Shown here: piece by piece, positions 1-64,000 of the stretch
Layout of the letters: each line of letters starts with the position of its first letter
How positions within the stretch are numbered: position 1 is the stretch's first letter
Virus record (IMG/VR): IMGVR_UViG_3300022562_001814
Span: 1-64,000 of that record
Origin: a virus
Strand: one strand, 5' to 3'
DNA length: 64,000 bases
Made by a program: the position numbers and the translations under genes
Notes under the pieces: model-generated
Database searches by the model: none
Told to the model about the DNA's origin: nothing
Seen by the model: only the letters and a program-made list of their open reading frames with translations

Positions 1-289
1 AAGAAATTTGTGCTATAGAATGATAATATTCTTTTGATGCATCTTGTAAATATTTTGGAAAAATTACTTCACAAAAGAAAATCCAATCAGCAATATTTTG
101 AAAAGCAAAAAAATTATTATTTTCTTTTGCTATACTATATAATATAGTTAAACTATGATTTGAATAATCAAATTCCGAATGTTTATATTTACTTAATATA
201 CTAACTATATAAGCTTTGGTTTTTTCTTGACATCTTAAAACCTCTAGTTGTTGAATAAAATAACTATTAATATTAGATGTTAGCAACAT
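1..289 (-). CDS. Hypothetical protein, 3' part off the window edge
   Basis: An open frame of 96 codons runs leftward from an ATG whose first base is at 289 and is uninterrupted to the window edge, so the C-terminus is missing. The visible part is rich in aromatic and hydrophobic residues (for example ADWIFFCEVIFPKYLQD near the end) and has no domain I recognise. It diverges from topA across only 37 bp (290-326), so that short AT-rich gap must hold any leftward and rightward start signals. No clear Shine-Dalgarno is seen before its ATG. It could be a chance open frame, but its length with no stop in such AT-rich DNA argues for a gene. Confidence 0.6.
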   Translation of the reverse strand, partial: MLLTSNINSYFIQQLEVLRCQEKTKAYIVSILSKYKHSEFDYSNHSLTILYSIAKENNNFFAFQNIADWIFFCEVIFPKYLQDASKEYYHSIAQIS

Positions 290-326
290 ATAAAATATAT
301 AATTTTATTAATGTAAAGAATAAATA

Positions 327-2093
327 ATGAAAAAATTAATAATTGTAGAATCTCCAAATAAAGTACAAACAATTCAAAAATATCTTGGAGATAAATATAT
401 AGTCCAAGCATCTAACGGACATATAGTTGATTTATCTAAAGGAGGCGAATTTGGTATAGGCGTAAATCCCAATAATAAATTCAAAACCCATTACTCTATG
501 ATACCAAATAAATTTAGATTTATAGAAAATATTATATCTAATTTAGATAATATAGAGCAAATTATTATTTGCACCGATCCAGATACTGAAGGACACGCTA
601 TTGCATGGCATATAGCCGAAAAATTAAAATATTTTAATAAACCAATTTTACGTGGAGAGTTTCATGAATTGACTGAACAAGGTATTAAAAATGGTATATC
701 TAATTTAGGTAATTTAGATTTTAATAAATTTAAAGCCCAAGAAACAAGAAGAATACTTGATCGTATAGTGGGTTTTATGGTATCTCCATTTTTAATTAAC
801 CATTATGGTATGAAATTATCTGCCGGACGTGTTCAGTCAGTGACTACCAGAATGGTGATAGAAAGAGAAAAAGAAATTTCCGAATTTAAACCACAAGAAT
901 ACTGGAATATTTCTGTTTCTTTAACAAAAGATAAAAACAATTATATTGCGAAATATTCTAAAAAAATTAAATCAAAAGATGAAGCGGAAAAAATTAAATT
1001 AGAAATTGAGTATCCAAATATATCTGAATCTGAATTTAGAGCCATTGAAGTAGTTAAAAAACCTAAGAAAGAAAACCCTCCCCCACCGTTAACTACAGCC
1101 AAAATGCAACAAGTTATGGCATCAAAATTTAGTATTGATGGAGAGCGCACAATGGCTGCGGCTCAATCATTGTATGAATCCGGATATGTAACATATATAA
1201 GAACAGATTCGGTACGAATTTCAGATGAAGCTTTATTAAATGTAAGAAATTGGTTATCAAAAAATAATTTTGAAATTCCAACAAAACCTTTCATATTTAA
1301 AAATAAAGAAGCTGCACAAAATGCACACGAGTGTATTCGTCCAACTGTATTAAATAATACGCCAGAAGTCGTTAATTTAAATGGTGATAATAGAATATTG
1401 TACGAATTAATTTGGAAACAATTTGTTTCTTCACAAATGTGTTCGGCTATTTATGATACATTAAATGTTAAAATTGAACACGCTCATTCTAAGCATAGTT
1501 TTAAACTTACCGGCAAATTACTCGTTTCTCCAGGATATTTAACGATATTAGAAAATAAAAAGGAATCTAAAACAACTCTACCTTCTTTAAATAAAAATGA
1601 TTTGTTAAAATTAACAGATGAAGAATCGATAGTGTTGGATCAAAAATTTACTCAACCCCCGGCAAGATATAATTATTCATCATTAATAGCTGAATTAGAA
1701 AATAAAGGTATAGGAAGACCTTCTACGTATGTTGATATTATTGGAAAAATAACTAATAGAAATTATGTTGAAAAACAGGGTAATACATATCATGGCACAG
1801 AACTAGGAACAAAAATAACCGATAAATTATCTCAATATTTTGAATTTATGAATTATGATTATACGGCATTACTCGAAAAACAAATGGACGATATTTCAAT
1901 TGGAAATATTGATAATATACATGTATTAAATAATTTTTATAATTCTTTTATTAAAACATTACAACAAGCCCACATAGATAATGATGGTAAAATTTGTAAA
2001 AAATGTGGAGCGCCTATGTATTTAAAAAATGGTAAAAATGATGTAAAATTTTGGGGATGCGGGCTTTACCCATTTTGTAGGGGTGTTCGGTAA
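327..2093 (+). CDS. topA: DNA topoisomerase I (type IA)
   Basis: Relaxes negatively supercoiled DNA through a transient 5'-phosphotyrosine link. The N-terminal TOPRIM domain has Glu8 in LIIVESPNK and the acidic triad D84-P-D86-T-E88 followed by GHAIAWHI (family form DxDxEGxAIAWH). The active-site tyrosine is Y290 in YVTYIRTDS, and the GIGRPSTY motif follows near residue 470. One C-terminal zinc-ribbon (CKKCG...WGCGLYPFC) ends the protein. At 588 residues it is shorter than chromosomal TopA (about 700-870), mainly because only one zinc module is present. It is the first gene of the rightward array. The protein ends cleanly after the zinc finger, so the downstream endonuclease gene does not interrupt it. 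Confidence 0.96.
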   Translation: MKKLIIVESPNKVQTIQKYLGDKYIVQASNGHIVDLSKGGEFGIGVNPNNKFKTHYSMIPNKFRFIENIISNLDNIEQIIICTDPDTEGHAIAWHIAEKLKYFNKPILRGEFHELTEQGIKNGISNLGNLDFNKFKAQETRRILDRIVGFMVSPFLINHYGMKLSAGRVQSVTTRMVIEREKEISEFKPQEYWNISVSLTKDKNNYIAKYSKKIKSKDEAEKIKLEIEYPNISESEFRAIEVVKKPKKENPPPPLTTAKMQQVMASKFSIDGERTMAAAQSLYESGYVTYIRTDSVRISDEALLNVRNWLSKNNFEIPTKPFIFKNKEAAQNAHECIRPTVLNNTPEVVNLNGDNRILYELIWKQFVSSQMCSAIYDTLNVKIEHAHSKHSFKLTGKLLVSPGYLTILENKKESKTTLPSLNKNDLLKLTDEESIVLDQKFTQPPARYNYSSLIAELENKGIGRPSTYVDIIGKITNRNYVEKQGNTYHGTELGTKITDKLSQYFEFMNYDYTALLEKQMDDISIGNIDNIHVLNNFYNSFIKTLQQAHIDNDGKICKKCGAPMYLKNGKNDVKFWGCGLYPFCRGVR

Positions 2094-2111
2094 CATTTAT
2101 GCATATAGTTA

Positions 2112-3071
2112 TTGAGAAACAAAATAGTTAGATTTTCATTAGAACAAGAAAGAGAAATAATTTCTTTATATAAAGATGGTTATGGATCGGAAATATTAGG
2201 AAAACAATACGGTGTTTCAAGTTCTCGTATATGCTTGATTCTTAAAAAATATAGTATTTCTAAAAATAATAATAAATATTTATCAGTTCTGTCTAAAAAA
2301 GAAATATATTTAATTCTTAAATTATATCAAAATGGGGCAACTGTTGGTCAATTAGCTAAAGATTTTGGCGTATACCCTAATGCTATTAAAGGAATTTTAA
2401 CTCGTAGAGGTATTAAAATTAGGCAATATACTAAACCTAAGTTTCATTTTAATGAAGATTTTTTATTGATTAATAGCGCAGAATCTGCATATTTTTATGG
2501 ATTTATATTAGGAGATGGAACTTTTAATATTAAAAGCAACACCCCTTTCATCAAAATTTCAATAAATGAATTAGATTTATCTATTTTAAAAAAATTTTGC
2601 AAATGGTTAAGTATACCGTTAAATAAATTATATTATTTTGAAAAAATAAATCAATATCAATTAGATATTAGAAGTAAATATTTGTATCATATCGCTGATA
2701 CTTGGGGGCTCGTACCAAATAAAACTTATAATCCTAAAATACCACAATTAAATGATTTAAATCTGTTAAAATATTTTATAATTGGATTAATAGATGCTGA
2801 CGGATATGTTAAGTTTATTAAAAATAAACCATATCGAATAGAATTGGTAGGTAATAAAAAAATAATGGATTGGGTAGAGTTACAATTAAGAAATTTAGGA
2901 TTTATAGGACATATCATAAGATATTCTCCTGCTAATGTAGTTTGGTCGAGGCTTGTTGTAGGTAGAAAAAATGATGTAATTGAGTTAGCTAAAATATTAA
3001 ATATAAACTCCTGCCCATTTCTTCTTAAACGAAAGTGGCACGATTTGCAAAATTTTATTCTCGGGCAGTGA
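2112..3071 (+). CDS. LAGLIDADG homing endonuclease, free-standing
   Basis: The N-terminal ~100 residues hold two helix-turn-helix-like segments (SEILGKQYGVSSSRICLIL and VGQLAKDFGVYPNAIKGIL). They are followed by two LAGLIDADG-type motifs, AYFYGFILGDGTFN and FIIGLIDADGYVKF, which in this family form the dimer-like core carrying the metal-binding acidic residues. It therefore looks like an intact double-motif DNA endonuclease with an added DNA-binding head. The only suitable start is TTG at 2112, 18 bp after the topA stop; the ATG at 2099 is in another frame. No matching intron or intein flanks are visible, so it is most likely a free-standing mobile endonuclease in the topA-bS21 gap. Confidence 0.87.
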   Translation: MRNKIVRFSLEQEREIISLYKDGYGSEILGKQYGVSSSRICLILKKYSISKNNNKYLSVLSKKEIYLILKLYQNGATVGQLAKDFGVYPNAIKGILTRRGIKIRQYTKPKFHFNEDFLLINSAESAYFYGFILGDGTFNIKSNTPFIKISINELDLSILKKFCKWLSIPLNKLYYFEKINQYQLDIRSKYLYHIADTWGLVPNKTYNPKIPQLNDLNLLKYFIIGLIDADGYVKFIKNKPYRIELVGNKKIMDWVELQLRNLGFIGHIIRYSPANVVWSRLVVGRKNDVIELAKILNINSCPFLLKRKWHDLQNFILGQ

Positions 3072-3143
3072 ATAACAAGTATATAAAACAAGGCATAGTT
3101 TTTCTGAAAATAATCAAATTTTGCAAGCTTGAAATGGATGTTG

Positions 3144-3176
3144 ATATATACATGTGTGTACACACGCGTGTGTATA
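3144..3176. repeat. Alternating purine-pyrimidine tract with two overlapping palindromes
   Basis: All 33 bases alternate purine and pyrimidine. Within them lie a 12-bp perfect palindrome (GTGTGTACACAC, 3154-3165) and an overlapping 16-bp perfect palindrome (TACACACGCGTGTGTA, 3159-3174). The tract sits 41 bp upstream of the bS21-like gene and is GC-richer than its surroundings. Such sequence can extrude as a hairpin or adopt Z-form, or it could bind a dimeric regulator. The role is inferred only. Confidence 0.7.
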
Positions 3177-3217
3177 AATTTTAATTATTAACCGAGGCGG
3201 GATGTATATCCTGATAA

Positions 3218-3634
3218 ATGCATATGAAAAAAGATTTTGAAAAAAATCGAGATCAAATCATTCAAGAGTTTCTGAAGGGAGGTGAACCAATAATAGAAAC
3301 CATTAAAAATCATTTAGATGATAGTTATTTAGATGATTTTACGCCATTAGAAGTTAAAGTCCATGGCTCTAACTTTGATAGAGCGTTTAAAACGTTTAGA
3401 GCAATAGTTCAAAAAGAAAAAATATTATCATTATATAAACAAAAACAGACATATGAAAAACCGTCTGTTAAACGTAGACGTAAAAGAAATGAAATGCGTC
3501 AAAAAAGATTAGAATTAGAATCTAAACATAGAAAAATTCTTTCAGGAGAATTTGAAAAAGAATTGAAGAAAAAACAAAAGTTAAAAGAACTTAAAAAACA
3601 ATTGAAAGAAACTCGTAGAAATGATTTAGGTTGA
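3218..3634 (+). CDS. rpsU: Ribosomal protein bS21-like protein
   Basis: Residues about 46-100 read like the small-subunit protein bS21: FDRAFKTFRAIVQKEKIL, then YEKPSVKRRRKRNEMRQKR. These match the family pattern FDxALRRFKR...G(V/I)L...R...YEKPxxxRKRxxxxxxKR in order and spacing. bS21 binds the 30S platform next to the anti-Shine-Dalgarno end of 16S rRNA and aids initiation. This copy is longer (138 versus about 70 residues). It has a 45-residue N-terminal extension and a very basic, probably helical C-terminal tail. Either ATG 3218 or ATG 3224 could be used. Phage-encoded bS21 is known from other large phages; a role in favouring phage mRNA is inference. Confidence 0.82.
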   Translation: MHMKKDFEKNRDQIIQEFLKGGEPIIETIKNHLDDSYLDDFTPLEVKVHGSNFDRAFKTFRAIVQKEKILSLYKQKQTYEKPSVKRRRKRNEMRQKRLELESKHRKILSGEFEKELKKKQKLKELKKQLKETRRNDLG

Positions 3635-3635
3635 A

Positions 3636-4031
3636 ATGAAAACAGAGCCCCAAGATAGTGCTGTGATTAAAAATCCTAATAGAAATAATTCACAAATCCC
3701 CGAGCCTTATATTCCTGAACATGTAAGGCTCGGGAGGGCTCCAATTATACAGGATTTTTCATCTTTAGATGGGGATATAATTGGAGAAGAAACTACATCG
3801 TTACCAACTAAACCAACTGAAAATGTTTCCTATACACCTAAGGTTGGTGAATTTATTCTAATGGTGTTAGGGAAAGTTATTTCTCATGGAAATGAGCAAC
3901 AGATTTTATCTGAAGCCAAGTCTATCTTATATAAAGAAAATCCTAATTTTATTAATTCTAATATATCAATAGATGATATAGTAATTCTTAAAAGAATAGG
4001 ATTGAAGGTAGGGATTTTTTTTAATGAATGA
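3636..4031 (+). CDS. Hypothetical protein
   Basis: No family recognised. The first ~65 residues are polar and proline-rich, probably disordered (PEPYIPEHVRLGRAP is a readable short patch). Residues about 65-125 form a compact predicted helical part (EFILMVLGKVISHG...EQQILSEAKSILYKE). It starts 1 bp after the bS21-like gene and overlaps the next gene by 8 bp, so it is almost certainly co-translated with both. Confidence 0.72.
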   Translation: MKTEPQDSAVIKNPNRNNSQIPEPYIPEHVRLGRAPIIQDFSSLDGDIIGEETTSLPTKPTENVSYTPKVGEFILMVLGKVISHGNEQQILSEAKSILYKENPNFINSNISIDDIVILKRIGLKVGIFFNE

Positions 4032-4611
4032 AATAAAAGAAAAAGAATCTAGGAACGCAAGTGATATTCTTCTTTCTTTAGAAGAAAAGGTTTTGGCATT
4101 AACTCAATTAATAGTTGTTAATGATATGAATAATAAATTAATTCTAGATCGTTTAAATAAATTATTAAATAATACTTCTAGCTCTTTACCAAAAGAGCAA
4201 ACAAAAATTTCGAATAAAATTATTTCAAACAATCCAATTGTTGAAGTAAATAAAAATCCAGTTTCTACTAGAAAACAAACTGTTACTGAACCGGTAGGTA
4301 AAAAAGTAAAAGAAAAATCATCCATCAAAGAAATAAAAATACCTGTAGTTCAACGTATAACAGATGGTAAAGGTAATGATTTATATTTAGCCGATGTTGT
4401 AATTACTAATGCTATTAATAAAGAACTGATGGTTAAATTAAAAACCAACGCTACAGGCAAATGGCAAACCCAATTGCCACCGGGTTCTTATAATATACAT
4501 ATATCTAAACTTATCGATGCAGAGTCCATGAATAAAATAGAATCATTACAAGTTATTGAAGTTGAATCTAAAATGAAGTCTTTACAGCTTCCTGTAGCTA
4601 TTATTAGATAA
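4024..4611 (+). CDS. Hypothetical protein with C-terminal carboxypeptidase-regulatory-like beta domain
   Basis: The N-terminal ~50 residues look like a coiled coil (EEKVLALTQLIVVNDMNNKL). A Ser/Lys/Thr-rich linker follows to about residue 105. The C-terminal ~85 residues resemble the CarboxypepD_reg / transthyretin-like fold: a 'DGKGNDLYLADVVITN' strand pair, then TNATGKWQTQLPPGSYNIHI, which fits the family rule 'T...G.f...l.pG.Y.i.i'. Such domains in phages often decorate structural proteins, but nothing here proves a virion role. The start overlaps the previous gene by 8 bp. Confidence 0.72.
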   Translation: MNEIKEKESRNASDILLSLEEKVLALTQLIVVNDMNNKLILDRLNKLLNNTSSSLPKEQTKISNKIISNNPIVEVNKNPVSTRKQTVTEPVGKKVKEKSSIKEIKIPVVQRITDGKGNDLYLADVVITNAINKELMVKLKTNATGKWQTQLPPGSYNIHISKLIDAESMNKIESLQVIEVESKMKSLQLPVAIIR

Positions 4612-4621
4612 TAGGTAAAAT

Positions 4622-4948
4622 ATGACTGATGGTTATTTTTCTAGATCTGAAAAGTTCAAAACTTGTTCTGAAAATCAAAATAAACTTAATTTAAGATTAA
4701 AAGAAATTGCTAATGAAATAGCAATATTACCGAAATTACCTCAATCGATGGAAGATTGGATAGATTCTTGGACAGATCCTTCTAAAAAAGGATTTAGTAT
4801 GTCCGCATTTAATAAACATTTGAAGATTAAAAAAGAATATTCAAAATTAATAGATAGTTCTAATTCTAATTTACGAGAAATGAAAATTTTAGTAATAGAA
4901 GAATTATTAGAAAAAATAAATAATACACTCAACAACGGCAGTGATTAA
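4622..4948 (+). CDS. Hypothetical protein
   Basis: A 108-residue, mostly helical, charged protein with no recognised domain. It contains a tryptophan-centred segment (MEDWIDSWTDPSKKGFSMS) between two helical stretches. It lies 10 bp after the previous gene, and its 3' end overlaps the HNH gene by 8 bp, consistent with translational coupling. Confidence 0.7.
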   Translation: MTDGYFSRSEKFKTCSENQNKLNLRLKEIANEIAILPKLPQSMEDWIDSWTDPSKKGFSMSAFNKHLKIKKEYSKLIDSSNSNLREMKILVIEELLEKINNTLNNGSD

Positions 4949-5444
4949 AACTTTATTACTAAATTATAATTATCAAATAATTGCTTTCATTGATGAGAAG
5001 CGAGCTATCAGGCTTTTATTTAAAAATAAAGCAGAAGTTATTTCTAATTGGATCGGTAGAAAAATTAATTCAATTAATGGATTTATAGAACATCCTGCAA
5101 CACTTAAAATGAAATATTTGGTTAATCTCAGACCAACCAAATTAACATTCTCTAGAAAATTAGTTTTAAGAAGAGATGAATATACATGCTGTTATTGTAA
5201 TAAAAAATACAAATATAATAATTTAACTATTGATCATATTATACCCAAAAGCTGTGGAGGAGAAAATTCTTTTATTAATTGCGTTACAGCGTGTATTCCC
5301 TGTAATATGAAAAAAAGAAATAGAACTCCAGAACAAGCTGGAATGGTTCTTAAAATCAAACCAAAAATACCGGATAAATTTTTATGTTATTTTCCAGGTG
5401 ACGCCGAATGGCATGATGATTGGTTATTCTTCATCTCCAATTAA
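4941..5444 (+). CDS. HNH endonuclease
   Basis: This is a classic bacterial/phage HNH nuclease of the RRDxxxCxYC type. KLVLRRDEYTCCYCNKKY is followed by LTIDHIIPKSCGGENSF (the DH of the HNH core), then NCVTACIPCNMKKRNRTPEQAGM (C-x2-C and N). The two CxxC pairs bind zinc, and the His of DH is catalytic in the family. The start is GTG at 4941, overlapping the upstream stop. It is probably a free-standing mobile endonuclease, but a role in genome processing cannot be excluded. Confidence 0.87.
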   Translation: MIKTLLLNYNYQIIAFIDEKRAIRLLFKNKAEVISNWIGRKINSINGFIEHPATLKMKYLVNLRPTKLTFSRKLVLRRDEYTCCYCNKKYKYNNLTIDHIIPKSCGGENSFINCVTACIPCNMKKRNRTPEQAGMVLKIKPKIPDKFLCYFPGDAEWHDDWLFFISN

Positions 5445-5591
5445 ATCTATAACAATTTTGTGTATTTCTTTTTCTTCTTTCTCTTCTTCAATATTGACAT
5501 ATAATTTATCAATATTTAAATATATTTGTTCGTCAGCTAAATTGTTTTGTTCTTTGTGTTTTTCATAAAGAAAATCCCAAAAATTAGACAT
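5424..5591 (-). CDS. Small acidic protein on the opposite strand
   Basis: A 55-residue leftward gene starting at the ATG whose first base is 5591 (MSNFWDFLYEKHKEQ...). It is preceded on its own strand by GGTGATAA, a good Shine-Dalgarno match. The C-terminal third is very acidic (NIEEEKEEKEIHK). It fills the only gap between the HNH gene and the zinc-ribbon gene and overlaps the HNH 3' end tail to tail by 21 bp. Function unknown. A longer version starting at 5606 is possible but lacks the ribosome site. Confidence 0.55.
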   Translation of the reverse strand: MSNFWDFLYEKHKEQNNLADEQIYLNIDKLYVNIEEEKEEKEIHKIVIDLIGDEE

Positions 5592-5628
5592 ATTTATCAC
5601 CAACAATATATCATATTATGAGTACAAA

Positions 5629-5835
5629 ATGCTATGTTTAACTTGTTCTAAATTATCAGTATTATCTAGTAAAAGAATTTGCTTACGATGTAAAGGTGGG
5701 ATATATAATAATATGTCTGTTGTATGTGATAATTGTTCAAATAAAGAACAATTATGTTCTATTTGTTTAAAAAAAATATTTAATTCAAATAATAGAATAA
5801 GACCAAAATCAAATTGTAGTAGTTGTGGTAAATAA
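5629..5835 (+). CDS. Small cysteine-rich (zinc-ribbon-like) protein
   Basis: Sixty-eight residues with five CxxC pairs (CLTC, CLRC, CDNC, CSIC, CSSC), enough for two or more zinc sites of a ribbon or RING-like kind. There is no other recognisable signature. Its TAA stop shares one base with the ATG of the deformylase gene, so the two are translationally coupled and may act together. Confidence 0.72.
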   Translation: MLCLTCSKLSVLSSKRICLRCKGGIYNNMSVVCDNCSNKEQLCSICLKKIFNSNNRIRPKSNCSSCGK

Positions 5836-6365
5836 TGATTATAAATGATGAAAATATTTTAAGATCTTCAAATAAAGATGTGGAGCCTGAAGAAGCTGAA
5901 GCTCTTATTAAGACCTTGGAAAAAGAATTAAATTATTCTTTTTTGATGGGTAGACCTGGTATTGGATTGGCTTGTCCACAAATCGGAATAAACAAAAAAG
6001 CAGCCATAGTAAGAATTAATACAAATGGAGTTTATGATTTATCTGTAAATTTGATTAATGCTAAAATTGAAAAAGGATATAATCCTTTTATTTTTAAAAA
6101 CGAAGGATGTTTATCATTTCCCGATCAATTAAATGATACGACTAGATATCAAGAAATACATGTTATTAATAATGCTGTTAAGCCACATGCATTTATTGCA
6201 ACAGGATTATTTGCTGTAGCTATTCAGCATGAATTAGATCATTTAAATGGTATATTGTTTTTTGATAGGATTGTTAAAAAAAATGTAGCCTCTAAAATGA
6301 GACCAAATGATTTATGTATTTGTGGATCAGGTATTAAATATAAACGTTGTTGTAAATTAAAGTGA
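5835..6365 (+). CDS. def: Peptide deformylase with C-terminal SEC-C zinc motif
   Basis: Removes the N-terminal formyl group from nascent proteins. All three signature motifs are present: GIGLACPQIG (motif 1), EGCLSFP with metal-ligand Cys92 (motif 2), and QHELDH with His132, Glu133 and His136 (motif 3). The C-terminal ~25 residues form a SEC-C motif (LCICGSGIKYKRCC), the zinc module best known from the end of SecA and from some ribosome-associated proteins. Phage deformylases are known and are usually minimal; a SEC-C tail on one is unusual and may help docking to the ribosome or SecB/SecY machinery (inference). It starts on the last base of the upstream zinc-ribbon gene. Confidence 0.95.
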   Translation: MIINDENILRSSNKDVEPEEAEALIKTLEKELNYSFLMGRPGIGLACPQIGINKKAAIVRINTNGVYDLSVNLINAKIEKGYNPFIFKNEGCLSFPDQLNDTTRYQEIHVINNAVKPHAFIATGLFAVAIQHELDHLNGILFFDRIVKKNVASKMRPNDLCICGSGIKYKRCCKLK

Positions 6366-6372
6366 GAAAAAT

Positions 6373-6564
6373 ATGGAAAATCCAAAAGAAATGTTATTAA
6401 TAGAAACTGTCGTTAAAATGGCTGCTATTCAAAAAATTATGATTAGAAAAGGTTTGTGCACTGAAGATGAAATTTATAATGAAATGACTACAATATCTAA
6501 AGAATTAGTAGAGCAGCTCAGAGCAACTATCCCGGAAATTTTCACTCCCAACGCTCAAAATTAG
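6373..6564 (+). CDS. Small hypothetical protein
   Basis: Sixty-three residues, predicted helical (TVVKMAAIQKIMIRKGLCTE...ISKELVEQLRATIPEIF). No family recognised. It lies 7 bp after the deformylase gene and is probably in the same transcript. Confidence 0.62.
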   Translation: MENPKEMLLIETVVKMAAIQKIMIRKGLCTEDEIYNEMTTISKELVEQLRATIPEIFTPNAQN

Positions 6565-6592
6565 TGATATATAAGCTGTATAGGAGAATCGT

Positions 6593-6847
6593 ATGACAAA
6601 AGAAAAACAAACAACATCTCAGCAATCAGTCTCTAAAACAATTTGGGCAGAGATTAAAGACAAAGATATTGATGTATTTGCAATGGTATCTAAAGTATCT
6701 GATTATTGTGAATATATAGATATTGATGAAAAAAAATGCTATTTAGTATGTAAAGCTACCGCTGTTCTTCCTGCTTTAGAGATGGCTTTAGGCAGTAATT
6801 ATAAATGTAATTCATCTGATAAATATATTGTTATAGAAAAGGTATAA
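6593..6847 (+). CDS. Small hypothetical protein
   Basis: Eighty-four residues with a good ribosome site (TAGGAGAATCGT before the ATG). A short Ser/Gln-rich head precedes a compact alpha/beta-looking region (DIDVFAMVSKVSDYCEYIDI...CYLVCKATAVLPALEMALG). No family recognised. It ends 1 bp before the next gene. Confidence 0.65.
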   Translation: MTKEKQTTSQQSVSKTIWAEIKDKDIDVFAMVSKVSDYCEYIDIDEKKCYLVCKATAVLPALEMALGSNYKCNSSDKYIVIEKV

Positions 6848-6848
6848 T

Positions 6849-7295
6849 ATGCCATTTGATGACGACGATGATACTGAAATTAAAGGACCTGTAAGGAAAA
6901 TAAGTCTTAAAAAAGTTAACCCACCACAACCAGAACGTCCAAGTACAAAAGAAATATTTGAACAACAGGCAGAACAAAAATTTTCTCAAATTGAAGATTA
7001 TAAACAAAAAATATGGGATTTATCTATTAAATATAAATCTTTTATAGAAAGTAAAATACTTCCTGAAAACCGTGGTCCAATTACTTCTAATCTAGAAAAA
7101 GAAGTTTTAGATAAATTGGTTCAATTATCACTTGATATGAATGAAGATGAAACCCAAGAACAGGGTGTCGGTAGTACAGCATTATGCATGCTGCTTATGA
7201 AATGTATGTTAATTCAACGCGATATTATAAATTCTCTAAATTTTAAATTAGAACAAATAGAACAAAAAATTAAAACTAATGACAAAAATATCTAA
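6849..7295 (+). CDS. Hypothetical protein
   Basis: A 148-residue protein with an acidic N-terminus (MPFDDDDDTEIKG), a proline-containing linker and a mostly helical body (QKIWDLSIKYKSFIESKILPE; LCMLLMKCMLIQRDIINSLN). No recognised domain. It is packed directly behind the previous gene. Confidence 0.65.
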   Translation: MPFDDDDDTEIKGPVRKISLKKVNPPQPERPSTKEIFEQQAEQKFSQIEDYKQKIWDLSIKYKSFIESKILPENRGPITSNLEKEVLDKLVQLSLDMNEDETQEQGVGSTALCMLLMKCMLIQRDIINSLNFKLEQIEQKIKTNDKNI

Positions 7296-7449
7296 AGATC
7301 TTATATTGAATATGATCACAGAAGAAAAAAATTTTTATTCTTCTTATTTGTCGTTATGTAGTTACTATAAGGTGGAACCCGATCCAATTGCAACAACCAA
7401 ATGTTCATCAAAACTGGAAATACTAGAACATATTCTGAAGTTGATGTAG
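7279..7449 (+). CDS. Possible small overlapping gene
   Basis: A 56-codon ATG-to-TAG frame (MTKISKDLILNMITEEKNFY...) that bridges the end of the previous gene (17-bp overlap) and the start of the primase zinc-domain gene (49-bp overlap). Without it, about 100 bp would be left uncovered in an otherwise gapless array. The sequence has normal phage-like composition (for example EIL-EHIL-KLM at its end). There is no recognised family and no strong ribosome site. Confidence 0.4.
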   Translation: MTKISKDLILNMITEEKNFYSSYLSLCSYYKVEPDPIATTKCSSKLEILEHILKLM

Positions 7450-7961
7450 TTCAACAAACAATAAATAAAGCCAATAGTGTAAATTTATTGGATATTTTTA
7501 ATATTTATGATATAAATATTAATATTTATAGTAGAAAAATAAATTGTCCTTTTCCGTTTCATAAAAACGGGCAAGAAAAATCAGCATCATTTTATCATTA
7601 TAATGATAATAATAGTTTCTATTGTTTTGGTTGTAAAACAGGTGGTAAGCCGGTTGATTTTATATCTATGTATGAAGGTATTAGCAGATATAGTGCTGCC
7701 TTAGCTATTATAAATAATTTTGATACTTATGAAATAGAAAATGTTGAAAATAATATTGTAAATTATTCTAAAATTTATTTAGAATTTTCACATCTGATTA
7801 GATCGTTTATTATTAAAAATAAAGATAATGAAAAAGCTATTATATATGCTGAATATATATGTTCGGCTTTTGATAGTGTTAGATCTAAATATGTGTTAGA
7901 TCCAAATGGGTTAAATATAATATTTAGTAAACTTAAAAGAAAATTAGAAGAATTTAAATAA
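7401..7961 (+). CDS. DnaG-type primase zinc-binding (CHC2) domain protein
   Basis: Residues about 20-100 match the zinc-binding head of DnaG-family primases. An N-terminal 'VDVVQQTINKANSVNLLDIF' helix is followed by CPFPFHKNGQEKSASF, then FYCFGCKTGGKPVDFI (C..H..CxxC ligands). In DnaG this head selects the template start site and is joined to the TOPRIM core. Here the protein stops after 186 residues with only helical sequence behind the zinc domain. The catalytic core lies separately at 26275-27036. The start is the ATG at 7401; an upstream in-frame stop at 7368 rules out a longer form. It is probably a trans-acting subunit of a split primase. Confidence 0.82.
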   Translation: MFIKTGNTRTYSEVDVVQQTINKANSVNLLDIFNIYDININIYSRKINCPFPFHKNGQEKSASFYHYNDNNSFYCFGCKTGGKPVDFISMYEGISRYSAALAIINNFDTYEIENVENNIVNYSKIYLEFSHLIRSFIIKNKDNEKAIIYAEYICSAFDSVRSKYVLDPNGLNIIFSKLKRKLEEFK

Positions 7962-7972
7962 TATAATATTAT

Positions 7973-7992
7973 ACACAATAAATTTATTGTGT
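7973..7992. promoter_or_regulatory. Perfect 20-bp palindrome upstream of sbcD
   Basis: ACACAATAAATTTATTGTGT is a perfect 20-bp inverted repeat ending 11 bp before the sbcD ATG and just ahead of its AAAGG ribosome site. It could be an operator for a dimeric repressor or an mRNA hairpin beside the ribosome site. No run of T follows, so it is not a standard terminator. Confidence 0.55.
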
Positions 7993-8003
7993 GAAAGGTT
8001 AAA

Positions 8004-9191
8004 ATGAACTTATTAATTGTGGGCGATGTGCACCTCGGGAAGGGCCAGAATTTGGGGCGACAATCTATTGGATCCGCGCTTAACAGTAGAATTATTGATC
8101 AAATTAATTTATTGGACTGGGTGTATGATATTGCTGTTAATAAAAATATTAAACATATTATTCTAACCGGAGATGTATTTGAAGATCCTAAGCCTCATTA
8201 TAATCTGGTTGTGTTGTTTTTAGATTGGTTACAAAAATGTTCCGACTATAATATTCATGTCCATATTGTTGCTGGTAATCACGATATTTTGCGTAGTGGA
8301 CAATTCATTACTTCCCCATTAGATATTATATCTTCAGCAGATATTCAAAATGTTTTTGTTTATAAAAAATTAAATACTTTACATTTAGAAAATGTATCAA
8401 TAACATTTCTTCCGTTTAGAGATCGTAGATCCTTTAATACTGATTCAAATAGTGAAGCAATTTCTTTGCTTAGACAACAAATATTATATGAAAGTTCTAT
8501 TATTGATAATTTGAATTTAAAAATACTAATTGGTCATTTAGCTTTAGAAGGAGCCATTCCTGTTGGATATGAATTAGATGAATTAACCAATGAATTACAT
8601 TGTCCAATTGATATGTTTAAAAGGTATGATTATGTATTAATGGGACATGTTCATAAATTTCAATTTTTATCCGATGATTTAAATATAGGTCACATAGGTA
8701 GTTTGGATATATCTGATTTTGGAGAAGCAGATCAACAAAAATATATAGCTATAATTTCTCCAGATCAAAACGATAATAAAATAGATTATATACAAATACC
8801 AACTCGCCCATTAAAACATATTGTAATTAAATTAGAAGATAATATTAATGTAACCCAATTTATTGAAGAAAATTTGAGTAAATATGCAGATGAATTAAAC
8901 AATGCTATTGTGAAAGTATCAATTATTTTGCCAGCAAATTATTCATTATCCATAGATAGAAATTTAATAGAAAAATATATTTACAGCATGGGCGCATTTC
9001 ATATTTCTAAGATATCAGAAGAAAAAACTTTCGTTTCATTGAAAAAACAAATTAATGAATCGATAGATAATTCTGTAAATGAATTATCTGCCATTAAAAC
9101 GTATTCTTCTTTAGTGGATGAAAAAATTAGAATAGATTTTATTAATCTAGCTTCTACTATTGTTCAAGAATATAAGGAAAATTTAAAATAA
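8004..9191 (+). CDS. sbcD: SbcD/Mre11-type DNA repair nuclease (T4 gp47-like)
   Basis: Mn-dependent phosphoesterase subunit of the SbcCD/Mre11-Rad50 end-processing nuclease. Calcineurin-like metallophosphatase motifs occur in order: GDVHLG (D8, H10), LTGDVFEDP, VAGNHDILRSG, LIGHLALEG, then LMGHVHKFQ and IGHIGSLDISDFGE. At 395 residues it has the family's usual size, with a C-terminal capping/Rad50-binding part. It shares one base with the following sbcC gene, as expected for subunits made together. In phages this pair processes ends for recombination-dependent replication and helps degrade host DNA. Confidence 0.94.
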   Translation: MNLLIVGDVHLGKGQNLGRQSIGSALNSRIIDQINLLDWVYDIAVNKNIKHIILTGDVFEDPKPHYNLVVLFLDWLQKCSDYNIHVHIVAGNHDILRSGQFITSPLDIISSADIQNVFVYKKLNTLHLENVSITFLPFRDRRSFNTDSNSEAISLLRQQILYESSIIDNLNLKILIGHLALEGAIPVGYELDELTNELHCPIDMFKRYDYVLMGHVHKFQFLSDDLNIGHIGSLDISDFGEADQQKYIAIISPDQNDNKIDYIQIPTRPLKHIVIKLEDNINVTQFIEENLSKYADELNNAIVKVSIILPANYSLSIDRNLIEKYIYSMGAFHISKISEEKTFVSLKKQINESIDNSVNELSAIKTYSSLVDEKIRIDFINLASTIVQEYKENLK

Positions 9192-11365
9192 TGCAGCCTA
9201 TTAATTTATATATTAAAGATTTTTGTGGGCATTCAGAAACTACATTTTCGTTTAATGATTTTTCTAGTGCCCTAGTAATAGGTATAGTAAAAGATAATGA
9301 CAGATTTTCTAATGGTGCTGGGAAAAGCACTATATTTAATGCAATTGAATATGTTTTATTCAATGAAATACATTTTTCTTCATTAGAAAAAATAATAAGA
9401 GATGGATGTGATTTAGCAAAAGTTGAATTAGAATTTTATTCTTCCCTTAATAAAGAAGTTTATAAAATTATACGATCTAATAGTCGTAAAACCGGAACAG
9501 ATGTTAGATTATTTAGACAATTAGATAATAATTGGGAAGATCTAACACAGCGTAGAATATCTGATACCGAAAAAGAAATTGTTAAAATTATAGGATTTAA
9601 CTATAAGGCTTTTTGTGCATCGGTATTATTTAATCAATCTGGATCAGAAAATAATGTTCAAAAAGACTTTGGTAATTTGCCAGCTCTTACTCCAGAAAAA
9701 AGAAAATCCGTACTACGTGAAGTTTTACAATTAAATGTATATTCAAATTATGAGAAAATAGCAAAAAATAAATATGGCAAAATTTCTTCTGAATTAGAAA
9801 AACAAAAAATTATTATCTCTACTTTAGGAGATCCAACAAAAGATATTGTGGAATTAGAAAAATCTCACAAGAATATTTCTAAAATATTAGAAGAAAATAA
9901 TAATTCTTTAAATAAAATAAAAACAGAATTATCAGAAAATCAATTAAAATTTTCAATTCTATCAGAAAAAACATCTAATAGATTAAATAAAATTTCTCAT
10001 TTAGAATCACAAATTAGTGAAAATAAAAAACAAATTATTAAATATGAAGAATATTTAAATGATTTAAATCAAAAAGTTAATGAATTACCAACCGCCGCCG
10101 ACCAGGTTAAATCACAGATTAATCAGATTAATGATAATATTAAAAATATAAATATCGACAAAGATCAAATTATTGATATTCAATCAAAATTAAAATCGTT
10201 GACAGAAGTTGATTATAGTCAAATCACTCAGATTCAAATTTTGAATGCAAAAATTAAAGAATTTAAAAAACCAATTACCGATGATAAAGTGTGTACACAT
10301 TGTCATCAAGTGGTTTCACAAGAGCATAAAGAAAAATGGCTGATTTCGTCAAAACAACAAATTATTGATTTAGAAAATGAAAAATCTGAATTAATGAAAA
10401 AAAATAAATCAAATTTAAATGAAAAAAATAAATTACAATTAGAACTGGATTCCTCGCGTAAATTGGAATCAAACAAAGTAAATTTACAAGAAAAATTAAA
10501 ATATTTGCAATCTGATTTGACTAACAAAAGAGAATTATATTCTAATTATTCAAAATTAATTAAAGAACATTCTAATCTTCTAGAATTAAAAAATAAAGAA
10601 TTACAAAATTTGTTACAAGAATTAAATAAGGAAAAGGCACAAGATGATGAAGAGGTTTTATTAAATGTAAATAAATTTAAATTATTATTAATAAAACTTG
10701 ATAAAGAAAAAGTATCTTTAGAAGATAAAATTAAAACTAATATTAGTGAACAGGCAGTAATACAGCATAAAATATCTCAAAGTAAAAAAAATATAATAAA
10801 AATACAAGAATTAAATGATTCTATTTCTAGTTTAGAAAAATCATTAATTTTACATTCTAAAGTCGTGCAAGCTTTCGGCTCTAATGGTATTCCTTCATTA
10901 ATTACACATAGTATTTTAGATGAATTGCAAGAAGAATGTAATAAATGGTTATTAAAATTGAGACCGGGTCTTCAATTACAATTTGTTGTTATAAATGATA
11001 AAAATAACAAAGAAAAAGAAGATACTTTAGATATTCTATATTTTATAGATGGTTCTCAAAGAGAATATAAGCAATTATCTGGAGCCCAAAAAATTATTGT
11101 ATCTTTATCTATTAAATTATCTATTCTTTTTATTATGAATAAAAGATTAGGTATAGATATAAAACTAATGTTGTTGGATGAAGTAGATCAGGCATTAGAT
11201 GATGGTGGTACCGAAATATTTTCTGAAATAATTAAAATTATTCAGAACGATCTTAAAATTTTAGTAATAACTCATAATGATGAATTAAAACATAAGTTTT
11301 CACATGCTATTTTGGTAGAACAAGATGAAAATAATGTATCAAAAGGAAAATTAATTAATTGGTGA
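9191..11365 (+). CDS. sbcC: SbcC/Rad50-type ATPase (T4 gp46-like)
   Basis: ABC-type SMC-like ATPase partner of SbcD. Walker A is FSNGAGKSTIFNAIEYVLF near residue 40. Long coiled coils flank a zinc hook, C368-T-H-C371. The ABC signature is LSGAQKIIVSLSIKLS, and Walker B plus the D-loop is KLMLLDEVDQALDDGG near residue 660. A late HND motif (VITHNDE) is the switch histidine. At 724 residues the coiled coils are shorter than in E. coli SbcC (over 1,000 residues) and nearer T4 gp46. It overlaps sbcD by one base. Confidence 0.95.
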   Translation: MQPINLYIKDFCGHSETTFSFNDFSSALVIGIVKDNDRFSNGAGKSTIFNAIEYVLFNEIHFSSLEKIIRDGCDLAKVELEFYSSLNKEVYKIIRSNSRKTGTDVRLFRQLDNNWEDLTQRRISDTEKEIVKIIGFNYKAFCASVLFNQSGSENNVQKDFGNLPALTPEKRKSVLREVLQLNVYSNYEKIAKNKYGKISSELEKQKIIISTLGDPTKDIVELEKSHKNISKILEENNNSLNKIKTELSENQLKFSILSEKTSNRLNKISHLESQISENKKQIIKYEEYLNDLNQKVNELPTAADQVKSQINQINDNIKNINIDKDQIIDIQSKLKSLTEVDYSQITQIQILNAKIKEFKKPITDDKVCTHCHQVVSQEHKEKWLISSKQQIIDLENEKSELMKKNKSNLNEKNKLQLELDSSRKLESNKVNLQEKLKYLQSDLTNKRELYSNYSKLIKEHSNLLELKNKELQNLLQELNKEKAQDDEEVLLNVNKFKLLLIKLDKEKVSLEDKIKTNISEQAVIQHKISQSKKNIIKIQELNDSISSLEKSLILHSKVVQAFGSNGIPSLITHSILDELQEECNKWLLKLRPGLQLQFVVINDKNNKEKEDTLDILYFIDGSQREYKQLSGAQKIIVSLSIKLSILFIMNKRLGIDIKLMLLDEVDQALDDGGTEIFSEIIKIIQNDLKILVITHNDELKHKFSHAILVEQDENNVSKGKLINW

Positions 11366-11366
11366 A

Positions 11367-11954
11367 ATGATGTTAAAAATTGCTTTATCTGGAAAAGCTG
11401 GAAGTGGAAAAAATACTGTCGCTAATATAATCTCTGATTATTTTGCTTTAAAACCACATGAAACCTATATATATGCCTTTGCCAATCCTATTAAAAAAAT
11501 AATAGAAGTAGCTTTCCCTGAATGTGATCTAGAATCTTTGTATGGTAATTCTGAATTAAGACAAAAAAATATTATATGCGATATTAATAGGTATTATATT
11601 TCTACCGAATTACCTACGTATAGACAAGCGGCAGTTGATTTAGGCAAATGGGGTAGGAAGTACTCTCCTCGTTTTTGGATTTGGCATGCTATGAGAGCTT
11701 ATGATCTAAATAAAGGTAATAAACTTTTTATCATTAGTGATCTTAGATTTCCAGAAGAATACGAATGGGTTAAATCAGAAAATTTTGTACTTTGTAGATT
11801 AAAAAGAAATAATTCTCATAAAATTGATGATATTTCTGAACATATTCAAGATCAATTGCCAGATAATTTATTTGATTTTGTTATTGAAAATAACTCATCT
11901 TTAGATGTATTAAAAACACAAATACATGAAATGATTAGAAATATGTGTCCATAG
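11367..11954 (+). CDS. Deoxynucleoside monophosphate kinase (T4 gp1-like)
   Basis: Phosphorylates dNMPs to feed phage DNA synthesis. The P-loop is GKAGSGKNTVA at residues 9-19. The region AFANPIKKIIEVAFP and the later RQAAVDLGKWGRKYSPRFWIWHA are typical of phage dNMP kinases, as is FIISDLRFPEEYEWVK (a DxRFPxE motif). It starts 1 bp after the sbcC stop; the second codon is also ATG, so the start may be 11370. Placement with the recombination and replication genes fits a role in nucleotide supply. Confidence 0.88.
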   Translation: MMLKIALSGKAGSGKNTVANIISDYFALKPHETYIYAFANPIKKIIEVAFPECDLESLYGNSELRQKNIICDINRYYISTELPTYRQAAVDLGKWGRKYSPRFWIWHAMRAYDLNKGNKLFIISDLRFPEEYEWVKSENFVLCRLKRNNSHKIDDISEHIQDQLPDNLFDFVIENNSSLDVLKTQIHEMIRNMCP

Positions 11955-11981
11955 TATAATTATTTGGCATTTAATGGAATT

Positions 11982-12302
11982 ATGCAATCAGATAATAACA
12001 TAAAAAAATTATTTATAAATAAATACTCTGCTGTTGGGGAGGAAAAGTTTTATAAATTTTTAATTACTTATGCTCTTAATAGAATAGTAGATTTTTCTGA
12101 TAAAAATAATGATAAAAAATATAATCCAGCTTTAGAGCTTTTAGATTATTATGATATGTTTTTGAAATTATATAGACGTGAAGGAGAAGATATTTATTTA
12201 GATTTAGCTAAACAATTTAGAAGAGCTGCTCACAAAATTTATAGAATAATTCTTAAAAAGAAATTATCTGATAAAAATAATAAATTTTTAAATTTAGTAT
12301 AA
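11982..12302 (+). CDS. Hypothetical protein
   Basis: A basic, helical protein of about 106 residues with no recognised family. A longer frame opens with TTG at 11964, but the ATG at 11982 (MQSDNNIKKLF...) is the more natural start. The readable core is KFYKFLITYALNRIVDF and the C-terminus is lysine-rich. It ends 1 bp before the next gene. Confidence 0.65.
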   Translation: MQSDNNIKKLFINKYSAVGEEKFYKFLITYALNRIVDFSDKNNDKKYNPALELLDYYDMFLKLYRREGEDIYLDLAKQFRRAAHKIYRIILKKKLSDKNNKFLNLV

Positions 12303-12303
12303 T

Positions 12304-13296
12304 ATGACTGTTATTAGCATTTCTGTAACTGAATCATCTGAACAATTAATTGCTGGGTTTCCTAAAACCGTTGCGCTAGAAACCAATATAGCTTCTACGA
12401 TTTTTTATACAATCGATGGTTCTGAGCCAACTAATTTATCATTAGTGTATTTAGATCCAATTGTATTGCCAACAGATGAATTATATTTTATAATTAAGGT
12501 ATTTGCTACTAATGGTATTGATTCTTCTCCCATTATTACATTAGAATATTCTACTAATATTCTTGAAAATGCAAGAATTCCGCATGCCACTGTTAGTAAT
12601 TTATCAAATAATAATTTATATTCATTATATCCTTTTGGGACAAATTCTCCTACTCAAATATTTGATTATCTTAATAGTGCAAATGCGGGAACTACTGTTA
12701 ATAGCCCAGAAATCCCAGATATAACTTTCGGATATGATGCTGATGGATATGGTATCGGAGCAGATCGTCCTTTAGATAATTATTTAAATATATATTCTAC
12801 AACTAATAAATTAAATCAAACCATAGATAATATTGGTAATTTGCCAGGAAAAGTTACCATTATTGGTAGAAGAACCGCTTTAGAATATAATCCAGAGGAA
12901 AGTAACCGTTCAGATGCTCTTTTTGATGCAAAAGCAATGGTAATTTTTCAAGATATAACAACCGAAGATCCTAGCAATCCTCCTCAAATTAATCCACAAT
13001 ATTTCTCGTTAGAGAATTTAGAAATTGTTAAAGATGGAGCTCCACTCAGAGCAAGTGGATTAGATGGTCCCACTATTACTGGCTCTTTTTTAAGATCCCA
13101 TTATAATCCAAGAACACAAATGGTTACATCTTATTATCGTGACAGTAGTACCAATCGTTGGATTATTTCAACGGCTCCTTATGAACCTAAGCAAAATGAT
13201 CCTGGTAATTGGTCAACTATGGTATTTTCAAGAAATGATCAAGGGGCAGGAAAAGTATTCGCTTGGAATTTATTTAGATACAGAACACTTACCTAA
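12304..13296 (+). CDS. Probable surface/structural protein with chitobiase-C-terminal-like domain
   Basis: The first ~85 residues match the CHB_HEX_C (chitobiase C-terminal) beta-sandwich pattern: STIFYTIDGSEPT, then a tyrosine and PI-x-LP, then FIIKVFATN. These small modules often occur on extracellular or virion proteins that meet polysaccharide. The remaining ~240 residues are beta-rich and unrecognised (GRRTALEYNPEESNRSDALF; WIISTAPYEPKQNDPG). It stands out among replication genes, which suggests either a moron-like insertion or a minor virion component. Confidence 0.65.
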   Translation: MTVISISVTESSEQLIAGFPKTVALETNIASTIFYTIDGSEPTNLSLVYLDPIVLPTDELYFIIKVFATNGIDSSPIITLEYSTNILENARIPHATVSNLSNNNLYSLYPFGTNSPTQIFDYLNSANAGTTVNSPEIPDITFGYDADGYGIGADRPLDNYLNIYSTTNKLNQTIDNIGNLPGKVTIIGRRTALEYNPEESNRSDALFDAKAMVIFQDITTEDPSNPPQINPQYFSLENLEIVKDGAPLRASGLDGPTITGSFLRSHYNPRTQMVTSYYRDSSTNRWIISTAPYEPKQNDPGNWSTMVFSRNDQGAGKVFAWNLFRYRTLT

Positions 13297-13352
13297 ATTA
13301 TTTATTAATATTAAATTATTTACTTCTATTGGCTTGATATAGAAAGACTGGA

Positions 13353-14138
13353 ATGTCAAATTTTATCAAGCTATCGGTCTCAAAAACTGCTACTTTTCAA
13401 AGCTGTAAGGCAAAATATAAGTTTGCTTATATTCAAAAACTTCCTAGAAAAGAATGGGAATATCATTTATTTGGTAGATTTGTTCATAGAGTTTTAGAAT
13501 TATTTCATTTGTCATTTATTAATGGTTCAAATAATTCTTATAATGAAGAAATGTCAAACTCTTTTAATACTGCTTTAGAAGAATTTAAAAATAAACTTAA
13601 TTTAACAGCTAAAGATGAAGCTTTTCAAATTTTAAGTATTTATCTTAAAAAAATAAATAAAGAAGAAATTGCTAAAGTCCTAGATGTAGAAAAAACATTT
13701 AATTTAATAATTAATGAGGGACTTACTTTAACAGGAATGATAGATAGAGTGCAATTAGATGAAGACGGCATCTATCATATTATAGATTATAAAACAAGTA
13801 AATCGTCCGCTTATCTAAAAAATGATGTATTACAATTATTAACATACGCATATGTTATATATATGGAACATCCAGAACTTACAAAAGTTAGGGTTTCATA
13901 TATTATGTTGCGACAAAATTGTGAATTTATTACAAAAGAATTTGATTTAAAAGAGATCTTGTCTGTCAAAAATATATATGAAAAATATGCCGAAGAAATG
14001 TTAAATGAAGAAGAATTTAAGCCGAAACCTCAAGTTCTTTGTCGTTTCTGTGATTATTCTAATGTATGTGAAGAGGGAAAGGAATTTATATCTAAACAAT
14101 ATATTGCAGGACCTATAAAATATACTAAAAAAATGTAG
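13353..14138 (+). CDS. PD-(D/E)XK exonuclease, Cas4/RecB/AddB-like, with Fe-S cysteines
   Basis: An N-terminal SKTATFQSCKAKYKFAYIQK carries Cys18. The nuclease core follows: EYHLFGRFVHRVLELFH (motif with His), LTGMIDRVQLDEDG (Asp) and YHIIDYKTSKS (D-Y-K, motifs II/III). QLLTYAYVIY completes it (motif QxxxY). The C-terminus has CRFCDYSNVC. Cys18 plus these three cysteines are the four ligands of the 4Fe-4S cluster typical of Cas4/AddB-type nucleases. At 261 residues it is a single-domain enzyme with no helicase part. It probably resects DNA ends during recombination together with SbcCD and the RecA-like protein. Confidence 0.88.
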   Translation: MSNFIKLSVSKTATFQSCKAKYKFAYIQKLPRKEWEYHLFGRFVHRVLELFHLSFINGSNNSYNEEMSNSFNTALEEFKNKLNLTAKDEAFQILSIYLKKINKEEIAKVLDVEKTFNLIINEGLTLTGMIDRVQLDEDGIYHIIDYKTSKSSAYLKNDVLQLLTYAYVIYMEHPELTKVRVSYIMLRQNCEFITKEFDLKEILSVKNIYEKYAEEMLNEEEFKPKPQVLCRFCDYSNVCEEGKEFISKQYIAGPIKYTKKM

Positions 14139-14189
14139 CAAATGTGATTTGAAAAGAAATTTAAAAATACTAAATAGATTGGAATTAAA

Positions 14190-15452
14190 ATGTTAATTGA
14201 AGTTAAAGAAATAGAATATTGTAGATTAAACGTTAAATTTGAAGGTGACGAAGAAAACGTTAAAAATAAAGAATATGAAATGTTACAACATTTTAAACAA
14301 GGTAAAGTCCCAGGTTTTAGAGAAGGTAAGGCGACAACAGAAGCTGTTAAATTTCATTTTAAAAATCAGATCAACGAAGCTGTTAAAAATGAATTAGCTT
14401 ATCAAGCCTTTCAAACGGTTATAGCTGAAAAAAATATTAAACCATTTGGACAGCCACAATTTCTCGCTATTAATTTAGATGGTTCTAAATTTAAATGTGA
14501 ATTTTGTGTTAATCAGGTTCCTAATATTGAATTATCTCAATATAAAAATTTTGAATTACCAAAGGGGACTACGCCCAATTCGATAGAAATGTCGGAAAAA
14601 ATATTACAAGAATTAAGAGTTAGAAATGGTGAAACACTACCTTTCTCCGATGAAGACTTTATTCAATTAGGTGATACGGCAATTATTAATTATATAGGTT
14701 ACTTGCCTGGCGAAGAAGTGCCAACAATTAAAAAAGATGGAGAAATTTTTGTAGTTGGAAAAGCTCATGCAGATGCTTTTAATGATAACATATTGGGTAT
14801 GAAATTAGGTGAATCTAGAGAATTTACTACAATTCTTTCTTTGGATTCGGCCGCTCAGCATATTGCTGGAAAAGAAGTACGTTTTGTAATTGAATTAGCT
14901 ATGGCATCAAAATCTGAGCCCGCGCCTTTAGATGATGAATTGGCAACCAAAGTTGGATGTAAAAATCTCGAAGAGCTAAATAATATAGTTCAAGGCATGT
15001 CTTCTAATAGAGTTAAAGAATTAGAGACCAAATATTTATCTGATCAAGTTGCCGCTAGACTATTAGAAAGTCATAATTTTGAATTACCATCTTGGTTAAC
15101 AAGTTTTGAAGCTAAATTATTTGCAAAACAACAAGGTCATGCGTGGGAATCTTTATCTGATGAACACAAGAGTAATTTTCTTAAAATGGCAGAACAAAAT
15201 GTTAAATTATCTATTATTTTAGATAAAGTGCGGGAAATAGAACCCGATGCACAATTAACAGATGAAGAAGTATTTTCTATTATTAAACAGAGCATATCAA
15301 AATATAAAACAATGCTTAACATGGCAGATAAATCAGATGAAGAGGTATTAAGTAAAATAGCTGAATCAGGATATACGAATGCTTTAATTTCTCAAGTTAG
15401 AGATGATGCAACTATGGATTTTATAATTAAAAATTCTTCTATCTTAGAATAA
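14190..15452 (+). CDS. tig: Trigger factor-like ribosome-associated chaperone
   Basis: The whole trigger factor architecture is visible. The ribosome-binding domain carries the signature loop VPGFREGKA at residues 40-48 (E. coli GFRxGKxP at about the same position), which docks on uL23 at the exit tunnel. A FKBP-like domain follows (about residues 150-240: LGDTAIINYIGYLPGEEVP, ILGMKLGESREF, VRFVIELAMA). The long helical C-terminal arms follow (APLDDELATKVG-x-N-LEEL is a family hallmark). Length 420 against 432 in E. coli. It binds nascent chains, so a phage copy would protect or select phage proteins. Trigger factor is rare in phages as far as I know. Confidence 0.92.
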   Translation: MLIEVKEIEYCRLNVKFEGDEENVKNKEYEMLQHFKQGKVPGFREGKATTEAVKFHFKNQINEAVKNELAYQAFQTVIAEKNIKPFGQPQFLAINLDGSKFKCEFCVNQVPNIELSQYKNFELPKGTTPNSIEMSEKILQELRVRNGETLPFSDEDFIQLGDTAIINYIGYLPGEEVPTIKKDGEIFVVGKAHADAFNDNILGMKLGESREFTTILSLDSAAQHIAGKEVRFVIELAMASKSEPAPLDDELATKVGCKNLEELNNIVQGMSSNRVKELETKYLSDQVAARLLESHNFELPSWLTSFEAKLFAKQQGHAWESLSDEHKSNFLKMAEQNVKLSIILDKVREIEPDAQLTDEEVFSIIKQSISKYKTMLNMADKSDEEVLSKIAESGYTNALISQVRDDATMDFIIKNSSILE

Positions 15453-15464
15453 TGAGGTAATCAA

Positions 15465-15755
15465 ATGAAAGACAAACATTTCCCAGAAAAATATAAAAAG
15501 AAATTAGATAATTTTGCTCAAGGGTATATGGATAATGTAGATTCTTCTGACACGGAAGAGATTAAAAAATTAATTTTATCTTCTGAAAGAAATTTATATG
15601 AAATTGAATACGAAAAAGATAATAATCCAAAAATTTTGAAAATGAAAGAGGATCTTAAGGCAGAAATGTCTCCATTTACAGAGGCAAAACACACCGAAAC
15701 GGCTAAAATTAAATATTGTCTTTTCACGTTAGAGGGTCGTGGAGTTCGTATTTGA
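15465..15755 (+). CDS. Hypothetical protein
   Basis: A 96-residue, strongly charged helical protein (EIKKLILSSERNLYEIEYEK; KMKEDLKAEMSPF). A good AGG ribosome site precedes the ATG. No family is assigned. Such small charged proteins often sit beside recombination genes in T4-like phages, but that is context only. The stop overlaps the TTG start of the next gene. Confidence 0.7.
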   Translation: MKDKHFPEKYKKKLDNFAQGYMDNVDSSDTEEIKKLILSSERNLYEIEYEKDNNPKILKMKEDLKAEMSPFTEAKHTETAKIKYCLFTLEGRGVRI

Positions 15756-16036
15756 TTAAAATAAGTAAAAAAGAATTACAGGCTTGTTGTGGTAAAAAAC
15801 AAATAATTTGGAAATTAAATATTCCAATCAAAAAAGATTACTTGTCTATACTACAACAGGCTGGATTTCATTATGTAAAAACATATTTTGATGCCGGAAT
15901 GATGTATATTGAAGATAAAAATTTAATAGCTACTGGAATTTTTGGTTTAAATGAAATTACTGTTAAATGTAAAACTAAAGAATGTACAGATAGTGCAACT
16001 AAATTGGAACAAATAATTTTAACCAAATTTAATTAA
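15752..16036 (+). CDS. Hypothetical protein, TTG start
   Basis: The frame opens further upstream, but TTG at 15752 is the better start: GGAG sits 7 bases ahead, and the TTGA overlaps the upstream TGA stop. The product is then 94 residues (MIKISKKELQACCGKKQ...). It looks like a small alpha/beta protein (KKDYLSILQQAGFHYVKTYF; LIATGIFGLNEITVKCK). No family recognised. It shares one base with the M41 protease gene downstream. Confidence 0.68.
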   Translation: MIKISKKELQACCGKKQIIWKLNIPIKKDYLSILQQAGFHYVKTYFDAGMMYIEDKNLIATGIFGLNEITVKCKTKECTDSATKLEQIILTKFN

Positions 16037-16680
16037 TGAATGTTGTTAAAAAACAAGCTCATGATTATGAATTAATTGCTATGAGTTGGCATGAAGCTGC
16101 TCATACAATTTGTGGTTTATACAATTTCACTAAAATTTATAATGTTCATGTTATGTCAGATAAACACACAAATGGCAATACATTATATGAAATATGTGAT
16201 CCAGATAATATTGAAAATAAATTATTAGCTAAAATATTATTAATATTTGAAGTACAAACATTATATGCCGGATTAGTGGGTGAAAAACTTTATTATAAAG
16301 AAATATGTGGTTCTGATAATTTTCCTATGCATCTTCGTATCGGTTCATCTAACGATATTCAAGATGCTGCTAGAATTATTCATAAATATAATTTAGCAAA
16401 TCCTGGTAAAGCTAGGTTTTTGTTTAAAAAACAAGTCCAAAATGATACTAAAAATATTTTAACAGAATATTGGGACGATATTAGATTAGTGGCGCACGTC
16501 CTTTATAAAAATAAAGAATTAGAATATGATGAATTAAAATATTTCTTAACAAGAAAATCTATTAATAAAGAATTTTGGAGAGATAGATTTAAATATATAA
16601 AGCTTATTTATGGAGGTAATGAATTAGATGAAAAATATTTAAAAGATATAATTTTACAAAATTCCGTTATTATTATGTAA
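16036..16680 (+). CDS. Stand-alone M41 (FtsH-type) zinc metalloprotease domain
   Basis: Residues 16-30 carry the FtsH-like zinc motif MSWHEAAHTICGLYN (His19, Glu20, His23). About 80 residues later GLVGEKLYYKE and GSSNDIQDAARIIHKYN match the FtsH segment 'GGRxAEE...GAsnDixxAT', whose Asp (Asp107 here) is the third zinc ligand. There is no AAA+ ATPase domain and no membrane segment, so it is only the ~210-residue peptidase part. It could act on already unfolded chains or borrow a host ATPase. It lies between the trigger factor and polymerase genes, overlapping its neighbour by one base. Confidence 0.8.
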   Translation: MNVVKKQAHDYELIAMSWHEAAHTICGLYNFTKIYNVHVMSDKHTNGNTLYEICDPDNIENKLLAKILLIFEVQTLYAGLVGEKLYYKEICGSDNFPMHLRIGSSNDIQDAARIIHKYNLANPGKARFLFKKQVQNDTKNILTEYWDDIRLVAHVLYKNKELEYDELKYFLTRKSINKEFWRDRFKYIKLIYGGNELDEKYLKDIILQNSVIIM

Positions 16681-16689
16681 TATTACCTG

Positions 16690-16743
16690 TTTTAACAAAT
16701 GGAATATATAAACCATAGAACTACTTGTTAGGCTTTGTTAAAA
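16690..16743. repeat. Inverted repeat upstream of dnaE
   Basis: TTTTAACAAA at 16690-16699 is repeated as its exact reverse complement at 16734-16743, 34 bp apart, in the 85-bp gap before the DNA polymerase gene. This is one of the larger gaps in the replication region, so the arms could be operator half-sites or part of a promoter region. In AT-rich DNA a chance 10-bp match is also possible. Confidence 0.4.
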
Positions 16744-16765
16744 TACAATATTGTGAGAGGTTCAA

Positions 16766-19700
16766 ATGAGTTTTGTTAGTTTACACAATCATTCTTATTA
16801 TTCTATTCTTGATGCTTTGCCATCACCTAAAGAACTTTTTCGTAGGGCTAAAGAATTAAATCAACCCGCCCTTGCTTTAACAGATCATGGTTCGTTCGCC
16901 GGCGCTTGGGATGCATATAAGGCATCAAAAGAAACTGGTGTTAAATTAATTATTGGATCTGAATTTTATTTTTTATCTGATGCTTCTAAAAAAGATGAAA
17001 AAGTTAGACACATAATTTTATTAGCTAAAAATAATTCTGGTTATAGAAATTTATTATCTTTAAATAGATCAGGATTTGACAATCCTATTATTACTGGTAG
17101 GAAAGTTATTCCAATTATTGATTGGAATCTATTATCTAAATATTCTGATGGGGTTATTTGCCTAACGGCTTGTGGTAATGGTATAATTGGACAGCATATC
17201 AATGCAAAAAATTTTGCTGCGGCAGAAAATGATATCAAACATCTTATAGATATTTTTGGAACCGATAATTTGGGTATAGAGGTTCAACCACACGCTTTAA
17301 GTAGGCAGGCAACGCTTTATCACAATGGTATTAATCAGGTTTTTACTAATTTTCATTTAATAAAATTAGCAGAAAAATTTAATCTTAAAGTAGTACCAAC
17401 AACAAATACTCATTATCTTAAAAAAGAACATGCTCCCATGCATGATGTATTATTAGCAATTGGTGCTATGCAACCAATTTATTCTAATGCAAGATTAAAA
17501 TATCCGGTACATGAATTTTATCTTAAATCATATGAAGAAGTAAAAGCATTTTTTGCTAGAAATTTTGGCGATTCCTTTGCCGAAGAAATTTGTAAAAACT
17601 CATTATATTTTGCTGACAAATGCGAAGAGCCAGATTGGATTGATCCTAAATTTTCTAATCCATATGGAAAAGAATTGCCAGTTTTTGCTGTTAAAGAAAC
17701 AAGTGATTATGATAAATTTCAAGATTGGTTAGTCAAACAGTCGGATAAAATACAAAAATTGTCGGAAGATTCGGCTTATCTAAGATTTAAATGTTATGAG
17801 GCTTTTGATCTTAAATTTAAGAATAAATTATCGCTTATAAAGCACAAAGAATATATTGAAAGAATAGAAGAAGAGCTATCTGTTTTAGATTATCAGGGAT
17901 TTAGCTCATATATGTTAATTGTTGCAGATTATATTAATTGGGCAAGAAAAAATAATATTGGAATAGGTCCTGGTAGAGGGAGCGTTGGGGGCTGTTTTAT
18001 TGCATATTTGCTAGGAATTCATAAAGCAGATTCCATACGATATGGACTTATTTTTCCAAGATTTCAAAATAGAGAACGTTCCAGCCCACCAGATATCGAT
18101 CAAGATATAGCAGCTTCAGATAGAGAAAAGGTCATATCATATATTCAACAAAAATATGGACAAGATAAAGTAGCTTTCGTTTCTAATTTTAGTCGTATTA
18201 CTCCCAAAGTTTACGCAAGAGATATTGCAAGATCTTTAGAATTTGGCGGGAACAGAAAAGAAGCTGTTAATATTGGGAATTCAATTGCTGATTCAATTTC
18301 TAAAGAATCTAAAAATTCAATAGATTTTAATGATCTTAAATTAAGTCCTTTATTTATGGAATATGTAAAAAGATATCCTAATCTTGCTTCTAATTCTGAA
18401 ATTTTAGGTAAAATTAGAAATTTTTCTACTCATGCAGCCGCACTCGTTATTTCTAATAGACCTCTTATAGGGTTAGTTCCGGTTAGAAAAGATAAAGATG
18501 GGCATCAAGCTTTAGAATATGAAAAATATAATACAGAAGAAAATGGTCTTCTTAAAATAGATGTTTTGGGATTATCAACTTTGGATTTGATAGAACAAAC
18601 TATTTTACTTATTAATAAAAACAAAAAGAATAAACCAATATCTTTAGAAGATATTGATTTTGAAGATTATGATAAAAAAACATATGATCTTATTTCTAAA
18701 GGAGATACTTACGGGGTATTTCAATTAGGAACAAGTGCCGGTACTATTGATTTATGTAAAAAAATAAAACCTAAAAATATAGAAGATTTGGCAATTATTA
18801 CAACTTTGGCCCGCCCCGCCGCCAAAAATATTATAGATGATTTTATTAAAACACGAGAAGGTAAGCGTGAATTTAAATTATTACATCCTTCATTAAGAAA
18901 TGCTTTTGAAAAAACATATGGGTTTGGTTTGTTTGATGAATCAATTTTACAACTAGGTAAAGATGTAGCTGGTTGGTCTCTTAATGAATCTGATCGTATT
19001 AGAAAAATGATTAAGGAAAAAGGTAAAGATCCAAATAAAGCCAAAAAACTAAGAGAAGAATTTATTGATGGTGCAATCAAAAATGGTATTGGTCGAACCA
19101 TGGCATCTAAAATTTGGGATGAAGAAATTAATAAATTCCAAGGGTATACATTTAATAAATCACATGCCGTACTATATTCTTTTATTTCATATATTACGGC
19201 TTATTTAAAGGCCCATTATCCTGTAGAATTTTTACTAGCTAATTTAATAGCTGAAAATAATTCTAATACCCCAGATGCAGAGGAAAATATAGATAAAGCT
19301 AAAATGGAATTACGTAGATATGGAGTTAATATACTTCCTCCAGATATTAATAAATCTGAAATGGAATATCAATTATTGAATAATAATACGTTATTGACCG
19401 GATTAGATGCTTTAAAATATGTAGGACATGATGCTATTCAAGACATTATTAATAAAAGACCGTTTACTAGTTTTGATGATTTTATGTTAAGAGTAGATAC
19501 AAGAAAAGTAAGATCTTCAGCAATTCAGGCGTTAGCTGCAAGCGGGTGCTTAGATATTTTTAATATTACAAGAAGATCTATTTATTTATATTGTTCTGAT
19601 TATCGTAAAAAATTACAAGTTTGGCTCAAAAAACATGATCCTAAAACTGAAAAATTTAATTTTCCTTGGCCAAATGAATCTGAATGGTCTAAATCAGAAT

Positions 19701-20284
19701 TATTTGCTTTAGAAAAACATTATTTAGGAGAAGCTTTTATTTGTCCTAAAAAAGAAGCATTCGGAACCTTCTTTTTTACAAAAACACATGCTAATATTTC
19801 AACAATTAAATTAAGTAAAAATAGAACATTTTTACCATCAATTAAAGCTGAAATTAAAACAATTTTTGAATTAAAAATAAAAAAGGAAAATAGTAGGTTA
19901 ATAGGCCAGGAAATGGCTAAAGTTGGTATAGAAGACGAATTTGGAATTCAATGTAATTTAACTATATTTCCCGATCGTTGGCAAGAAGTTAAAAAAAGAA
20001 TGAAAATTAATGGTAAAGGGAAAGCGTATTTTGAACCTGGATGTGTTATTCATTTTGCCGGAACTTGTAATTTATATGAAAATGAAATGGGTGTTATTTT
20101 AGAAACATTATTAGAAAGTATGCCTCCTCCAGCGCTTCCACGTGATTTAAAAGCTAGAAAAGTTGCTATTAAAGATTCTGTAACTATCTCGGAAAATTCT
20201 GATTTAATTACCGAGTTAGAAGATCAGTTATTTACAGAAGGTCTTATAGATTTGGATGAAGATCCGTTTTCTTTGGATATATAA
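16766..20284 (+). CDS. dnaE: DNA polymerase III alpha subunit (C-family DnaE)
   Basis: Replicative polymerase of bacterial C-family type. The PHP domain is at the N-terminus (VSLHNHSYYSILD; LALTDHGSFAGAWDA; IGSEFYF; TTNTHYL). The palm has GIGPGRGSVGGCFIAYLLGI, the catalytic pair D443/D445 in PPDIDQDI, and the third Asp D599 in LKIDVLGLSTLD. FSTHAAALVIS and FNKSHAVLYSFISY are further DnaE hallmarks. A helix-hairpin-helix and an OB-like part (VGIEDEFGIQCNLTIFPDRW) follow. At 1172 residues it is full length. It sits alone behind an 85-bp gap with a GAGAGG ribosome site, and the neighbouring ssb, recA and primase genes belong to the same replication set. Confidence 0.96.
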   Translation: MSFVSLHNHSYYSILDALPSPKELFRRAKELNQPALALTDHGSFAGAWDAYKASKETGVKLIIGSEFYFLSDASKKDEKVRHIILLAKNNSGYRNLLSLNRSGFDNPIITGRKVIPIIDWNLLSKYSDGVICLTACGNGIIGQHINAKNFAAAENDIKHLIDIFGTDNLGIEVQPHALSRQATLYHNGINQVFTNFHLIKLAEKFNLKVVPTTNTHYLKKEHAPMHDVLLAIGAMQPIYSNARLKYPVHEFYLKSYEEVKAFFARNFGDSFAEEICKNSLYFADKCEEPDWIDPKFSNPYGKELPVFAVKETSDYDKFQDWLVKQSDKIQKLSEDSAYLRFKCYEAFDLKFKNKLSLIKHKEYIERIEEELSVLDYQGFSSYMLIVADYINWARKNNIGIGPGRGSVGGCFIAYLLGIHKADSIRYGLIFPRFQNRERSSPPDIDQDIAASDREKVISYIQQKYGQDKVAFVSNFSRITPKVYARDIARSLEFGGNRKEAVNIGNSIADSISKESKNSIDFNDLKLSPLFMEYVKRYPNLASNSEILGKIRNFSTHAAALVISNRPLIGLVPVRKDKDGHQALEYEKYNTEENGLLKIDVLGLSTLDLIEQTILLINKNKKNKPISLEDIDFEDYDKKTYDLISKGDTYGVFQLGTSAGTIDLCKKIKPKNIEDLAIITTLARPAAKNIIDDFIKTREGKREFKLLHPSLRNAFEKTYGFGLFDESILQLGKDVAGWSLNESDRIRKMIKEKGKDPNKAKKLREEFIDGAIKNGIGRTMASKIWDEEINKFQGYTFNKSHAVLYSFISYITAYLKAHYPVEFLLANLIAENNSNTPDAEENIDKAKMELRRYGVNILPPDINKSEMEYQLLNNNTLLTGLDALKYVGHDAIQDIINKRPFTSFDDFMLRVDTRKVRSSAIQALAASGCLDIFNITRRSIYLYCSDYRKKLQVWLKKHDPKTEKFNFPWPNESEWSKSELFALEKHYLGEAFICPKKEAFGTFFFTKTHANISTIKLSKNRTFLPSIKAEIKTIFELKIKKENSRLIGQEMAKVGIEDEFGIQCNLTIFPDRWQEVKKRMKINGKGKAYFEPGCVIHFAGTCNLYENEMGVILETLLESMPPPALPRDLKARKVAIKDSVTISENSDLITELEDQLFTEGLIDLDEDPFSLDI

Positions 20285-20308
20285 TATGTGAGAAAAAAGG
20301 TTTCATAT

Positions 20309-21043
20309 ATGAAATGTTATAATTGTAAATGTCAGGTTTCTTCTGATTTTAAATATGCTTTTTCTACTAATTGTTGTCCTAAATGTGGTGATTTTTTAAT
20401 GCCAGTAGAAGTAAAATCTTTGTATGTAAAAATACAAGATTTTCTTAATAAAGATAATAATGATATAGGTGATTTAATAGTATGGTTTCATTCTGAATTC
20501 ATTGCTAATAAGAATGAAAATAATTCATCACAAGTTAATGAAGAGTTGGAAGCTAAAACAGAAATTAATGAAACTATTGTTGAAGTGGGTTTAGATGAAA
20601 ATCTTGAAGATATACAAGTTCAGGAATATGCAGATGCCACTTTGATGTTTAAAAAACCCAAACATTCTCCTAAAAAAATTCAGACCCAAAAAGAACAATC
20701 TCTACTTTCACAAGAAAGAACTAATCTCTTTGCTAAAAGAGCCGGTCTAGATAAACTAGATCAAAATAAAAATAAATATGACAATATTATTAAAGATATT
20801 CAATCTAGTTCTGATGATTCATTAAATGATGATATGGGGTATTCAGAATATAATTCTGATGAAACGTATGAAGAATTTGAGTCTCCCAACTCGTCCCCTT
20901 TATCTAGACAAGAAATTCAATCTGTTGCTAATTTATTTGATACCCCCGAACAATCAACTGATTTTAATGAAATACAAAAAATCCAAAAATTGGAACAATT
21001 AGCTATTACTGGTTCTGTTGGAGTAATTAGGAGATCTGAATAA
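20309..21043 (+). CDS. Zinc-ribbon protein with disordered acidic tail
   Basis: Starts best at ATG 20309, since AAAAAAGG lies 8 bases ahead; a GTG at 20288 would give a longer form. An N-terminal ribbon (KCYNCKCQ...CCPKCGD) is followed by a ~25-residue helix (SLYVKIQDFLNK). A long polar, acidic and probably unstructured region (QSSSDDSLNDDMGYSEYNSD) completes the protein. No family recognised. Position behind dnaE suggests a replication or transcription accessory role, as inference only. Confidence 0.68.
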   Translation: MKCYNCKCQVSSDFKYAFSTNCCPKCGDFLMPVEVKSLYVKIQDFLNKDNNDIGDLIVWFHSEFIANKNENNSSQVNEELEAKTEINETIVEVGLDENLEDIQVQEYADATLMFKKPKHSPKKIQTQKEQSLLSQERTNLFAKRAGLDKLDQNKNKYDNIIKDIQSSSDDSLNDDMGYSEYNSDETYEEFESPNSSPLSRQEIQSVANLFDTPEQSTDFNEIQKIQKLEQLAITGSVGVIRRSE

Positions 21044-21355
21044 ATGGATCCTCAAATAAGAATTATAGATAATAAAAGAATTTTATTAACTCAAGAAGAA
21101 TGGGATTATTATCAATCTATCTGTAAATCTTATGATAAACAAAATTTCAAAGGCGAAGATTTATTTAAAGGATTATTTGAAAGTAATAATGAAGGTATTA
21201 TTACTTTTATTAAACCACCTAGTTCTAAATATACGAGCATGGAAGTATTTTTATATATTGTAGCTATTTTTCAACACCAGCATATGAGATTAATGTATAA
21301 ACAATTACAATCTTTAGTAAAAGAAGTAAAAACTTTAAAAGAAAAGAAAGATTAA
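21044..21355 (+). CDS. Hypothetical protein
   Basis: A 103-residue protein with no recognised family. It has an alpha/beta start (RIIDNKRILLTQEEWDYYQS) and a C-terminal helical stretch ending in a coiled-coil-like LQSLVKEVKTLKEKKD. It begins on the base after the previous stop. Confidence 0.68.
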   Translation: MDPQIRIIDNKRILLTQEEWDYYQSICKSYDKQNFKGEDLFKGLFESNNEGIITFIKPPSSKYTSMEVFLYIVAIFQHQHMRLMYKQLQSLVKEVKTLKEKKD

Positions 21356-21359
21356 TTTA

Positions 21360-21779
21360 ATGAATCAGGAAGAATTAGAAAAATTATTAAATACCTGTTT
21401 AAATGAATTGACTGTAGTTCACCAAGGAGAATGTTCTACTGAGCGCGCCGAAAGAAACGCCGCTTTATTTTTGGAGGCTCAATTTAGATTGTCAGAATAT
21501 TTATCTGGCACCGAACTTCAAGCCAAACGTGTTAAATATGAGATAGAAAGAGTTGCTTCTCAAAAATATTTTGAATATAAAAGTGGAGCACTCGGTAATG
21601 AAAAAAAATTAACCGAAGCCGCCTTAGAACATGCAATATCTAAAGATGATGAAATATTTAAAATGAAAGAAGATATGATTCTAAAAGAATCGGAATATAA
21701 AAAATGGAATTATATAATGAATATTTTGTCCAATGGACATATAATGTATCGTGGCATGTCTCGTAGAGATAATATATGA
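21360..21779 (+). CDS. Hypothetical protein
   Basis: A 139-residue helical, charged protein (AERNAALFLEAQFRLSEYLS; TEAALEHAISKDDEIFKMKE). No recognised domain. Spacing from the previous gene is 4 bp. Its TGA stop overlaps the ATG of a decayed HNH-like gene (ATGA). Confidence 0.7.
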   Translation: MNQEELEKLLNTCLNELTVVHQGECSTERAERNAALFLEAQFRLSEYLSGTELQAKRVKYEIERVASQKYFEYKSGALGNEKKLTEAALEHAISKDDEIFKMKEDMILKESEYKKWNYIMNILSNGHIMYRGMSRRDNI

Positions 21780-21980
21780 ATAAAAAATGTTCTAAATGTA
21801 AAATCATTAAAAATTTCAATGATTTTACTCCATATCAATGCTTCTATGGAAGATGAAAATTTCAAAAAATGTTGGTCATTAGATAATTTAAGACCTTTAA
21901 ATTCTAAACAAAATATATTAGATGGTTCTAATCGAATTAGATATAGTAAAAAAAAGATAAAAGGAAAATTATGGTTGTAA
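21776..21980 (+). pseudogene. Remnant of an HNH-like homing endonuclease
   Basis: The 26-codon frame from ATG 21776 reads MNKKCSKCKIIKNFNDF, the usual zinc-knuckle head of small phage HNH enzymes, and stops at 21854. A second frame in another phase (21846-21980) reads MEDENFKKCWSLDNLRPLNS then KQNILDGS, the usual tail of the same enzymes ('cwslxNLrPLxxxxNxxKg'). The middle, including the HNH catalytic His-Asn part, is missing. This looks like an internally deleted and frame-shifted endonuclease squeezed in just before recA. Confidence 0.68.
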
Positions 21981-22975
21981 AAGAAAAAGTATCTACAAAT
22001 ACAGAAAATAAAAACAATTTAATTGCCGGACTAGATATTGAGAAGTTAGTACAAAAAGCTAAAGAGAGTTATTCTAAAAAAGATAAAGGACTTGCAAAGC
22101 AATTATCAACTGGTGCCACCATCCTAAGACCATCAGATGATAAAGATTTCGTTGTATGGACTAAAGGCGATCATTGGAAAGCCTTAACCAATCTTAAAGG
22201 ATTACCGTTTGGACGTATAGTTCAAATATCTGGAAAACCCGATAGTGGCAAATCCACTCATGCCATGGCATTTATGAAATTTGCTCAAGATCAAGATGTG
22301 CTCGTTATTTTATGGGATAGTGAAAGAAAATTTGGTAGAAAACGTTTTGATGAAAAAATGGATGGTAATTCAGATAAATTGCTAGTTGTTGATACTAACA
22401 AAATTATTGATGGTGCAAGAGCAGTTGCACAATTTGTGCATGCCGCTAAAGAAATGAATCCAGATGTCAAAATTTTGATCGTTTGGGATAGTGTTGGCGC
22501 TTCTTTAAATTCTACAGAAGATAGAGAAGATGATGAAGAATTTTCACAGCAGCCAGGGGTTTCGGCAAAAGAGAATTCATATGCAATCAAAAAATTTAAC
22601 AAATTAGCTAATAAATATAGAGACAAAGAAACTGGCGAAGAAAGTATTGCTACTTTAGTAATTAATCAAACATATGCTTCAATTGGTATGGGTGCCCCAG
22701 CTCAAATTGAAAAAGGCGGCTCCGAAATTTATTATTTATCTAGCGTTATAGTTCAATTATCACGTAAAAAAGATTTGAATAGAGTTCGTGGTGGTGATAA
22801 ATATAAATATGGTATTGTTTCACGTGCCAAAGTTAAGAAAAATCATTTATTCGAAGGAGATGAATGTATTAGCGAATTGGATTTGGTAATTTCAGCCGAT
22901 GGTGTTCATCTCGCTAATGATGTCAAAAACTTTGATGATATTAAAGGTTGGGATGATGAAGAGGGAGACGAATAA
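21971..22975 (+). CDS. recA: RecA/UvsX-family recombinase
   Basis: Strand-exchange ATPase. Walker A is SGKPDSGKSTHAMAF (from Gly88). It is followed by VLVILWDSERKFG, and Walker B is ILIVWDSVGAS, then LVINQTYASIGMGAPAQIEKGG (the loop 2 area) and a SRKK...VKKNH basic part. At 334 residues it lies between RecA (about 350) and T4 UvsX (390). The sequence is divergent from host RecA and closer in style to phage recombinases. Together with SbcCD, the Cas4-like nuclease, SSB and the RuvC-like enzyme it gives a near-complete recombination set. The next gene starts on the last base of its stop. Confidence 0.92.
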   Translation: MVVKEKVSTNTENKNNLIAGLDIEKLVQKAKESYSKKDKGLAKQLSTGATILRPSDDKDFVVWTKGDHWKALTNLKGLPFGRIVQISGKPDSGKSTHAMAFMKFAQDQDVLVILWDSERKFGRKRFDEKMDGNSDKLLVVDTNKIIDGARAVAQFVHAAKEMNPDVKILIVWDSVGASLNSTEDREDDEEFSQQPGVSAKENSYAIKKFNKLANKYRDKETGEESIATLVINQTYASIGMGAPAQIEKGGSEIYYLSSVIVQLSRKKDLNRVRGGDKYKYGIVSRAKVKKNHLFEGDECISELDLVISADGVHLANDVKNFDDIKGWDDEEGDE

Positions 22976-23274
22976 TGCCTATAATTGATATTACACCCAC
23001 AAGCTCACGCATACATGAACGTCCGGTTAAAATAACTCCAATTTATTTAATAACAGAAGTATTATCAAGCGGTACACGCTGGTTGGCCGTTAAATTAGAT
23101 GAGTCTAACAATGTTATCAAGTTTGTTGGGGTAGAGCTAAAAAAAAGTGAAAAACGTGTAGAAGAAAATTATCAAGAAATTTTAAATTCTGCGGACAAGA
23201 CGTTATATAAGGAAGTGTGGTTGCCTTGGCACCAAATTAATTCAATACAAAATCTTATTTTTAAACAAAAATAG
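22975..23274 (+). CDS. Hypothetical protein
   Basis: A 99-residue, one-domain alpha/beta protein (VKITPIYLITEVLSSGTRWL; WLPWHQINSIQNLIF). No family recognised. It is coupled by a one-base overlap to the recA-like gene, so it could be a recombination accessory factor; that is context only. Confidence 0.7.
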   Translation: MPIIDITPTSSRIHERPVKITPIYLITEVLSSGTRWLAVKLDESNNVIKFVGVELKKSEKRVEENYQEILNSADKTLYKEVWLPWHQINSIQNLIFKQK

Positions 23275-23292
23275 TAATTAAGGAGAAATAAA

Positions 23293-23577
23293 ATGAAAAA
23301 AGTATTAACAAATCCAGAAGTAGTACAAACAGTTCGTACCCGTGTTCTTTCGCTTCTTCAACGCCGTAAAGGTCGTTGGCAAGGCACAATGACAGATTTG
23401 CTTGTTGCAATTAGTGGGCGACAAGTACCTGCAATTTGGCCAGGATCTGCATCTGCTTTACGCAGAGTTGTAAATAAAGTTGTTCCAGCAATTCGTCGTG
23501 AAGGATATAAAGTTCAATTCACACGTACACCAGATCATGATCGTAGACGTGTAGTTAGTTTTACTCGTGTCCGTTAA
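23293..23577 (+). CDS. Small basic winged-helix-like DNA-binding protein, probably abundant
   Basis: A 94-residue, arginine-rich protein. The pattern GRWQGTMTDLLVAI...WPGSASALRRVVNKVVPAIRREGY-x-VQF resembles the winged-helix tail found on some phage/plasmid primases and replication proteins ('gxWxGtatELLxaL...wPxsxxxLsrrLxrxxpxLrxxGi'). Here it is a free-standing gene. It has a strong AAGGAG ribosome site. Its C-rich codons (CGT for Arg, CTT, GTT, ACC) are unlike those of its neighbours and shared with the capsid gene. This suggests high expression. It lies between recA and ssb, so replication or nucleoid binding is likely. Confidence 0.72.
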   Translation: MKKVLTNPEVVQTVRTRVLSLLQRRKGRWQGTMTDLLVAISGRQVPAIWPGSASALRRVVNKVVPAIRREGYKVQFTRTPDHDRRRVVSFTRVR

Positions 23578-23654
23578 TTAGTAATAATAATCCATTAAAT
23601 AAGATCGAATAAATATCTTTTATGATTAAATGATCGGAAAAATAAGGAAAATAA

Positions 23655-24341
23655 ATGACAACATTAAAACATGGAGAAATGGCTTGGAATGATGAATCTA
23701 TTGGTACTGATGACCGTAAAGGAAAAAGTAAAGATCGTTATCTTAAATTAAAGCCAGGCTCAAATCTAATTAGAGTATTAACATTACCACATCAATATTT
23801 TCAACACAAATACACTTTTGATGGTGAAAAGGGTTATGGACATCGCATAGATTGTTCAGCCAAACACGGGTTTTGTCCGGTCTGTGCCAAAGGTAACAAA
23901 CCTAAAAAACGATGGTTGTTGGGCGTTATTGATAGATCAACAAATTCATATAAAATTTTAGATGTAGGTTGGTCTATTTTAAGTGATATTCATACTTATG
24001 CAAGTGATGATGATTGGGGCGATCCTATACAATATGATTTTGATATTGTAGTTAATCCTAATGGTGGTCCAATAGGTTATTATAAAGCTGTTGCAAAGCC
24101 TAAAAGACCTCTTTCTGCACAAGATTTAGTGCTAAAAGAGCAAGTTAATCTTGAATACTTGGAAAGTAGGTGTTCACCTCCTGAACCAGGACAAGTTGAA
24201 GAACGATTGAATTCTTTAATGGAAGATTTTCTTAAAGGCGGTAGTTCTGGACAAGTTGAAAAACCGGTTACTTTTTCTTCTAATAGTGAAGATAGTGATT
24301 TTCCAGATAGTGATGCAAAAGCAATTAATTCTCCTTTCTAA
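23655..24341 (+). CDS. ssb: Single-stranded DNA-binding protein (T4 gp32-like)
   Basis: Residues about 25-110 follow the phage gp32-type layout: YLKLKPGSNLIRVLTLPH, then a zinc-like cluster CSAKHGFCPVCAKG, then WLLGVIDRSTNSYKILDVG (OB strands). The C-terminus is acidic and ends in SPF, like the DIPF tip of SSBs that recruits partner proteins. Good SD (TAAGGAAAATAA). The gene is followed directly by a strong terminator, so it ends the transcript that includes recA. Confidence 0.88.
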   Translation: MTTLKHGEMAWNDESIGTDDRKGKSKDRYLKLKPGSNLIRVLTLPHQYFQHKYTFDGEKGYGHRIDCSAKHGFCPVCAKGNKPKKRWLLGVIDRSTNSYKILDVGWSILSDIHTYASDDDWGDPIQYDFDIVVNPNGGPIGYYKAVAKPKRPLSAQDLVLKEQVNLEYLESRCSPPEPGQVEERLNSLMEDFLKGGSSGQVEKPVTFSSNSEDSDFPDSDAKAINSPF

Positions 24342-24358
24342 GAATAATTATTGATTGT

Positions 24359-24393
24359 AAAAGGAGAGATGGAATTCCATCTCTCCTTTTTTT
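24359..24393 (+). terminator. Rho-independent terminator after ssb
   Basis: A perfect stem (AAAGGAGAGATGG / CCATCTCTCCTTT) with an AATT loop is followed by a run of T. It lies 17 bp after the ssb stop. Confidence 0.93.
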
Positions 24394-24419
24394 ATATCTT
24401 TTGATATATAAAAGATATA
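24393..24419. promoter_or_regulatory. 10-bp inverted repeat touching the ruvC-like start codon
   Basis: TATATCTTTT (24393-24402) and AAAAGATATA (24410-24419) are exact reverse complements with a 7-bp loop. The right arm ends on the base before the ATG at 24420. No Shine-Dalgarno is present in this gap, so the structure may control initiation or serve as an operator. Chance in AT-rich DNA is possible. Confidence 0.45.
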
Positions 24420-24986
24420 ATGAAAATAATGTCTTTTGATGTTTCTAGCTCGACAATAGGCTGGGCGGTATTTAATATTAAAAATAATAAAATAAATCTT
24501 TTTGATTCTGGGTTTTTTAAACCTATCAAAAAAAATAATATTTTTGAAAATCTTTCTTATGTGAGAGAGCAGATAAAAAATTTATTAGATGAATATAATC
24601 CAGATGAAATAGCTATTGAAGAGATTGCAAGATTTATGCCAAAATTAAGTTCTGCTAATACTATTATCGTGTTAGCATTGTATAATAGAATGGTCGGTTT
24701 AACAGTTTTTGATCATTTAAAAAAAATTCCTTATTTATATAATGTTATGACGATTCGACATAGTATTAAATTATCTAAAGAATTACCCAAAAAAGAAGAA
24801 ATTCCTGAACTTGTAGAAACGATTTTAAATATTACTTTACCAAGAAAATACACCAAAAATGGAATCATCAAATCCGAATTATATGATGAAGCTGATGCGA
24901 TTGCGTGTGGGCTTTGTCACTGGGTGAAAACTAATAATTTACCTTTAATTAAAATAACATCAAGTAAAGTCAGGAAGAAAAAATGA
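24420..24986 (+). CDS. ruvC: RuvC-like Holliday junction resolvase / RNase H-fold nuclease
   Basis: RNase H-fold resolvase. Asp7 lies in MSFDVSSSTIGWAVF (first catalytic Asp with the RuvC 'D-x-S-x-x-x-G-W/Y' pattern). The second motif is EIAIEEIARF (Glu). The end motif is YDEADAIACGL (family DxxDAxA), giving the fourth acidic residue. At 188 residues it matches RuvC (about 170). In the cell it would resolve branched DNA before packaging. It directly follows the ssb terminator, and its stop overlaps the dnaJ start by 4 bp. Confidence 0.87.
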   Translation: MKIMSFDVSSSTIGWAVFNIKNNKINLFDSGFFKPIKKNNIFENLSYVREQIKNLLDEYNPDEIAIEEIARFMPKLSSANTIIVLALYNRMVGLTVFDHLKKIPYLYNVMTIRHSIKLSKELPKKEEIPELVETILNITLPRKYTKNGIIKSELYDEADAIACGLCHWVKTNNLPLIKITSSKVRKKK

Positions 24987-25966
24987 AAATTCAAGAAGCT
25001 TATAAGGTATTAGAAAGCTCATCAGATATTTCAGATGAAGATTTAAAAATTAAATATAAAGATATGGCAAAGAAATATCATCCTGATATTTATAAAAAGG
25101 AACCAGATAAATTTAAAAAAATTAATGAAGCTTATCAATTTATTTTAGATTATAGAAAAAATCCTGAAAAATATGAACCTAATATGAAAAATGGATTTTG
25201 GGGTAGGGTTCCTGATATAGCTAATGATTTTTTTATTAATTTTGGTTTTGAAAATGAGTGGTCTAAACCAAAAGAAATTAAACCAATATTTGTTTCTATC
25301 AATTTAAATTTTAAAGAATCGGTTTTAGGATGCAGCAAAGAAATTAATTATACTAGAAATATTAAATGTAAAGACTGTCAGGGAGCTGGTATTAAACGTA
25401 AGGGTAATGGTTGTGAAACGTGTGACGGGTTTGGTAGATCAACTATTAACAATAAAGGAATGATTTTTCAAACAAAATGTTCAAAATGTCAAGGTAAAAA
25501 TGTCACGCAAAATACTTGTGATAAATGTAAAGGCAAATGTGTAATTAATGAAAATAAACAAGGAAATATTCACGTTCCAGCCGGCATTAAAAATGAAGAA
25601 ATATTAAGAGTTAATGGTGCTGGAAACTTTGTGGGAAGAACTTTTTTTGCTGATGAATATACAGATTTACATATCAAGGTACATGTTAAGTCATACAAGG
25701 ATATGTATATAGAAAATAATAATGTTATTTCAAAATTAAATATTTCATTATTGGAGGCTTTAGAGGGCAAAGAACAAGAAATAGAAACTATTTATGGTAA
25801 TAAGAATGTTACTATTCCACCTAAAACTAAACATTTAGATCAAATTAAAATTCCTAAATGTGGTGTTAATAATACTAACGGAATGCATGTAATTAAATTA
25901 TTTATCGAATATCCTCAAGATGTAACAGATATAATTGGAGTACTTAAAAATGATGTTCATAATTAA
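24983..25966 (+). CDS. dnaJ: DnaJ (Hsp40) co-chaperone
   Basis: The J-domain occupies residues 1-55 with HPD at 33-35 (MAKKYHPDIYKK), the DnaK-stimulating motif. A glycine/aromatic linker follows, then four CxxC zinc repeats (CKDCQGAG, CETCDGFG, CSKCQGK, CDKCKGK; family CxxCxGxG). C-terminal substrate-binding beta domains complete the protein (VPAGIKNEEILRVNGAGN; LNISLLEALEGKEQEI). At 327 residues it is shorter than E. coli DnaJ (376), mostly in the G/F region. No DnaK gene is seen, so it presumably recruits host DnaK to phage proteins or replication complexes. Confidence 0.93.
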   Translation: MKIQEAYKVLESSSDISDEDLKIKYKDMAKKYHPDIYKKEPDKFKKINEAYQFILDYRKNPEKYEPNMKNGFWGRVPDIANDFFINFGFENEWSKPKEIKPIFVSINLNFKESVLGCSKEINYTRNIKCKDCQGAGIKRKGNGCETCDGFGRSTINNKGMIFQTKCSKCQGKNVTQNTCDKCKGKCVINENKQGNIHVPAGIKNEEILRVNGAGNFVGRTFFADEYTDLHIKVHVKSYKDMYIENNNVISKLNISLLEALEGKEQEIETIYGNKNVTIPPKTKHLDQIKIPKCGVNNTNGMHVIKLFIEYPQDVTDIIGVLKNDVHN

Positions 25967-26288
25967 TTGTGATAATAAAGGTTGCATGAAACCACAGGCA
26001 GCTCAACTTAATGTATTATCTGATGAAGTAATATGTATTGAATGTGGAAAGTCTATTACTAATATTAGTTCTTTTGCTAAAAGACAACTTAAATCAATGG
26101 GACAAACGACTAAAAATAAAAAATCCACAGAAACTTATTCAGTTAAATGTCAAGCCTGTGAAGCTATCGGTATGCCGGTATTTAAAAATAATCAATTTAT
26201 ATGTAAATCTTGTCAAAAGGAAATTACTAATTTAAGTGATCCTTTTAAAATTCTTTTAATGAAAGTCATTAGAAATGAAAATTTTTGA
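25950..26288 (+). CDS. Double zinc-ribbon protein
   Basis: Two CxxC-pair ribbons are seen: CDNKGCMKPQ...CIECGKSI and CQACEAIGMP...CKSCQKEI. Each precedes an 'ITN(I/L)S' segment, so the protein looks like an internal duplication. ATG 25950 is preferred because GGAG lies 10 bases ahead; a longer TTG form (25935) is possible. It overlaps dnaJ and the primase core gene (14 bp), so its product might serve as a zinc partner of that TOPRIM protein or as a transcription factor. Confidence 0.72.
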   Translation: MMFIINCDNKGCMKPQAAQLNVLSDEVICIECGKSITNISSFAKRQLKSMGQTTKNKKSTETYSVKCQACEAIGMPVFKNNQFICKSCQKEITNLSDPFKILLMKVIRNENF

Positions 26289-27036
26289 ACAACTAATTCC
26301 AATTTGTTCCAATTTACTATATGAACATCCTTTAGCAGTTAATGCCTTAAATTATCTCAATAAAAGATTATCTAAAAATATACAAAGAAAATTTAATTTT
26401 GGATTTTTCCCTTCACAGGAACAGTTAAATATTTTATTTTCTTTTATAGATAAAAAAATATTATTAGATAATGAATTGTTGTATGAAGATTCTAATTCTG
26501 GAATAGCTCATAATATTTTTACTTCCCCACTTCAACATCATAATTTAATTTTACCTTATAAAGATGTATATGGAAAAATTATAGCCATCGTTGGTCGTTC
26601 CTTATTGGAAGATTCACAAAGAAATATCTTAGGAATCGCGAAATATAAAAACACTTCCTTTAAAAAAAGCAAACATTTATTTGGATTATATGAAGCTAAG
26701 AAATCTATTCTAGATTTAGGGCATGTTTATATTGTAGAAGGACAATTTGATTGTATTCAGGCACACAACCATAATATACAAAATATTGTAGCCTTAGGTT
26801 CTTCCAATATGTCATTAGAACAATTAATTTTATTATTACGTTACACAAATGATTTAAGATTAATTTTAGATAATGATGAAGCTGGGGAAATGGGTAGAAA
26901 TAGAATATTAGAAAAATACGGTAAATATACTAATATATGTAATCGATATGTGCCAAGTGGATTTAAAGATTTGGATGAATTTCTTAAAGAAGAAACATCA
27001 ATTACAGAATTAGAAACATGTTTAAACAAAAAATAA
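26275..27036 (+). CDS. dnaG: DnaG-type primase catalytic (TOPRIM) core
   Basis: The N-terminal fold of the DnaG core is recognisable: ALNYLNKRLS, KFNFGFFPSQEQLN, ILPYKDVYGKIIAIVGRSL and KSKHLFGLYEAKKS. The TOPRIM follows: VYIVEGQFDCIQAHN (Glu), IVALGSSNMS, and LRLILDNDEAGEMGRNRI (DxD). There is no zinc head and no helicase-binding tail, giving 253 residues against about 580 for host DnaG. The zinc head is encoded at 7401-7961. It makes RNA primers for the DnaE polymerase if the two parts work together. Confidence 0.86.
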   Translation: MKIFEQLIPICSNLLYEHPLAVNALNYLNKRLSKNIQRKFNFGFFPSQEQLNILFSFIDKKILLDNELLYEDSNSGIAHNIFTSPLQHHNLILPYKDVYGKIIAIVGRSLLEDSQRNILGIAKYKNTSFKKSKHLFGLYEAKKSILDLGHVYIVEGQFDCIQAHNHNIQNIVALGSSNMSLEQLILLLRYTNDLRLILDNDEAGEMGRNRILEKYGKYTNICNRYVPSGFKDLDEFLKEETSITELETCLNKK

Positions 27037-27079
27037 TATAATTATTAAAAGATGCAGATATATATTTTAATGTATAATA

Positions 27080-28006
27080 ATGAGTAAATTCAATAAAATT
27101 CCAAATAGATCTGATCACTATCAAAATATTTTATTAGAGATAGCATATCCACACGAACTTTTAGATATCTTTCCAGACAGCGATTCTATTTACAAAAAAC
27201 TTAATCCATTTTCTTATAATGATGAAATAGCTGAACTTCATGATCTTTTAAATAAAGAGTTATGGCGTATTATAGAAGATCATTTAACAGATAGACAAAA
27301 ACAGGTCGTTAAATTATATGCATCTGGTAAAACTCAAATTGAAATTGCAAAAATATTGGGAGTTAATCAGTCATCTATTACAAAATGTTTATCAGGTGAT
27401 ACTTTAATTTATACTAGCGCAGGTAATGCTAAACTTGGCGATTTATGGTTAGGGTGGGAGTGGAATCCATATACAATAATGAACTATCAAGTAGCTTGTA
27501 TGGATCGGAAACTTAACATTAAATACAATACAATTAATAATGTGATTTGTCAAGGAGAAAAGCCTATATTAGAAATTACAACTATTTCCGGAAAAACTAT
27601 CAAAGCAACCCCAGATCATAAATTTTACACCGCACAGGGGTGGGTAGAACTACAAACAATAATAGAAAATAATCTACAGTTAGCAATACTTAATGATATT
27701 CCGACAAAATTAGATGATATTGGTCCGGAGATCGGGTGGGAAAATATTATTAAATATGAAAATAAATCAAATGAGGTTGTGTTTGATTTAAGTATGAAAG
27801 CACCAAATCATAATTTTATTGCAAATGGAATAATAACACATAATTGTATAAATGGTAATGTTGATTACAAAAATAAAGATAGTAAAGGAAAACCAATTAC
27901 TTATGGTGGTGTTAAGTTAAAATTACAGAAAATAGCTAAAGAAGATAAAGTAATTAACGAAATTTTACAAAAAATTGCTGATATTAGAGATAATGATCCA
28001 TTCTAA
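27080..28006 (+). CDS. Sigma-region-4/LuxR-like helix-turn-helix protein interrupted by a mini-intein
   Basis: The host protein (extein, about 155 residues) has a helix-turn-helix like sigma region 4: LTDRQKQVVKLYASGKTQIE, then IAKILGVNQSSITK. An in-frame intein occupies residues 103-255. After splicing, SITK joins CINGNVDYKNKDSKG, which continues to a lysine-rich helical C-terminus (LQKIAKEDKVINEILQKIAD). It could be a phage transcription regulator. The insertion lies at the recognition helix, so the protein is presumably inactive until spliced. Confidence 0.83.
   Translation: MSKFNKIPNRSDHYQNILLEIAYPHELLDIFPDSDSIYKKLNPFSYNDEIAELHDLLNKELWRIIEDHLTDRQKQVVKLYASGKTQIEIAKILGVNQSSITKCLSGDTLIYTSAGNAKLGDLWLGWEWNPYTIMNYQVACMDRKLNIKYNTINNVICQGEKPILEITTISGKTIKATPDHKFYTAQGWVELQTIIENNLQLAILNDIPTKLDDIGPEIGWENIIKYENKSNEVVFDLSMKAPNHNFIANGIITHNCINGNVDYKNKDSKGKPITYGGVKLKLQKIAKEDKVINEILQKIADIRDNDPF
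27386..27844 (+). mobile_element. Mini-intein (153 residues, no endonuclease)
   Basis: Block A CLSGDTLIYTSAGNAKLGDL starts at Cys103. Block B is TIKATPDHKFYTAQGW (TxxH). Blocks F/G are VFDLSMKAPNHNFIANGIIT ending in HN, and the +1 residue is Cys256. All residues needed for splicing are present. The length of 153 residues leaves no room for a homing endonuclease, so it is a splicing-only mini-intein. Confidence 0.92.
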
Positions 28007-28543
28007 AATAATAATTAAAGTATATTTATTAACAAATATTTGTAATAATAAAATTTATATTGGGCAAACCCTTTAAAATATTCAAAAAGAATGCAAAATA
28101 ATGGATCTGGATATAAGAATTCAATATATCTGTATTCTGCACTCCAAAATATGGATTAGATAATTTTGTATATACAACATATTGAAAATGGGCATCTCAT
28201 GAAAGGTAAGAAACATACTGAAGTAGCTAAAAAACTTATAAGTGATAAATTAAAAAATAAATCTCATTCGAAAGAACGTATAAAAAAACGTCGACAATCG
28301 CGTATGGAATCTCAAGAAATTCAAAATCAAGTTATAATTGATTATAAATCCGGTATGACAATTAAAGCTATTAAAGAAAAATATGGGTTTGGTGGTAATG
28401 GAAAAATTTATCGTATATTAGATGCTAATAATGTAGAACGATTAAATAATTTTACAAAATGGACCGGAAAAACTCATAGTATTGAAACTAAAATAAAAAT
28501 GAGTAAAGCTCGCAAGAAATATTTTAAAAATCATAATAAATAA
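27993..28543 (+). pseudogene. Decayed GIY-YIG homing endonuclease (with NUMOD3-like tail)
   Basis: From ATG 27993 the frame reads VYLLTNICNNKIYIGQT, a clear GIY-YIG N-terminus, then stops at 28074. The next frames carry its continuation (KYSKRMQNNGSGYKNSIYLY, then LDNFVYTTY) with further shifts and stops. The last, open part (28166-28543) has the NUMOD3-like MKGKKHTEVAKKLISDKLKN motif and a helix-turn-helix segment (MTIKAIKEKYGFGGNGKIYR). The sum is a SegB-type endonuclease broken by at least two frameshifts. Only the 125-codon tail could still be made as protein. Confidence 0.85.
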
Positions 28544-28631
28544 GTGATTGTAATAAAATTATCAAGTATATGCAATTATTGCTAATAACTATTATTTTCA
28601 TATTTCTCTGAAATCTCTCTTTGGAGTTAGA

Positions 28632-29087
28632 ATGCCTAAATTTTCAGTTAATTATGACCAAGTAGTAGACATGACATCAAAAAAATCATATAAACTCTCC
28701 GATGTCAATGATAAAATTGAAAAAATTGCTTTTGATGTTGTGCGATTTAAAGATGGCCCACAAGATGAACTATGGCAAATTCAGAGCACAGATGATGGCG
28801 ATTATATTATTGCAATATACTCTGATGAAGAAAAAATATCTACCGCTAGCGTGCAAGATTGGTCAGTAGTTATTAAAAATTCTGATTTGCATTTCTTTTA
28901 TAAAAAGGATCATATTTGCAAAGTTGCCTCTAAAACGCTTGGATTTAATGATCAGGATTTAGTGTTAGCAAAAAGATATTTGCCGTCAAAATTGTCAGAA
29001 AACAAGAATTTGGTAAATTCGTTATTAAAGTCTGTAGATTCTAATTCTCTTAAAAATATATTAGCAAAATATCCGGAGCTTGTATAA
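28632..29087 (+). CDS. Hypothetical protein, first of the virion-assembly block
   Basis: A 151-residue protein with a good ribosome site (TTTGGAGTTAG). The first ~100 residues look beta-rich (DELWQIQSTDDGDYIIAIYS; DWSVVIKNSDLHFFYKK) and the rest is helical. No family recognised. Its stop overlaps the next start by one base, so the two proteins are probably made in fixed ratio. Confidence 0.7.
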   Translation: MPKFSVNYDQVVDMTSKKSYKLSDVNDKIEKIAFDVVRFKDGPQDELWQIQSTDDGDYIIAIYSDEEKISTASVQDWSVVIKNSDLHFFYKKDHICKVASKTLGFNDQDLVLAKRYLPSKLSENKNLVNSLLKSVDSNSLKNILAKYPELV

Positions 29088-30727
29088 TGTCTAACGCTCA
29101 TCAATCATTACATGATTTAGTTAAATTATCCCAATCTTTATCTAAATTTGTTGAAGATAATGAAAAAATTTCATTACCTTTATTTACCGCTAAACTTACT
29201 ACGGCACAACAAAATTATCCAGAAGATTATACTATAGGAATGATGTCTACTGTAGTAGGAAGAATGGCTAATTCTGATAAATTATTTATTTCTAGAGCTG
29301 AAATAAAAGATTTATATGAAAAATTCTATAGTAGAAATAATAAATTTGCTAATGTTTTTGAAGAAGAATTAGGACGTCCCGCCAATATATCTCAAACTAC
29401 AGCACAATCTGTAGAAGATAATCATTTTGATCCTATGCAAGAGGCAATTGATACTTTAATAGATCCTGTACTTGCTAGTTCATTAGATCAATTATTTGGT
29501 GGTAATAAAGTTAAAAATTATAGCGAACGTTCAGCCAAAATGGCTTTAAATGCTTGTAATAATAAATTTAAAGAATTAGGATTTAGTGTACAATCGGAAG
29601 TATTATGCAGTAAAAATAATGTTTTTATTTGTTCGGTTGCATTTGAAACTCCTCGCGGTTCAACTTCAGTATTTGTGCCAGTTGAAACTATTGATAATCA
29701 GGTTTATTCTCCTTCAGTTTTTGTAGGTAATACTGGGTCAGAAGAAATTTCTAAAGAAGCTATAGTAGCATATTTAACATCTAAAGCAGGTGAAAAGCTT
29801 TCCTTAAGAGCAGAAGAAATTTTAGAAGCTGCAATTATTGCTAAAGGTGCTGATGAAGAAATCAGTGATGTTGATATAGCTGTTACCAAATTAAATGCCC
29901 AAAAGGAAAATACCGTTGATTATTTAGCTCCACAAGTGTTGGGAGTAGAAATTAAATCCGAAAATCCTAATTTAATGCTCAATTTGCCCGTGAGTGAAGA
30001 CCCGGAAATATCTTCAATCGCAAGAACATTTGAATCAGAGCTTGGATTCGCGAATTTTAAATTTGGATCAGTATTAATTAGAAGAGGCCACGATTTAATT
30101 TCTAATGAATTAGAAAAATGCGGTGTAAATACCTATAGTATTGCCGTTCATGATAGTAATGATGATTCAATTATTTATTCTGTTGCTGTTAATGGTGGTT
30201 CTGTAGCTTTTAAAGTACCACTTAAGATAGAAAATAAAAATATACTCCCACCTTCTATTGTTCTATGCAATGGTTCTGTAAAATCATTTGATAAAACCTC
30301 TATTGCAAATCTTTTACATGAAGAAGGATTTGATAGAGTTGCATCTTTATCGGCATCACCATTATATGGCTTGAAAGCATCAGAATTAGTTAATATTGTA
30401 AGAACTGCCGTCTCTGAAGAAAATTATATTAAAGCCGAAGATGCTTTAAATATTTTGGCAAACTCTGACGATGAAAAAGCATATTCAGTAGCTTTGAATG
30501 TTTTTAAACAAAGTTTAGCTAAACAAGAGATAGCTTCTGAAGAAGTTAATAAATGTTCCATGATTGTTCGTACTAAACATAGTCAATATGATATGTGTGG
30601 ACATACAGGATTACCTCTTCATAAAACATATCAAGACAAAAATGGGCATTGTCAACCCATATATCGTAAAGGTATGGATGAAAGCTATGAAGGCGCAACA
30701 TTTATGAATAGTAAAATTTATCTATAG
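29087..30727 (+). CDS. Hypothetical protein, probable virion component
   Basis: A 546-residue protein without a recognised domain. The N-terminal ~130 residues are helical (SLHDLVKLSQSLSKFVED; FISRAEIKDLYEKFYSRNNK). The middle shows two similar alpha/beta segments, for example FVCSVAFE-like FICSVAFETPRGSTSVFVPV and IIYSVAVNGGSVAFKVPLKI, suggesting an internal duplication. The C-terminus has a small Cys/His cluster (DMCGHTGLPLHKTYQDKNGH). Location between genes of the packaging block suggests a virion or assembly role. Confidence 0.7.
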   Translation: MSNAHQSLHDLVKLSQSLSKFVEDNEKISLPLFTAKLTTAQQNYPEDYTIGMMSTVVGRMANSDKLFISRAEIKDLYEKFYSRNNKFANVFEEELGRPANISQTTAQSVEDNHFDPMQEAIDTLIDPVLASSLDQLFGGNKVKNYSERSAKMALNACNNKFKELGFSVQSEVLCSKNNVFICSVAFETPRGSTSVFVPVETIDNQVYSPSVFVGNTGSEEISKEAIVAYLTSKAGEKLSLRAEEILEAAIIAKGADEEISDVDIAVTKLNAQKENTVDYLAPQVLGVEIKSENPNLMLNLPVSEDPEISSIARTFESELGFANFKFGSVLIRRGHDLISNELEKCGVNTYSIAVHDSNDDSIIYSVAVNGGSVAFKVPLKIENKNILPPSIVLCNGSVKSFDKTSIANLLHEEGFDRVASLSASPLYGLKASELVNIVRTAVSEENYIKAEDALNILANSDDEKAYSVALNVFKQSLAKQEIASEEVNKCSMIVRTKHSQYDMCGHTGLPLHKTYQDKNGHCQPIYRKGMDESYEGATFMNSKIYL

Positions 30728-30734
30728 GATTAAA

Positions 30735-31478
30735 ATGGCAGGTCTTAATTTTCAACCAGATGATGCAGAAATAATTAATTTAGCAGAAAAATTTTGCGCA
30801 CGTATAATGCAAAATATTAAACGTGGTCTTGCTAATCCTGATTTAGAAGATAAAGTAACGGATGTATTTAATTCATTGAATGATACATATATGTTATCTA
30901 ATATTTTGGATACTGGTGATAGCAATGATGTTAATAATGTTTTTGCTACATTAACATCAGAAAAATTAGAAGAAATGGCTGCTGTAGCAGCTGCTTTTGA
31001 TGAGTCTGGTGATGATATATTAAAACGTCAAGCATCTGTTCTTGATGAAATTTTACATACATTGGCTTCTCCTAAAGATTATATTTTTAATTTTAAAAAA
31101 GCAGAAGATGAAAAATTAGAAGAATTAAAAAAAAAGTATAAAAACGTCAAAGAAGAATTAGACGAAAATATAGGTGTAAAAGAAGCTTTAGATGCAATTA
31201 AAGAAAGTCCTGTTAATAAAACATATCGACCATTAGAAGCTCCTTTAAGCACGAGAACATGTATCGATCATCCTGGCGCTCAATTATCAAGAATCGGTGA
31301 TAATACGTGGCAATGTAGCCTTGATCACAAAGTATATAATTTTGAAACCGGATTTAATACACTCCACGGTGATAAAGTTCCAGGAGGCTCTGTAAGTGAA
31401 CAAACACCTAAATATTTTCAAGATGGACATCAAATGTTCGATAGTCGAGATGGTAGATTAGGTTTGTTTAGAGAGTAA
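30735..31478 (+). CDS. Hypothetical protein with C-terminal Cys/His motif
   Basis: A 247-residue protein. The N-terminal two thirds are helical and acidic (EIINLAEKFCARIMQNIKRG; DEILHTLASPKDYIFN). The last ~75 residues carry TCIDHPGAQLSRIGDNTWQC then SLDHKVYNFE, a C-x-x-H ... C-x-x-x-H arrangement that may hold zinc. No family is named. It lies 8 bp after the previous gene. Confidence 0.7.
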   Translation: MAGLNFQPDDAEIINLAEKFCARIMQNIKRGLANPDLEDKVTDVFNSLNDTYMLSNILDTGDSNDVNNVFATLTSEKLEEMAAVAAAFDESGDDILKRQASVLDEILHTLASPKDYIFNFKKAEDEKLEELKKKYKNVKEELDENIGVKEALDAIKESPVNKTYRPLEAPLSTRTCIDHPGAQLSRIGDNTWQCSLDHKVYNFETGFNTLHGDKVPGGSVSEQTPKYFQDGHQMFDSRDGRLGLFRE

Positions 31479-31496
31479 TGAAACATTGTAAATGAT

Positions 31497-31862
31497 ATGT
31501 CTAAAAGAAAGACTACATATATCTTTATAAAAGAAGCTACCGAAATTCACGGTAATAAATATAGTTATATAGAAACTAAATACAAGAATAATAATACTAA
31601 AGTTATTATTATATGTAATATTTGTGGATATAAATTTAAACAATTGCCAATTAATCATATTAATGCAAAGCAGGGATGTAAAAAATGCGCCGCCTCGCAA
31701 CGTGGAATTAATAGAAGAAAAACAAAAGAAAATTTTATTAAAGAAGCTAATAAAAAACATTGTCATAAATATAATTATTATGAATTTTATGGTGATTATT
31801 GGCACGGAAATCTGAATAAATTCCCACCCAATAAAATAAACAAAGGCGTAAATGAAAAATAA
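31497..31862 (+). pseudogene. Truncated DUF723/VSR-like mobile endonuclease
   Basis: The product reads as a repeat of the DNA-binding domain found in phage endonucleases (FIKEATEIHGNKYSYIETKY ... VIIICNICGYKFKQLP ... GCKKCAAS). A second copy begins (FIKEANKKHCHKYNY). It jumps straight into YYEFYGDYWHGNLNKFPPNK, normally part of the VSR-like nuclease domain ('IEFyGdyWHGn'). The rest of the second repeat and most of the nuclease are missing, so it is best read as an internally deleted endonuclease. The 3' end overlaps the next gene by 11 bp. Confidence 0.66.
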
Positions 31863-32613
31863 TAGTCTTAATAAAATTATAAATCATCCCGATAAAGATG
31901 AGCTAATATCTAAATTAACATTAAATATAAGTCCAAAAGAAATAAATTCTTGGTTAAAAGACAAATATGAGCAAGTTGGAGATGCCCAATTAATAATTGG
32001 AATTTCATCTTTAAAACAATTTAAAGATGAATATCTTGATGCGTACAAGGCGATACAGGCAGATGCTATAGCATTATATCAATATAATATGGAACCAAGC
32101 GCCTCATCTGATCCATTATCACTAATTAATTCTAATAAAGAATATAAACGTATGCTTCAACAATATTTAGAGCAGGAGGTCGATCTAAAAGTTTTAATGA
32201 AAGAGATGATTGTTGCTGTTAGAGCTAGAATTGAGCAGTTGTTTGTTTTAGTTCAACAAAATCCAGCTAATACCAAACCTGATTATGTATTAATACAGTG
32301 GTTTCAGACACTTACAAATTTATTAGAAAAACAAGAGACTATTATTAATGGTAGTCCTGATAAAATTATACAACAAAATAATATTAATATACAAATTTTA
32401 GATCAACATATTCACGTATTTCATAAAGTAATTCGAGATGTAATTGCTAGATTAGATTATGAGACATCCTTATTATTTGTTGATATTCTTAATGAAGAAT
32501 TAAAAAAATTAAAACCAATGTCAGATAGCCCTCTTCCAATTGATGTTAGGCTTGCTGAGGCTCATAAATTAGAAGAAAAGCTTTCTAATCAATTAGATAG
32601 TCCATCATCTTAA
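31852..32613 (+). CDS. Possible terminase small subunit
   Basis: A 253-residue helical protein. An N-terminal segment (ISPKEINSWLKDKYEQVGDA ... LIIGISSLKQFKDEYLDA) looks like a DNA-binding HTH. A long central coiled-coil/helical part follows (VDLKVLMKEMIVAVRARIEQ). Location at the head of the packaging genes, about 4.6 kb before the large terminase, plus size and layout fit a small terminase that recognises phage DNA. No signature motif proves this, so the assignment rests on context. Confidence 0.5.
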   Translation: MKNNSLNKIINHPDKDELISKLTLNISPKEINSWLKDKYEQVGDAQLIIGISSLKQFKDEYLDAYKAIQADAIALYQYNMEPSASSDPLSLINSNKEYKRMLQQYLEQEVDLKVLMKEMIVAVRARIEQLFVLVQQNPANTKPDYVLIQWFQTLTNLLEKQETIINGSPDKIIQQNNINIQILDQHIHVFHKVIRDVIARLDYETSLLFVDILNEELKKLKPMSDSPLPIDVRLAEAHKLEEKLSNQLDSPSS

Positions 32614-32660
32614 TTGTTTTAATGCAGGCATTATTTTAGTATTTTCTTGAGGTTTACCTA

Positions 32661-34247
32661 ATGAAACGTGCCTATCCTAATTTTGCTCCTGATAGTGTAT
32701 TTACCAAGCCGTCATATAATTTAAATAAATGGCTTGAAGCGATGCGTGAAATTTATTCCCAAGTACATTACGGTAATCTATTTAAAGATGCTTTTGGCAG
32801 CGTAACATCTGGATGGGATAAAGTAGAAAAACGAGATTTTTCAAATTGGCTTTCTTATTATCAATCGGGCGACCAAAGTAAATATAAAAAAGCAAATTTT
32901 TATGTTAATGATAATATTCCAGGATATTTTTTACCTAATCCAAAACCTGTCGTTCCGCCCGCTATTCCTAATTTAAGCGAACCCACATCTTTGGTTGAAA
33001 ATACTTTACCTACTCAAGTATCTCAAGAACAAAAACGTAAATTAATGGAAGAACAAAGAAAAAAAATTATTGGTAGATTAAATGCAGCCATCAAGCATTT
33101 AACTTCATATGAAGGGCATTTGTTAGCTGGTGGGGAATTTGATAAATTACTAACCAGTATGTATGAATTATTAAGACAAATACAAACTGTTAATAAAATC
33201 AGTCTTTCTAATCAATTATATTATGATCTAATTACACGTCAAGTTAATAAATTAAATAATAATGGATTTAATAAATCCGCACAATTTTTGATTAAATTAG
33301 CTCAAATGCCCGGCGTTCCATTAGAGCCTGGTGTTCCGGGTAAATTAGATTTTCCTCAAGGAGAAATACCAATAGCTTCTCAACAATCTGATGGTGTTGC
33401 TGGCTCATTACCAAATAATATTCCGCCCGCAGCAGTTGTTCCGGCTTCTGATAAATCAGAAGAAAAGGATCCGTTAGATGAATTATTAGATAATTTAGAT
33501 ACTGCCGGGCTAACCGATAGTAATTTAACTGAAGATGAGAGTGAAGATGAGAAAGAGGAAGAGGAAGAAATTGAATTTATTCTTCCTGAAGATGTTGATG
33601 ATCTAGAGATAATTTTAGATGAAGATGATTTATTTGTAGAAGCTCAAATTCAACCACCACATTTAACTAATGAACAAAAATTAGAAGCTGAATTACCTGA
33701 AGTCCCTGAATTAGAACATTCAGAGCCCGCTAAAAATATCGACGCAATCATAGATAACGCATTGTCAAATATAACAATTAAAGATGTAGTTAAAAAAATA
33801 GAAAATGTTAATGCTATATTTCAAAATAGAACAATTGCAAGGGAACTTTCTATTATTGATTTGATGTTATCTACATTAGGTTTATCAAGTTATTTTAATA
33901 ATCTTAGTGAAATTATTCAAAAAAACCACGAAGCTTCAAATTATTCTATCTCACGTTTGTCAGATATATTAATGAAATTACGTGGAGCAATGACAGATGA
34001 TACATTGCCCGAACAAGAACATGAAAATTTAAATCCTGAAATTCAAAAAGTACAAGAAAATTTGGAACGCGCTAAAGAAAAAGAAAATTCTCGCAAAGAA
34101 ATGAGAAAACAATTACAAGAAGAAGCGCTCGATGAAGAAATGAATGACAAAACATCTAAGCCCGAATTACCAACTACAATTCCGCCGCCCGCTACTCAAT
34201 CTCCAAAAGAAGAAATAGCACAAGCCCCAACTCAAATAATACAATAA
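32661..34247 (+). CDS. Hypothetical virion/assembly protein
   Basis: A 528-residue protein with a short ordered head (NLNKWLEAMREIYSQVHYGN) and proline-rich linkers. A KxAQ-type motif cluster occurs near residue 205 (NKSAQFLIKLAQMPGVP). A very acidic central part (about residues 265-340, DESEDEKEEEEEIEF-like) follows, with a helical C-terminal third. Ribosome site TTGAGGTTTACCTA. No known family. Acidic, disordered composition resembles scaffold or core proteins. Confidence 0.68.
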   Translation: MKRAYPNFAPDSVFTKPSYNLNKWLEAMREIYSQVHYGNLFKDAFGSVTSGWDKVEKRDFSNWLSYYQSGDQSKYKKANFYVNDNIPGYFLPNPKPVVPPAIPNLSEPTSLVENTLPTQVSQEQKRKLMEEQRKKIIGRLNAAIKHLTSYEGHLLAGGEFDKLLTSMYELLRQIQTVNKISLSNQLYYDLITRQVNKLNNNGFNKSAQFLIKLAQMPGVPLEPGVPGKLDFPQGEIPIASQQSDGVAGSLPNNIPPAAVVPASDKSEEKDPLDELLDNLDTAGLTDSNLTEDESEDEKEEEEEIEFILPEDVDDLEIILDEDDLFVEAQIQPPHLTNEQKLEAELPEVPELEHSEPAKNIDAIIDNALSNITIKDVVKKIENVNAIFQNRTIARELSIIDLMLSTLGLSSYFNNLSEIIQKNHEASNYSISRLSDILMKLRGAMTDDTLPEQEHENLNPEIQKVQENLERAKEKENSRKEMRKQLQEEALDEEMNDKTSKPELPTTIPPPATQSPKEEIAQAPTQIIQ

Positions 34248-34251
34248 ATTT

Positions 34252-35025
34252 ATGCCTATTAAAACGCTTTTACAATTACTTTATAAAGTATCAATGGAAA
34301 AAGGCGTTAGTCATCCTTTAATAGTTGGTGGTGTACCTAGAGATAAATTATTAGGTTTATCTAATTCATCTTTTAGTGATATTGATATTACAACTGGCGA
34401 TGAAACTATTTTTTATTTAGCAAAGGAATTTGGTTTTGAATTACGTAAAATCCAACCTGTTACTATAAAACAAGCTTTAGATGGACATGTTTCTCTTTAT
34501 TTAAAAGATATTAAAATAGATTTTTCAAGCCATTTTCTTGTTCCTGATATTGTAAATATATTAAAAAATCAGGGCATTAGAAATCCTTCCAATATGTTAC
34601 AAGAATTATATAGTAGAGATTTTTTTTGTAATACATTATTAATGTCTTTAGATTTTAAAAAAATAAAAGATTTAACAGGAGAAGCTGTCAAAGATTTGAA
34701 AAATAAAACTATTAGAACTTGTTTAGCTCCAGAATTGACCTTTAAACATAATACCAATAGAATTGTTAGAGTTTTATATTTATCCGCTAAATTAGATTTC
34801 AATGTTGATAATTCTATCATTGAATGGATTAAAAATAATCAAAATTTTATGTTACAGTCTAAAACATCATATCTAATAAAAAATTTAGATAAAGCAATGA
34901 CTATAGATTCTGATAGAACTTTATATTTAATAAATAAAATGGATTTATGGAAATATATTCCAATAACAGATAAATTATTACCATATTATAATAAAAGACA
35001 CAGGTTTAATAATGTTAGAAAATAA
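34252..35025 (+). CDS. CCA-adding enzyme / poly(A) polymerase-like nucleotidyltransferase
   Basis: Class II tRNA nucleotidyltransferase head. LIVGGVPRDKLLGLSNSSFS-DIDITTGD matches the 'GGxVRDxLLG...DxD' catalytic motif, with both Asp present. RDFFCNTLLM matches 'RDFTxNA'. KDLTGEAVKDLKNKTIRTC matches 'xDpxGGxxDLxxxxiR', and NRIVRVLYLSAKL matches 'RxlRaxRfaxxl'. At 257 residues the body and tail domains are short against about 400 in cellular enzymes. It may repair or add the CCA end of tRNAs or extend another RNA. Placement among virion genes is unexpected. Confidence 0.83.
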   Translation: MPIKTLLQLLYKVSMEKGVSHPLIVGGVPRDKLLGLSNSSFSDIDITTGDETIFYLAKEFGFELRKIQPVTIKQALDGHVSLYLKDIKIDFSSHFLVPDIVNILKNQGIRNPSNMLQELYSRDFFCNTLLMSLDFKKIKDLTGEAVKDLKNKTIRTCLAPELTFKHNTNRIVRVLYLSAKLDFNVDNSIIEWIKNNQNFMLQSKTSYLIKNLDKAMTIDSDRTLYLINKMDLWKYIPITDKLLPYYNKRHRFNNVRK

Positions 35026-35194
35026 ATTATCTCAATGGAGAACTAATTATGATTATCCTTATGAGGGTTTATATACTAATTTAAATAAATATAAATCTGT
35101 AATAGAGTTTAGAAAAAAGAGAAGATTAAAAAGAAAAAAAGATATACAAAATATACTTAATAGTCGACCAGATAGATATAAATCAGAAAAATGA
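35012..35194 (+). CDS. Small basic hypothetical protein
   Basis: Sixty residues, highly basic in the second half (EFRKKRRLKRKKDIQNILNS). It overlaps the nucleotidyltransferase gene by 14 bp and the next gene by 4 bp, forming a tightly coupled trio. Possibly RNA- or DNA-binding by composition only. Confidence 0.62.
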   Translation: MLENKLSQWRTNYDYPYEGLYTNLNKYKSVIEFRKKRRLKRKKDIQNILNSRPDRYKSEK

Positions 35195-35682
35195 AAAAAA
35201 TTAGAAAACTTGCAATTATTAGAGATAATGAAAATAGTCCGTGTCCTTTTGGGTTACCAATTACGGTTGCATGCCATTCTGTAGGTAATGCGGTAGATAA
35301 AATGCAAGTTTTAAATTTTGATGCACCTGATTCTCAAATAAAATTAGAAAATCAAAAAATTTGGCAAGATAATATTGAGAATAAAAAATGTAAATATGCC
35401 GCCCATTTATTTAAAAATAAAACAAAAGTTGTAGATTGTGATTTTGGTGATACGGCAGCTGGGTTATCACAAGATGGTGTTTTTACGGCTCTACCATATT
35501 ACAATGATTTATTTGAAGGATTAGGAATGAGTGGTTTATTAACTTATCCTCCAGCCGGAGATGGTGATATGCCTCAAATTCGTAATTTATATTATGGAAT
35601 GCAAGGTTGGGCACATAAAAGGCATTTTAAATCGATTTTAAGACAGGGATTATTAAAAGCCCTACATTCTATTAAAAGCTAA
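35191..35682 (+). CDS. Hypothetical protein
   Basis: A 163-residue protein. A Cys-containing N-terminus (CPFGLPITVACHSVG) is followed by KKCKYAAHLF and VVDCDFGDTAAGLSQDG. The spaced cysteines could bind metal. The C-terminus has a tyrosine/glycine-rich segment (YYNDLFEGLGMSGLLTYPPA). No family recognised. The ATGA overlap with the upstream small basic gene indicates co-translation. Confidence 0.68.
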   Translation: MKKIRKLAIIRDNENSPCPFGLPITVACHSVGNAVDKMQVLNFDAPDSQIKLENQKIWQDNIENKKCKYAAHLFKNKTKVVDCDFGDTAAGLSQDGVFTALPYYNDLFEGLGMSGLLTYPPAGDGDMPQIRNLYYGMQGWAHKRHFKSILRQGLLKALHSIKS

Positions 35683-35728
35683 TAATCTTGTATATCCTTG
35701 AATTATTCTATTAATTTAGAGGTTTTTA

Positions 35729-36574
35729 ATGCCCATGTACAAGATTGCACAATTTAATAATGCAGATGATTTAACCGTTGATCTACCGGAAAATGATGAC
35801 GAACAAGTCGTTTTTTATACGGATTTGCCAACAACTGAAGAAGTTGTGGAAATGCATGAACCAATTGAAAAAGAAGTGTCATTTGCCTTACCATTTTTGC
35901 CAGGCGCTGAAGATTTACCAGAAATTTCTGGAGAAGATTTAGAAGTTTCTGAAGATGAAGATTCTGATAAAGACAAAGATAAAGAAAAAAATGAAGTTAG
36001 TCCAAAAGAATTTGTTAATTGGATGCAAAGCTATTTGGAAAAAATTCCCAAACATAAAGGTGAAACTGTTGGTTTAGAACGTGCATTATCCTACCTAAAA
36101 CGTGGCATGGGAATGTTATCTAAAATTTTACAACAAGATTTTGATGGAGAAATAGACATTTCAAAAGCAGAAGATGCTAGAATTGAAATGGAAAATGGAA
36201 TTGATAGATTGGAAAAAGAATTACATAAACGCAGAAAAAAAGCATCTGTGGAAGATAATTCTCTTACTAAAGAAGCACAAAAACTTCCAGCAGTTGGTGG
36301 AATAATAGTCACCGTTCCTATTCTTATTTCTCGTATTGCAAGAGTATGTATTAATGGTACTATTTATGGCGGTAAATCTATTGAAGATTTATTTCATCGC
36401 CAAGCAGAAAAATATAAATTAACAGATCGTGAAAAAGTTGAAGTGATTCAATTAATTACTGACATGGGGTATCCGGTATCACAATTAGATCGTGGATTCT
36501 TAGTTGATGATAAAGAAGAATACAAACGACCATCCACAAACAACTATGATTACCCGGCTAATTATAGTTCATAA
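35729..36574 (+). CDS. Hypothetical virion/assembly protein
   Basis: A 281-residue protein starting MPMYKIAQFNNADD, one of the K-x-A-Q N-termini shared in this block. An acidic linker (VSEDEDSDKDKDKEK) precedes a helical domain (FVNWMQSYLEKIPKH; GLERALSYLKRGMGML). A second motif SLTKEAQKLPAVGG begins a C-terminal ~95-residue domain. The layout suggests two domains separated at a possible processing site. No family recognised. Confidence 0.68.
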   Translation: MPMYKIAQFNNADDLTVDLPENDDEQVVFYTDLPTTEEVVEMHEPIEKEVSFALPFLPGAEDLPEISGEDLEVSEDEDSDKDKDKEKNEVSPKEFVNWMQSYLEKIPKHKGETVGLERALSYLKRGMGMLSKILQQDFDGEIDISKAEDARIEMENGIDRLEKELHKRRKKASVEDNSLTKEAQKLPAVGGIIVTVPILISRIARVCINGTIYGGKSIEDLFHRQAEKYKLTDREKVEVIQLITDMGYPVSQLDRGFLVDDKEEYKRPSTNNYDYPANYSS

Positions 36575-36582
36575 GGATTTTT

Positions 36583-37146
36583 ATGTCAAATAAATATAAT
36601 TCACGATATTTGCCAGTAGTATCACGAGACGAATCATTTACTGAGCAAACGTCTTCGTCTCCTTGGTGTGATGAATTTTTGAAAAATTATAATCAAAGCT
36701 CAACGTCAAATTCTATTTATGATGAAATATCTGCTATACTTAATAATAGTAAATCTAAATTTTCTAGTGTTGAAGAAGCGGTAAAAGATTTAAAAGAACG
36801 AACCGGGTTAGATATTTATTTAGAGTCATTTGCTTCAATAAAAGAACCAGAAATATTTAAAAAAATTCCAGAAATGAGAATATTTATTGAAAATTATATT
36901 GAAGATCATCCGGGAACCTCCATTGAATCAGTAGTTTATGAAATTCTAAATAAAGATCATTTTAAAGAACAATTACCGGATAATTCCGATGTTGAAAATG
37001 AAGTAAAGCAATTTATTAATAATAAATTATCTGATGTTTATGTAACTTTGCCAGATAATATAAATATGCATGTTGGAAAAGTTGATCAATCAAGCGAAAA
37101 TGAAGTTGATGATCCTTTAAAAATATGTGAACCCAATAAAGTTTAA
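36583..37146 (+). CDS. Hypothetical protein
   Basis: A 187-residue, acidic and mostly helical protein (SIYDEISAILNNSKSKFSSV; FIENYIEDHPGTSIESVVYE). A good AAGG site precedes it. It is located immediately upstream of the large terminase gene. No recognised domain. Confidence 0.67.
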   Translation: MSNKYNSRYLPVVSRDESFTEQTSSSPWCDEFLKNYNQSSTSNSIYDEISAILNNSKSKFSSVEEAVKDLKERTGLDIYLESFASIKEPEIFKKIPEMRIFIENYIEDHPGTSIESVVYEILNKDHFKEQLPDNSDVENEVKQFINNKLSDVYVTLPDNINMHVGKVDQSSENEVDDPLKICEPNKV

Positions 37147-37181
37147 TATTACATATCATATGTGATATAGATATTAATGTT

Positions 37182-39023
37182 ATGCCAGATGACACGTTTG
37201 ATAAAATTAAAAATTCTATATTAAATTTAGATCCTGTTGTCTGGGCACAAAATAATTTAACTTTAGATGGCAAACCTTTTAGATTAGTTGAAACTGGGTA
37301 TAAACCAATTGTTGATATATTACGTTATATTTGCGTTAAGGGATTAGATAGAAATTCTAAACCTGTTATTTGGGTAAAAGGACGTCAGGTAGCAGGAACA
37401 ACAACAGCTGGTGTAAGCTCTTTATATATGTTAGCTTCAGAGATATTCGGTAACGAATATAGTCCGCCTATTAGAGTTGTACATTTGTGGCCAACGCTAG
37501 ATCGAGCAGCTGCTTATTCTAAAACAAAATTAGCTGCTATGATAGACAATTCTGTTATGGTGGACGATCCTTCTGGAAAAAAAGGTAAAAAACCGTTAGT
37601 TAGATCTTTATTAGATACATCTTCTCCCACCAATGATAATATACAATTTAAACAATTTAAAGGTGGTAATCATATTTGGATTGAATCTGCCGGATTAGAT
37701 GGTTCTAGATTACGCGGTAAGACAGCAGATGTATTATTGATTGATGAGTGCCAGGAAATTCCTGGAACAGCCATAGCCAATGCAACAAAAATTTTAACTA
37801 AAGCACAATACGGTGTTTTAGGTGAAGGTATGCAAATGTATTTTGGTACACCTTTACAACGTGGTTCTGAATTTTGGAATCTTTGGCAAAAGTCCTCACA
37901 ACAATATTATCATCTTGGTTGTGAAAAATGTGCAAAATATTTTCCACTCTATACTCCAGGATCTGATGAATGGGAATCCATTTGGTTATATGAAAATATA
38001 GTTAAATGTACACATTGCGGTTGCGAACAAGATAGAATGGAAGGAGTTAATAGAGGCAAATGGATTCCAATTAAAGATCCAGAAGATGCTAAATTTATTG
38101 GATTTCATTTAAATCAACTTTATTTACCAGAATTTACTAAAGAAAAAATTTTAGATCAAAAGCCAGGTAATTCGGCAATTAATACTGAAAGAACTTATCA
38201 AAATGAAGTTCTAGGTGAATTTTTTCAAGGAGAAGCCGGTATTATTACTCCAGAGGAAATCAGAAATATATGTGGAGATCCTAAAAGAAAATTTAGAGGT
38301 ACAGTTGGTCCTAACGAAGAGATTATAACCTTTTTAGGTATAGATATTGGTGCTAAAGCCGATTTAGAACAATTGGTTAATTCAGATAAAGTAAAAAGAC
38401 AAGGACAAAGTTATAGTACTGCTGTAGTATTATCTTTAACTGGTCCTGGCAGACTTTCAATTGAGTATGCTTTTAAATTTAAAAGAAATGATTTAGCTAG
38501 TAAAAAAAGTGTATTAGATGAAACAATAAAAAGATACAGATGTAAATTAGCAATATGTGATATTGGTTATGCCCATGATTTTAATGAAATTATGCAAACC
38601 GAATATGGCGATATGTTCATTGCTTCACAGGCTTCAGGTAAAGTAAATAATAAAGTAAAATATAATGGTGATATTTTTCCAAAAGTTGTTTCTTTCGAAA
38701 GAGATTTTTGGATAATGGAACTTTATGAGCAAATGAAAAAAGGATTAATAAGATTTCCTTTAGGCAGTTATGAACAAATTGCTTGGTTAATACAACATTG
38801 TTCAAATATGGAAATTAAGCCAAGTGTTTCTAGAAGCGGTGATGTAAGTCCACACTACATAAAATCGGATGTAAATGATGGATTTATGGCATTATTAAAT
38901 GCCTATATTGCTTATAAATTTTATATTTCTAAAGGATTTCAAATAATTAATCCATTGTTACAAGATGTTTCGGCGAAAGCTAAAAATAAACCATCTGTAA
39001 TAGCGGTATATTCTGATAGGTAA
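37182..39023 (+). CDS. terL: Terminase large subunit
   Basis: ATP-driven DNA packaging motor and nuclease. The ATPase N-terminal part has the Walker A region IWVKGRQVAGTTTAGVSSLY (Gly67-Thr75), lacking the usual lysine. Walker B is DVLLIDECQEIPG and the coupling motif is MQMYFGTPLQRGSEFW. A CxxC...CxxC zinc-ribbon insert follows (CEKCAKYFP, CTHCGCEQDR). The C-terminal RNase H-fold nuclease begins FLGIDIGAKADLE and continues LAICDIGYAHDFNE. Length 613. The portal gene starts 4 bp downstream. The zinc insert recalls the lambda gpA branch of terminases. Confidence 0.9.
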   Translation: MPDDTFDKIKNSILNLDPVVWAQNNLTLDGKPFRLVETGYKPIVDILRYICVKGLDRNSKPVIWVKGRQVAGTTTAGVSSLYMLASEIFGNEYSPPIRVVHLWPTLDRAAAYSKTKLAAMIDNSVMVDDPSGKKGKKPLVRSLLDTSSPTNDNIQFKQFKGGNHIWIESAGLDGSRLRGKTADVLLIDECQEIPGTAIANATKILTKAQYGVLGEGMQMYFGTPLQRGSEFWNLWQKSSQQYYHLGCEKCAKYFPLYTPGSDEWESIWLYENIVKCTHCGCEQDRMEGVNRGKWIPIKDPEDAKFIGFHLNQLYLPEFTKEKILDQKPGNSAINTERTYQNEVLGEFFQGEAGIITPEEIRNICGDPKRKFRGTVGPNEEIITFLGIDIGAKADLEQLVNSDKVKRQGQSYSTAVVLSLTGPGRLSIEYAFKFKRNDLASKKSVLDETIKRYRCKLAICDIGYAHDFNEIMQTEYGDMFIASQASGKVNNKVKYNGDIFPKVVSFERDFWIMELYEQMKKGLIRFPLGSYEQIAWLIQHCSNMEIKPSVSRSGDVSPHYIKSDVNDGFMALLNAYIAYKFYISKGFQIINPLLQDVSAKAKNKPSVIAVYSDR

Positions 39024-39027
39024 ACAA

Positions 39028-41946
39028 ATGACAGAAGAACAAAATAAATTTATTCCACCAGTTACTCCAACTATGTATAAAGCCGTCTCTGAATATCGTC
39101 GAGCTGAATTAGAAGGAGAGGTTAATAGGGGTTTATTTAGAGACGGTTCAACTAGAACTAAAGAATCTAATTTATCTCCAGCATCATATGCTGTACCCGG
39201 CGCTGTCAAATATGCTCAAAGTTATGAAGCTTCAGCTGCTAATTCATTTAAAGGTGGGGTAGGTAATACAACTCAACAAATACCTGAAGTATATTCCCCT
39301 TTATGGTTAACTAGTAATTTAAATTTACCTCGTGACCGGGCAACAATGAATGCTTGGTGCCGTAGTTTTTATGCTTTAAATCCTATTGTACAAAATGCTA
39401 TTAATTTACACAGTACATATCCAATTAGTAAATTAAACATTAAATGTCCTAACAAAAAAGTAGAGAATTTATTTAATGAACAAATAGAAGAATTAGGATT
39501 AATGAATATATGTTCACAAGCAGCTCAAGAATATTGGCTATTGGGTGAAGCGGTTGTTTACGGAGAATTAGATGAAAGAAATGCCAAATGGTCAAGATTA
39601 CTTATTCAAAACCCTGATTATATAGTTATTAAAAGATCAGTTATAGCTAATGAGCCTATAATTATGTTAAGACCTGATGAAAATTTAAGACGTATTTGTA
39701 TGTCAAATTTGCCGTCAGATATTGAACAACGTAAACAACTTAATGAAACTATTATTGAATACGTAAGAAGAGGGCAAAATATTCCTTTAGATAATTTGTA
39801 TGTTTCTCATTTGGCTAGAAAAATTAGCCCCTATGAAGTAAGAGGTACTGGTCTTCCGGTAAGTGTTTTTCGTTCATTAATGTTGTTCGACTTAATTAAA
39901 GAATGCAAATTCGCTCAGGCCCAAGATATGATTAATCCTATGCGTATTATTAAAATTGGTGGCGGTACGGCTGATTATCGAGCTAATCCTGTCGATTTAG
40001 ATGCTTGGAGAGAGGTTTGGGCCTGTCACGACGAAGATACTGAGGTTCTTACTAATAATGGTTTTAAAAAAATTACAGAAATAACTTCATTTGAAGAAGA
40101 CAATAATTTAATATCTAATATTAAATGTAATGATAATATAAAGATAGCTTGTTTTAATCCTAATAACGAGAGATTAGAATATTATAAACCACTAGAAACT
40201 CATATTTATAATTATAGTGGTGAAATGTATCACTTCCATAATAAAAAAGTTGATGTAAAGGTTACACCAAATCACGATATGTGGGTTTCAACAAAAGAGG
40301 TTTATTATCACGGCTCATCTGAGTCGAGAGAAGAAAAGTGGAGCGAATGGAGAAAAGTAAAGGCAGAAGATATAAAACTATCTTATGGGAACAAATTTAG
40401 ATCAACGGTTAATTGGGTGGGTGAAGAGCCGAGTGAAGTTGATATTATTGGAAATAAAGTGCCAATTGAATTATATTTAAAATATCTTGGATATCTTATT
40501 AGCGAAGGCTCGTTAGTTAAATATGGTAAATATAAATTTACTACCCAATATTGTCAAACTCATTCTAAATATTATGAGGAAATGAGAGATACAGCCAATG
40601 AAATGGCTTTATTTTTAAATAAATATTGTTATGAATACAAAGATTATAGGTCTACTTATACAAATAATTGTAAAGATATTAGTTCATTTATATTTAATGG
40701 TAAAGATATATTTGATCATTTTAAATCTGAAATATCAACTGATGGAAATTCCACATCTTTATTTAAAAAGTTGCCAAAATGGGTATTAACCTTGTCCCCA
40801 AGATTATTAAAAATATTGTTAAATGCAGCTTGTCAAGGCGATGGTTCATTTAAATTAAATAAAAACAATACTGTTGGATATGAGTATTATACCACTTCTA
40901 AAGAATTGTCAGATAATATATATGAGATAGCATTTAAAGCCGGCTATGCCCCAGTGTTATCAACTAGCCAAGATAAAAGAGATAATAGAAATCTTATTTA
41001 TAGGATTAGATGGTCAGAAAATATAAGTGGTAAATATCCGTATATTTATAAATATTCAACGAATTCAAATACAAAAGAAAAGAAAGATACCTTTAATAAA
41101 GAAATTTATAACGGTAAAGTATGGTGTTTTACAGTTCCTACCGGATTATTTATTACACGGAGAAATGGTAAAATAACAATTCAAGGTAATAGCGCGACAG
41201 CTGATAAAAATTTCAAAATTTTTACTCACGACGCTGTCAACGTTGAAACTGTTGGCGCCGGGCAAGGCATTTACGATACTAGTAATGATTTTACTCAATT
41301 ACTTAAAGAAATGTATGCTGGATTGATGGTTCCACAAATTATTATTGAAGGCGGTGGAGATATTACATATGCTAATGCTGGAGTATCATTAGATGTATTA
41401 CGTCAACGTTATATGCAATTTAGAAATATGATGGCAGCTTGGTTGCGTAAGAAAATTTTTCAACCTATTGCTAAATTAAATGAATTCTACGATTATGTAG
41501 ATGGAGAGAAGGTTCTTATTATTCCGGAAGTTGATTGGAATCATATGAGTCTTTTTGATCTTGAATCATATGTGCAAACCTTACGTGATTTAACAACTGG
41601 AGAACAAGGTGGTAAGCGAGTTTCTGTACATACATTATATCGTTCTTTAGGTCTTGAATGGGAAGAAGAACGTCGTAAAATTCGTAAAGAAGATATCGCT
41701 GAAGCAATTAGAAAAAAAGAGCAGGCTTCTTTGGATAAAATGACACTTAATGAATTAAGAACTTTAAATGAAGAAGATGAAATTCCGGAAATTTTAGAAA
41801 CCCCATTACCTGGCGAAAGTCCTTACGATACTGGTTCGTCAGGTGCCGAAGGCGGTCCTGGTGGTCCTGGCGGGTTGCCGGGCTTGGAGCCCGGAGCTGC
41901 TCCTCCAGAAATGCCAGCTCCACCTATACCTCCTCCAACTCCTTAA
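39028..41946 (+). CDS. Portal protein interrupted by an endonuclease-bearing intein
   Basis: Dodecameric portal through which DNA enters the head. The extein is 583 residues: LPRDRATMNAWCRSFYALNP, then ISKLNIKCPN, ALNPIVQNAINLHSTYP, and QAAQEYWLLGEAVVYGELD are typical of phage portals placed directly after terL. After the intein, FKIFTHDAVNVETVGAGQGI then LKEMYAGLMVPQIIIEGG and LRQRYMQFRNMMAAWLRKKI finish the clip and stem. The C-terminus is Gly/Pro-rich. The intein (residues 333-721) splits a surface stretch: REVWA | SATADKNF. Splicing should restore an ordinary portal. Confidence 0.88.
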   Translation: MTEEQNKFIPPVTPTMYKAVSEYRRAELEGEVNRGLFRDGSTRTKESNLSPASYAVPGAVKYAQSYEASAANSFKGGVGNTTQQIPEVYSPLWLTSNLNLPRDRATMNAWCRSFYALNPIVQNAINLHSTYPISKLNIKCPNKKVENLFNEQIEELGLMNICSQAAQEYWLLGEAVVYGELDERNAKWSRLLIQNPDYIVIKRSVIANEPIIMLRPDENLRRICMSNLPSDIEQRKQLNETIIEYVRRGQNIPLDNLYVSHLARKISPYEVRGTGLPVSVFRSLMLFDLIKECKFAQAQDMINPMRIIKIGGGTADYRANPVDLDAWREVWACHDEDTEVLTNNGFKKITEITSFEEDNNLISNIKCNDNIKIACFNPNNERLEYYKPLETHIYNYSGEMYHFHNKKVDVKVTPNHDMWVSTKEVYYHGSSESREEKWSEWRKVKAEDIKLSYGNKFRSTVNWVGEEPSEVDIIGNKVPIELYLKYLGYLISEGSLVKYGKYKFTTQYCQTHSKYYEEMRDTANEMALFLNKYCYEYKDYRSTYTNNCKDISSFIFNGKDIFDHFKSEISTDGNSTSLFKKLPKWVLTLSPRLLKILLNAACQGDGSFKLNKNNTVGYEYYTTSKELSDNIYEIAFKAGYAPVLSTSQDKRDNRNLIYRIRWSENISGKYPYIYKYSTNSNTKEKKDTFNKEIYNGKVWCFTVPTGLFITRRNGKITIQGNSATADKNFKIFTHDAVNVETVGAGQGIYDTSNDFTQLLKEMYAGLMVPQIIIEGGGDITYANAGVSLDVLRQRYMQFRNMMAAWLRKKIFQPIAKLNEFYDYVDGEKVLIIPEVDWNHMSLFDLESYVQTLRDLTTGEQGGKRVSVHTLYRSLGLEWEEERRKIRKEDIAEAIRKKEQASLDKMTLNELRTLNEEDEIPEILETPLPGESPYDTGSSGAEGGPGGPGGLPGLEPGAAPPEMPAPPIPPPTP
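40024..41190 (+). mobile_element. Intein with LAGLIDADG homing endonuclease (389 residues)
   Basis: Starts at Cys333 (block A CHDEDTEVLTNNGFKKITEI). Block B is VDVKVTPNHDMWVS. DOD/LAGLIDADG motifs are YLKYLGYLISEGSLVKYGKY and LLNAACQGDGSFKLNKNN. The C-terminal splicing block is VWCFTVPTGLFITRRNGK...QGN, followed by extein Ser722. The residue before the terminal Asn is Gly instead of His, as in other phage inteins ending '(R)RNGK...GNS'. The endonuclease motifs look intact. Confidence 0.93.
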
Positions 41947-41958
41947 TTAAATATACAT

Positions 41959-41998
41959 CGAACTCAATAATTTTGTATTCTTCTGAATTATAAGTTCG
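41959..41998. promoter_or_regulatory. Imperfect inverted repeat before gene 42007
   Basis: CGAACTCAATAATT and AATTATAAGTTCG form a near-perfect 13-bp stem around a 13-base loop in the 60-bp gap between the portal gene and the next gene. It ends just before the GAGG ribosome site. It could be a weak attenuator or mRNA processing hairpin; there is no T-run. Confidence 0.4.
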
Positions 41999-42006
41999 AG
42001 GTATAA

Positions 42007-43962
42007 ATGCATAAGCGAGCGCAAAAAAGAACACGTCGTAGTAAGTTTTGGGAAGCCGTATATTTGCCCGGAAAGGGTTTAGAATTAATTCATCCAGAAT
42101 TTAGAAAAATTATGGATGATATGCGTAAGACGGATAAATTAATTCGTGATATGGTAGATCCTGTTAAACCGCTTGTAAGATCCATGCGCTCGCATTTACG
42201 TAGAAGAGATTATTTAGGGGCAGCTGTTTATATAGCAGATTTTCATGCACGCATGAGACATGCGATGCATTTTTTAGATAAATTTATTAACAGTATGGTA
42301 TCTGGTGAAAAAGAATTCTTATTAAGAAGATTTAAACATCCTTCAAAAGAAAAACTTTTCCAATATAACCCAAAAGCAACTTTAGAAGATGTTAAAAGAG
42401 CTGAAGAATTATATGGTCAATTATTAAAAGAAGCTGGCATTTTTGATAAAATCAAAGATGTCGGCACATATACATCTGATTTATTTACTAATATGTTTGG
42501 ACCAGAATCTAGCGCTCGTAGATTAATGGAAAAAAGATTTTCATCTTCTTTTCTTAAAGAAATGAAAGAAGCAACTTCCGATTTAGTTAATGCCGCTGAA
42601 GAATTTATGAATAAATTACTAACTTCTTTAGATAAAATGGAATCAGGCGTATCAAATCGTAATGTAGATTTATATAAAGAACATGCAAAAGAGCTTATTA
42701 GTGAATTTAAAAATTTTCATAAATTATATGTTTCCTATGATAAAAAGTTTTTGCAACCATTAAAAGAAAAACAAGCTTTAATGGATGCTGAAACAAGAGC
42801 TGTAGAAGAAGCTGAACAAAACCGCAAACAACAAGAAGAAAATGCAAAATTAGAACAATTAAGACAAAAAGAATTAGCCGAAATTGAAGAAGCCAGACGT
42901 TCTCCATTCGTTACCCCTTATGTTGAATCGCCTGAAAAACCAACATTACAATCAAAACCTATATCTGAATTTAAAGGTCCAGATTATGAAGAACCGACCA
43001 TTGATGAGTGGAAGGCAAAAGAAGAGTGGAAAACCAAACAGGAGCCGAGTACTGAAGAAGAAAAAATGATTGAAGAAATTGGTAATAGAGCGGAAAGATC
43101 TAAAAAATCTTCTTTATTTATTGATAATATTAATAAATTTGCTTCACAAGATAATGTATTTGATCTATTAAATGAAATTATATCTTATTCAGAAAATATA
43201 GAAAATGAAGATCCTGAAATAAGTGACAAGTTATTATCTGTAGCAAATGATATTATTAATACATATAAAACTGCAGGTATTTTTGATTTTTTAAAAGATA
43301 AAACAAAAAATCAACCCGTTGAACCAGAAAAAAAAACAGAAAAATTAGAACAAAAAACTCAACCTAAAAAAGAACGTCCACAAGAATTAACAGAAGAATA
43401 TAAAAATTTATATACTCCCAAAAAACTTGATTTACCTAATGGTAGAGTAGATAAAGCTTATACAGATGTATCTGTATTAAAAAATATTACTCCAAATAAA
43501 ATGAGAATTACATTAGATACAAGTAGACATCTCATAAATATTTTTATTAAACGTTTAAGTGCAGTTAAAAATATTGATAATATAGAACCATTTATTAATT
43601 CATTTGAATTAAATTTAAGTCCTATTTTAAAACAAGCTGTTTACGATGGATGGGTTGTATCAAGTGATAGTGTATCAGATTCATTTAATCCTAGAGACAA
43701 ATATCTTGAAATATATACCAGATTAGATTTATCAAAAATCGATCCAAAACTAATGGGCACCGCAAAATTACATGTTGCCTGTAGATTATCTGCGGATAAA
43801 GAAATACTTACTATTCGTGGTATTAAAAAACATTTTGATATAGTTAATTTAAAATCTGTTGAAGAAATGGAACAAGAGGCGGAGGCGGCCGCAGAAGCAG
43901 AAGAATATGATGAACCCGACTATGGTGACTATAACGATTACACTTCACAATATGATGAATAA
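42007..43962 (+). CDS. Large hypothetical virion protein
   Basis: A 651-residue protein without a known family. It starts MHKRAQKRTRRSKFWEAVYL, with a basic helical N-terminal domain (HLRRRDYLGAAVYIADFHAR). A coiled coil with a KQQEENAKLEQLRQKELAE stretch follows near residue 285. Two further KxAG segments occur (LLKEAGIFDKIKDVGTYTSD, then TYKTAGIFDFLKDKTK). The C-terminal ~170 residues form a probable alpha/beta domain (NITPNKMRITLDTSRHLINI). The segmented layout with motif-flanked parts suggests proteolytic processing. Its stop overlaps the next start by one base. Confidence 0.7.
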   Translation: MHKRAQKRTRRSKFWEAVYLPGKGLELIHPEFRKIMDDMRKTDKLIRDMVDPVKPLVRSMRSHLRRRDYLGAAVYIADFHARMRHAMHFLDKFINSMVSGEKEFLLRRFKHPSKEKLFQYNPKATLEDVKRAEELYGQLLKEAGIFDKIKDVGTYTSDLFTNMFGPESSARRLMEKRFSSSFLKEMKEATSDLVNAAEEFMNKLLTSLDKMESGVSNRNVDLYKEHAKELISEFKNFHKLYVSYDKKFLQPLKEKQALMDAETRAVEEAEQNRKQQEENAKLEQLRQKELAEIEEARRSPFVTPYVESPEKPTLQSKPISEFKGPDYEEPTIDEWKAKEEWKTKQEPSTEEEKMIEEIGNRAERSKKSSLFIDNINKFASQDNVFDLLNEIISYSENIENEDPEISDKLLSVANDIINTYKTAGIFDFLKDKTKNQPVEPEKKTEKLEQKTQPKKERPQELTEEYKNLYTPKKLDLPNGRVDKAYTDVSVLKNITPNKMRITLDTSRHLINIFIKRLSAVKNIDNIEPFINSFELNLSPILKQAVYDGWVVSSDSVSDSFNPRDKYLEIYTRLDLSKIDPKLMGTAKLHVACRLSADKEILTIRGIKKHFDIVNLKSVEEMEQEAEAAAEAEEYDEPDYGDYNDYTSQYDE

Positions 43963-45050
43963 TGTATAAAAAAGCACAAACATCAATTAATTTATCACAT
44001 GATAGGGCTCGCCAAATTTTAAAGGAAGCCTATGTTAAATTGTTTCATAAAGAGCCTTCTGATGGTGAATTGAATTTTGGGTTAGCTACTGCATTTTTTG
44101 AATCAGGATATGGTCGCGCCGGCGCCGCTAATTGGGCTAAACCTGGGCAATTTGCCAGATGGGCTAGAGAAGGATTATATAATTGGGGAGCTTTAGAGAC
44201 TAGCATTGCGGGTCCAGAAAAAACTTTCGCAAAGTTTAAATCGATGGGACTACACCCTGTTAAAAAATTAGGACGTGATGCCGGACGTCCTGTTTATTTT
44301 TATTTATTTCCTAGTGATTTAGAAGCTGCCCAAGCTTTTTTATTATCATGGGGAAGACCTGATACATTAAAGGCAGCAGCTACTGGTTCACCAAAGGCTG
44401 TTGCTGCTTCTATGAAAAACCATGGGTATTATGAAGGATTTTGGGTTCCACCTGGTAATCCACAAAACAAAAAAATACCACCATTTAAAGAGGCTGGTAG
44501 TAAAGAAGAAGCAGAACGTAATAACATTAGAGATTATGCTAAAGCGCTAAATAGACATGTCGCGACAGTTGTACCCAACAATATCCCAACAACAATTGAA
44601 CCAGAATCGCCACCCTCAGATAATTTTTCTATAGCTGGTATTTTAAATAAAATAAAAAACTTACTTTCACAATTTATATTTGCCTCACAAAAAAATAATT
44701 ATTTAATATCTATAGGCTCCTCATCTGATTATTATTCTTCAATGGAGTATGCAAGAATTCTTGCACAAGCTTTAAATGAATATTTAAATGCCAAATCTAA
44801 AATACATACCGATACCAATAATATAGAAATAGAATGTAGTATTAATGGGGATAAAAAAATAGTATTTATGGCAATTAAAGAATTATCGGAAAATTTAGCA
44901 GAAGTTTTTAAATATGCAACAAAACATATTTCTAATATAGAGCCTTTTATTTTGGTAAATGCTGACTTGAAATCTGATTTACCATTATTGCATCCTAAAA
45001 AAGCCGATCTCTATAATAGAATATTTTATCTTAAATCTGTGAGAAAATAA
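43962..45050 (+). CDS. Lysozyme/transglycosylase-like virion protein
   Basis: After MYKKAQTSIN, residues about 15-120 resemble a lysozyme-superfamily fold: LNFGLATAFFESGYGRAGAA (ES-x-x-G catalytic Glu motif), then LYNWGALETSIAGPEKTF (typical 'NxGA' substrate loop). The C-terminal half is helical and unrelated (YARILAQALNEYLNAKSKIH). It probably cuts peptidoglycan during entry as an internal virion protein; substrate specificity cannot be read. It shares one base with its upstream and downstream neighbours. Confidence 0.68.
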   Translation: MYKKAQTSINLSHDRARQILKEAYVKLFHKEPSDGELNFGLATAFFESGYGRAGAANWAKPGQFARWAREGLYNWGALETSIAGPEKTFAKFKSMGLHPVKKLGRDAGRPVYFYLFPSDLEAAQAFLLSWGRPDTLKAAATGSPKAVAASMKNHGYYEGFWVPPGNPQNKKIPPFKEAGSKEEAERNNIRDYAKALNRHVATVVPNNIPTTIEPESPPSDNFSIAGILNKIKNLLSQFIFASQKNNYLISIGSSSDYYSSMEYARILAQALNEYLNAKSKIHTDTNNIEIECSINGDKKIVFMAIKELSENLAEVFKYATKHISNIEPFILVNADLKSDLPLLHPKKADLYNRIFYLKSVRK

Positions 45051-45385
45051 TGAGTAAATTAGCAGGATTATTACCAAAACTAAAAGGGGAATTAGTGGAA
45101 GTTTCTGTTGGTGATGATTATGAAGATATTGTTTTAAGTGATACTACCAAAAAAGTTAATGGAGTAATTTTTGGAGTTTTAGAAGATATTGTAGATGATT
45201 TTATGATTCTTAATTCTTTATATGTTAATAAAGATGGAGAAATAAAAACCGGAAATATCGTATATATAAATATTTTTCAAATAAAAATATTTACTAAAAT
45301 TAAATCACAAGGCTCATTAAATGATGTCTTATTAAGCTCTGCTCATAGTAGAAGAATAAAACAACTTTTGGGTCTTAATGAATAA
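45050..45385 (+). CDS. Small beta-rich hypothetical protein
   Basis: A 111-residue protein (MSKLAGLLPKLKGELVEVSV...). The sequence GVIFGVLEDIVDDFMILNSL then IVYINIFQIKIFTKI looks like a small five-strand barrel of the Sm/SH3 general type, but no true Hfq or Sm signature is present. It overlaps the next gene by 8 bp. Unknown role. Confidence 0.65.
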   Translation: MSKLAGLLPKLKGELVEVSVGDDYEDIVLSDTTKKVNGVIFGVLEDIVDDFMILNSLYVNKDGEIKTGNIVYINIFQIKIFTKIKSQGSLNDVLLSSAHSRRIKQLLGLNE

Positions 45386-46076
45386 TATCATAATTAATGC
45401 TAAGATATTTGAAGAACTTTGTGAAATATCTAGTATAGATCTATTTAAAATTGCTATTATTAGAAAAATACCAAAAGGTTATTGGGGTATTTTTTCAGAG
45501 GAAGGAAAATTATTAGGAAAATTCAAAACTAAACGAAAAGCTGTTAAAAGATTAAAGCAAATAGAATATTTTAAAAAACATAAAAAGAAAAAAGCATCTA
45601 TTGAAGGCGATACATATTCGTCTGTTTTAAGAGAGTTAAATGATAAATATCCTGAAAAAATCATTCAACAATTTAAAAAAGTATTTAAAGAAGAATTTGA
45701 TAATGCTTTAATTGAAGGAAAAGAAAATCCAGAAGAAATTGCTTTAGATAGCGCTTTACAATTAATTGATGAATTAGATCGAGAATTATCCAAAACGGCT
45801 TCAGCAATTGAAATGGGAGATCCTATTTATGCGGGCAAATATATAGCTGAAATTATTAAATTTTTAATGAGAAGAATTTCCCCCGAAAGAAGACAAAAAT
45901 CGATTCATGGTCTTAAGAAAAAAATTTATTCATTAAATGAATATGATATTTCAAATAAAAAAATGCCAGCTTCATCAAGTTTGGGGCAAGCAATTTCTTT
46001 AACAAAAAATTTATTAATGATGCATTCTCCACAATATGTTAGGTCGGTGCTTAATAGTGTAGTGGAGCATTTATGA
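45378..46076 (+). CDS. Hypothetical protein
   Basis: A 232-residue protein. The N-terminal ~55 residues contain GYWGIFSEEGKLLGKFKTKR then AVKRLKQIEYFKKHKKKK, a small beta hairpin followed by a basic helix. The remainder is helical (LRELNDKYPEKIIQQFKKVF) with an ELSKTASAIEMGD segment in the middle. No family recognised. ATG overlaps the previous gene and the stop overlaps the phosphatase start. Confidence 0.67.
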   Translation: MNNIIINAKIFEELCEISSIDLFKIAIIRKIPKGYWGIFSEEGKLLGKFKTKRKAVKRLKQIEYFKKHKKKKASIEGDTYSSVLRELNDKYPEKIIQQFKKVFKEEFDNALIEGKENPEEIALDSALQLIDELDRELSKTASAIEMGDPIYAGKYIAEIIKFLMRRISPERRQKSIHGLKKKIYSLNEYDISNKKMPASSSLGQAISLTKNLLMMHSPQYVRSVLNSVVEHL

Positions 46077-46834
46077 TTAAAAATTTTCATTTTGTTAGAG
46101 ATCATTTGTGGCGTGGTAGCGCTCCAACACCAGAAGACGTTATAGCTTTACATAAAGAATTGGGCATTCAACATATCATATCTTTAGATGAATTATCCGG
46201 AGAAAATATTTCTAATATATGTAAAAAATTAAATATTAAACAAACTATTATTCCTTTAGATTCTAATCTTCGAAGTGTGAAATATTTATTAAAGCATAAT
46301 ATACATTCATTAATAAATAATGATGTTCCTACATTTGTGCACTGTAGAAGAGGTAAAGATCGTACTGGTTTATTTCTTGCTTTATGTCGTTGTATTTTAG
46401 ACAAATGGGATTGTAAAAAAGCTATTAAAGAGGCAGAAAAATTAGGTTTCGGTACTGGACTAGAATATCCGTTAGAAAAATTTTATATCAAATTAATAAA
46501 ACGTGCCTGCACTCATCATCAAGATGATAATCATCTTGATGATATTAGAAGTAACATAGCAGATTTAAATAGAGAATATCGTGATTATACTTTAGATAGC
46601 TTATATCCATTATCATGGTCTCCTTATACCGATATTTCTACGAGATATTATCCAGGTTCACAAATGTATAAAGAATATCCTGAACAATATGTAACGAGAG
46701 AAGAATATGGTTTAAAAGGTATTAATAATAAGACACAAGATTCTAATATGATTCCACAAGTTGGCATTTATGATGCAAATACTCAAATAACTAATTTTGT
46801 TGGACCAAGTTTGGTTGGGGGCGGATTTGTCTAA
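46073..46834 (+). CDS. Dual-specificity / protein tyrosine phosphatase
   Basis: Cysteine-based phosphatase. An N-terminal WRGSAPTPEDVIALHKELGI and IQHIISLDELSG are typical of DSP-type enzymes. The P-loop is VHCRRGKDRTGLFLAL, with nucleophile Cys91 and Arg97 (HCx5R). A following KAIKEAEKLGFG helix completes the domain by residue ~145. The last ~110 residues (YPLSWSPYTDISTRYYPGSQ) are Tyr/Pro-rich and unrecognised. Substrate unknown: phosphotyrosine, phospholipid or nucleotide are all possible. It lies among virion genes, so it might be packaged and delivered to the host. Confidence 0.86.
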   Translation: MIKNFHFVRDHLWRGSAPTPEDVIALHKELGIQHIISLDELSGENISNICKKLNIKQTIIPLDSNLRSVKYLLKHNIHSLINNDVPTFVHCRRGKDRTGLFLALCRCILDKWDCKKAIKEAEKLGFGTGLEYPLEKFYIKLIKRACTHHQDDNHLDDIRSNIADLNREYRDYTLDSLYPLSWSPYTDISTRYYPGSQMYKEYPEQYVTREEYGLKGINNKTQDSNMIPQVGIYDANTQITNFVGPSLVGGGFV

Positions 46835-47459
46835 AAAAAGAACATATGCTTTTATGATGAATTATCAAATTTCTGATAATGAAAAACGTCAAGCCTCACA
46901 ACTAATGCGATGGTTAAATTATTCTATAGAAAAACTTGATCAATGTGATGATCATCTTAATTTAATTTATACACCATTTAAAAAAAATACTCAAATACCA
47001 GTTGATCGTATATTTGAAAATAGATTTTATTTAAGACAGTTTAGAGATAAAATAGTAGAAAATTTTAATAATTTTAAAAAAATCGCTTTTAAATCTTATG
47101 TTTTAATGCAGCATTTTATTTCTGACACTCAAACAGAGAAATTAATTAAATCTTTTGTTGCATCAGTTGAAGATATAGAGGTTCAGGTTAACAGAGTAGT
47201 AGATTTATTTTCAAATTTAAAATCTGATGAATTTCCTCAAGCTATCGTTACTGGTATTGAAAATATTAAAAAAGAAATAGCACAATACAAACAAATTGTG
47301 GATGAAAGAATTTTAACTCATTTACAAAATAACATTTTAGCTAGAAATTGGGTTGATAATATTAGTGATGAGTTACAAGAAAAAGTAGAAAAGAAGTCTC
47401 CATTAGTAATGAGATTAATGGGAGATCGTATGAAAATGTTAAAAGAACCGGAATATTAA
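46827..47459 (+). CDS. Helical hypothetical protein, TTG start
   Basis: TTG at 46827 is preferred: GGGGGCGG lies just ahead and the codon overlaps the end of the phosphatase gene. An earlier TTG at 46797 lacks such a site. The product is then 210 residues and nearly all helical (QASQLMRWLNYSIEKLDQCD; SVEDIEVQVNRVVDLFSNLK). Coiled-coil type, no family recognised. Confidence 0.68.
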   Translation: MSKKRTYAFMMNYQISDNEKRQASQLMRWLNYSIEKLDQCDDHLNLIYTPFKKNTQIPVDRIFENRFYLRQFRDKIVENFNNFKKIAFKSYVLMQHFISDTQTEKLIKSFVASVEDIEVQVNRVVDLFSNLKSDEFPQAIVTGIENIKKEIAQYKQIVDERILTHLQNNILARNWVDNISDELQEKVEKKSPLVMRLMGDRMKMLKEPEY

Positions 47460-47502
47460 GCAATATCAAAGCATTTATTTGAACAAATATTAACGAGGAT
47501 AT

Positions 47503-47643
47503 ATGATTACCAAATATAGCAACGTAGAAGCGATTAATATTGTAGAGCCAATTGATCTCGTTAATGAAGATACAAAGCGTAAATTAGACAACTTAAAAGA
47601 TTCAAAATCCGATGAGGATTCTGAAATAGACAAAAAAGATTAG
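47503..47643 (+). CDS. Small acidic protein, 46 residues
   Basis: A short gene filling the gap before the protease/scaffold gene: ATG 47503 to TAG 47641, with GAGG five bases ahead. The product (MITKYSNVEAINIVEPIDLV...) ends in a strongly charged tail (DSKSDEDSEIDKKD). It ends 7 bp before the next start. Its good ribosome site and exact fit make it likely real. Function unknown; location suggests a head-assembly role. Confidence 0.62.
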   Translation: MITKYSNVEAINIVEPIDLVNEDTKRKLDNLKDSKSDEDSEIDKKD

Positions 47644-47650
47644 GATATTA

Positions 47651-50600
47651 ATGTTTACTAAAATAGGCGAATTATCAGAAATTAGTTCAAATAATGTTCA
47701 ATCTGTAGAATCGGTATTGGCAGAATTAAATGATACTGATATTAATGAACATTTTAGAAAATTTGCAACTCAATTAAAAAGAATTGCTCCCAAAGCTGAT
47801 GATTTTCTTTATTTTAGCTGTGTAATGATGACTGCCGCTGAAGCTTCAGCTTTAAATTCTGACGGAACCCCCAAATTATCTAAAGATGGTAGTCCTATTA
47901 AAGTTAGTTGGGAAGTATCTCCTTCAGGTTCTTGGAAATGGGTTAGCAATGATCCGTCCATTCAAGCTTATAAAAATCATAATGGTGATATATTTGCTGA
48001 AGCAGAATTATTAAAAGCTTATAAAAAATGGGTTGGAAAGCCTCTTTGTATTGATCATAAATCAGATTCTGTAGATGCTATTAGAGGTATTATATTAGAT
48101 ACTTATTATGATCGTTTAAATAAAAAAGTAATAGCATTATGTGCTTTAGATAAAATATCATATCCAGAATTAGCTCGCGGTATTACTAGTGGTTATAAAA
48201 CCTCAGTATCAATGGGTACGAGAGTTGGTAAGGCTATATGTTATGATTGTGGGCAAGTTGCTACGGCAGAACGTGAATTTTGTCAACATATGCGGTCTAA
48301 ATCTTGTTATGGGGAAATAAATGTTGATTTAGATCCGATAGAACTTTCAATAGTGGTTAATGGAGCTGATCCCCAGGCTAAAATTCGTACAATTTTAGCT
48401 GCAGCTAATGATTTACGTCACAATATTGAAAATAAAGAAGAAGAAATTAATAAACTTTCAACTAACCACGCTTCGGCGTCAAAGTTTAAAGAATTAGAAG
48501 AAGATTTAAAAAAAATATCTGATAAGTTAGCTGATTTAAAAGCGGATTTAGAACAAGAAGATAATGCTTCAGCTAATGATGCTCCTTACGGACAATCAGG
48601 TGATTTAAATATGAAAGAGTCGGATTTACCAAACACTGATCAAAGTTTAAGTTTTCCGGCTAGATTAGCATCTAATAATAATGCATTAATAAGTGAATTG
48701 CAAGATTTGCGAAATTCTGTTAATGCTATGGAAAAGAGTTTAGTTACTTTATCGCATAAAATCAAAGAGGAAATTATGTCTGTTAATTCAAATAATGGTA
48801 TAAACAAAGAAGGTTATTTTCAAGGTGCTGGCGGAGCAAACGAACCCGCCCCTCATCAAGTTAAATATCCAAAAGAACCAATGAATGAACAACTTCGTCA
48901 AACTGGCGATAAACATATGTTAGGCGTTGATAATATGGGTTCAGTTGATAGTATGTTTCCCGGCGATAAAGAAAAGAAAGAATTAGTACAACGCGCTGAA
49001 ATCGAAGAACGCGCTATGCGCCGTGCTGCCGCTCTTCAAAAAGCCAAGGAGAACCTAATGAAATCAAAAGAGGCATATTTCCAGGGCGGCGGAGATGTTA
49101 ATGAGCCCACCCCTGGCAAACCAAAATACACCAAAGATCCTTTGAATGAAAGAGATCGTGAAAAAGAAGATAAACAAATGGTTGGTAAAAAACCATTCCC
49201 AGATGTAGGTGATGTTGAAGATCTCTATCCAGAAGATAAGAAAAAGAAAGAATTACTTCAACGCGCTTCACTTAAAGCTAAATTCGTTAGAGTTGCTGGT
49301 GAAGATGGCGCTCAAGATATGGGGCAAAGCGGATGGCAAGTATCTCGTGATGGTGAAGTATTATTTACAGCCACAGTAGATGAAATTACTGGTGGCAATG
49401 TTGAAGGTTTATATGATGTAGTTGCTAGCAAAGAATTTGCAACTAAACTTTTGGAAAAAGTTTATAAAGTTGGGGCAGATAAAGCTGCTAAACTTTATAA
49501 AGGCGCACAGGCTGTCGCCGATGTTGGTATGCCTCCAGTTGCTGATGCAGGTGGACCCGCTCCGGTTCCCGCTATGGATATGGCTCCAGTAGGTGGAGCA
49601 GGAGTTCCTGCTAATGATTTTGAAGCGGCTCCTGAACACGAAGCTGCTCCCGAAGCAGAAGGTGATCCTAAAGAAGTTGCTCTTAAATTAGCTGAAGAAA
49701 TGCGTGATCGTGCTTCAGATTTATTGGAGGCAGTTAGAGTGTTAACTGGTGAACAAACTGAAATGGGTGAATTAGAAGGTTTAACTGAAAAAGCAGCTTC
49801 TCAAGAATTAAAGCCACTCGTTAAAATGAAGAAAACACTTAATGCTTCACTAATTGTTGGTATGAAACAAGCAATTGCTGAACTTCACGAACACCAAGAA
49901 GAATTGAATCTTATTAGTGATATCCTTGATGAAGGAACACATAATGATTACACAGATACAGTTATTGATGAAGCTATAGTTGATGCAAAACATGCTTTAG
50001 CAGATGTTAGAGATTTAATGTTAGCGTTTGTTAAATATGCTCGTGGTTCTGAACAACTTGTTAAACAAGCTCAATCTTTAGATATGTCAATGGGTGATGA
50101 TATGGCTATGGATGATGATATGTCCGTAGATGATGATATGTCAATGGGTGACGACATGGCTGTGGATGATGATATGGGTATGGATGATGATATGTCGATG
50201 GCTATGGATATGGATAAAGATGATGAAGAATGTGATACAGCTATGGATGATGATATGGCTGAATCCGATGAAAATGAAGTAATGGTTGATGTAGACCCTA
50301 GTTCATTACAAGGCAAAAAAATTGAATTAAAATCAGCTCAACTTAATTCAAAAGAAGCTCGCGCAGAACTTCGTGCAAAATTGGCTGCAGAGGCACTTAA
50401 ATTTTCTCCAATGTTAGATGAAGCTAATAGATTAGCTGATGGACAAACTGAACTTGACGTTAAACCATCTGATAATTTAGGCAGAGTTGAAACATTGCCA
50501 GAACAACACAAAGTTATGCTCGATGTCGCTGAAGCTCCTCCAAAAGTTCGTAAAGGTGCTGCACGTCTAGATACACTTATTAAACAAAAGAAAGTTGCTG

Positions 50601-51043
50601 TTACAGATCTAGATACTCTTGTTGCACAAGGATTAGATTCAGAAGTTGTTAAATACTGGAAACAATTCTATGGCGAAGCTGGTAAAGAGGGTTCCGAATT
50701 TGCTTCAGATCTTCTTAAAGAACATGCCAAAGCTCAAGTTGATGAAGAGGTTAGTAAATTTAAAATTAAAATTTCTCGTGCTTATGAGCTTACCAATGAA
50801 ATGGTACGTCGTGGACTTGTAGCTGATGAACGCGCCGCAATCACTGCTCAAGTTGATGATATGATGTCCTGGAACGACGAGGGTTTTGAGGCTATGAAAC
50901 GCGTTGTTAATAAACATCCATTAAAAAAATCAGCTTCATTTCCTCAAGTAGGTATGATAGGTTCAGGCGAGCCGGTCTCGCAAGTTCAAGAATTTAGTTT
51001 ACAAGATGCTTTAGACCAGGCTTTTGCTAATCGTAGATTCTAA
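47651..51043 (+). CDS. Prohead protease fused to acidic scaffold-like region
   Basis: A 1130-residue protein. The first ~260 residues look like a phage head-maturation protease of the S78/U9-type group: KPLCIDHKSDSVDAIRGIIL (His136), GYKTSVSMGTRVG (Ser187 the likely nucleophile) and a CYDCGQVATAEREFCQHM cysteine cluster. Then a helical linker (residues 260-370) and two copies of a ~90-residue block starting EGYFQGAGGANEP (Tyr389) and EAYFQGGGDVNEP (Tyr476). Residues ~811-880 are an Asp-Met-rich repeat. A helical C-terminus follows. In-frame starts with good ribosome sites at 48776 and 49058 could give separate scaffold forms, as in lambda C/Nu3. The catalytic assignment is inference. Confidence 0.78.
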   Translation: MFTKIGELSEISSNNVQSVESVLAELNDTDINEHFRKFATQLKRIAPKADDFLYFSCVMMTAAEASALNSDGTPKLSKDGSPIKVSWEVSPSGSWKWVSNDPSIQAYKNHNGDIFAEAELLKAYKKWVGKPLCIDHKSDSVDAIRGIILDTYYDRLNKKVIALCALDKISYPELARGITSGYKTSVSMGTRVGKAICYDCGQVATAEREFCQHMRSKSCYGEINVDLDPIELSIVVNGADPQAKIRTILAAANDLRHNIENKEEEINKLSTNHASASKFKELEEDLKKISDKLADLKADLEQEDNASANDAPYGQSGDLNMKESDLPNTDQSLSFPARLASNNNALISELQDLRNSVNAMEKSLVTLSHKIKEEIMSVNSNNGINKEGYFQGAGGANEPAPHQVKYPKEPMNEQLRQTGDKHMLGVDNMGSVDSMFPGDKEKKELVQRAEIEERAMRRAAALQKAKENLMKSKEAYFQGGGDVNEPTPGKPKYTKDPLNERDREKEDKQMVGKKPFPDVGDVEDLYPEDKKKKELLQRASLKAKFVRVAGEDGAQDMGQSGWQVSRDGEVLFTATVDEITGGNVEGLYDVVASKEFATKLLEKVYKVGADKAAKLYKGAQAVADVGMPPVADAGGPAPVPAMDMAPVGGAGVPANDFEAAPEHEAAPEAEGDPKEVALKLAEEMRDRASDLLEAVRVLTGEQTEMGELEGLTEKAASQELKPLVKMKKTLNASLIVGMKQAIAELHEHQEELNLISDILDEGTHNDYTDTVIDEAIVDAKHALADVRDLMLAFVKYARGSEQLVKQAQSLDMSMGDDMAMDDDMSVDDDMSMGDDMAVDDDMGMDDDMSMAMDMDKDDEECDTAMDDDMAESDENEVMVDVDPSSLQGKKIELKSAQLNSKEARAELRAKLAAEALKFSPMLDEANRLADGQTELDVKPSDNLGRVETLPEQHKVMLDVAEAPPKVRKGAARLDTLIKQKKVAVTDLDTLVAQGLDSEVVKYWKQFYGEAGKEGSEFASDLLKEHAKAQVDEEVSKFKIKISRAYELTNEMVRRGLVADERAAITAQVDDMMSWNDEGFEAMKRVVNKHPLKKSASFPQVGMIGSGEPVSQVQEFSLQDALDQAFANRRF
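48776..51043 (+). CDS. Predicted nested scaffold product (in-frame internal start)
   Basis: ATG 48776 lies in frame with the larger gene and has AGAGG five bases ahead; it would give 755 residues (MSVNSNNGINKEGYFQG...). A second in-frame ATG at 49058 has a perfect AAGGAG six bases ahead and would give 661 residues (MKSKEAYFQGGG...). Both start just before a YFQG(A/G)GG repeat, so each product would begin with that motif. Both lack the protease domain. Phage head genes of this kind often make scaffold this way. Expression is predicted only. Confidence 0.5.
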   Translation: MSVNSNNGINKEGYFQGAGGANEPAPHQVKYPKEPMNEQLRQTGDKHMLGVDNMGSVDSMFPGDKEKKELVQRAEIEERAMRRAAALQKAKENLMKSKEAYFQGGGDVNEPTPGKPKYTKDPLNERDREKEDKQMVGKKPFPDVGDVEDLYPEDKKKKELLQRASLKAKFVRVAGEDGAQDMGQSGWQVSRDGEVLFTATVDEITGGNVEGLYDVVASKEFATKLLEKVYKVGADKAAKLYKGAQAVADVGMPPVADAGGPAPVPAMDMAPVGGAGVPANDFEAAPEHEAAPEAEGDPKEVALKLAEEMRDRASDLLEAVRVLTGEQTEMGELEGLTEKAASQELKPLVKMKKTLNASLIVGMKQAIAELHEHQEELNLISDILDEGTHNDYTDTVIDEAIVDAKHALADVRDLMLAFVKYARGSEQLVKQAQSLDMSMGDDMAMDDDMSVDDDMSMGDDMAVDDDMGMDDDMSMAMDMDKDDEECDTAMDDDMAESDENEVMVDVDPSSLQGKKIELKSAQLNSKEARAELRAKLAAEALKFSPMLDEANRLADGQTELDVKPSDNLGRVETLPEQHKVMLDVAEAPPKVRKGAARLDTLIKQKKVAVTDLDTLVAQGLDSEVVKYWKQFYGEAGKEGSEFASDLLKEHAKAQVDEEVSKFKIKISRAYELTNEMVRRGLVADERAAITAQVDDMMSWNDEGFEAMKRVVNKHPLKKSASFPQVGMIGSGEPVSQVQEFSLQDALDQAFANRRF

Positions 51044-51054
51044 TAGGAAATATT

Positions 51055-51657
51055 ATGAAAAATGATGCAAATACAATTGCAGCCTCAATGGATGCGATAT
51101 TACAAGATCCCGACCACAAAAAACTTTTTTCTTCTTCAACTATTCTTGAAAAATTAGCTTTCAAGAGAACTGCAGATGAAGAAGTTTCTACAGAAATAGA
51201 AATTGAATTTGCAGATGAAATGGCAACTTCTCTTGAAACCGAGGCATCAGAAAAAAGTGGCGGGGTTAGTTGCGATTCTAAAAAAGAGGCTATTAAAATG
51301 GGTGATAATTTATTTAAATCGGCTTTTGATGCATTACTTCAGGCTTCGGATGATTTAGAAGAAGCCGGATTTGAAGAATTATCTGTAAATGCATTAATAC
51401 TTGCTAATAGTTTGGTTGTAGAAGCTAAAGCTAAAAAAGATCCAAAAGCTAAAGAAAAAGCGGAGAAAGAAAAAGCTGCTAAAGAAAAAGCTGCTAAAGA
51501 AAAAGCCAAAGCTAAAGCAAAAGCAGAGAAAGAAAAAGCGTTAGCTAAAGCTAAAGCTGAAAAAGAAAAAGCCGCTACAGAAAAAGCTAAAGCTAAGGCT
51601 AAAGCTGAAAAAGAAAAAGCATTAGCCAAGGCAAAAGCTGATAAAAAGAGCAAATAA
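51055..51657 (+). CDS. Head-core-like protein with long Lys/Ala/Glu helical tail
   Basis: A 200-residue protein. The first ~120 residues are acidic and helical (MDAILQDPDHKKLFSSSTIL; DNLFKSAFDALLQASDDLEE). The last ~75 are an almost pure Ala-Lys-Glu repeat (AKAKAEKEKALAKAKAEKEK-type), which should form a single charged helix and could bind DNA or other head proteins. It lies between the scaffold gene and a related K-rich protein, overlapping the latter by one base. Histone-H1-like by composition only. Confidence 0.7.
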   Translation: MKNDANTIAASMDAILQDPDHKKLFSSSTILEKLAFKRTADEEVSTEIEIEFADEMATSLETEASEKSGGVSCDSKKEAIKMGDNLFKSAFDALLQASDDLEEAGFEELSVNALILANSLVVEAKAKKDPKAKEKAEKEKAAKEKAAKEKAKAKAKAEKEKALAKAKAEKEKAATEKAKAKAKAEKEKALAKAKADKKSK

Positions 51658-52172
51658 TGTTCATTAAAAAATCTTTTGTCGATGAAATTGCCAATGCGAT
51701 GGAATGTCAATTAGTTGACGGCGTTATTAATAAACAGGCTGAAACAGATGTTAAAATTGTTAAAGCAGCTGAATATTTGCACGCCGCGGCAGAAATTTGT
51801 GATGAAAACGGCTTATCAGCTCAAGCCGAAGTAATTACTGCTATTTTAGAATCTTTAGCTGCTAAAAAATCTAAAAAAAAACCTAAAAAAACCCAAAAAC
51901 CAGTAAAATCTAAAAAAACCCCTAAATCCAAAATTAAAAAAGAATTAACCAGTGAAAAAATGGTTAATAATTTAAAAGAAAAGGGCTGGGTTTTTGATGC
52001 TGACGATATGGACCATAATTGTGCTGATGAAAATTGTGCAGTCTGTGGAGATTCTATGTTAGCTGATGATGAAGAAATATATTCAATGTTAAAAGATTTT
52101 AAAAAAGATCTAAATTCTGATTTTGAAGATGAAGATGATTTTGATTTAGAAATTCATAATCCTTACGTCTAA
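51657..52172 (+). CDS. Head-core-like protein with basic centre and acidic end
   Basis: A 171-residue protein. The helical N-terminus has IVKAAEYLHAAAEICDENGL, resembling in style the helical part of its upstream neighbour. A basic linker (AKKSKKKPKKTQKPVKSKKT) follows. The C-terminal ~80 residues carry a small C-x4-C-x2-C group (HNCADENCAVCGDSM) that may hold zinc, then a very acidic tail. No known family. It probably works with the previous protein in head assembly. Confidence 0.68.
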   Translation: MFIKKSFVDEIANAMECQLVDGVINKQAETDVKIVKAAEYLHAAAEICDENGLSAQAEVITAILESLAAKKSKKKPKKTQKPVKSKKTPKSKIKKELTSEKMVNNLKEKGWVFDADDMDHNCADENCAVCGDSMLADDEEIYSMLKDFKKDLNSDFEDEDDFDLEIHNPYV

Positions 52173-52245
52173 AATTTTGCATAAATTTTTTATGCTTGAT
52201 ATATATCTTAATAAGATTGAATAATTTATACAAAAGGCGGATACC

Positions 52246-52938
52246 ATTCTTAGACTTGTAAGTGTTGGCAACAGTTTACCCTATTCTTGGCCGTTGGAAT
52301 TATCAGCAACATTTCAGCCGGGTCAAATTGCTCAATTAACGGCACAAGGTAATGCGGTTGTTGCCACTGTTTCCAACGGAACAGCGCCATTAGGTATTAT
52401 TGATGATATTAAAACCAAAGCTTTTACAGCTGTATCTTGGGATGAAACGGTAATTGTTCAGGCAACTGGGGTTCCCGGACCAAATAATACTTTAATTACT
52501 ACTACAGATATTAAAGTTGAACTAGATAATCCAAATATTTTCCCAGAGAGTTTCGTATCAATTCCAGTAAGTGTACAATTAATTCCTCGTAATGGCGTAA
52601 TAGTTTTTCCAGCAGGAACACAATTAAATCTTGATGATGGGGGTGGTGGTACTCCTAATGCTATTAAAACAAATGTAAGATATACTTATCAAATTCCTAA
52701 TATTATTGGTGATGATAGTACTGCTGGCTCTAATAGAATTACTGTATGGTTTCAACGTGGTATTTATCAAACTGATGTTTTTGATACTGCCGCAACTTAT
52801 CCGTTAAATGCAAATTTATTTGTAAATGAAAACGGTATGTTGACAACTAAACAACCTACAGTAAATTATCCAAGCGTGGCTTTAGTTACTTCGCCGCCGT
52901 CCCCACTCTTCCCCTGGTTAGAATTTTTATTTTTATAA
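52246..52938 (+). CDS. Probable capsid decoration / head structural protein, ATT start
   Basis: The reading frame has no ATG near its natural beginning. The best start is ATT at 52246, five bases after a strong AAAAGGCGG site, giving MLRLVSVGNSLPYSWPLELS. The shorter TTG form (52294) has no ribosome site. The ~230-residue product is beta-rich with Gly/Thr/Val loops (GTAPLGIIDDIKTKAFTAVS; NRITVWFQRGIYQTDVFDTA). Its layout, including a 'NENGMLTT' segment, recalls the protein at 59104 (TTDGKLTPQG). It is probably a capsid-surface or head-fibre protein. Confidence 0.66.
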   Translation: MLRLVSVGNSLPYSWPLELSATFQPGQIAQLTAQGNAVVATVSNGTAPLGIIDDIKTKAFTAVSWDETVIVQATGVPGPNNTLITTTDIKVELDNPNIFPESFVSIPVSVQLIPRNGVIVFPAGTQLNLDDGGGGTPNAIKTNVRYTYQIPNIIGDDSTAGSNRITVWFQRGIYQTDVFDTAATYPLNANLFVNENGMLTTKQPTVNYPSVALVTSPPSPLFPWLEFLFL

Positions 52939-53041
52939 CCGAACTTTATCATATTATAAAAGATCAGCTGAAAAGATAGGTAAAGATTTTGGTGTTACCG
53001 AAAAAGTGATAGTTAGAGTAAGGAAAGAAAACAAGAAGTAA
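52934..53041 (+). pseudogene. Fragment of mobile endonuclease (C-terminal HTH)
   Basis: This frame, open to a TAA at 53039, reads YNRTLSYYKRSAEKIGKDFG then VTEKVIVRVRKENKK. It is a helix-turn-helix like the NUMOD-type tails of homing endonucleases. No start codon and no upstream catalytic part remain, since the decoration gene ends at its left edge. It is probably the last trace of an inserted endonuclease. Confidence 0.45.
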
Positions 53042-53096
53042 CCAGTTAATTATTACTATTTTGGCATTCCTTCGAAGACTGTCTCGGAGCTTGTCA

Positions 53097-54248
53097 ATGA
53101 CATATACATTAAAAGATCTTAAACATTTAGAAGTAATCGCCGAATTAGAGAAAAAAGAACCTATGCCTGAAAAACAAATTAATTTAAATTTGTTTACGGA
53201 TAATAAACCAAAAGCGCAAGGAACTCAAGAAAAAATTCTCACTCTTTGCGCTAAGCTTAGAAAAGAAGGATTTGACAAACAAGCTAATGCTTTAGAAAAT
53301 AAATTTATGTCTTATAAAATGGCTACCACTCATTTATATAGAGCGATAGATGAAGACGGAGAAGATGTCATCAATTCTGCTCATCCAGATGGTGAAGTTA
53401 AAGTAGAAGATGCTGATAATGATTTAGGCGTTGTCGAAACCGGATTAACACAACATAAAAAAATAGTTGATATTATTAATAAAAAACCAACTGGTAAATT
53501 AGCCAAATATGTTTTAGAATGTCAAGAAATTTTAAAACAAGGACAAGCTACAATGGGAGTATATACTCTATATAAATTATATCAATCAGCTAAACAGTTA
53601 TGGGGAGACTTAGTTGAAAAAGCGGAAGTTGTTAAATCAAAATTAGATTCTTTATCTTCTGACGGAGATGCAAGAAAAAATCCAAAATTAATAGAATTAA
53701 TTTCTGATGCTAAAGTTGAAATAACATCTGTTATAAGTGATAAGGCTTTTTTTGAATCTGTTGGTATGAGTGGTGCAGAATCAGGAATTTCTGGTGGAGA
53801 AATCGATCGTCATTTAAATGATTTAAATAAATTAAAAGAAAAATTAACAGATCTTAAAAAAGAAATAGACAGAACATTTACGGCCTTAACTCGAGGTATT
53901 AAAGGTAAATTATATCATTATACATTTAGCACTATTTTTAAAGAAGCAAAAGAAAGTATTCAAAACTTTGAAGAAGAATTATATTTAATGCTGCACACGT
54001 TATCAAATATGAAAGAAAAAAATTCTCCAACAGTTGTCACAAATAGTATAGATACTTCTATAAATCAATTGAATGTCTGGTCTAATTCTTTAAATCAAAG
54101 AACAGATCTTAATGATGAAATGAAAACCAAAATTAATGTTTGGATTCAAGCTCAAATTCAAGAAATGAAAGATAATGCAAATAATCCAGAAAAATTGAAA
54201 GAATTATTAAAAGAGAATGAAAATTTTAAAGCAGCCTGGAAATTATAA
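53097..54248 (+). CDS. Hypothetical virion protein
   Basis: ATG 53097 (MTYTLKDLKHLEVIAELEKK) is preferred because GGAG lies 7 bases ahead; a TTG at 53061 would add 12 residues. The 383-residue product is helical with a conserved-looking patch HLYRAIDEDGEDVINSAHPD and GLTQHKKIVDIINKKPTGKL. A helical region with coiled-coil character follows (DRHLNDLNKLKEKLTDLKKE). No named family. It overlaps the next gene by one base. Confidence 0.69.
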   Translation: MTYTLKDLKHLEVIAELEKKEPMPEKQINLNLFTDNKPKAQGTQEKILTLCAKLRKEGFDKQANALENKFMSYKMATTHLYRAIDEDGEDVINSAHPDGEVKVEDADNDLGVVETGLTQHKKIVDIINKKPTGKLAKYVLECQEILKQGQATMGVYTLYKLYQSAKQLWGDLVEKAEVVKSKLDSLSSDGDARKNPKLIELISDAKVEITSVISDKAFFESVGMSGAESGISGGEIDRHLNDLNKLKEKLTDLKKEIDRTFTALTRGIKGKLYHYTFSTIFKEAKESIQNFEEELYLMLHTLSNMKEKNSPTVVTNSIDTSINQLNVWSNSLNQRTDLNDEMKTKINVWIQAQIQEMKDNANNPEKLKELLKENENFKAAWKL

Positions 54249-55459
54249 TGATTTTTAAATTTTCCCAAAAACCAACTATGCCAATTCCAGATGGAACGAC
54301 ATCTAATGTTTCTGTTCAAACAAAACCACAAATGCCAGTTCCAGATGGAACGACATCTGAACCAATGGGTGTTAAAGATATGTTTGGACAAGTTTGGCCT
54401 GTAAATTCTAATATGGGGAAGATGCTTGTTAACACGGCTATTAGTCAAGGCACCAAACCTGATTATGTATATAATATCGAACAAGCTGTAAGCCCCGCCC
54501 AGACTCCATCTTCCGTTTCTGTTCATGATTTACCTCCGGTAAAAAGAACACCTATTAATGTTAAAATTCCTGCCGTTGCAGAAATGCAACAAGCGATAAT
54601 CGCTTTATCTAAAGATATTGCATCCCAAGATGTTTTACATAGCGCAAAAACAGATGGTAATTTACAGCAAATAGAAGGTGCTGATCCATTTTTAAATTTT
54701 CTTGTTACAAACTATATGCAAGCCGCCCCCAAAACCGGACAACAAGTTGTTAGCGGTGATATGGGTATGCCTATCAAACAAGAAACTACCACCAAATTAG
54801 AAAATTTTAAAGGTATGTTAAATACTTTAAAAAATATAGGTTCTCGAGGTTCTGAACAAACTCCAGATGGTATTTGGGGTTTTAGAACTAATAATGCTTT
54901 AAATAATATCTATGCGCTCGCATACACGCTTATGCACGTACAAAAAGATATAAATATCGAACCAAGTATTTATACTGAAGAAGATTTAATTGAATTACAC
55001 GACAATATTCCCGAAGATAGTAAGGTATTAACCACAGATCAAAAAGTTTTAAGCGCTATTGTTATTACAAAAAATCTTAATAAATTTAGAGCGGTATATG
55101 ATAGCTTTAGAGAAAAAGTATTAAATAACCCAACTTTAAAATCAAAAATCACTCAAGAACAACCCCTTTTAATTAAAAAACCGGTTTCTTCCACTACACC
55201 GTTATCACAATATGAACGTGATTTATATTCAAAATACAAAACAACAGAATTAAATACAATTGTAAATGGTCAAACAGTAACTGTAATGCCTTTTAATTTA
55301 TTCAATATTGATAATTTTAAAAAATATTTAAAAAGCAAAGCGCCTATTATAGGTTTATCAAAAGAAGAATTAGATGCCATTCAAAAATCTACTCCAGAAG
55401 GACAAATGTTAGTTAATAAATTTTTGACAGAAATTGCTAATAGTATGGGGCAGGAATAA
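54248..55459 (+). CDS. Hypothetical virion protein with N-terminal duplicated motif
   Basis: A 403-residue protein. The N-terminus repeats MPIPDGTTS / MPVPDGTTS within 20 residues, a tandem DNA duplication at about 54279-54357. It continues with a helical domain, including GSRGSEQTPDGIWGFRTNNA, which recalls the 'DGxxGxxTxxAl' pattern of peptidoglycan-binding-like domains. That would fit a virion protein, but the match is weak. The stop overlaps the next start by one base. Confidence 0.66.
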   Translation: MIFKFSQKPTMPIPDGTTSNVSVQTKPQMPVPDGTTSEPMGVKDMFGQVWPVNSNMGKMLVNTAISQGTKPDYVYNIEQAVSPAQTPSSVSVHDLPPVKRTPINVKIPAVAEMQQAIIALSKDIASQDVLHSAKTDGNLQQIEGADPFLNFLVTNYMQAAPKTGQQVVSGDMGMPIKQETTTKLENFKGMLNTLKNIGSRGSEQTPDGIWGFRTNNALNNIYALAYTLMHVQKDINIEPSIYTEEDLIELHDNIPEDSKVLTTDQKVLSAIVITKNLNKFRAVYDSFREKVLNNPTLKSKITQEQPLLIKKPVSSTTPLSQYERDLYSKYKTTELNTIVNGQTVTVMPFNLFNIDNFKKYLKSKAPIIGLSKEELDAIQKSTPEGQMLVNKFLTEIANSMGQE

Positions 55460-56175
55460 TGACATTTTTGCATCAAGATGATATTTTAGGTGAATTAATC
55501 ATTAAATCGGGTGCTTTTAATGAATTGATCAAACAAGCTCAACAAACTAATAATGATCTTAAATTACTTACAACTAAATTGTTAAATAATTTAATGAATC
55601 AAGCCGTTCAAGCCGGACCGGGAACAAAAATTTATACCGGTGATTTGGTAAGTTTAGATAAGTTTTTAAATTATCTTTATTCTCATCAAAATGAAGAACA
55701 ATTTGATAATCAAGCTATAGTATATAAAGAAGATGGGGCAAAACTACCTCCTAATCCAGAAGAATATATTAAATTTCATGGATTTTTAGTATCGCCTGCA
55801 GGGTTTTGGTCTAAAATACATGAATTAGAAAATTTAGCTGAAAAACCAGAAAATAATTTATTAAAACCTTTTATTAAAAATTTAAAAGATTCTGGCGCAC
55901 AAACATTTGGTGAGGACACTTCTCAAACTATATCTCCTAATGAAATTCTAGAACGCGGCATCAATCCTGAACAAAACGGACAAACTGCCAAACCATCCGG
56001 AGCAGGACAAGCAGGACAAGCAGGACAAGCAGGACAAGCAGGACAAGCAGGACAAGCAGGACAAGCAGGACAAGCAGGACAAGCAGGACAAGCAGGACAA
56101 GCAGACAAGCAGAAATTGTACCAGTCTCATATAAAGCACAACAAGCCGCTCAACAAGAGCTTACGCAAAATTTAA
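55459..56175 (+). CDS. Virion protein N-terminal part with Gly-Gln-Ala repeat; frame lost after the repeat
   Basis: A 238-codon frame with an ordered N-terminal ~175 residues (GELIIKSGAFNELIKQAQQT; YIKFHGFLVSPAGFWSKIHE). It then has 11 exact copies of Ala-Gly-Gln and a short frame-shifted end. The last repeat unit lacks one G (GCAGACAA instead of GCAGGACAA), which throws the ribosome out of frame and gives a 24-residue nonsense tail to the TAA at 56173. Restoring one base joins it to the frame ending at 56648 for a ~396-residue protein. This is either a real frameshift mutation, an assembly error at the repeat, or recoding. Confidence 0.75.
   Translation: MTFLHQDDILGELIIKSGAFNELIKQAQQTNNDLKLLTTKLLNNLMNQAVQAGPGTKIYTGDLVSLDKFLNYLYSHQNEEQFDNQAIVYKEDGAKLPPNPEEYIKFHGFLVSPAGFWSKIHELENLAEKPENNLLKPFIKNLKDSGAQTFGEDTSQTISPNEILERGINPEQNGQTAKPSGAGQAGQAGQAGQAGQAGQAGQAGQAGQAGQAGQADKQKLYQSHIKHNKPLNKSLRKI
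56002..56100 (+). repeat. 11 tandem copies of the 9-bp unit GCAGGACAA
   Basis: Eleven exact copies (99 bp) in phase with the reading frame, each encoding Ala-Gly-Gln. A twelfth, one-base-short copy (GCAGACAA) follows at 56101. Copy-number change by slippage would keep the frame, but the missing base does not. Confidence 0.96.
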
Positions 56176-56282
56176 AAAATCTTAGCACTAATTTACCTTT
56201 TCAACGAGATGATGTAATTAGACCGTATGATTTACAATCTTTTATTAATAATGTAAGCAAGATAGTATCTGCGTATCCCGGA

Positions 56283-56648
56283 ATGAATGAATCTTTAAAA
56301 AATGAATTTATTCAATTTACCAATACAATGTCAGGGACTATTAATGCTTGGGAAGGATTCATTAATAAAAACGCAAGTAAATATCCTCAAGTAAAATCTT
56401 TTCAAACTCAAGTTCCGTATAATAGATCGGCTAATGCTGAAGCAACATTATCCCAAATTTTTGGAGATACTCCAAATGCTAGAACAGCAGCTCAGATTTT
56501 ATTAAGAATGATAATTTTAGTTAATCAAACTTTATTAAGTTTGCGTCAAATAGAAGGTCTTAATCAAAGATTAAGTCCAGAAGTTGTGTCTGAACAAGTT
56601 AAAAGAGCACAAAACTTCATATATAATTTACAAGCTTTTGTCGGATAA
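56283..56648 (+). CDS. C-terminal part of the frameshifted virion protein
   Basis: The frame is open from about 56110 (VPVSYKAQQAAQQELTQNL...) with no ATG until 56283, so upstream sequence is clearly coding. It has helical content (IRPYDLQSFINNVSKIVSAY; ARTAAQILLRMIILVNQTLL; VSEQVKRAQNFIYNLQAFVG). As written, translation can only restart at ATG 56283, giving 121 residues. More likely it is the C-terminal half of the gene starting at 55459, split by the one-base loss at the repeat end. Confidence 0.65.
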   Translation: MNESLKNEFIQFTNTMSGTINAWEGFINKNASKYPQVKSFQTQVPYNRSANAEATLSQIFGDTPNARTAAQILLRMIILVNQTLLSLRQIEGLNQRLSPEVVSEQVKRAQNFIYNLQAFVG

Positions 56649-56651
56649 TGA

Positions 56652-57722
56652 ATGAATAAATCAGATAAACAATTTATTTTACAGACAATGCAGATTGAAC
56701 GGCTACTCCATGATCCATCTATGGATAAAACTGCTCAAGATTTTTTGTCTGGAGTTGTATCTGATATTAAAAATAAAGTTACTGGACTTAAATCAGTAGA
56801 AGATGTTTTAGGGTTTTTAGTGCCAGGAATATTTTGGACATTAGGATTTAAAAAATTATCTCTTGTATATACGGTAGCGGAAGCACTTGGATTTAATTTT
56901 TCTGATTTTTTAAGTTCAATTAGAGAAAAATTAAAACCAATTTTAGAAGATTTGTTTGCAGGAAAACAAACAGAAGCTTCAACTATTTCAAATATAGTAG
57001 CACAAAGTGCAAGCGAAGCAACAACTGATAATGTTGATCCGGAAAAATTTCAAAAAGCTGTTACATCTAGTTCTTTGAAAAATATGTTAGTAATTCAAGG
57101 ATTAATATTAGGTTTAGCAAAAAAAGCACGTCGCTCTTCTTCTACTTTAGAAGAAAAAATAAGAGAATTAGCTCAGTCTACTTTAGGGCGTAGAGCAAGA
57201 TCTGGTGTAGTAGGAATAATTGTTAGAGTATTTTCTTGGATTATTACAGTTATATTAATAAGTCTTGGATTAGGTGTTGGCGGTTCTGTTATTTCTAATT
57301 TAGTTAAAAGTAGATCAGAAGAAACTGGAGAAACCGAAGGAAATAAAGATCAAACGATAACACCAGCTTCAACTCAAGTACCCGTCCCTGAAAATGAACC
57401 AAATGTTAAATTATATTTAAATCCACAAGCCGATCAATCATTACTTACAACAACTTATAATGATTCAAGTCATGTATGGTTATTGCAACTTCCAATCACC
57501 CAAATACATGAGCTTTTAATTAAATGGGCTCAAGAATTATATCCAAATTTAAATAATAAATCTGCATTTGAATCAAGTAGTGTATTTAATCGTACATTAA
57601 GAATGTTTAAAGATAGAAATAAAGGTTCGGAACAATTAAATCTTATTGCTGTGCCTCAACCATTTAAATCAATAAAAGAAATTGTTGATAGTTTCGCTGC
57701 AGATGTAGCTTCTCATATGTAA
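56652..57722 (+). CDS. Membrane-associated hypothetical virion protein
   Basis: A 356-residue protein. Two hydrophobic stretches are visible: DVLGFLVPGIFWTLGF (about residue 55) and VVGIIVRVFSWIITVILISL then GLGVGGSVI (about residue 190), the second a good transmembrane helix. A DKTAQDFLSG segment near residue 25 carries the KxAQ-type motif. The C-terminal ~120 residues are soluble (VWLLQLPITQIHELLIKWAQ). It could be an internal or tail protein that enters the host membrane at infection; inferred only. Confidence 0.66.
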   Translation: MNKSDKQFILQTMQIERLLHDPSMDKTAQDFLSGVVSDIKNKVTGLKSVEDVLGFLVPGIFWTLGFKKLSLVYTVAEALGFNFSDFLSSIREKLKPILEDLFAGKQTEASTISNIVAQSASEATTDNVDPEKFQKAVTSSSLKNMLVIQGLILGLAKKARRSSSTLEEKIRELAQSTLGRRARSGVVGIIVRVFSWIITVILISLGLGVGGSVISNLVKSRSEETGETEGNKDQTITPASTQVPVPENEPNVKLYLNPQADQSLLTTTYNDSSHVWLLQLPITQIHELLIKWAQELYPNLNNKSAFESSSVFNRTLRMFKDRNKGSEQLNLIAVPQPFKSIKEIVDSFAADVASHM

Positions 57723-57734
57723 TGAAGGAATATT

Positions 57735-59021
57735 ATGCCTCGTATGAAATCTGAAATTTTTGAAAATTATTCTCTTATAGCCGATCGTGTAGGTTTAACT
57801 AAATTAGCTGAAGATTCTGCTGAATTAGAAAAATATAAAAATGACGCTGAAGCTAGGGCAGGATCTGATGATATTTCAACCATTGAAGCTCTTTATGGGG
57901 TGAAACCAGATGGACAAAATTATGAATGGAATATAATGGAAATTGCTCATCCAAAATCTGTTATTATTGCACCATCTTATGATAAAATAAATGGATTAGT
58001 AGAAAATAATATAGAACGAAATAGAATTATGAGTAATATTGCTCTTAAACCAACTACTGGTAATCATGCCAATCCTAAATATGCCCAACAAGAATTAATT
58101 ATGGAATTAGTGCGTGTCGGCAATGAAATGGATTCAAGAAATAATGAAGAATTATATAAACTTGCCGATGAATGTTTAATTAATTTACAAAAAGAAGCTT
58201 GGTCTTGGGAAGATGTGGAACAATTTTTTAAAGAAAAAAGCCAAGATGCCCCCGGTATTGGCGAAGGTGCTGCTGCTGGTGCGAGTATTGGCGCAACTAT
58301 TGGTGGATTATTGACTGCTTGGACCGGTGCAGGTATGTTGGCTGGAATTCCGGCTGGCGCAGCAACTGGTGCTGTTATCGGCGGGTTAATTGCCGCCATT
58401 ACTAAAACGGCTCCTCAAGTACAAAATGTTGCTTTAAATGCCGTAGAAGTTTCCGATCAATTAAAAGATTTACGTAAAAAGGTCCCAGAAAGTGAAGCAT
58501 TTTTTCAAGTAATTGATGAAGAATTAAATTCTTTAAGTGCAGCTGCTAATCGATATCAGGCAGCATTAAATACTCTTAAAGGTCACATGTTACAAAAACA
58601 AGATTCAACATCAGATCAATCAGAAGTAACAGAAGCTACTAAACAATTTTTAGAACATGTTGCGATTATCAAAAGTATTCATGGAGAATTTTCACGTAGA
58701 GCTAAAGCCGGCGCTTTTGCCAAAGCTAAACCTGGAAAAGCAATTGCTCCACTTTATTGGTTTATAGCTGATGATGTTGAAGACGTAGAAGATGCGTTTA
58801 CTGCTTTAGAAAATGCAATAGATAGATTAGAAAATGCCACGCAAACGGGTGTACAACAAGCAGCTAAATCCGCCCCAAAATCTTCGCAACCGATTAATCA
58901 ACCAACACAACCAACACAACCAACACAACCAACACAACCAACACAACCAACACAACCAACACAAACATCACCAGAACAAGAACAAGACAAAGGTGAAGAA
59001 TTTTTGCAAGCAATTGAATAA
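57735..59021 (+). CDS. Hypothetical virion protein with glycine-zipper and Gln-Pro-Thr repeat
   Basis: A 428-residue protein. The head is soluble (IFENYSLIADRVGLTKLAED). A glycine-zipper hydrophobic segment follows around residues 175-225 (GEGAAAGASIGATIGGLLTA, then GIPAGAATGAVIGGLIAAIT), a type that can insert into membranes. A helical part is followed by a Q-P-T tandem repeat near the end (from nt 58902). Together with the previous gene it may form a membrane-penetrating pair. No known family. Confidence 0.69.
   Translation: MPRMKSEIFENYSLIADRVGLTKLAEDSAELEKYKNDAEARAGSDDISTIEALYGVKPDGQNYEWNIMEIAHPKSVIIAPSYDKINGLVENNIERNRIMSNIALKPTTGNHANPKYAQQELIMELVRVGNEMDSRNNEELYKLADECLINLQKEAWSWEDVEQFFKEKSQDAPGIGEGAAAGASIGATIGGLLTAWTGAGMLAGIPAGAATGAVIGGLIAAITKTAPQVQNVALNAVEVSDQLKDLRKKVPESEAFFQVIDEELNSLSAAANRYQAALNTLKGHMLQKQDSTSDQSEVTEATKQFLEHVAIIKSIHGEFSRRAKAGAFAKAKPGKAIAPLYWFIADDVEDVEDAFTALENAIDRLENATQTGVQQAAKSAPKSSQPINQPTQPTQPTQPTQPTQPTQPTQTSPEQEQDKGEEFLQAIE
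58902..58964 (+). repeat. 7 tandem copies of the 9-bp unit CCAACACAA
   Basis: Seven exact copies (63 bp) encoding Pro-Thr-Gln in frame within the C-terminus of the gene at 57735. It has the same unit length and a similar style to the repeat at 56002, but here the frame stays open. Confidence 0.95.
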
Positions 59022-59103
59022 AATAAAATAAATATATCAATACTATAATATATAGTTAGCATTAGCAAGACCCAGATGTAAGAAATTAATTTAGGATAAT
59101 AAA

Positions 59104-59754
59104 ATGGCTTTAATACTTTTAAATAATGTTGGTCAACCATTTGGCCAATTCGACGGATATGATAATCTTTCACCTCTTGGCGGCGAAGTTGCAAAACTTG
59201 TTCCTTACGCTACAAGTGGTTCAGATCTTCATGCCAAAGATATTGAAGATGGTTATGCAGTTTCAGGCTCACCTCTTTCACAACAAGTTCGTCCAGTTGT
59301 TACATTAACATTAACTGGTTCTGAAACTGAAGGATTATTCCTTTGTGATGAAGGTGTTGCAAATTATGGTACACTTTTTGGTTCAGTTGTTGGTGGGACA
59401 GCTGGTCAAGTTGTAAGTGGTGGTGCGGTTCTTGGACCTAACACAATGACAGGTTCAGGTAAAGTAACACTCTGGAAAAATCCAGGTCTTTATGGCGTTA
59501 CACTTGATGCGCTTAGCTCAAACCTTCAACCAACCGCTAACTTAACTGTTGGTACTCAATTAACCTATACAACTGATGGTAAATTGACTCCACAAGGTGC
59601 TGGCGACGACGCTGGTGGTCCAACAATTGCTTCATTAGTTGAATTCTCGACTGGTGATACATTGGTTACTACACCGCGCTCCTTAACAAGAGTTGGTGTT
59701 CTAGGTGGACAACTTGAATTCAAATATGCTGTAATTAACTTACACCTCGTATAA
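59104..59754 (+). CDS. Probable capsid decoration protein, highly expressed
   Basis: A 216-residue, beta-rich protein with many Gly/Thr/Val/Ser residues (VRPVVTLTLTGSETEGLFLC; TGSGKVTLWKNPGLYGVTLD; GTQLTYTTDGKLTPQGAGDD). The codon choice is markedly C- and GC-richer than in neighbours and matches the capsid gene, as expected for an abundant virion protein. It has its own 82-bp leader, a TTAGGATAA ribosome site, and a strong terminator behind it, so it is probably a separate transcript. Decoration or tail-tube protein are both possible; the former is favoured by position near the capsid gene. Confidence 0.7.
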   Translation: MALILLNNVGQPFGQFDGYDNLSPLGGEVAKLVPYATSGSDLHAKDIEDGYAVSGSPLSQQVRPVVTLTLTGSETEGLFLCDEGVANYGTLFGSVVGGTAGQVVSGGAVLGPNTMTGSGKVTLWKNPGLYGVTLDALSSNLQPTANLTVGTQLTYTTDGKLTPQGAGDDAGGPTIASLVEFSTGDTLVTTPRSLTRVGVLGGQLEFKYAVINLHLV

Positions 59755-59777
59755 TAGTTAATTAAGTAGTTCAAGAT

Positions 59778-59821
59778 AAAAAAGCCTCGGTACTTAGTAT
59801 CGGGGCTTTTAGTTATTTTTT
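59778..59821 (+). terminator. Rho-independent terminator after gene 59104
   Basis: Stem AAAAGCCTCG / CGGGGCTTTT (one G-T pair) with an ~11-base loop, followed by AGTTATTTTTTT. It starts 24 bp after the stop. Confidence 0.88.
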
Positions 59822-59833
59822 TGGTATGTTAAT

Positions 59834-60436
59834 ATGGATATTTTAAAGTTAGCAAAATTAGCAGATAAATTTGCCGCAATAACAAAATATCAGTATCTAT
59901 ATCATATTCGATCACCAGATTTCAAAGGTAAATTTTTATATCCATTATCTGAGTTAGCTGAAATAGATAAAAGGCTTTATAATAAATCTTTTAATAAATA
60001 CAAGGGCAGAGAAGATTGGATTAATCGTGAAATACCTTTATTAAATTGTAAAGCAACTGACGTAGTTAATTTATCAACTATTAATCCGATAAAACTTTTT
60101 GCTGTAGAAATATTACTTAATATAGAAAAAATAGAAGACAAACAAATATTTAAAATACCGACTTCAATTTTAAAAAATCAAGAATTTGTATTATTTAGTT
60201 ATGACAAAGATCTAAATTATAAATATAAAAAACAAAATATAAATGCTTATAAAGAATGTATTCATGTTCCATTAGATACGGTAGAACATTATATAGAAAG
60301 TAAAAAAAATAAAGAAAGTCCACTTATATTCGAATATGTGCCACATGTCCTTGTTAAAGGAAAGGTGGATATTTCAACAGCAGAACTTATTGATTTTAAA
60401 TCTACGAATATAATAAATTTACTAAATGAATTTTAA
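59834..60436 (+). CDS. Hypothetical protein
   Basis: A 200-residue protein starting MDILKLAKLADKFAAITKYQ, a leader like the 'KLAxKF' N-terminus of the opposite-strand neighbour. The body, YLYHIRSPDFKGKFLYPLSE then KYKGREDWINREIPLLNC and DVVNLSTINPIKLF, has the look of an ADP-ribosyltransferase-like or related 'YHI' fold. I cannot confirm catalytic residues. It lies 12 bp after a terminator, so it needs its own promoter. It converges with the minus-strand gene behind it. Confidence 0.66.
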   Translation: MDILKLAKLADKFAAITKYQYLYHIRSPDFKGKFLYPLSELAEIDKRLYNKSFNKYKGREDWINREIPLLNCKATDVVNLSTINPIKLFAVEILLNIEKIEDKQIFKIPTSILKNQEFVLFSYDKDLNYKYKKQNINAYKECIHVPLDTVEHYIESKKNKESPLIFEYVPHVLVKGKVDISTAELIDFKSTNIINLLNEF

Positions 60437-60437
60437 T

Positions 60438-60761
60438 TTAACTATTAGGTTCGCTATTTGTTCTTCTTAAGAATTTATTAAATGCCTCTGACAAATCATT
60501 GACTGCTTTTTCTAATATGGGATTTTTATTGCTTTTATCCATACGTTTAATCACCTCCTCCATAACAGCTCTTGATCGGTTTAATTCTTCTACGATTTTT
60601 TTATCTTCTTCATCTCTTCTCTTTTTTTCAGCATCAGAAATAGCTAATGGACCGGTTGGTACAGGTGGGGGGGGTGGTAAACTTCCAGGCATCGGCATAG
60701 GAGTTTGTGCAACTTTAGAAAATTTATTTGCCAGTTTAATAAGATTAAGATATTTTTTCAT
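60438..60761 (-). CDS. Small proline-rich protein on the opposite strand
   Basis: A 107-residue leftward gene: MKKYLNLIKLANKFSKVAQT, then a proline-rich stretch (PMPMPGSLPPPPPVPTGPL), then a charged helix (KKRRDEEDKKIVEELNRSRA). GGTAA precedes the ATG on its own strand. The N-terminal KLAxKFxKVAQ motif matches other proteins in this block, which favours this strand over the overlapping plus-strand frame. It is one of only three leftward genes in the window. Confidence 0.68.
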   Translation of the reverse strand: MKKYLNLIKLANKFSKVAQTPMPMPGSLPPPPPVPTGPLAISDAEKKRRDEEDKKIVEELNRSRAVMEEVIKRMDKSNKNPILEKAVNDLSEAFNKFLRRTNSEPNS

Positions 60762-60815
60762 TTTTACCTATTATAATATTATATTATTAATATTTAAATA
60801 TTAAATGGAGGGTTA

Positions 60816-61535
60816 ATGTTTATAGCCGTTATTAATCAATCAACTTTAGTATCTAATGTAGAAGTTGATACTATGACTCAAGCCGTGCAAAAACAAATGA
60901 TTTTGCATGTTGCTCCGGCATGGAATCAATTAACGCCAAAAGTTAAATTTATCGCTGATCAAAATAAAATTCCTAAGTACGCTTGGGTTGTGGTGATATT
61001 AGATGATTCCGATCAAGCTGGTACTTTAGGTTATCATTCCGAATCAAACGGTCTTGTTTATGGGGTAGTGTTTGCTCGTCCAGTTTTAGATAATGGTGGT
61101 GTTGTTTTACGAGATACTAGACATAATCAAAATATTAGCGTTGCTTCGGTATTAAGTCATGAAGTGGTTGAAATGTTTGGAGATCGTTATGCTAACGCTT
61201 GGGTAGATGGACCTGTCATTACACAAGGCGGCGAATATGCATTAGAATTGGCTGATGCGGTTGAAGGGGATTTATATGATATCACCGCTTACAATGGAAC
61301 TCTTGTATCAGTATCTAATTTTCTTTTTCCTTCTTGGTTTAATGACCAGGCTACCGCTGATAATTTACCATTTGACTATTTAAAAAAGCTTACAAAACCA
61401 TTTGCTATGACAAGTGGTGGTTATATGATTTTACGTAAATCCGGCGCTATTTCACAAGTTTTTGGCGAAATGATGCCGGAATGGAAACAGACACTTAAGA
61501 AAAATAAAAAACGAAGAAAAATTAAGGATAAATAA
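60816..61535 (+). CDS. HExxE metalloprotease-like protein
   Basis: A 239-residue protein with a zinc-peptidase-like motif VASVLSHEVVEMFGDRYANA (His-Glu-x-x-Glu-x-x-Gly-Asp), followed by GGEYALELADAVEGDLYDIT and VSNFLFPSWFN. This layout ('HEvxE..gD...n.w ... EvaDxVE ... vSNFv.P') recurs in phage proteins with a metallopeptidase-like fold. Activity is not proven: a second His is replaced by Glu. It has a good GGAGGG ribosome site. It shares one base with the next gene. It could process head or tail proteins near the capsid gene. Confidence 0.7.
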   Translation: MFIAVINQSTLVSNVEVDTMTQAVQKQMILHVAPAWNQLTPKVKFIADQNKIPKYAWVVVILDDSDQAGTLGYHSESNGLVYGVVFARPVLDNGGVVLRDTRHNQNISVASVLSHEVVEMFGDRYANAWVDGPVITQGGEYALELADAVEGDLYDITAYNGTLVSVSNFLFPSWFNDQATADNLPFDYLKKLTKPFAMTSGGYMILRKSGAISQVFGEMMPEWKQTLKKNKKRRKIKDK

Positions 61536-62302
61536 TGTCTAATTTAACAGCGTTAGCAAATCATTTTTTTATGCTAATTAAACAAGCAGATCCTATGAAA
61601 GATCCATTGGTTAGATCTGAAAAAGTTTTACCAGAAGTTACTGAAGAAATTGATGATTTAATTAAAGATAGTTTGCAATTAGTTATTTTATTACATCGTG
61701 CTTTTGCAGACTTTAGTAATGAAGCACAAAATTTGGCTGGTGATGATAAATACTTGGCAACTAAATTATCAGAACAAGTAATTTCTGAATTAGATGAGAT
61801 AGAAGATACGTTACAAAGTCCACACCTATTAGAATTTGATTTAAATACGGAATCAACTTTAATTGATTCATTAGATAGTTCATTAAGTATGATAAGAATG
61901 GCATTGAATTTAGTTAAACCAGTACCGGTTCCAGCACCACATTATTATTCAGAATATGAAAAAGTAAGATGGGAAGGTAAGGCTCCTCCCCCTGCTTTCA
62001 AAGCATTAGATCCTAAAGTTCATAAATGGGTATCAGAATTGCAAGAAAATTTTGATAAAATGCATGATTTGGCTATGAGACAATCAGAATTTATGGAAAG
62101 ATATTTTGCTTCTAAACCAATAAGAATGACCGAACAAGAAGAAAAAAATCCAGATGAGTTTTCTTATGAAGATATACATCCAGATTATGATGATGGTCCA
62201 GAATATTTTAGTGATGAAGCTGCTTGGAATGAAATTGAAGATGATGAAGCATTAGCTAAAAGGTTAGAATTAGAAGAACAGGCAGAAAAAGAAGATTGGT
62301 AA
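61535..62302 (+). CDS. Hypothetical virion/assembly protein
   Basis: A 255-residue, acidic, helical protein. The N-terminus MSNLTALANHFFMLIKQADP carries the short leader and K-x-A motif seen in other proteins here. The centre has a PVPVPAPHYYSEYEKVRWEG linker, then a helical part and a strongly acidic end (EEQAEKEDW). No family recognised. It lies directly before the capsid gene, a usual place for scaffold or head-completion factors. Confidence 0.67.
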   Translation: MSNLTALANHFFMLIKQADPMKDPLVRSEKVLPEVTEEIDDLIKDSLQLVILLHRAFADFSNEAQNLAGDDKYLATKLSEQVISELDEIEDTLQSPHLLEFDLNTESTLIDSLDSSLSMIRMALNLVKPVPVPAPHYYSEYEKVRWEGKAPPPAFKALDPKVHKWVSELQENFDKMHDLAMRQSEFMERYFASKPIRMTEQEEKNPDEFSYEDIHPDYDDGPEYFSDEAAWNEIEDDEALAKRLELEEQAEKEDW

Positions 62303-62400
62303 TTATAAATAAATGTAACTAATAACTAATATAGAAGCATTACTTCAAGAAGCCTTAAAAGGCAGCTGGGCAACTGGCAAAAACTTTCATAGGATAAATA

Positions 62401-63417
62401 ATGTCAAATTTACTTTTTAATAACCAAGGCGAATTAAACGCCTCTTCAGTTAAAGATGCTTTAGCAACAATTTCTAAACTTGCTGCTAGTACCTTACAAG
62501 ATAACATACCATCTAATACAGGCTTAACTTCATCGGCTCCATCAGATTCAAAACGTGATGAATTAATTTCACGTGCGATGATGACCCCAGAAGGTAAAGT
62601 TGCTCTTGCACAAGCAATGGCAAATCCAATTCGTCGTAACTTGGATTATCATGGAATTGCACGTAGAGCATTAGTGGTAGATCCTCTTGCTCAAGGCGCG
62701 CTTCCAACATACGATCGTGATATCGATGTCTCAGCCGTTGTAATTTCTTCAAACGGTTCGGGACCAGAATCACGCGTCTTTGGTGAACGTATTACTGTTC
62801 CTGAATTTGAAATTTTCTCAAATCCAACAGTACGTATTGCAGAAGTTAAACGTCGTAGATTCAATGTTATTGACCGTGCAGTTCAAAAAGCTCGCCAAGA
62901 AATTATGGCTCAAGAAGACGCTAACGTATTTGCGGCTCTTGATGCAGCGGCTGCTGTTGATAACGTTCTCCAAGATATCGCTGATGCCGGTCTCTTGAAA
63001 CGCGATCTTGTTAACTTGAAACAACAAGTTGACCAATGGGACTTAGTTACAACCAAGTTCTTTATGAACATTTCTGAATTCACTGATATTTTGAAGTGGG
63101 GTTCAGGTGGTGGACAAGGTACCAACGGTGGTGAAGTTGATCCAGTTACACAACGCGAAATTCTCTTAACCGGTCTTTATGCCCGCGTTTGGGGTGCGGA
63201 TATTCTCGTTAGCAAAATCGTTCCACCAGGGACCGTTTATGCTGCTGCTGATCCAGAATTCGTCGGTGTTATGCCAGTTCGTCAAGACATCGAAGTTCTT
63301 CCAGCCGATGAACCAAAACAATTGAAACTTGGTTGGGTTGTTAATGAAATTATCGGTATTGGTATCGTTAATGCTCGTGGCGTTGCGGCCGGGCGGAAAT
63401 CAGTCGGCCCCGCGTAA
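62401..63417 (+). CDS. Major capsid protein (HK97-fold type)
   Basis: A 338-residue shell protein. A short helical N-terminus (SVKDALATISKLAASTL) is followed by a core with RVFGERITVPEFEIFSNPTV, FNVIDRAVQKARQEIMAQED (spine helix), FMNISEFTDILKWGSG, REILLTGLYARVWGADILVS and GWVVNEIIGIGIVNARGVAA (C-terminal strand). This order suits HK97-like capsids of large phages. Base composition and codon use (C-rich, highly optimal) fit the most abundant virion protein. The gene has a ~98-bp leader, an AGGATAA ribosome site and a terminator behind it, so it is expressed as a strong separate unit. No clear prohead cleavage site is assigned. Confidence 0.88.
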   Translation: MSNLLFNNQGELNASSVKDALATISKLAASTLQDNIPSNTGLTSSAPSDSKRDELISRAMMTPEGKVALAQAMANPIRRNLDYHGIARRALVVDPLAQGALPTYDRDIDVSAVVISSNGSGPESRVFGERITVPEFEIFSNPTVRIAEVKRRRFNVIDRAVQKARQEIMAQEDANVFAALDAAAAVDNVLQDIADAGLLKRDLVNLKQQVDQWDLVTTKFFMNISEFTDILKWGSGGGQGTNGGEVDPVTQREILLTGLYARVWGADILVSKIVPPGTVYAAADPEFVGVMPVRQDIEVLPADEPKQLKLGWVVNEIIGIGIVNARGVAAGRKSVGPA

Positions 63418-63459
63418 TGATTAATTAATTCAATCTTCGTATTGAGTTGATATAAAGTA

Positions 63460-63487
63460 GAGGCGGCATTAGCCGCCTTTGCTTTTT
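63460..63487 (+). terminator. Rho-independent terminator after the capsid gene
   Basis: Stem AGGCGGC / GCCGCCT with loop ATTA, followed by TTGCTTTTT. It lies 43 bp after the capsid stop. Confidence 0.9.
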
Positions 63488-63511
63488 GTATAAGCTGGTC
63501 GTTATATAATA

Positions 63512-63904
63512 GTGGTAGATAGAAAATCCAAAGTTTTAACTTTTCCAGAATTTTTACCTAAAGAATTATATAAACATTTTATACGTGGCATGATAGATGG
63601 GGATGGTTGGATTTATATTCCAACTAATAATAGGTATTGTCCTAATGTAGGATTACTTGCGACTAGAAATATTAATGATAAATTACAAGAGATTTTTAAT
63701 CAATTAGGGCTGATCTCATATCTCTGTAAAGCATATAAACAAGATATTAATGAAATGTGCGAGATACGTATTAAAAATTATAAACAGTCAAAAGTTCTGC
63801 TTGACTGACTCTATCAAGATTCTACCATTCATTTAAATCGAAAATATAAACTTTATCAAATCTTGAATGATAAATATAATAATTTGAGAGAACAAAATAA
63901 ATAA
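63512..63904 (+). pseudogene. Truncated LAGLIDADG endonuclease with in-frame TGA
   Basis: The open part (98 codons from GTG 63512) carries one LAGLIDADG-type motif, HFIRGMIDGDGWIYI. The frame is stopped by TGA at 63806-63808, yet it continues in frame with LYQDSTIHLNRKYKLYQILN to TAA 63902, the usual end of such enzymes ('lldWLYxdatixLxRKy'). So a TGG tryptophan has most likely become TGA. The first LAGLIDADG half is also missing, since a stop lies just upstream (63491). An inactive remnant behind the capsid terminator. Confidence 0.82.
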
Positions 63905-63924
63905 TAATTGTTATATAATTTATT

Positions 63925-64000
63925 ATGAAGTCTCGTAATTATTTTGATAAACATTTTACTACCCAACGCCGTTCGGAAGGCACTTATTATGATAATGATA
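63925..64000 (+). CDS. Hypothetical protein, 5' part only
   Basis: ATG 63925 opens a frame that stays open to the window edge (25 residues, MKSRNYFDKHFTTQRRSEGT...). Too short to identify. It lies 20 bp after the endonuclease remnant. Confidence 0.45.
   Translation, partial: MKSRNYFDKHFTTQRRSEGTYYDND

Follow-up and report, generated by a model that had tools for sequence, protein, structure and literature searches.

An 11-copy tandem repeat in the genome record of an uncultivated virus is followed at once by a change of reading frame, and what resembles one gene is divided between two open reading frames (ORFs). This locus raises the question whether the division is a feature of the phage, be it a disabled gene, a recoding event, a switch or a gene fission, or an error in the record.

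Origin of the sequence

The DNA analysed here (the window) is taken from the record of an uncultivated virus, which is 200,737 bases long, and covers its bases 1-64,000. It contains the following landmarks:

16766-20284: DNA polymerase gene
37182-39023: terminase large subunit gene
39028-41946: portal protein gene
47651-51043: ORF for a protein with a head-maturation-protease-like part

Because genes for DNA polymerase, terminase, portal and a head-maturation-protease-like protein are present, the window was assigned to a large tailed phage. The isolated phages related to it are distant: the terminase shares about 24% identity with that of Bacillus phages, and the best match of a 1130-aa protein encoded in the window was part of gp19 of phage G. 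The ORF of this protein carries an in-frame 54-bp Asp/Met-rich repeat near its 3′ end (50081-50226), and the adjacent ORF contains a Lys/Ala-rich in-frame repeat (51422-51646). ARAGORN detected no tRNA gene in the 64-kb window of this large phage record.

The reading frame shifts where the array ends

The broken gene, named F here, occupies positions 55459-56648 between genes A and C, the latter being followed by gene D. It is composed of the following parts:

55459-56001, + strand: 5′ part of F (N-terminal part), frame 0; an ORF with coding-like codon usage and a match to the relative L017
56002-56100, + strand: 11 perfect copies of the 9-bp unit GCAGGACAA, encoding an Ala-Gly-Gln linker in frame 0
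56101-56108, + strand: odd 8-bp unit GCAGACAA, the site of the frame break
56109-56175, + strand: non-coding tail of the frame-0 ORF with TAA at 56173-56175; read in the -1 frame, this stretch is coding-like
56109-56648, + strand: 3′ part of F (C-terminal part), -1 frame; match to L017, alignment A3, LPF-like motif at 56193

The one-base frame break directly after an 11-copy 9-bp repeat, reported in a preliminary description of this DNA, was confirmed: eleven perfect units precede the 8-bp unit, and GCAGAAATT lies 3′ of it. The frame-0 ORF (55459-56175) encodes 238 aa and the second ORF (56283-56648) 121 aa. As described earlier, the -1 frame has no ATG, GTG or TTG codon after the array before the ATG at 56283. 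Its opening had been placed at about 56110 and has to be moved; all three frames pass through the array without a stop, so the -1 frame already opens far ahead of that position and runs from 55971 to the stop at 56648. The two frames overlap over 55971-56175.

Coding potential was expressed as log-odds per codon; the underlying codon model had been trained on 19 further window ORFs. Controls over 21 codons gave +0.45 (sd 0.21) for the true frame and -0.39 (sd 0.21) for a shifted frame. Before the array, frame 0 scored +0.49. After the array it fell to -0.75 (56110-56172), in agreement with the nonsense tail up to 56175 proposed previously, whereas the -1 frame scored +0.48 (56109-56174). The coding-like character ascribed to the second frame ahead of its first start codon was likewise found, with +0.29 at 56112-56282. 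This switch at the 3′ edge of the array demonstrates a true frame change in the given sequence, at most about 10 bases from 56101.

No X_XXY_YYZ heptamer is present in frame 0 within the overlap 55971-56175, which upholds the earlier statement that a classic slippery heptamer is missing. A_AAT_TTA near 56168 was considered as a slippery site and rejected; it is phased in the -1 frame instead of frame 0 and lies beyond the switch. The longest homopolymer in the overlap is an A6 run at 56174, which overlaps the stop codon and is located past the frame switch.

The array is the highest-scoring tandem array of the window, and the sole frame split found adjoins it. The GCAGGACAA repeat occurs nowhere else in the 200,737-base record, and a search of the record for a second copy of the region was negative. 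An audit for split frames, which covered about 21.8 kb of the window with homologues, revealed no other case; it is a rough guide only, as it depends on detectable homologues and missed gene F itself.

Related phages encode F in a single frame

The neighbours of F are arranged as follows:

54248-55459, + strand: gene A, conserved neighbour upstream of F (tblastn and synteny in relatives)
56652-57722, + strand: gene C, conserved neighbour downstream of F (synteny in relatives)
57735-59021, + strand: gene D, the most strongly conserved gene of the four, with its own in-frame 9-bp array at 58899-58964

Relatives were reached via the 1130-aa protein (23 loci) and alignment A1 of gene D (48 loci), the contigs of which partly overlap. 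The order A-F-C-D (54248-59021 in the window) is kept across dozens of huge-phage contigs of up to about 473 kb (L005-L024, L039-L076). Gene A alone and the C-terminal part of F alone retrieved no relatives from the viral collection because both diverge fast. Gene D had no match in bacterial and archaeal genomes, and tblastn with gene A, gene D or one F homologue retrieved no isolated phage record. PHROG and Pfam yielded weak matches for gene D and, leaving aside those driven by repeats, none for genes A, F and C. The block A-F-C-D of the huge-phage structural region is conserved and undescribed.

Comparison with relatives, which the preliminary description had proposed as a check, revealed F as one unbroken frame of 371-580 aa in 46 of 46 loci (36 distinct proteins). 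This count takes the loci with a complete F, leaving out those whose contig stops before it, and the distant members among them are weakly similar, so that their orthology rests mainly on position. A further locus looked at afterwards, L047, has a single 499-aa frame at the F position. In L017, the nearest relative spanning F, both halves are combined in one 432-aa frame. The N-terminal part of the window gene is 29% identical to L017 F over 148 aa (E 2e-7), and its C-terminal part matches residues 232-422 of the same protein (E 2e-10). The window gene thus shares with the family the position between A and C and similarity to L017 in both halves, and it alone departs from the single frame. Judged from these sequence comparisons, the two ORFs of the window belong to one gene split in two. 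Matches to a 27-base repeat pattern in L025-L028 were discarded; there the repeat occurs in other contexts without an F gene.

In-frame arrays are also found in gene D. Its 3′ end harbors a perfect 9-bp array of 7.3 copies of CAACCAACA, encoding a Gln-Pro-Thr repeat (58899-58964), and the L017 orthologue contains an unrelated 9-bp array of 8.9 copies of ATAAGTCTG at the corresponding 3′ end (L017 23139-23218). Different arrays have arisen at the same place of gene D in the window and in L017.

The array corresponds to a variable linker

In the relatives, F consists of an N-terminal part, a variable low-complexity linker and a C-terminal part with an LPF-like motif. A 32-row alignment set the C-terminal part of the window gene on this conserved motif (56193). 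Most relatives exhibit a Gly/Gln/Ala/Pro/Thr/Ser-rich stretch 32-62 residues ahead of the motif, as does the window, and several homologue linkers are tandem arrays in the DNA, for example in L063, L071, L041 and L023. The matching distance and the arrays in relatives indicate that the array of the window is a homogeneous form of a rapidly changing linker.

The predicted structure of L017 F had a mean pLDDT of 75.5 and a pTM of 0.50, with lower confidence at about residues 171-220, between two better predicted parts. Fold searches with this model returned nothing significant, and a PHROG search with six F homologues gave no match. The window ORF also matched tail-fibre and collagen entries, but mostly through its Gly-Gln-Ala repeat. 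F had been described as a virion gene. Family and fold matches do not back this assignment, while its position does: from its place among the structural genes, F is probably part of the virion or of its assembly.

Possible origins of the frame break

Weighing these data by judgement and not by computation, we consider an assembly or consensus error the probable cause of the break, albeit with considerable reserve; the phage itself would then carry an intact gene. Accordingly graded, the split of F is most likely not a biological feature. F is one conserved gene whose product has an N-terminal part and a mainly helical C-terminal part joined by a low-complexity linker. Its 9-bp Ala-Gly-Gln units keep the frame whatever their copy number, and in this record the last unit at the 3′ end of the array is one base short and places the C-terminal part out of frame. 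The short unit may have resulted from a fault where reads or contig ends overlap inside the repeat. In favor of such an error are the single-frame F of L017 and all 46 loci in A-F-C-D synteny, the linker nature of the array, the codon frame switch at its end, and the finding that the one split in about 21.8 kb of homologue-covered window adjoins the top array. The location at the edge of this array fits a merging error at a repeat end and equally slippage in the phage. On the other hand, the array (about 112 bp) is short enough to be spanned by many single short reads, and dropping a single base away from any long homopolymer is not the error that assemblers make most often. The literature on assembly errors at tandem repeats in phage metagenomes yielded nothing of direct use for this case.

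A true private deletion would leave an identical sequence. One base would have been lost from the last unit in the sampled phage or in part of its population, truncating F and removing its C-terminal part. Again by judgement, we regard this as unlikely without being remote. It takes the sequence as given, the edge of a homogeneous array is where replication slippage is expected, and a generally error-rich record is disfavored by the lack of other detected frame breaks. However, F is unbroken in 46/46 relative loci and therefore probably under selection, a truncated majority consensus would require a dispensable C-terminal part, and the codon signal of this part has not decayed. The unbroken F of all relatives and the normal codon usage of the C-terminal part favor the error over the deletion. 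Both remain from the three origins originally suggested, namely knock-out, error and -1 recoding, whereas recoding is disfavored.

Frameshifted genes outside homologue clusters were mostly attributed to indel mutation or sequencing error in the GeneTack work of Antonov and colleagues, who, to support programmed frameshifting, searched clusters for conserved motifs (PMC3711429). Like those unclustered genes, F has one indel, unbroken homologues and no conserved recoding motif; unlike them, its break abuts a long 9-bp array in the contig of an uncultivated phage.

Programmed -1 ribosomal frameshifting or transcriptional slippage could join the two frames and yield a short and a long F. The -1 direction and the overlap over 55971-56175 are compatible with this explanation. 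We nevertheless consider it very unlikely: there is no zero-frame slippery heptamer in the overlap, the shift site has no extended run of A or T, the RNA of 56101-56220 folds no better than shuffled sequences (z = +0.74, pseudoknots being outside the model), and none of the 46 relative loci has a frame change in F. The recurrent phage case of recoding, the tail assembly chaperone (lambda G/GT type; PMC10885494), resembles F in being a phage gene in two -1-related frames. In contrast to that different gene, F has neither a slippery heptamer nor a conserved frame change.

Still more improbable is a reversible, heritable on/off switch, in which gain or loss of the 8-bp unit among 9-bp units would toggle the frame and decide whether F includes its C-terminal part. 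The 8-bp unit lies inside the array and might in principle be lost by slippage, and arrays at the linker position vary greatly among relatives. Yet all linkers of the relatives are in frame, the window is a single example showing one state, and a surface or receptor-binding role of F would have to be presumed. Phase-variable genes based on simple sequence repeats (PMC3711429) share with F a tandem repeat at the frame break but differ in the unit. With a pure 9-bp unit, a multiple of three, changes in copy number leave the frame as it is, which excludes phase variation by this route; only an array mixing 8- and 9-bp units could switch. Just as implausible as the switch is a fission of F into two genes translated independently, with 56283 as the start of the second. 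An ATG is available there in the -1 frame, but it lies 107 bases past the first stop without a well-spaced Shine-Dalgarno sequence. Moreover, starting at 56283 would forfeit the LPF-like motif (56193) together with 58 coding-like codons, and none of the relatives shows a fission.

Significance

If the break is an artefact, it is a matter of annotation only: the two ORFs represent one interrupted gene of a conserved family and should be recorded neither as two genes nor as a case of recoding. Should the break prove real and switchable, the phage would have an uncommon means of varying one of its proteins. As a by-product of the analysis, F and its neighbours emerge as a conserved, undescribed block of the structural region, in which the linker has repeatedly become a tandem array.
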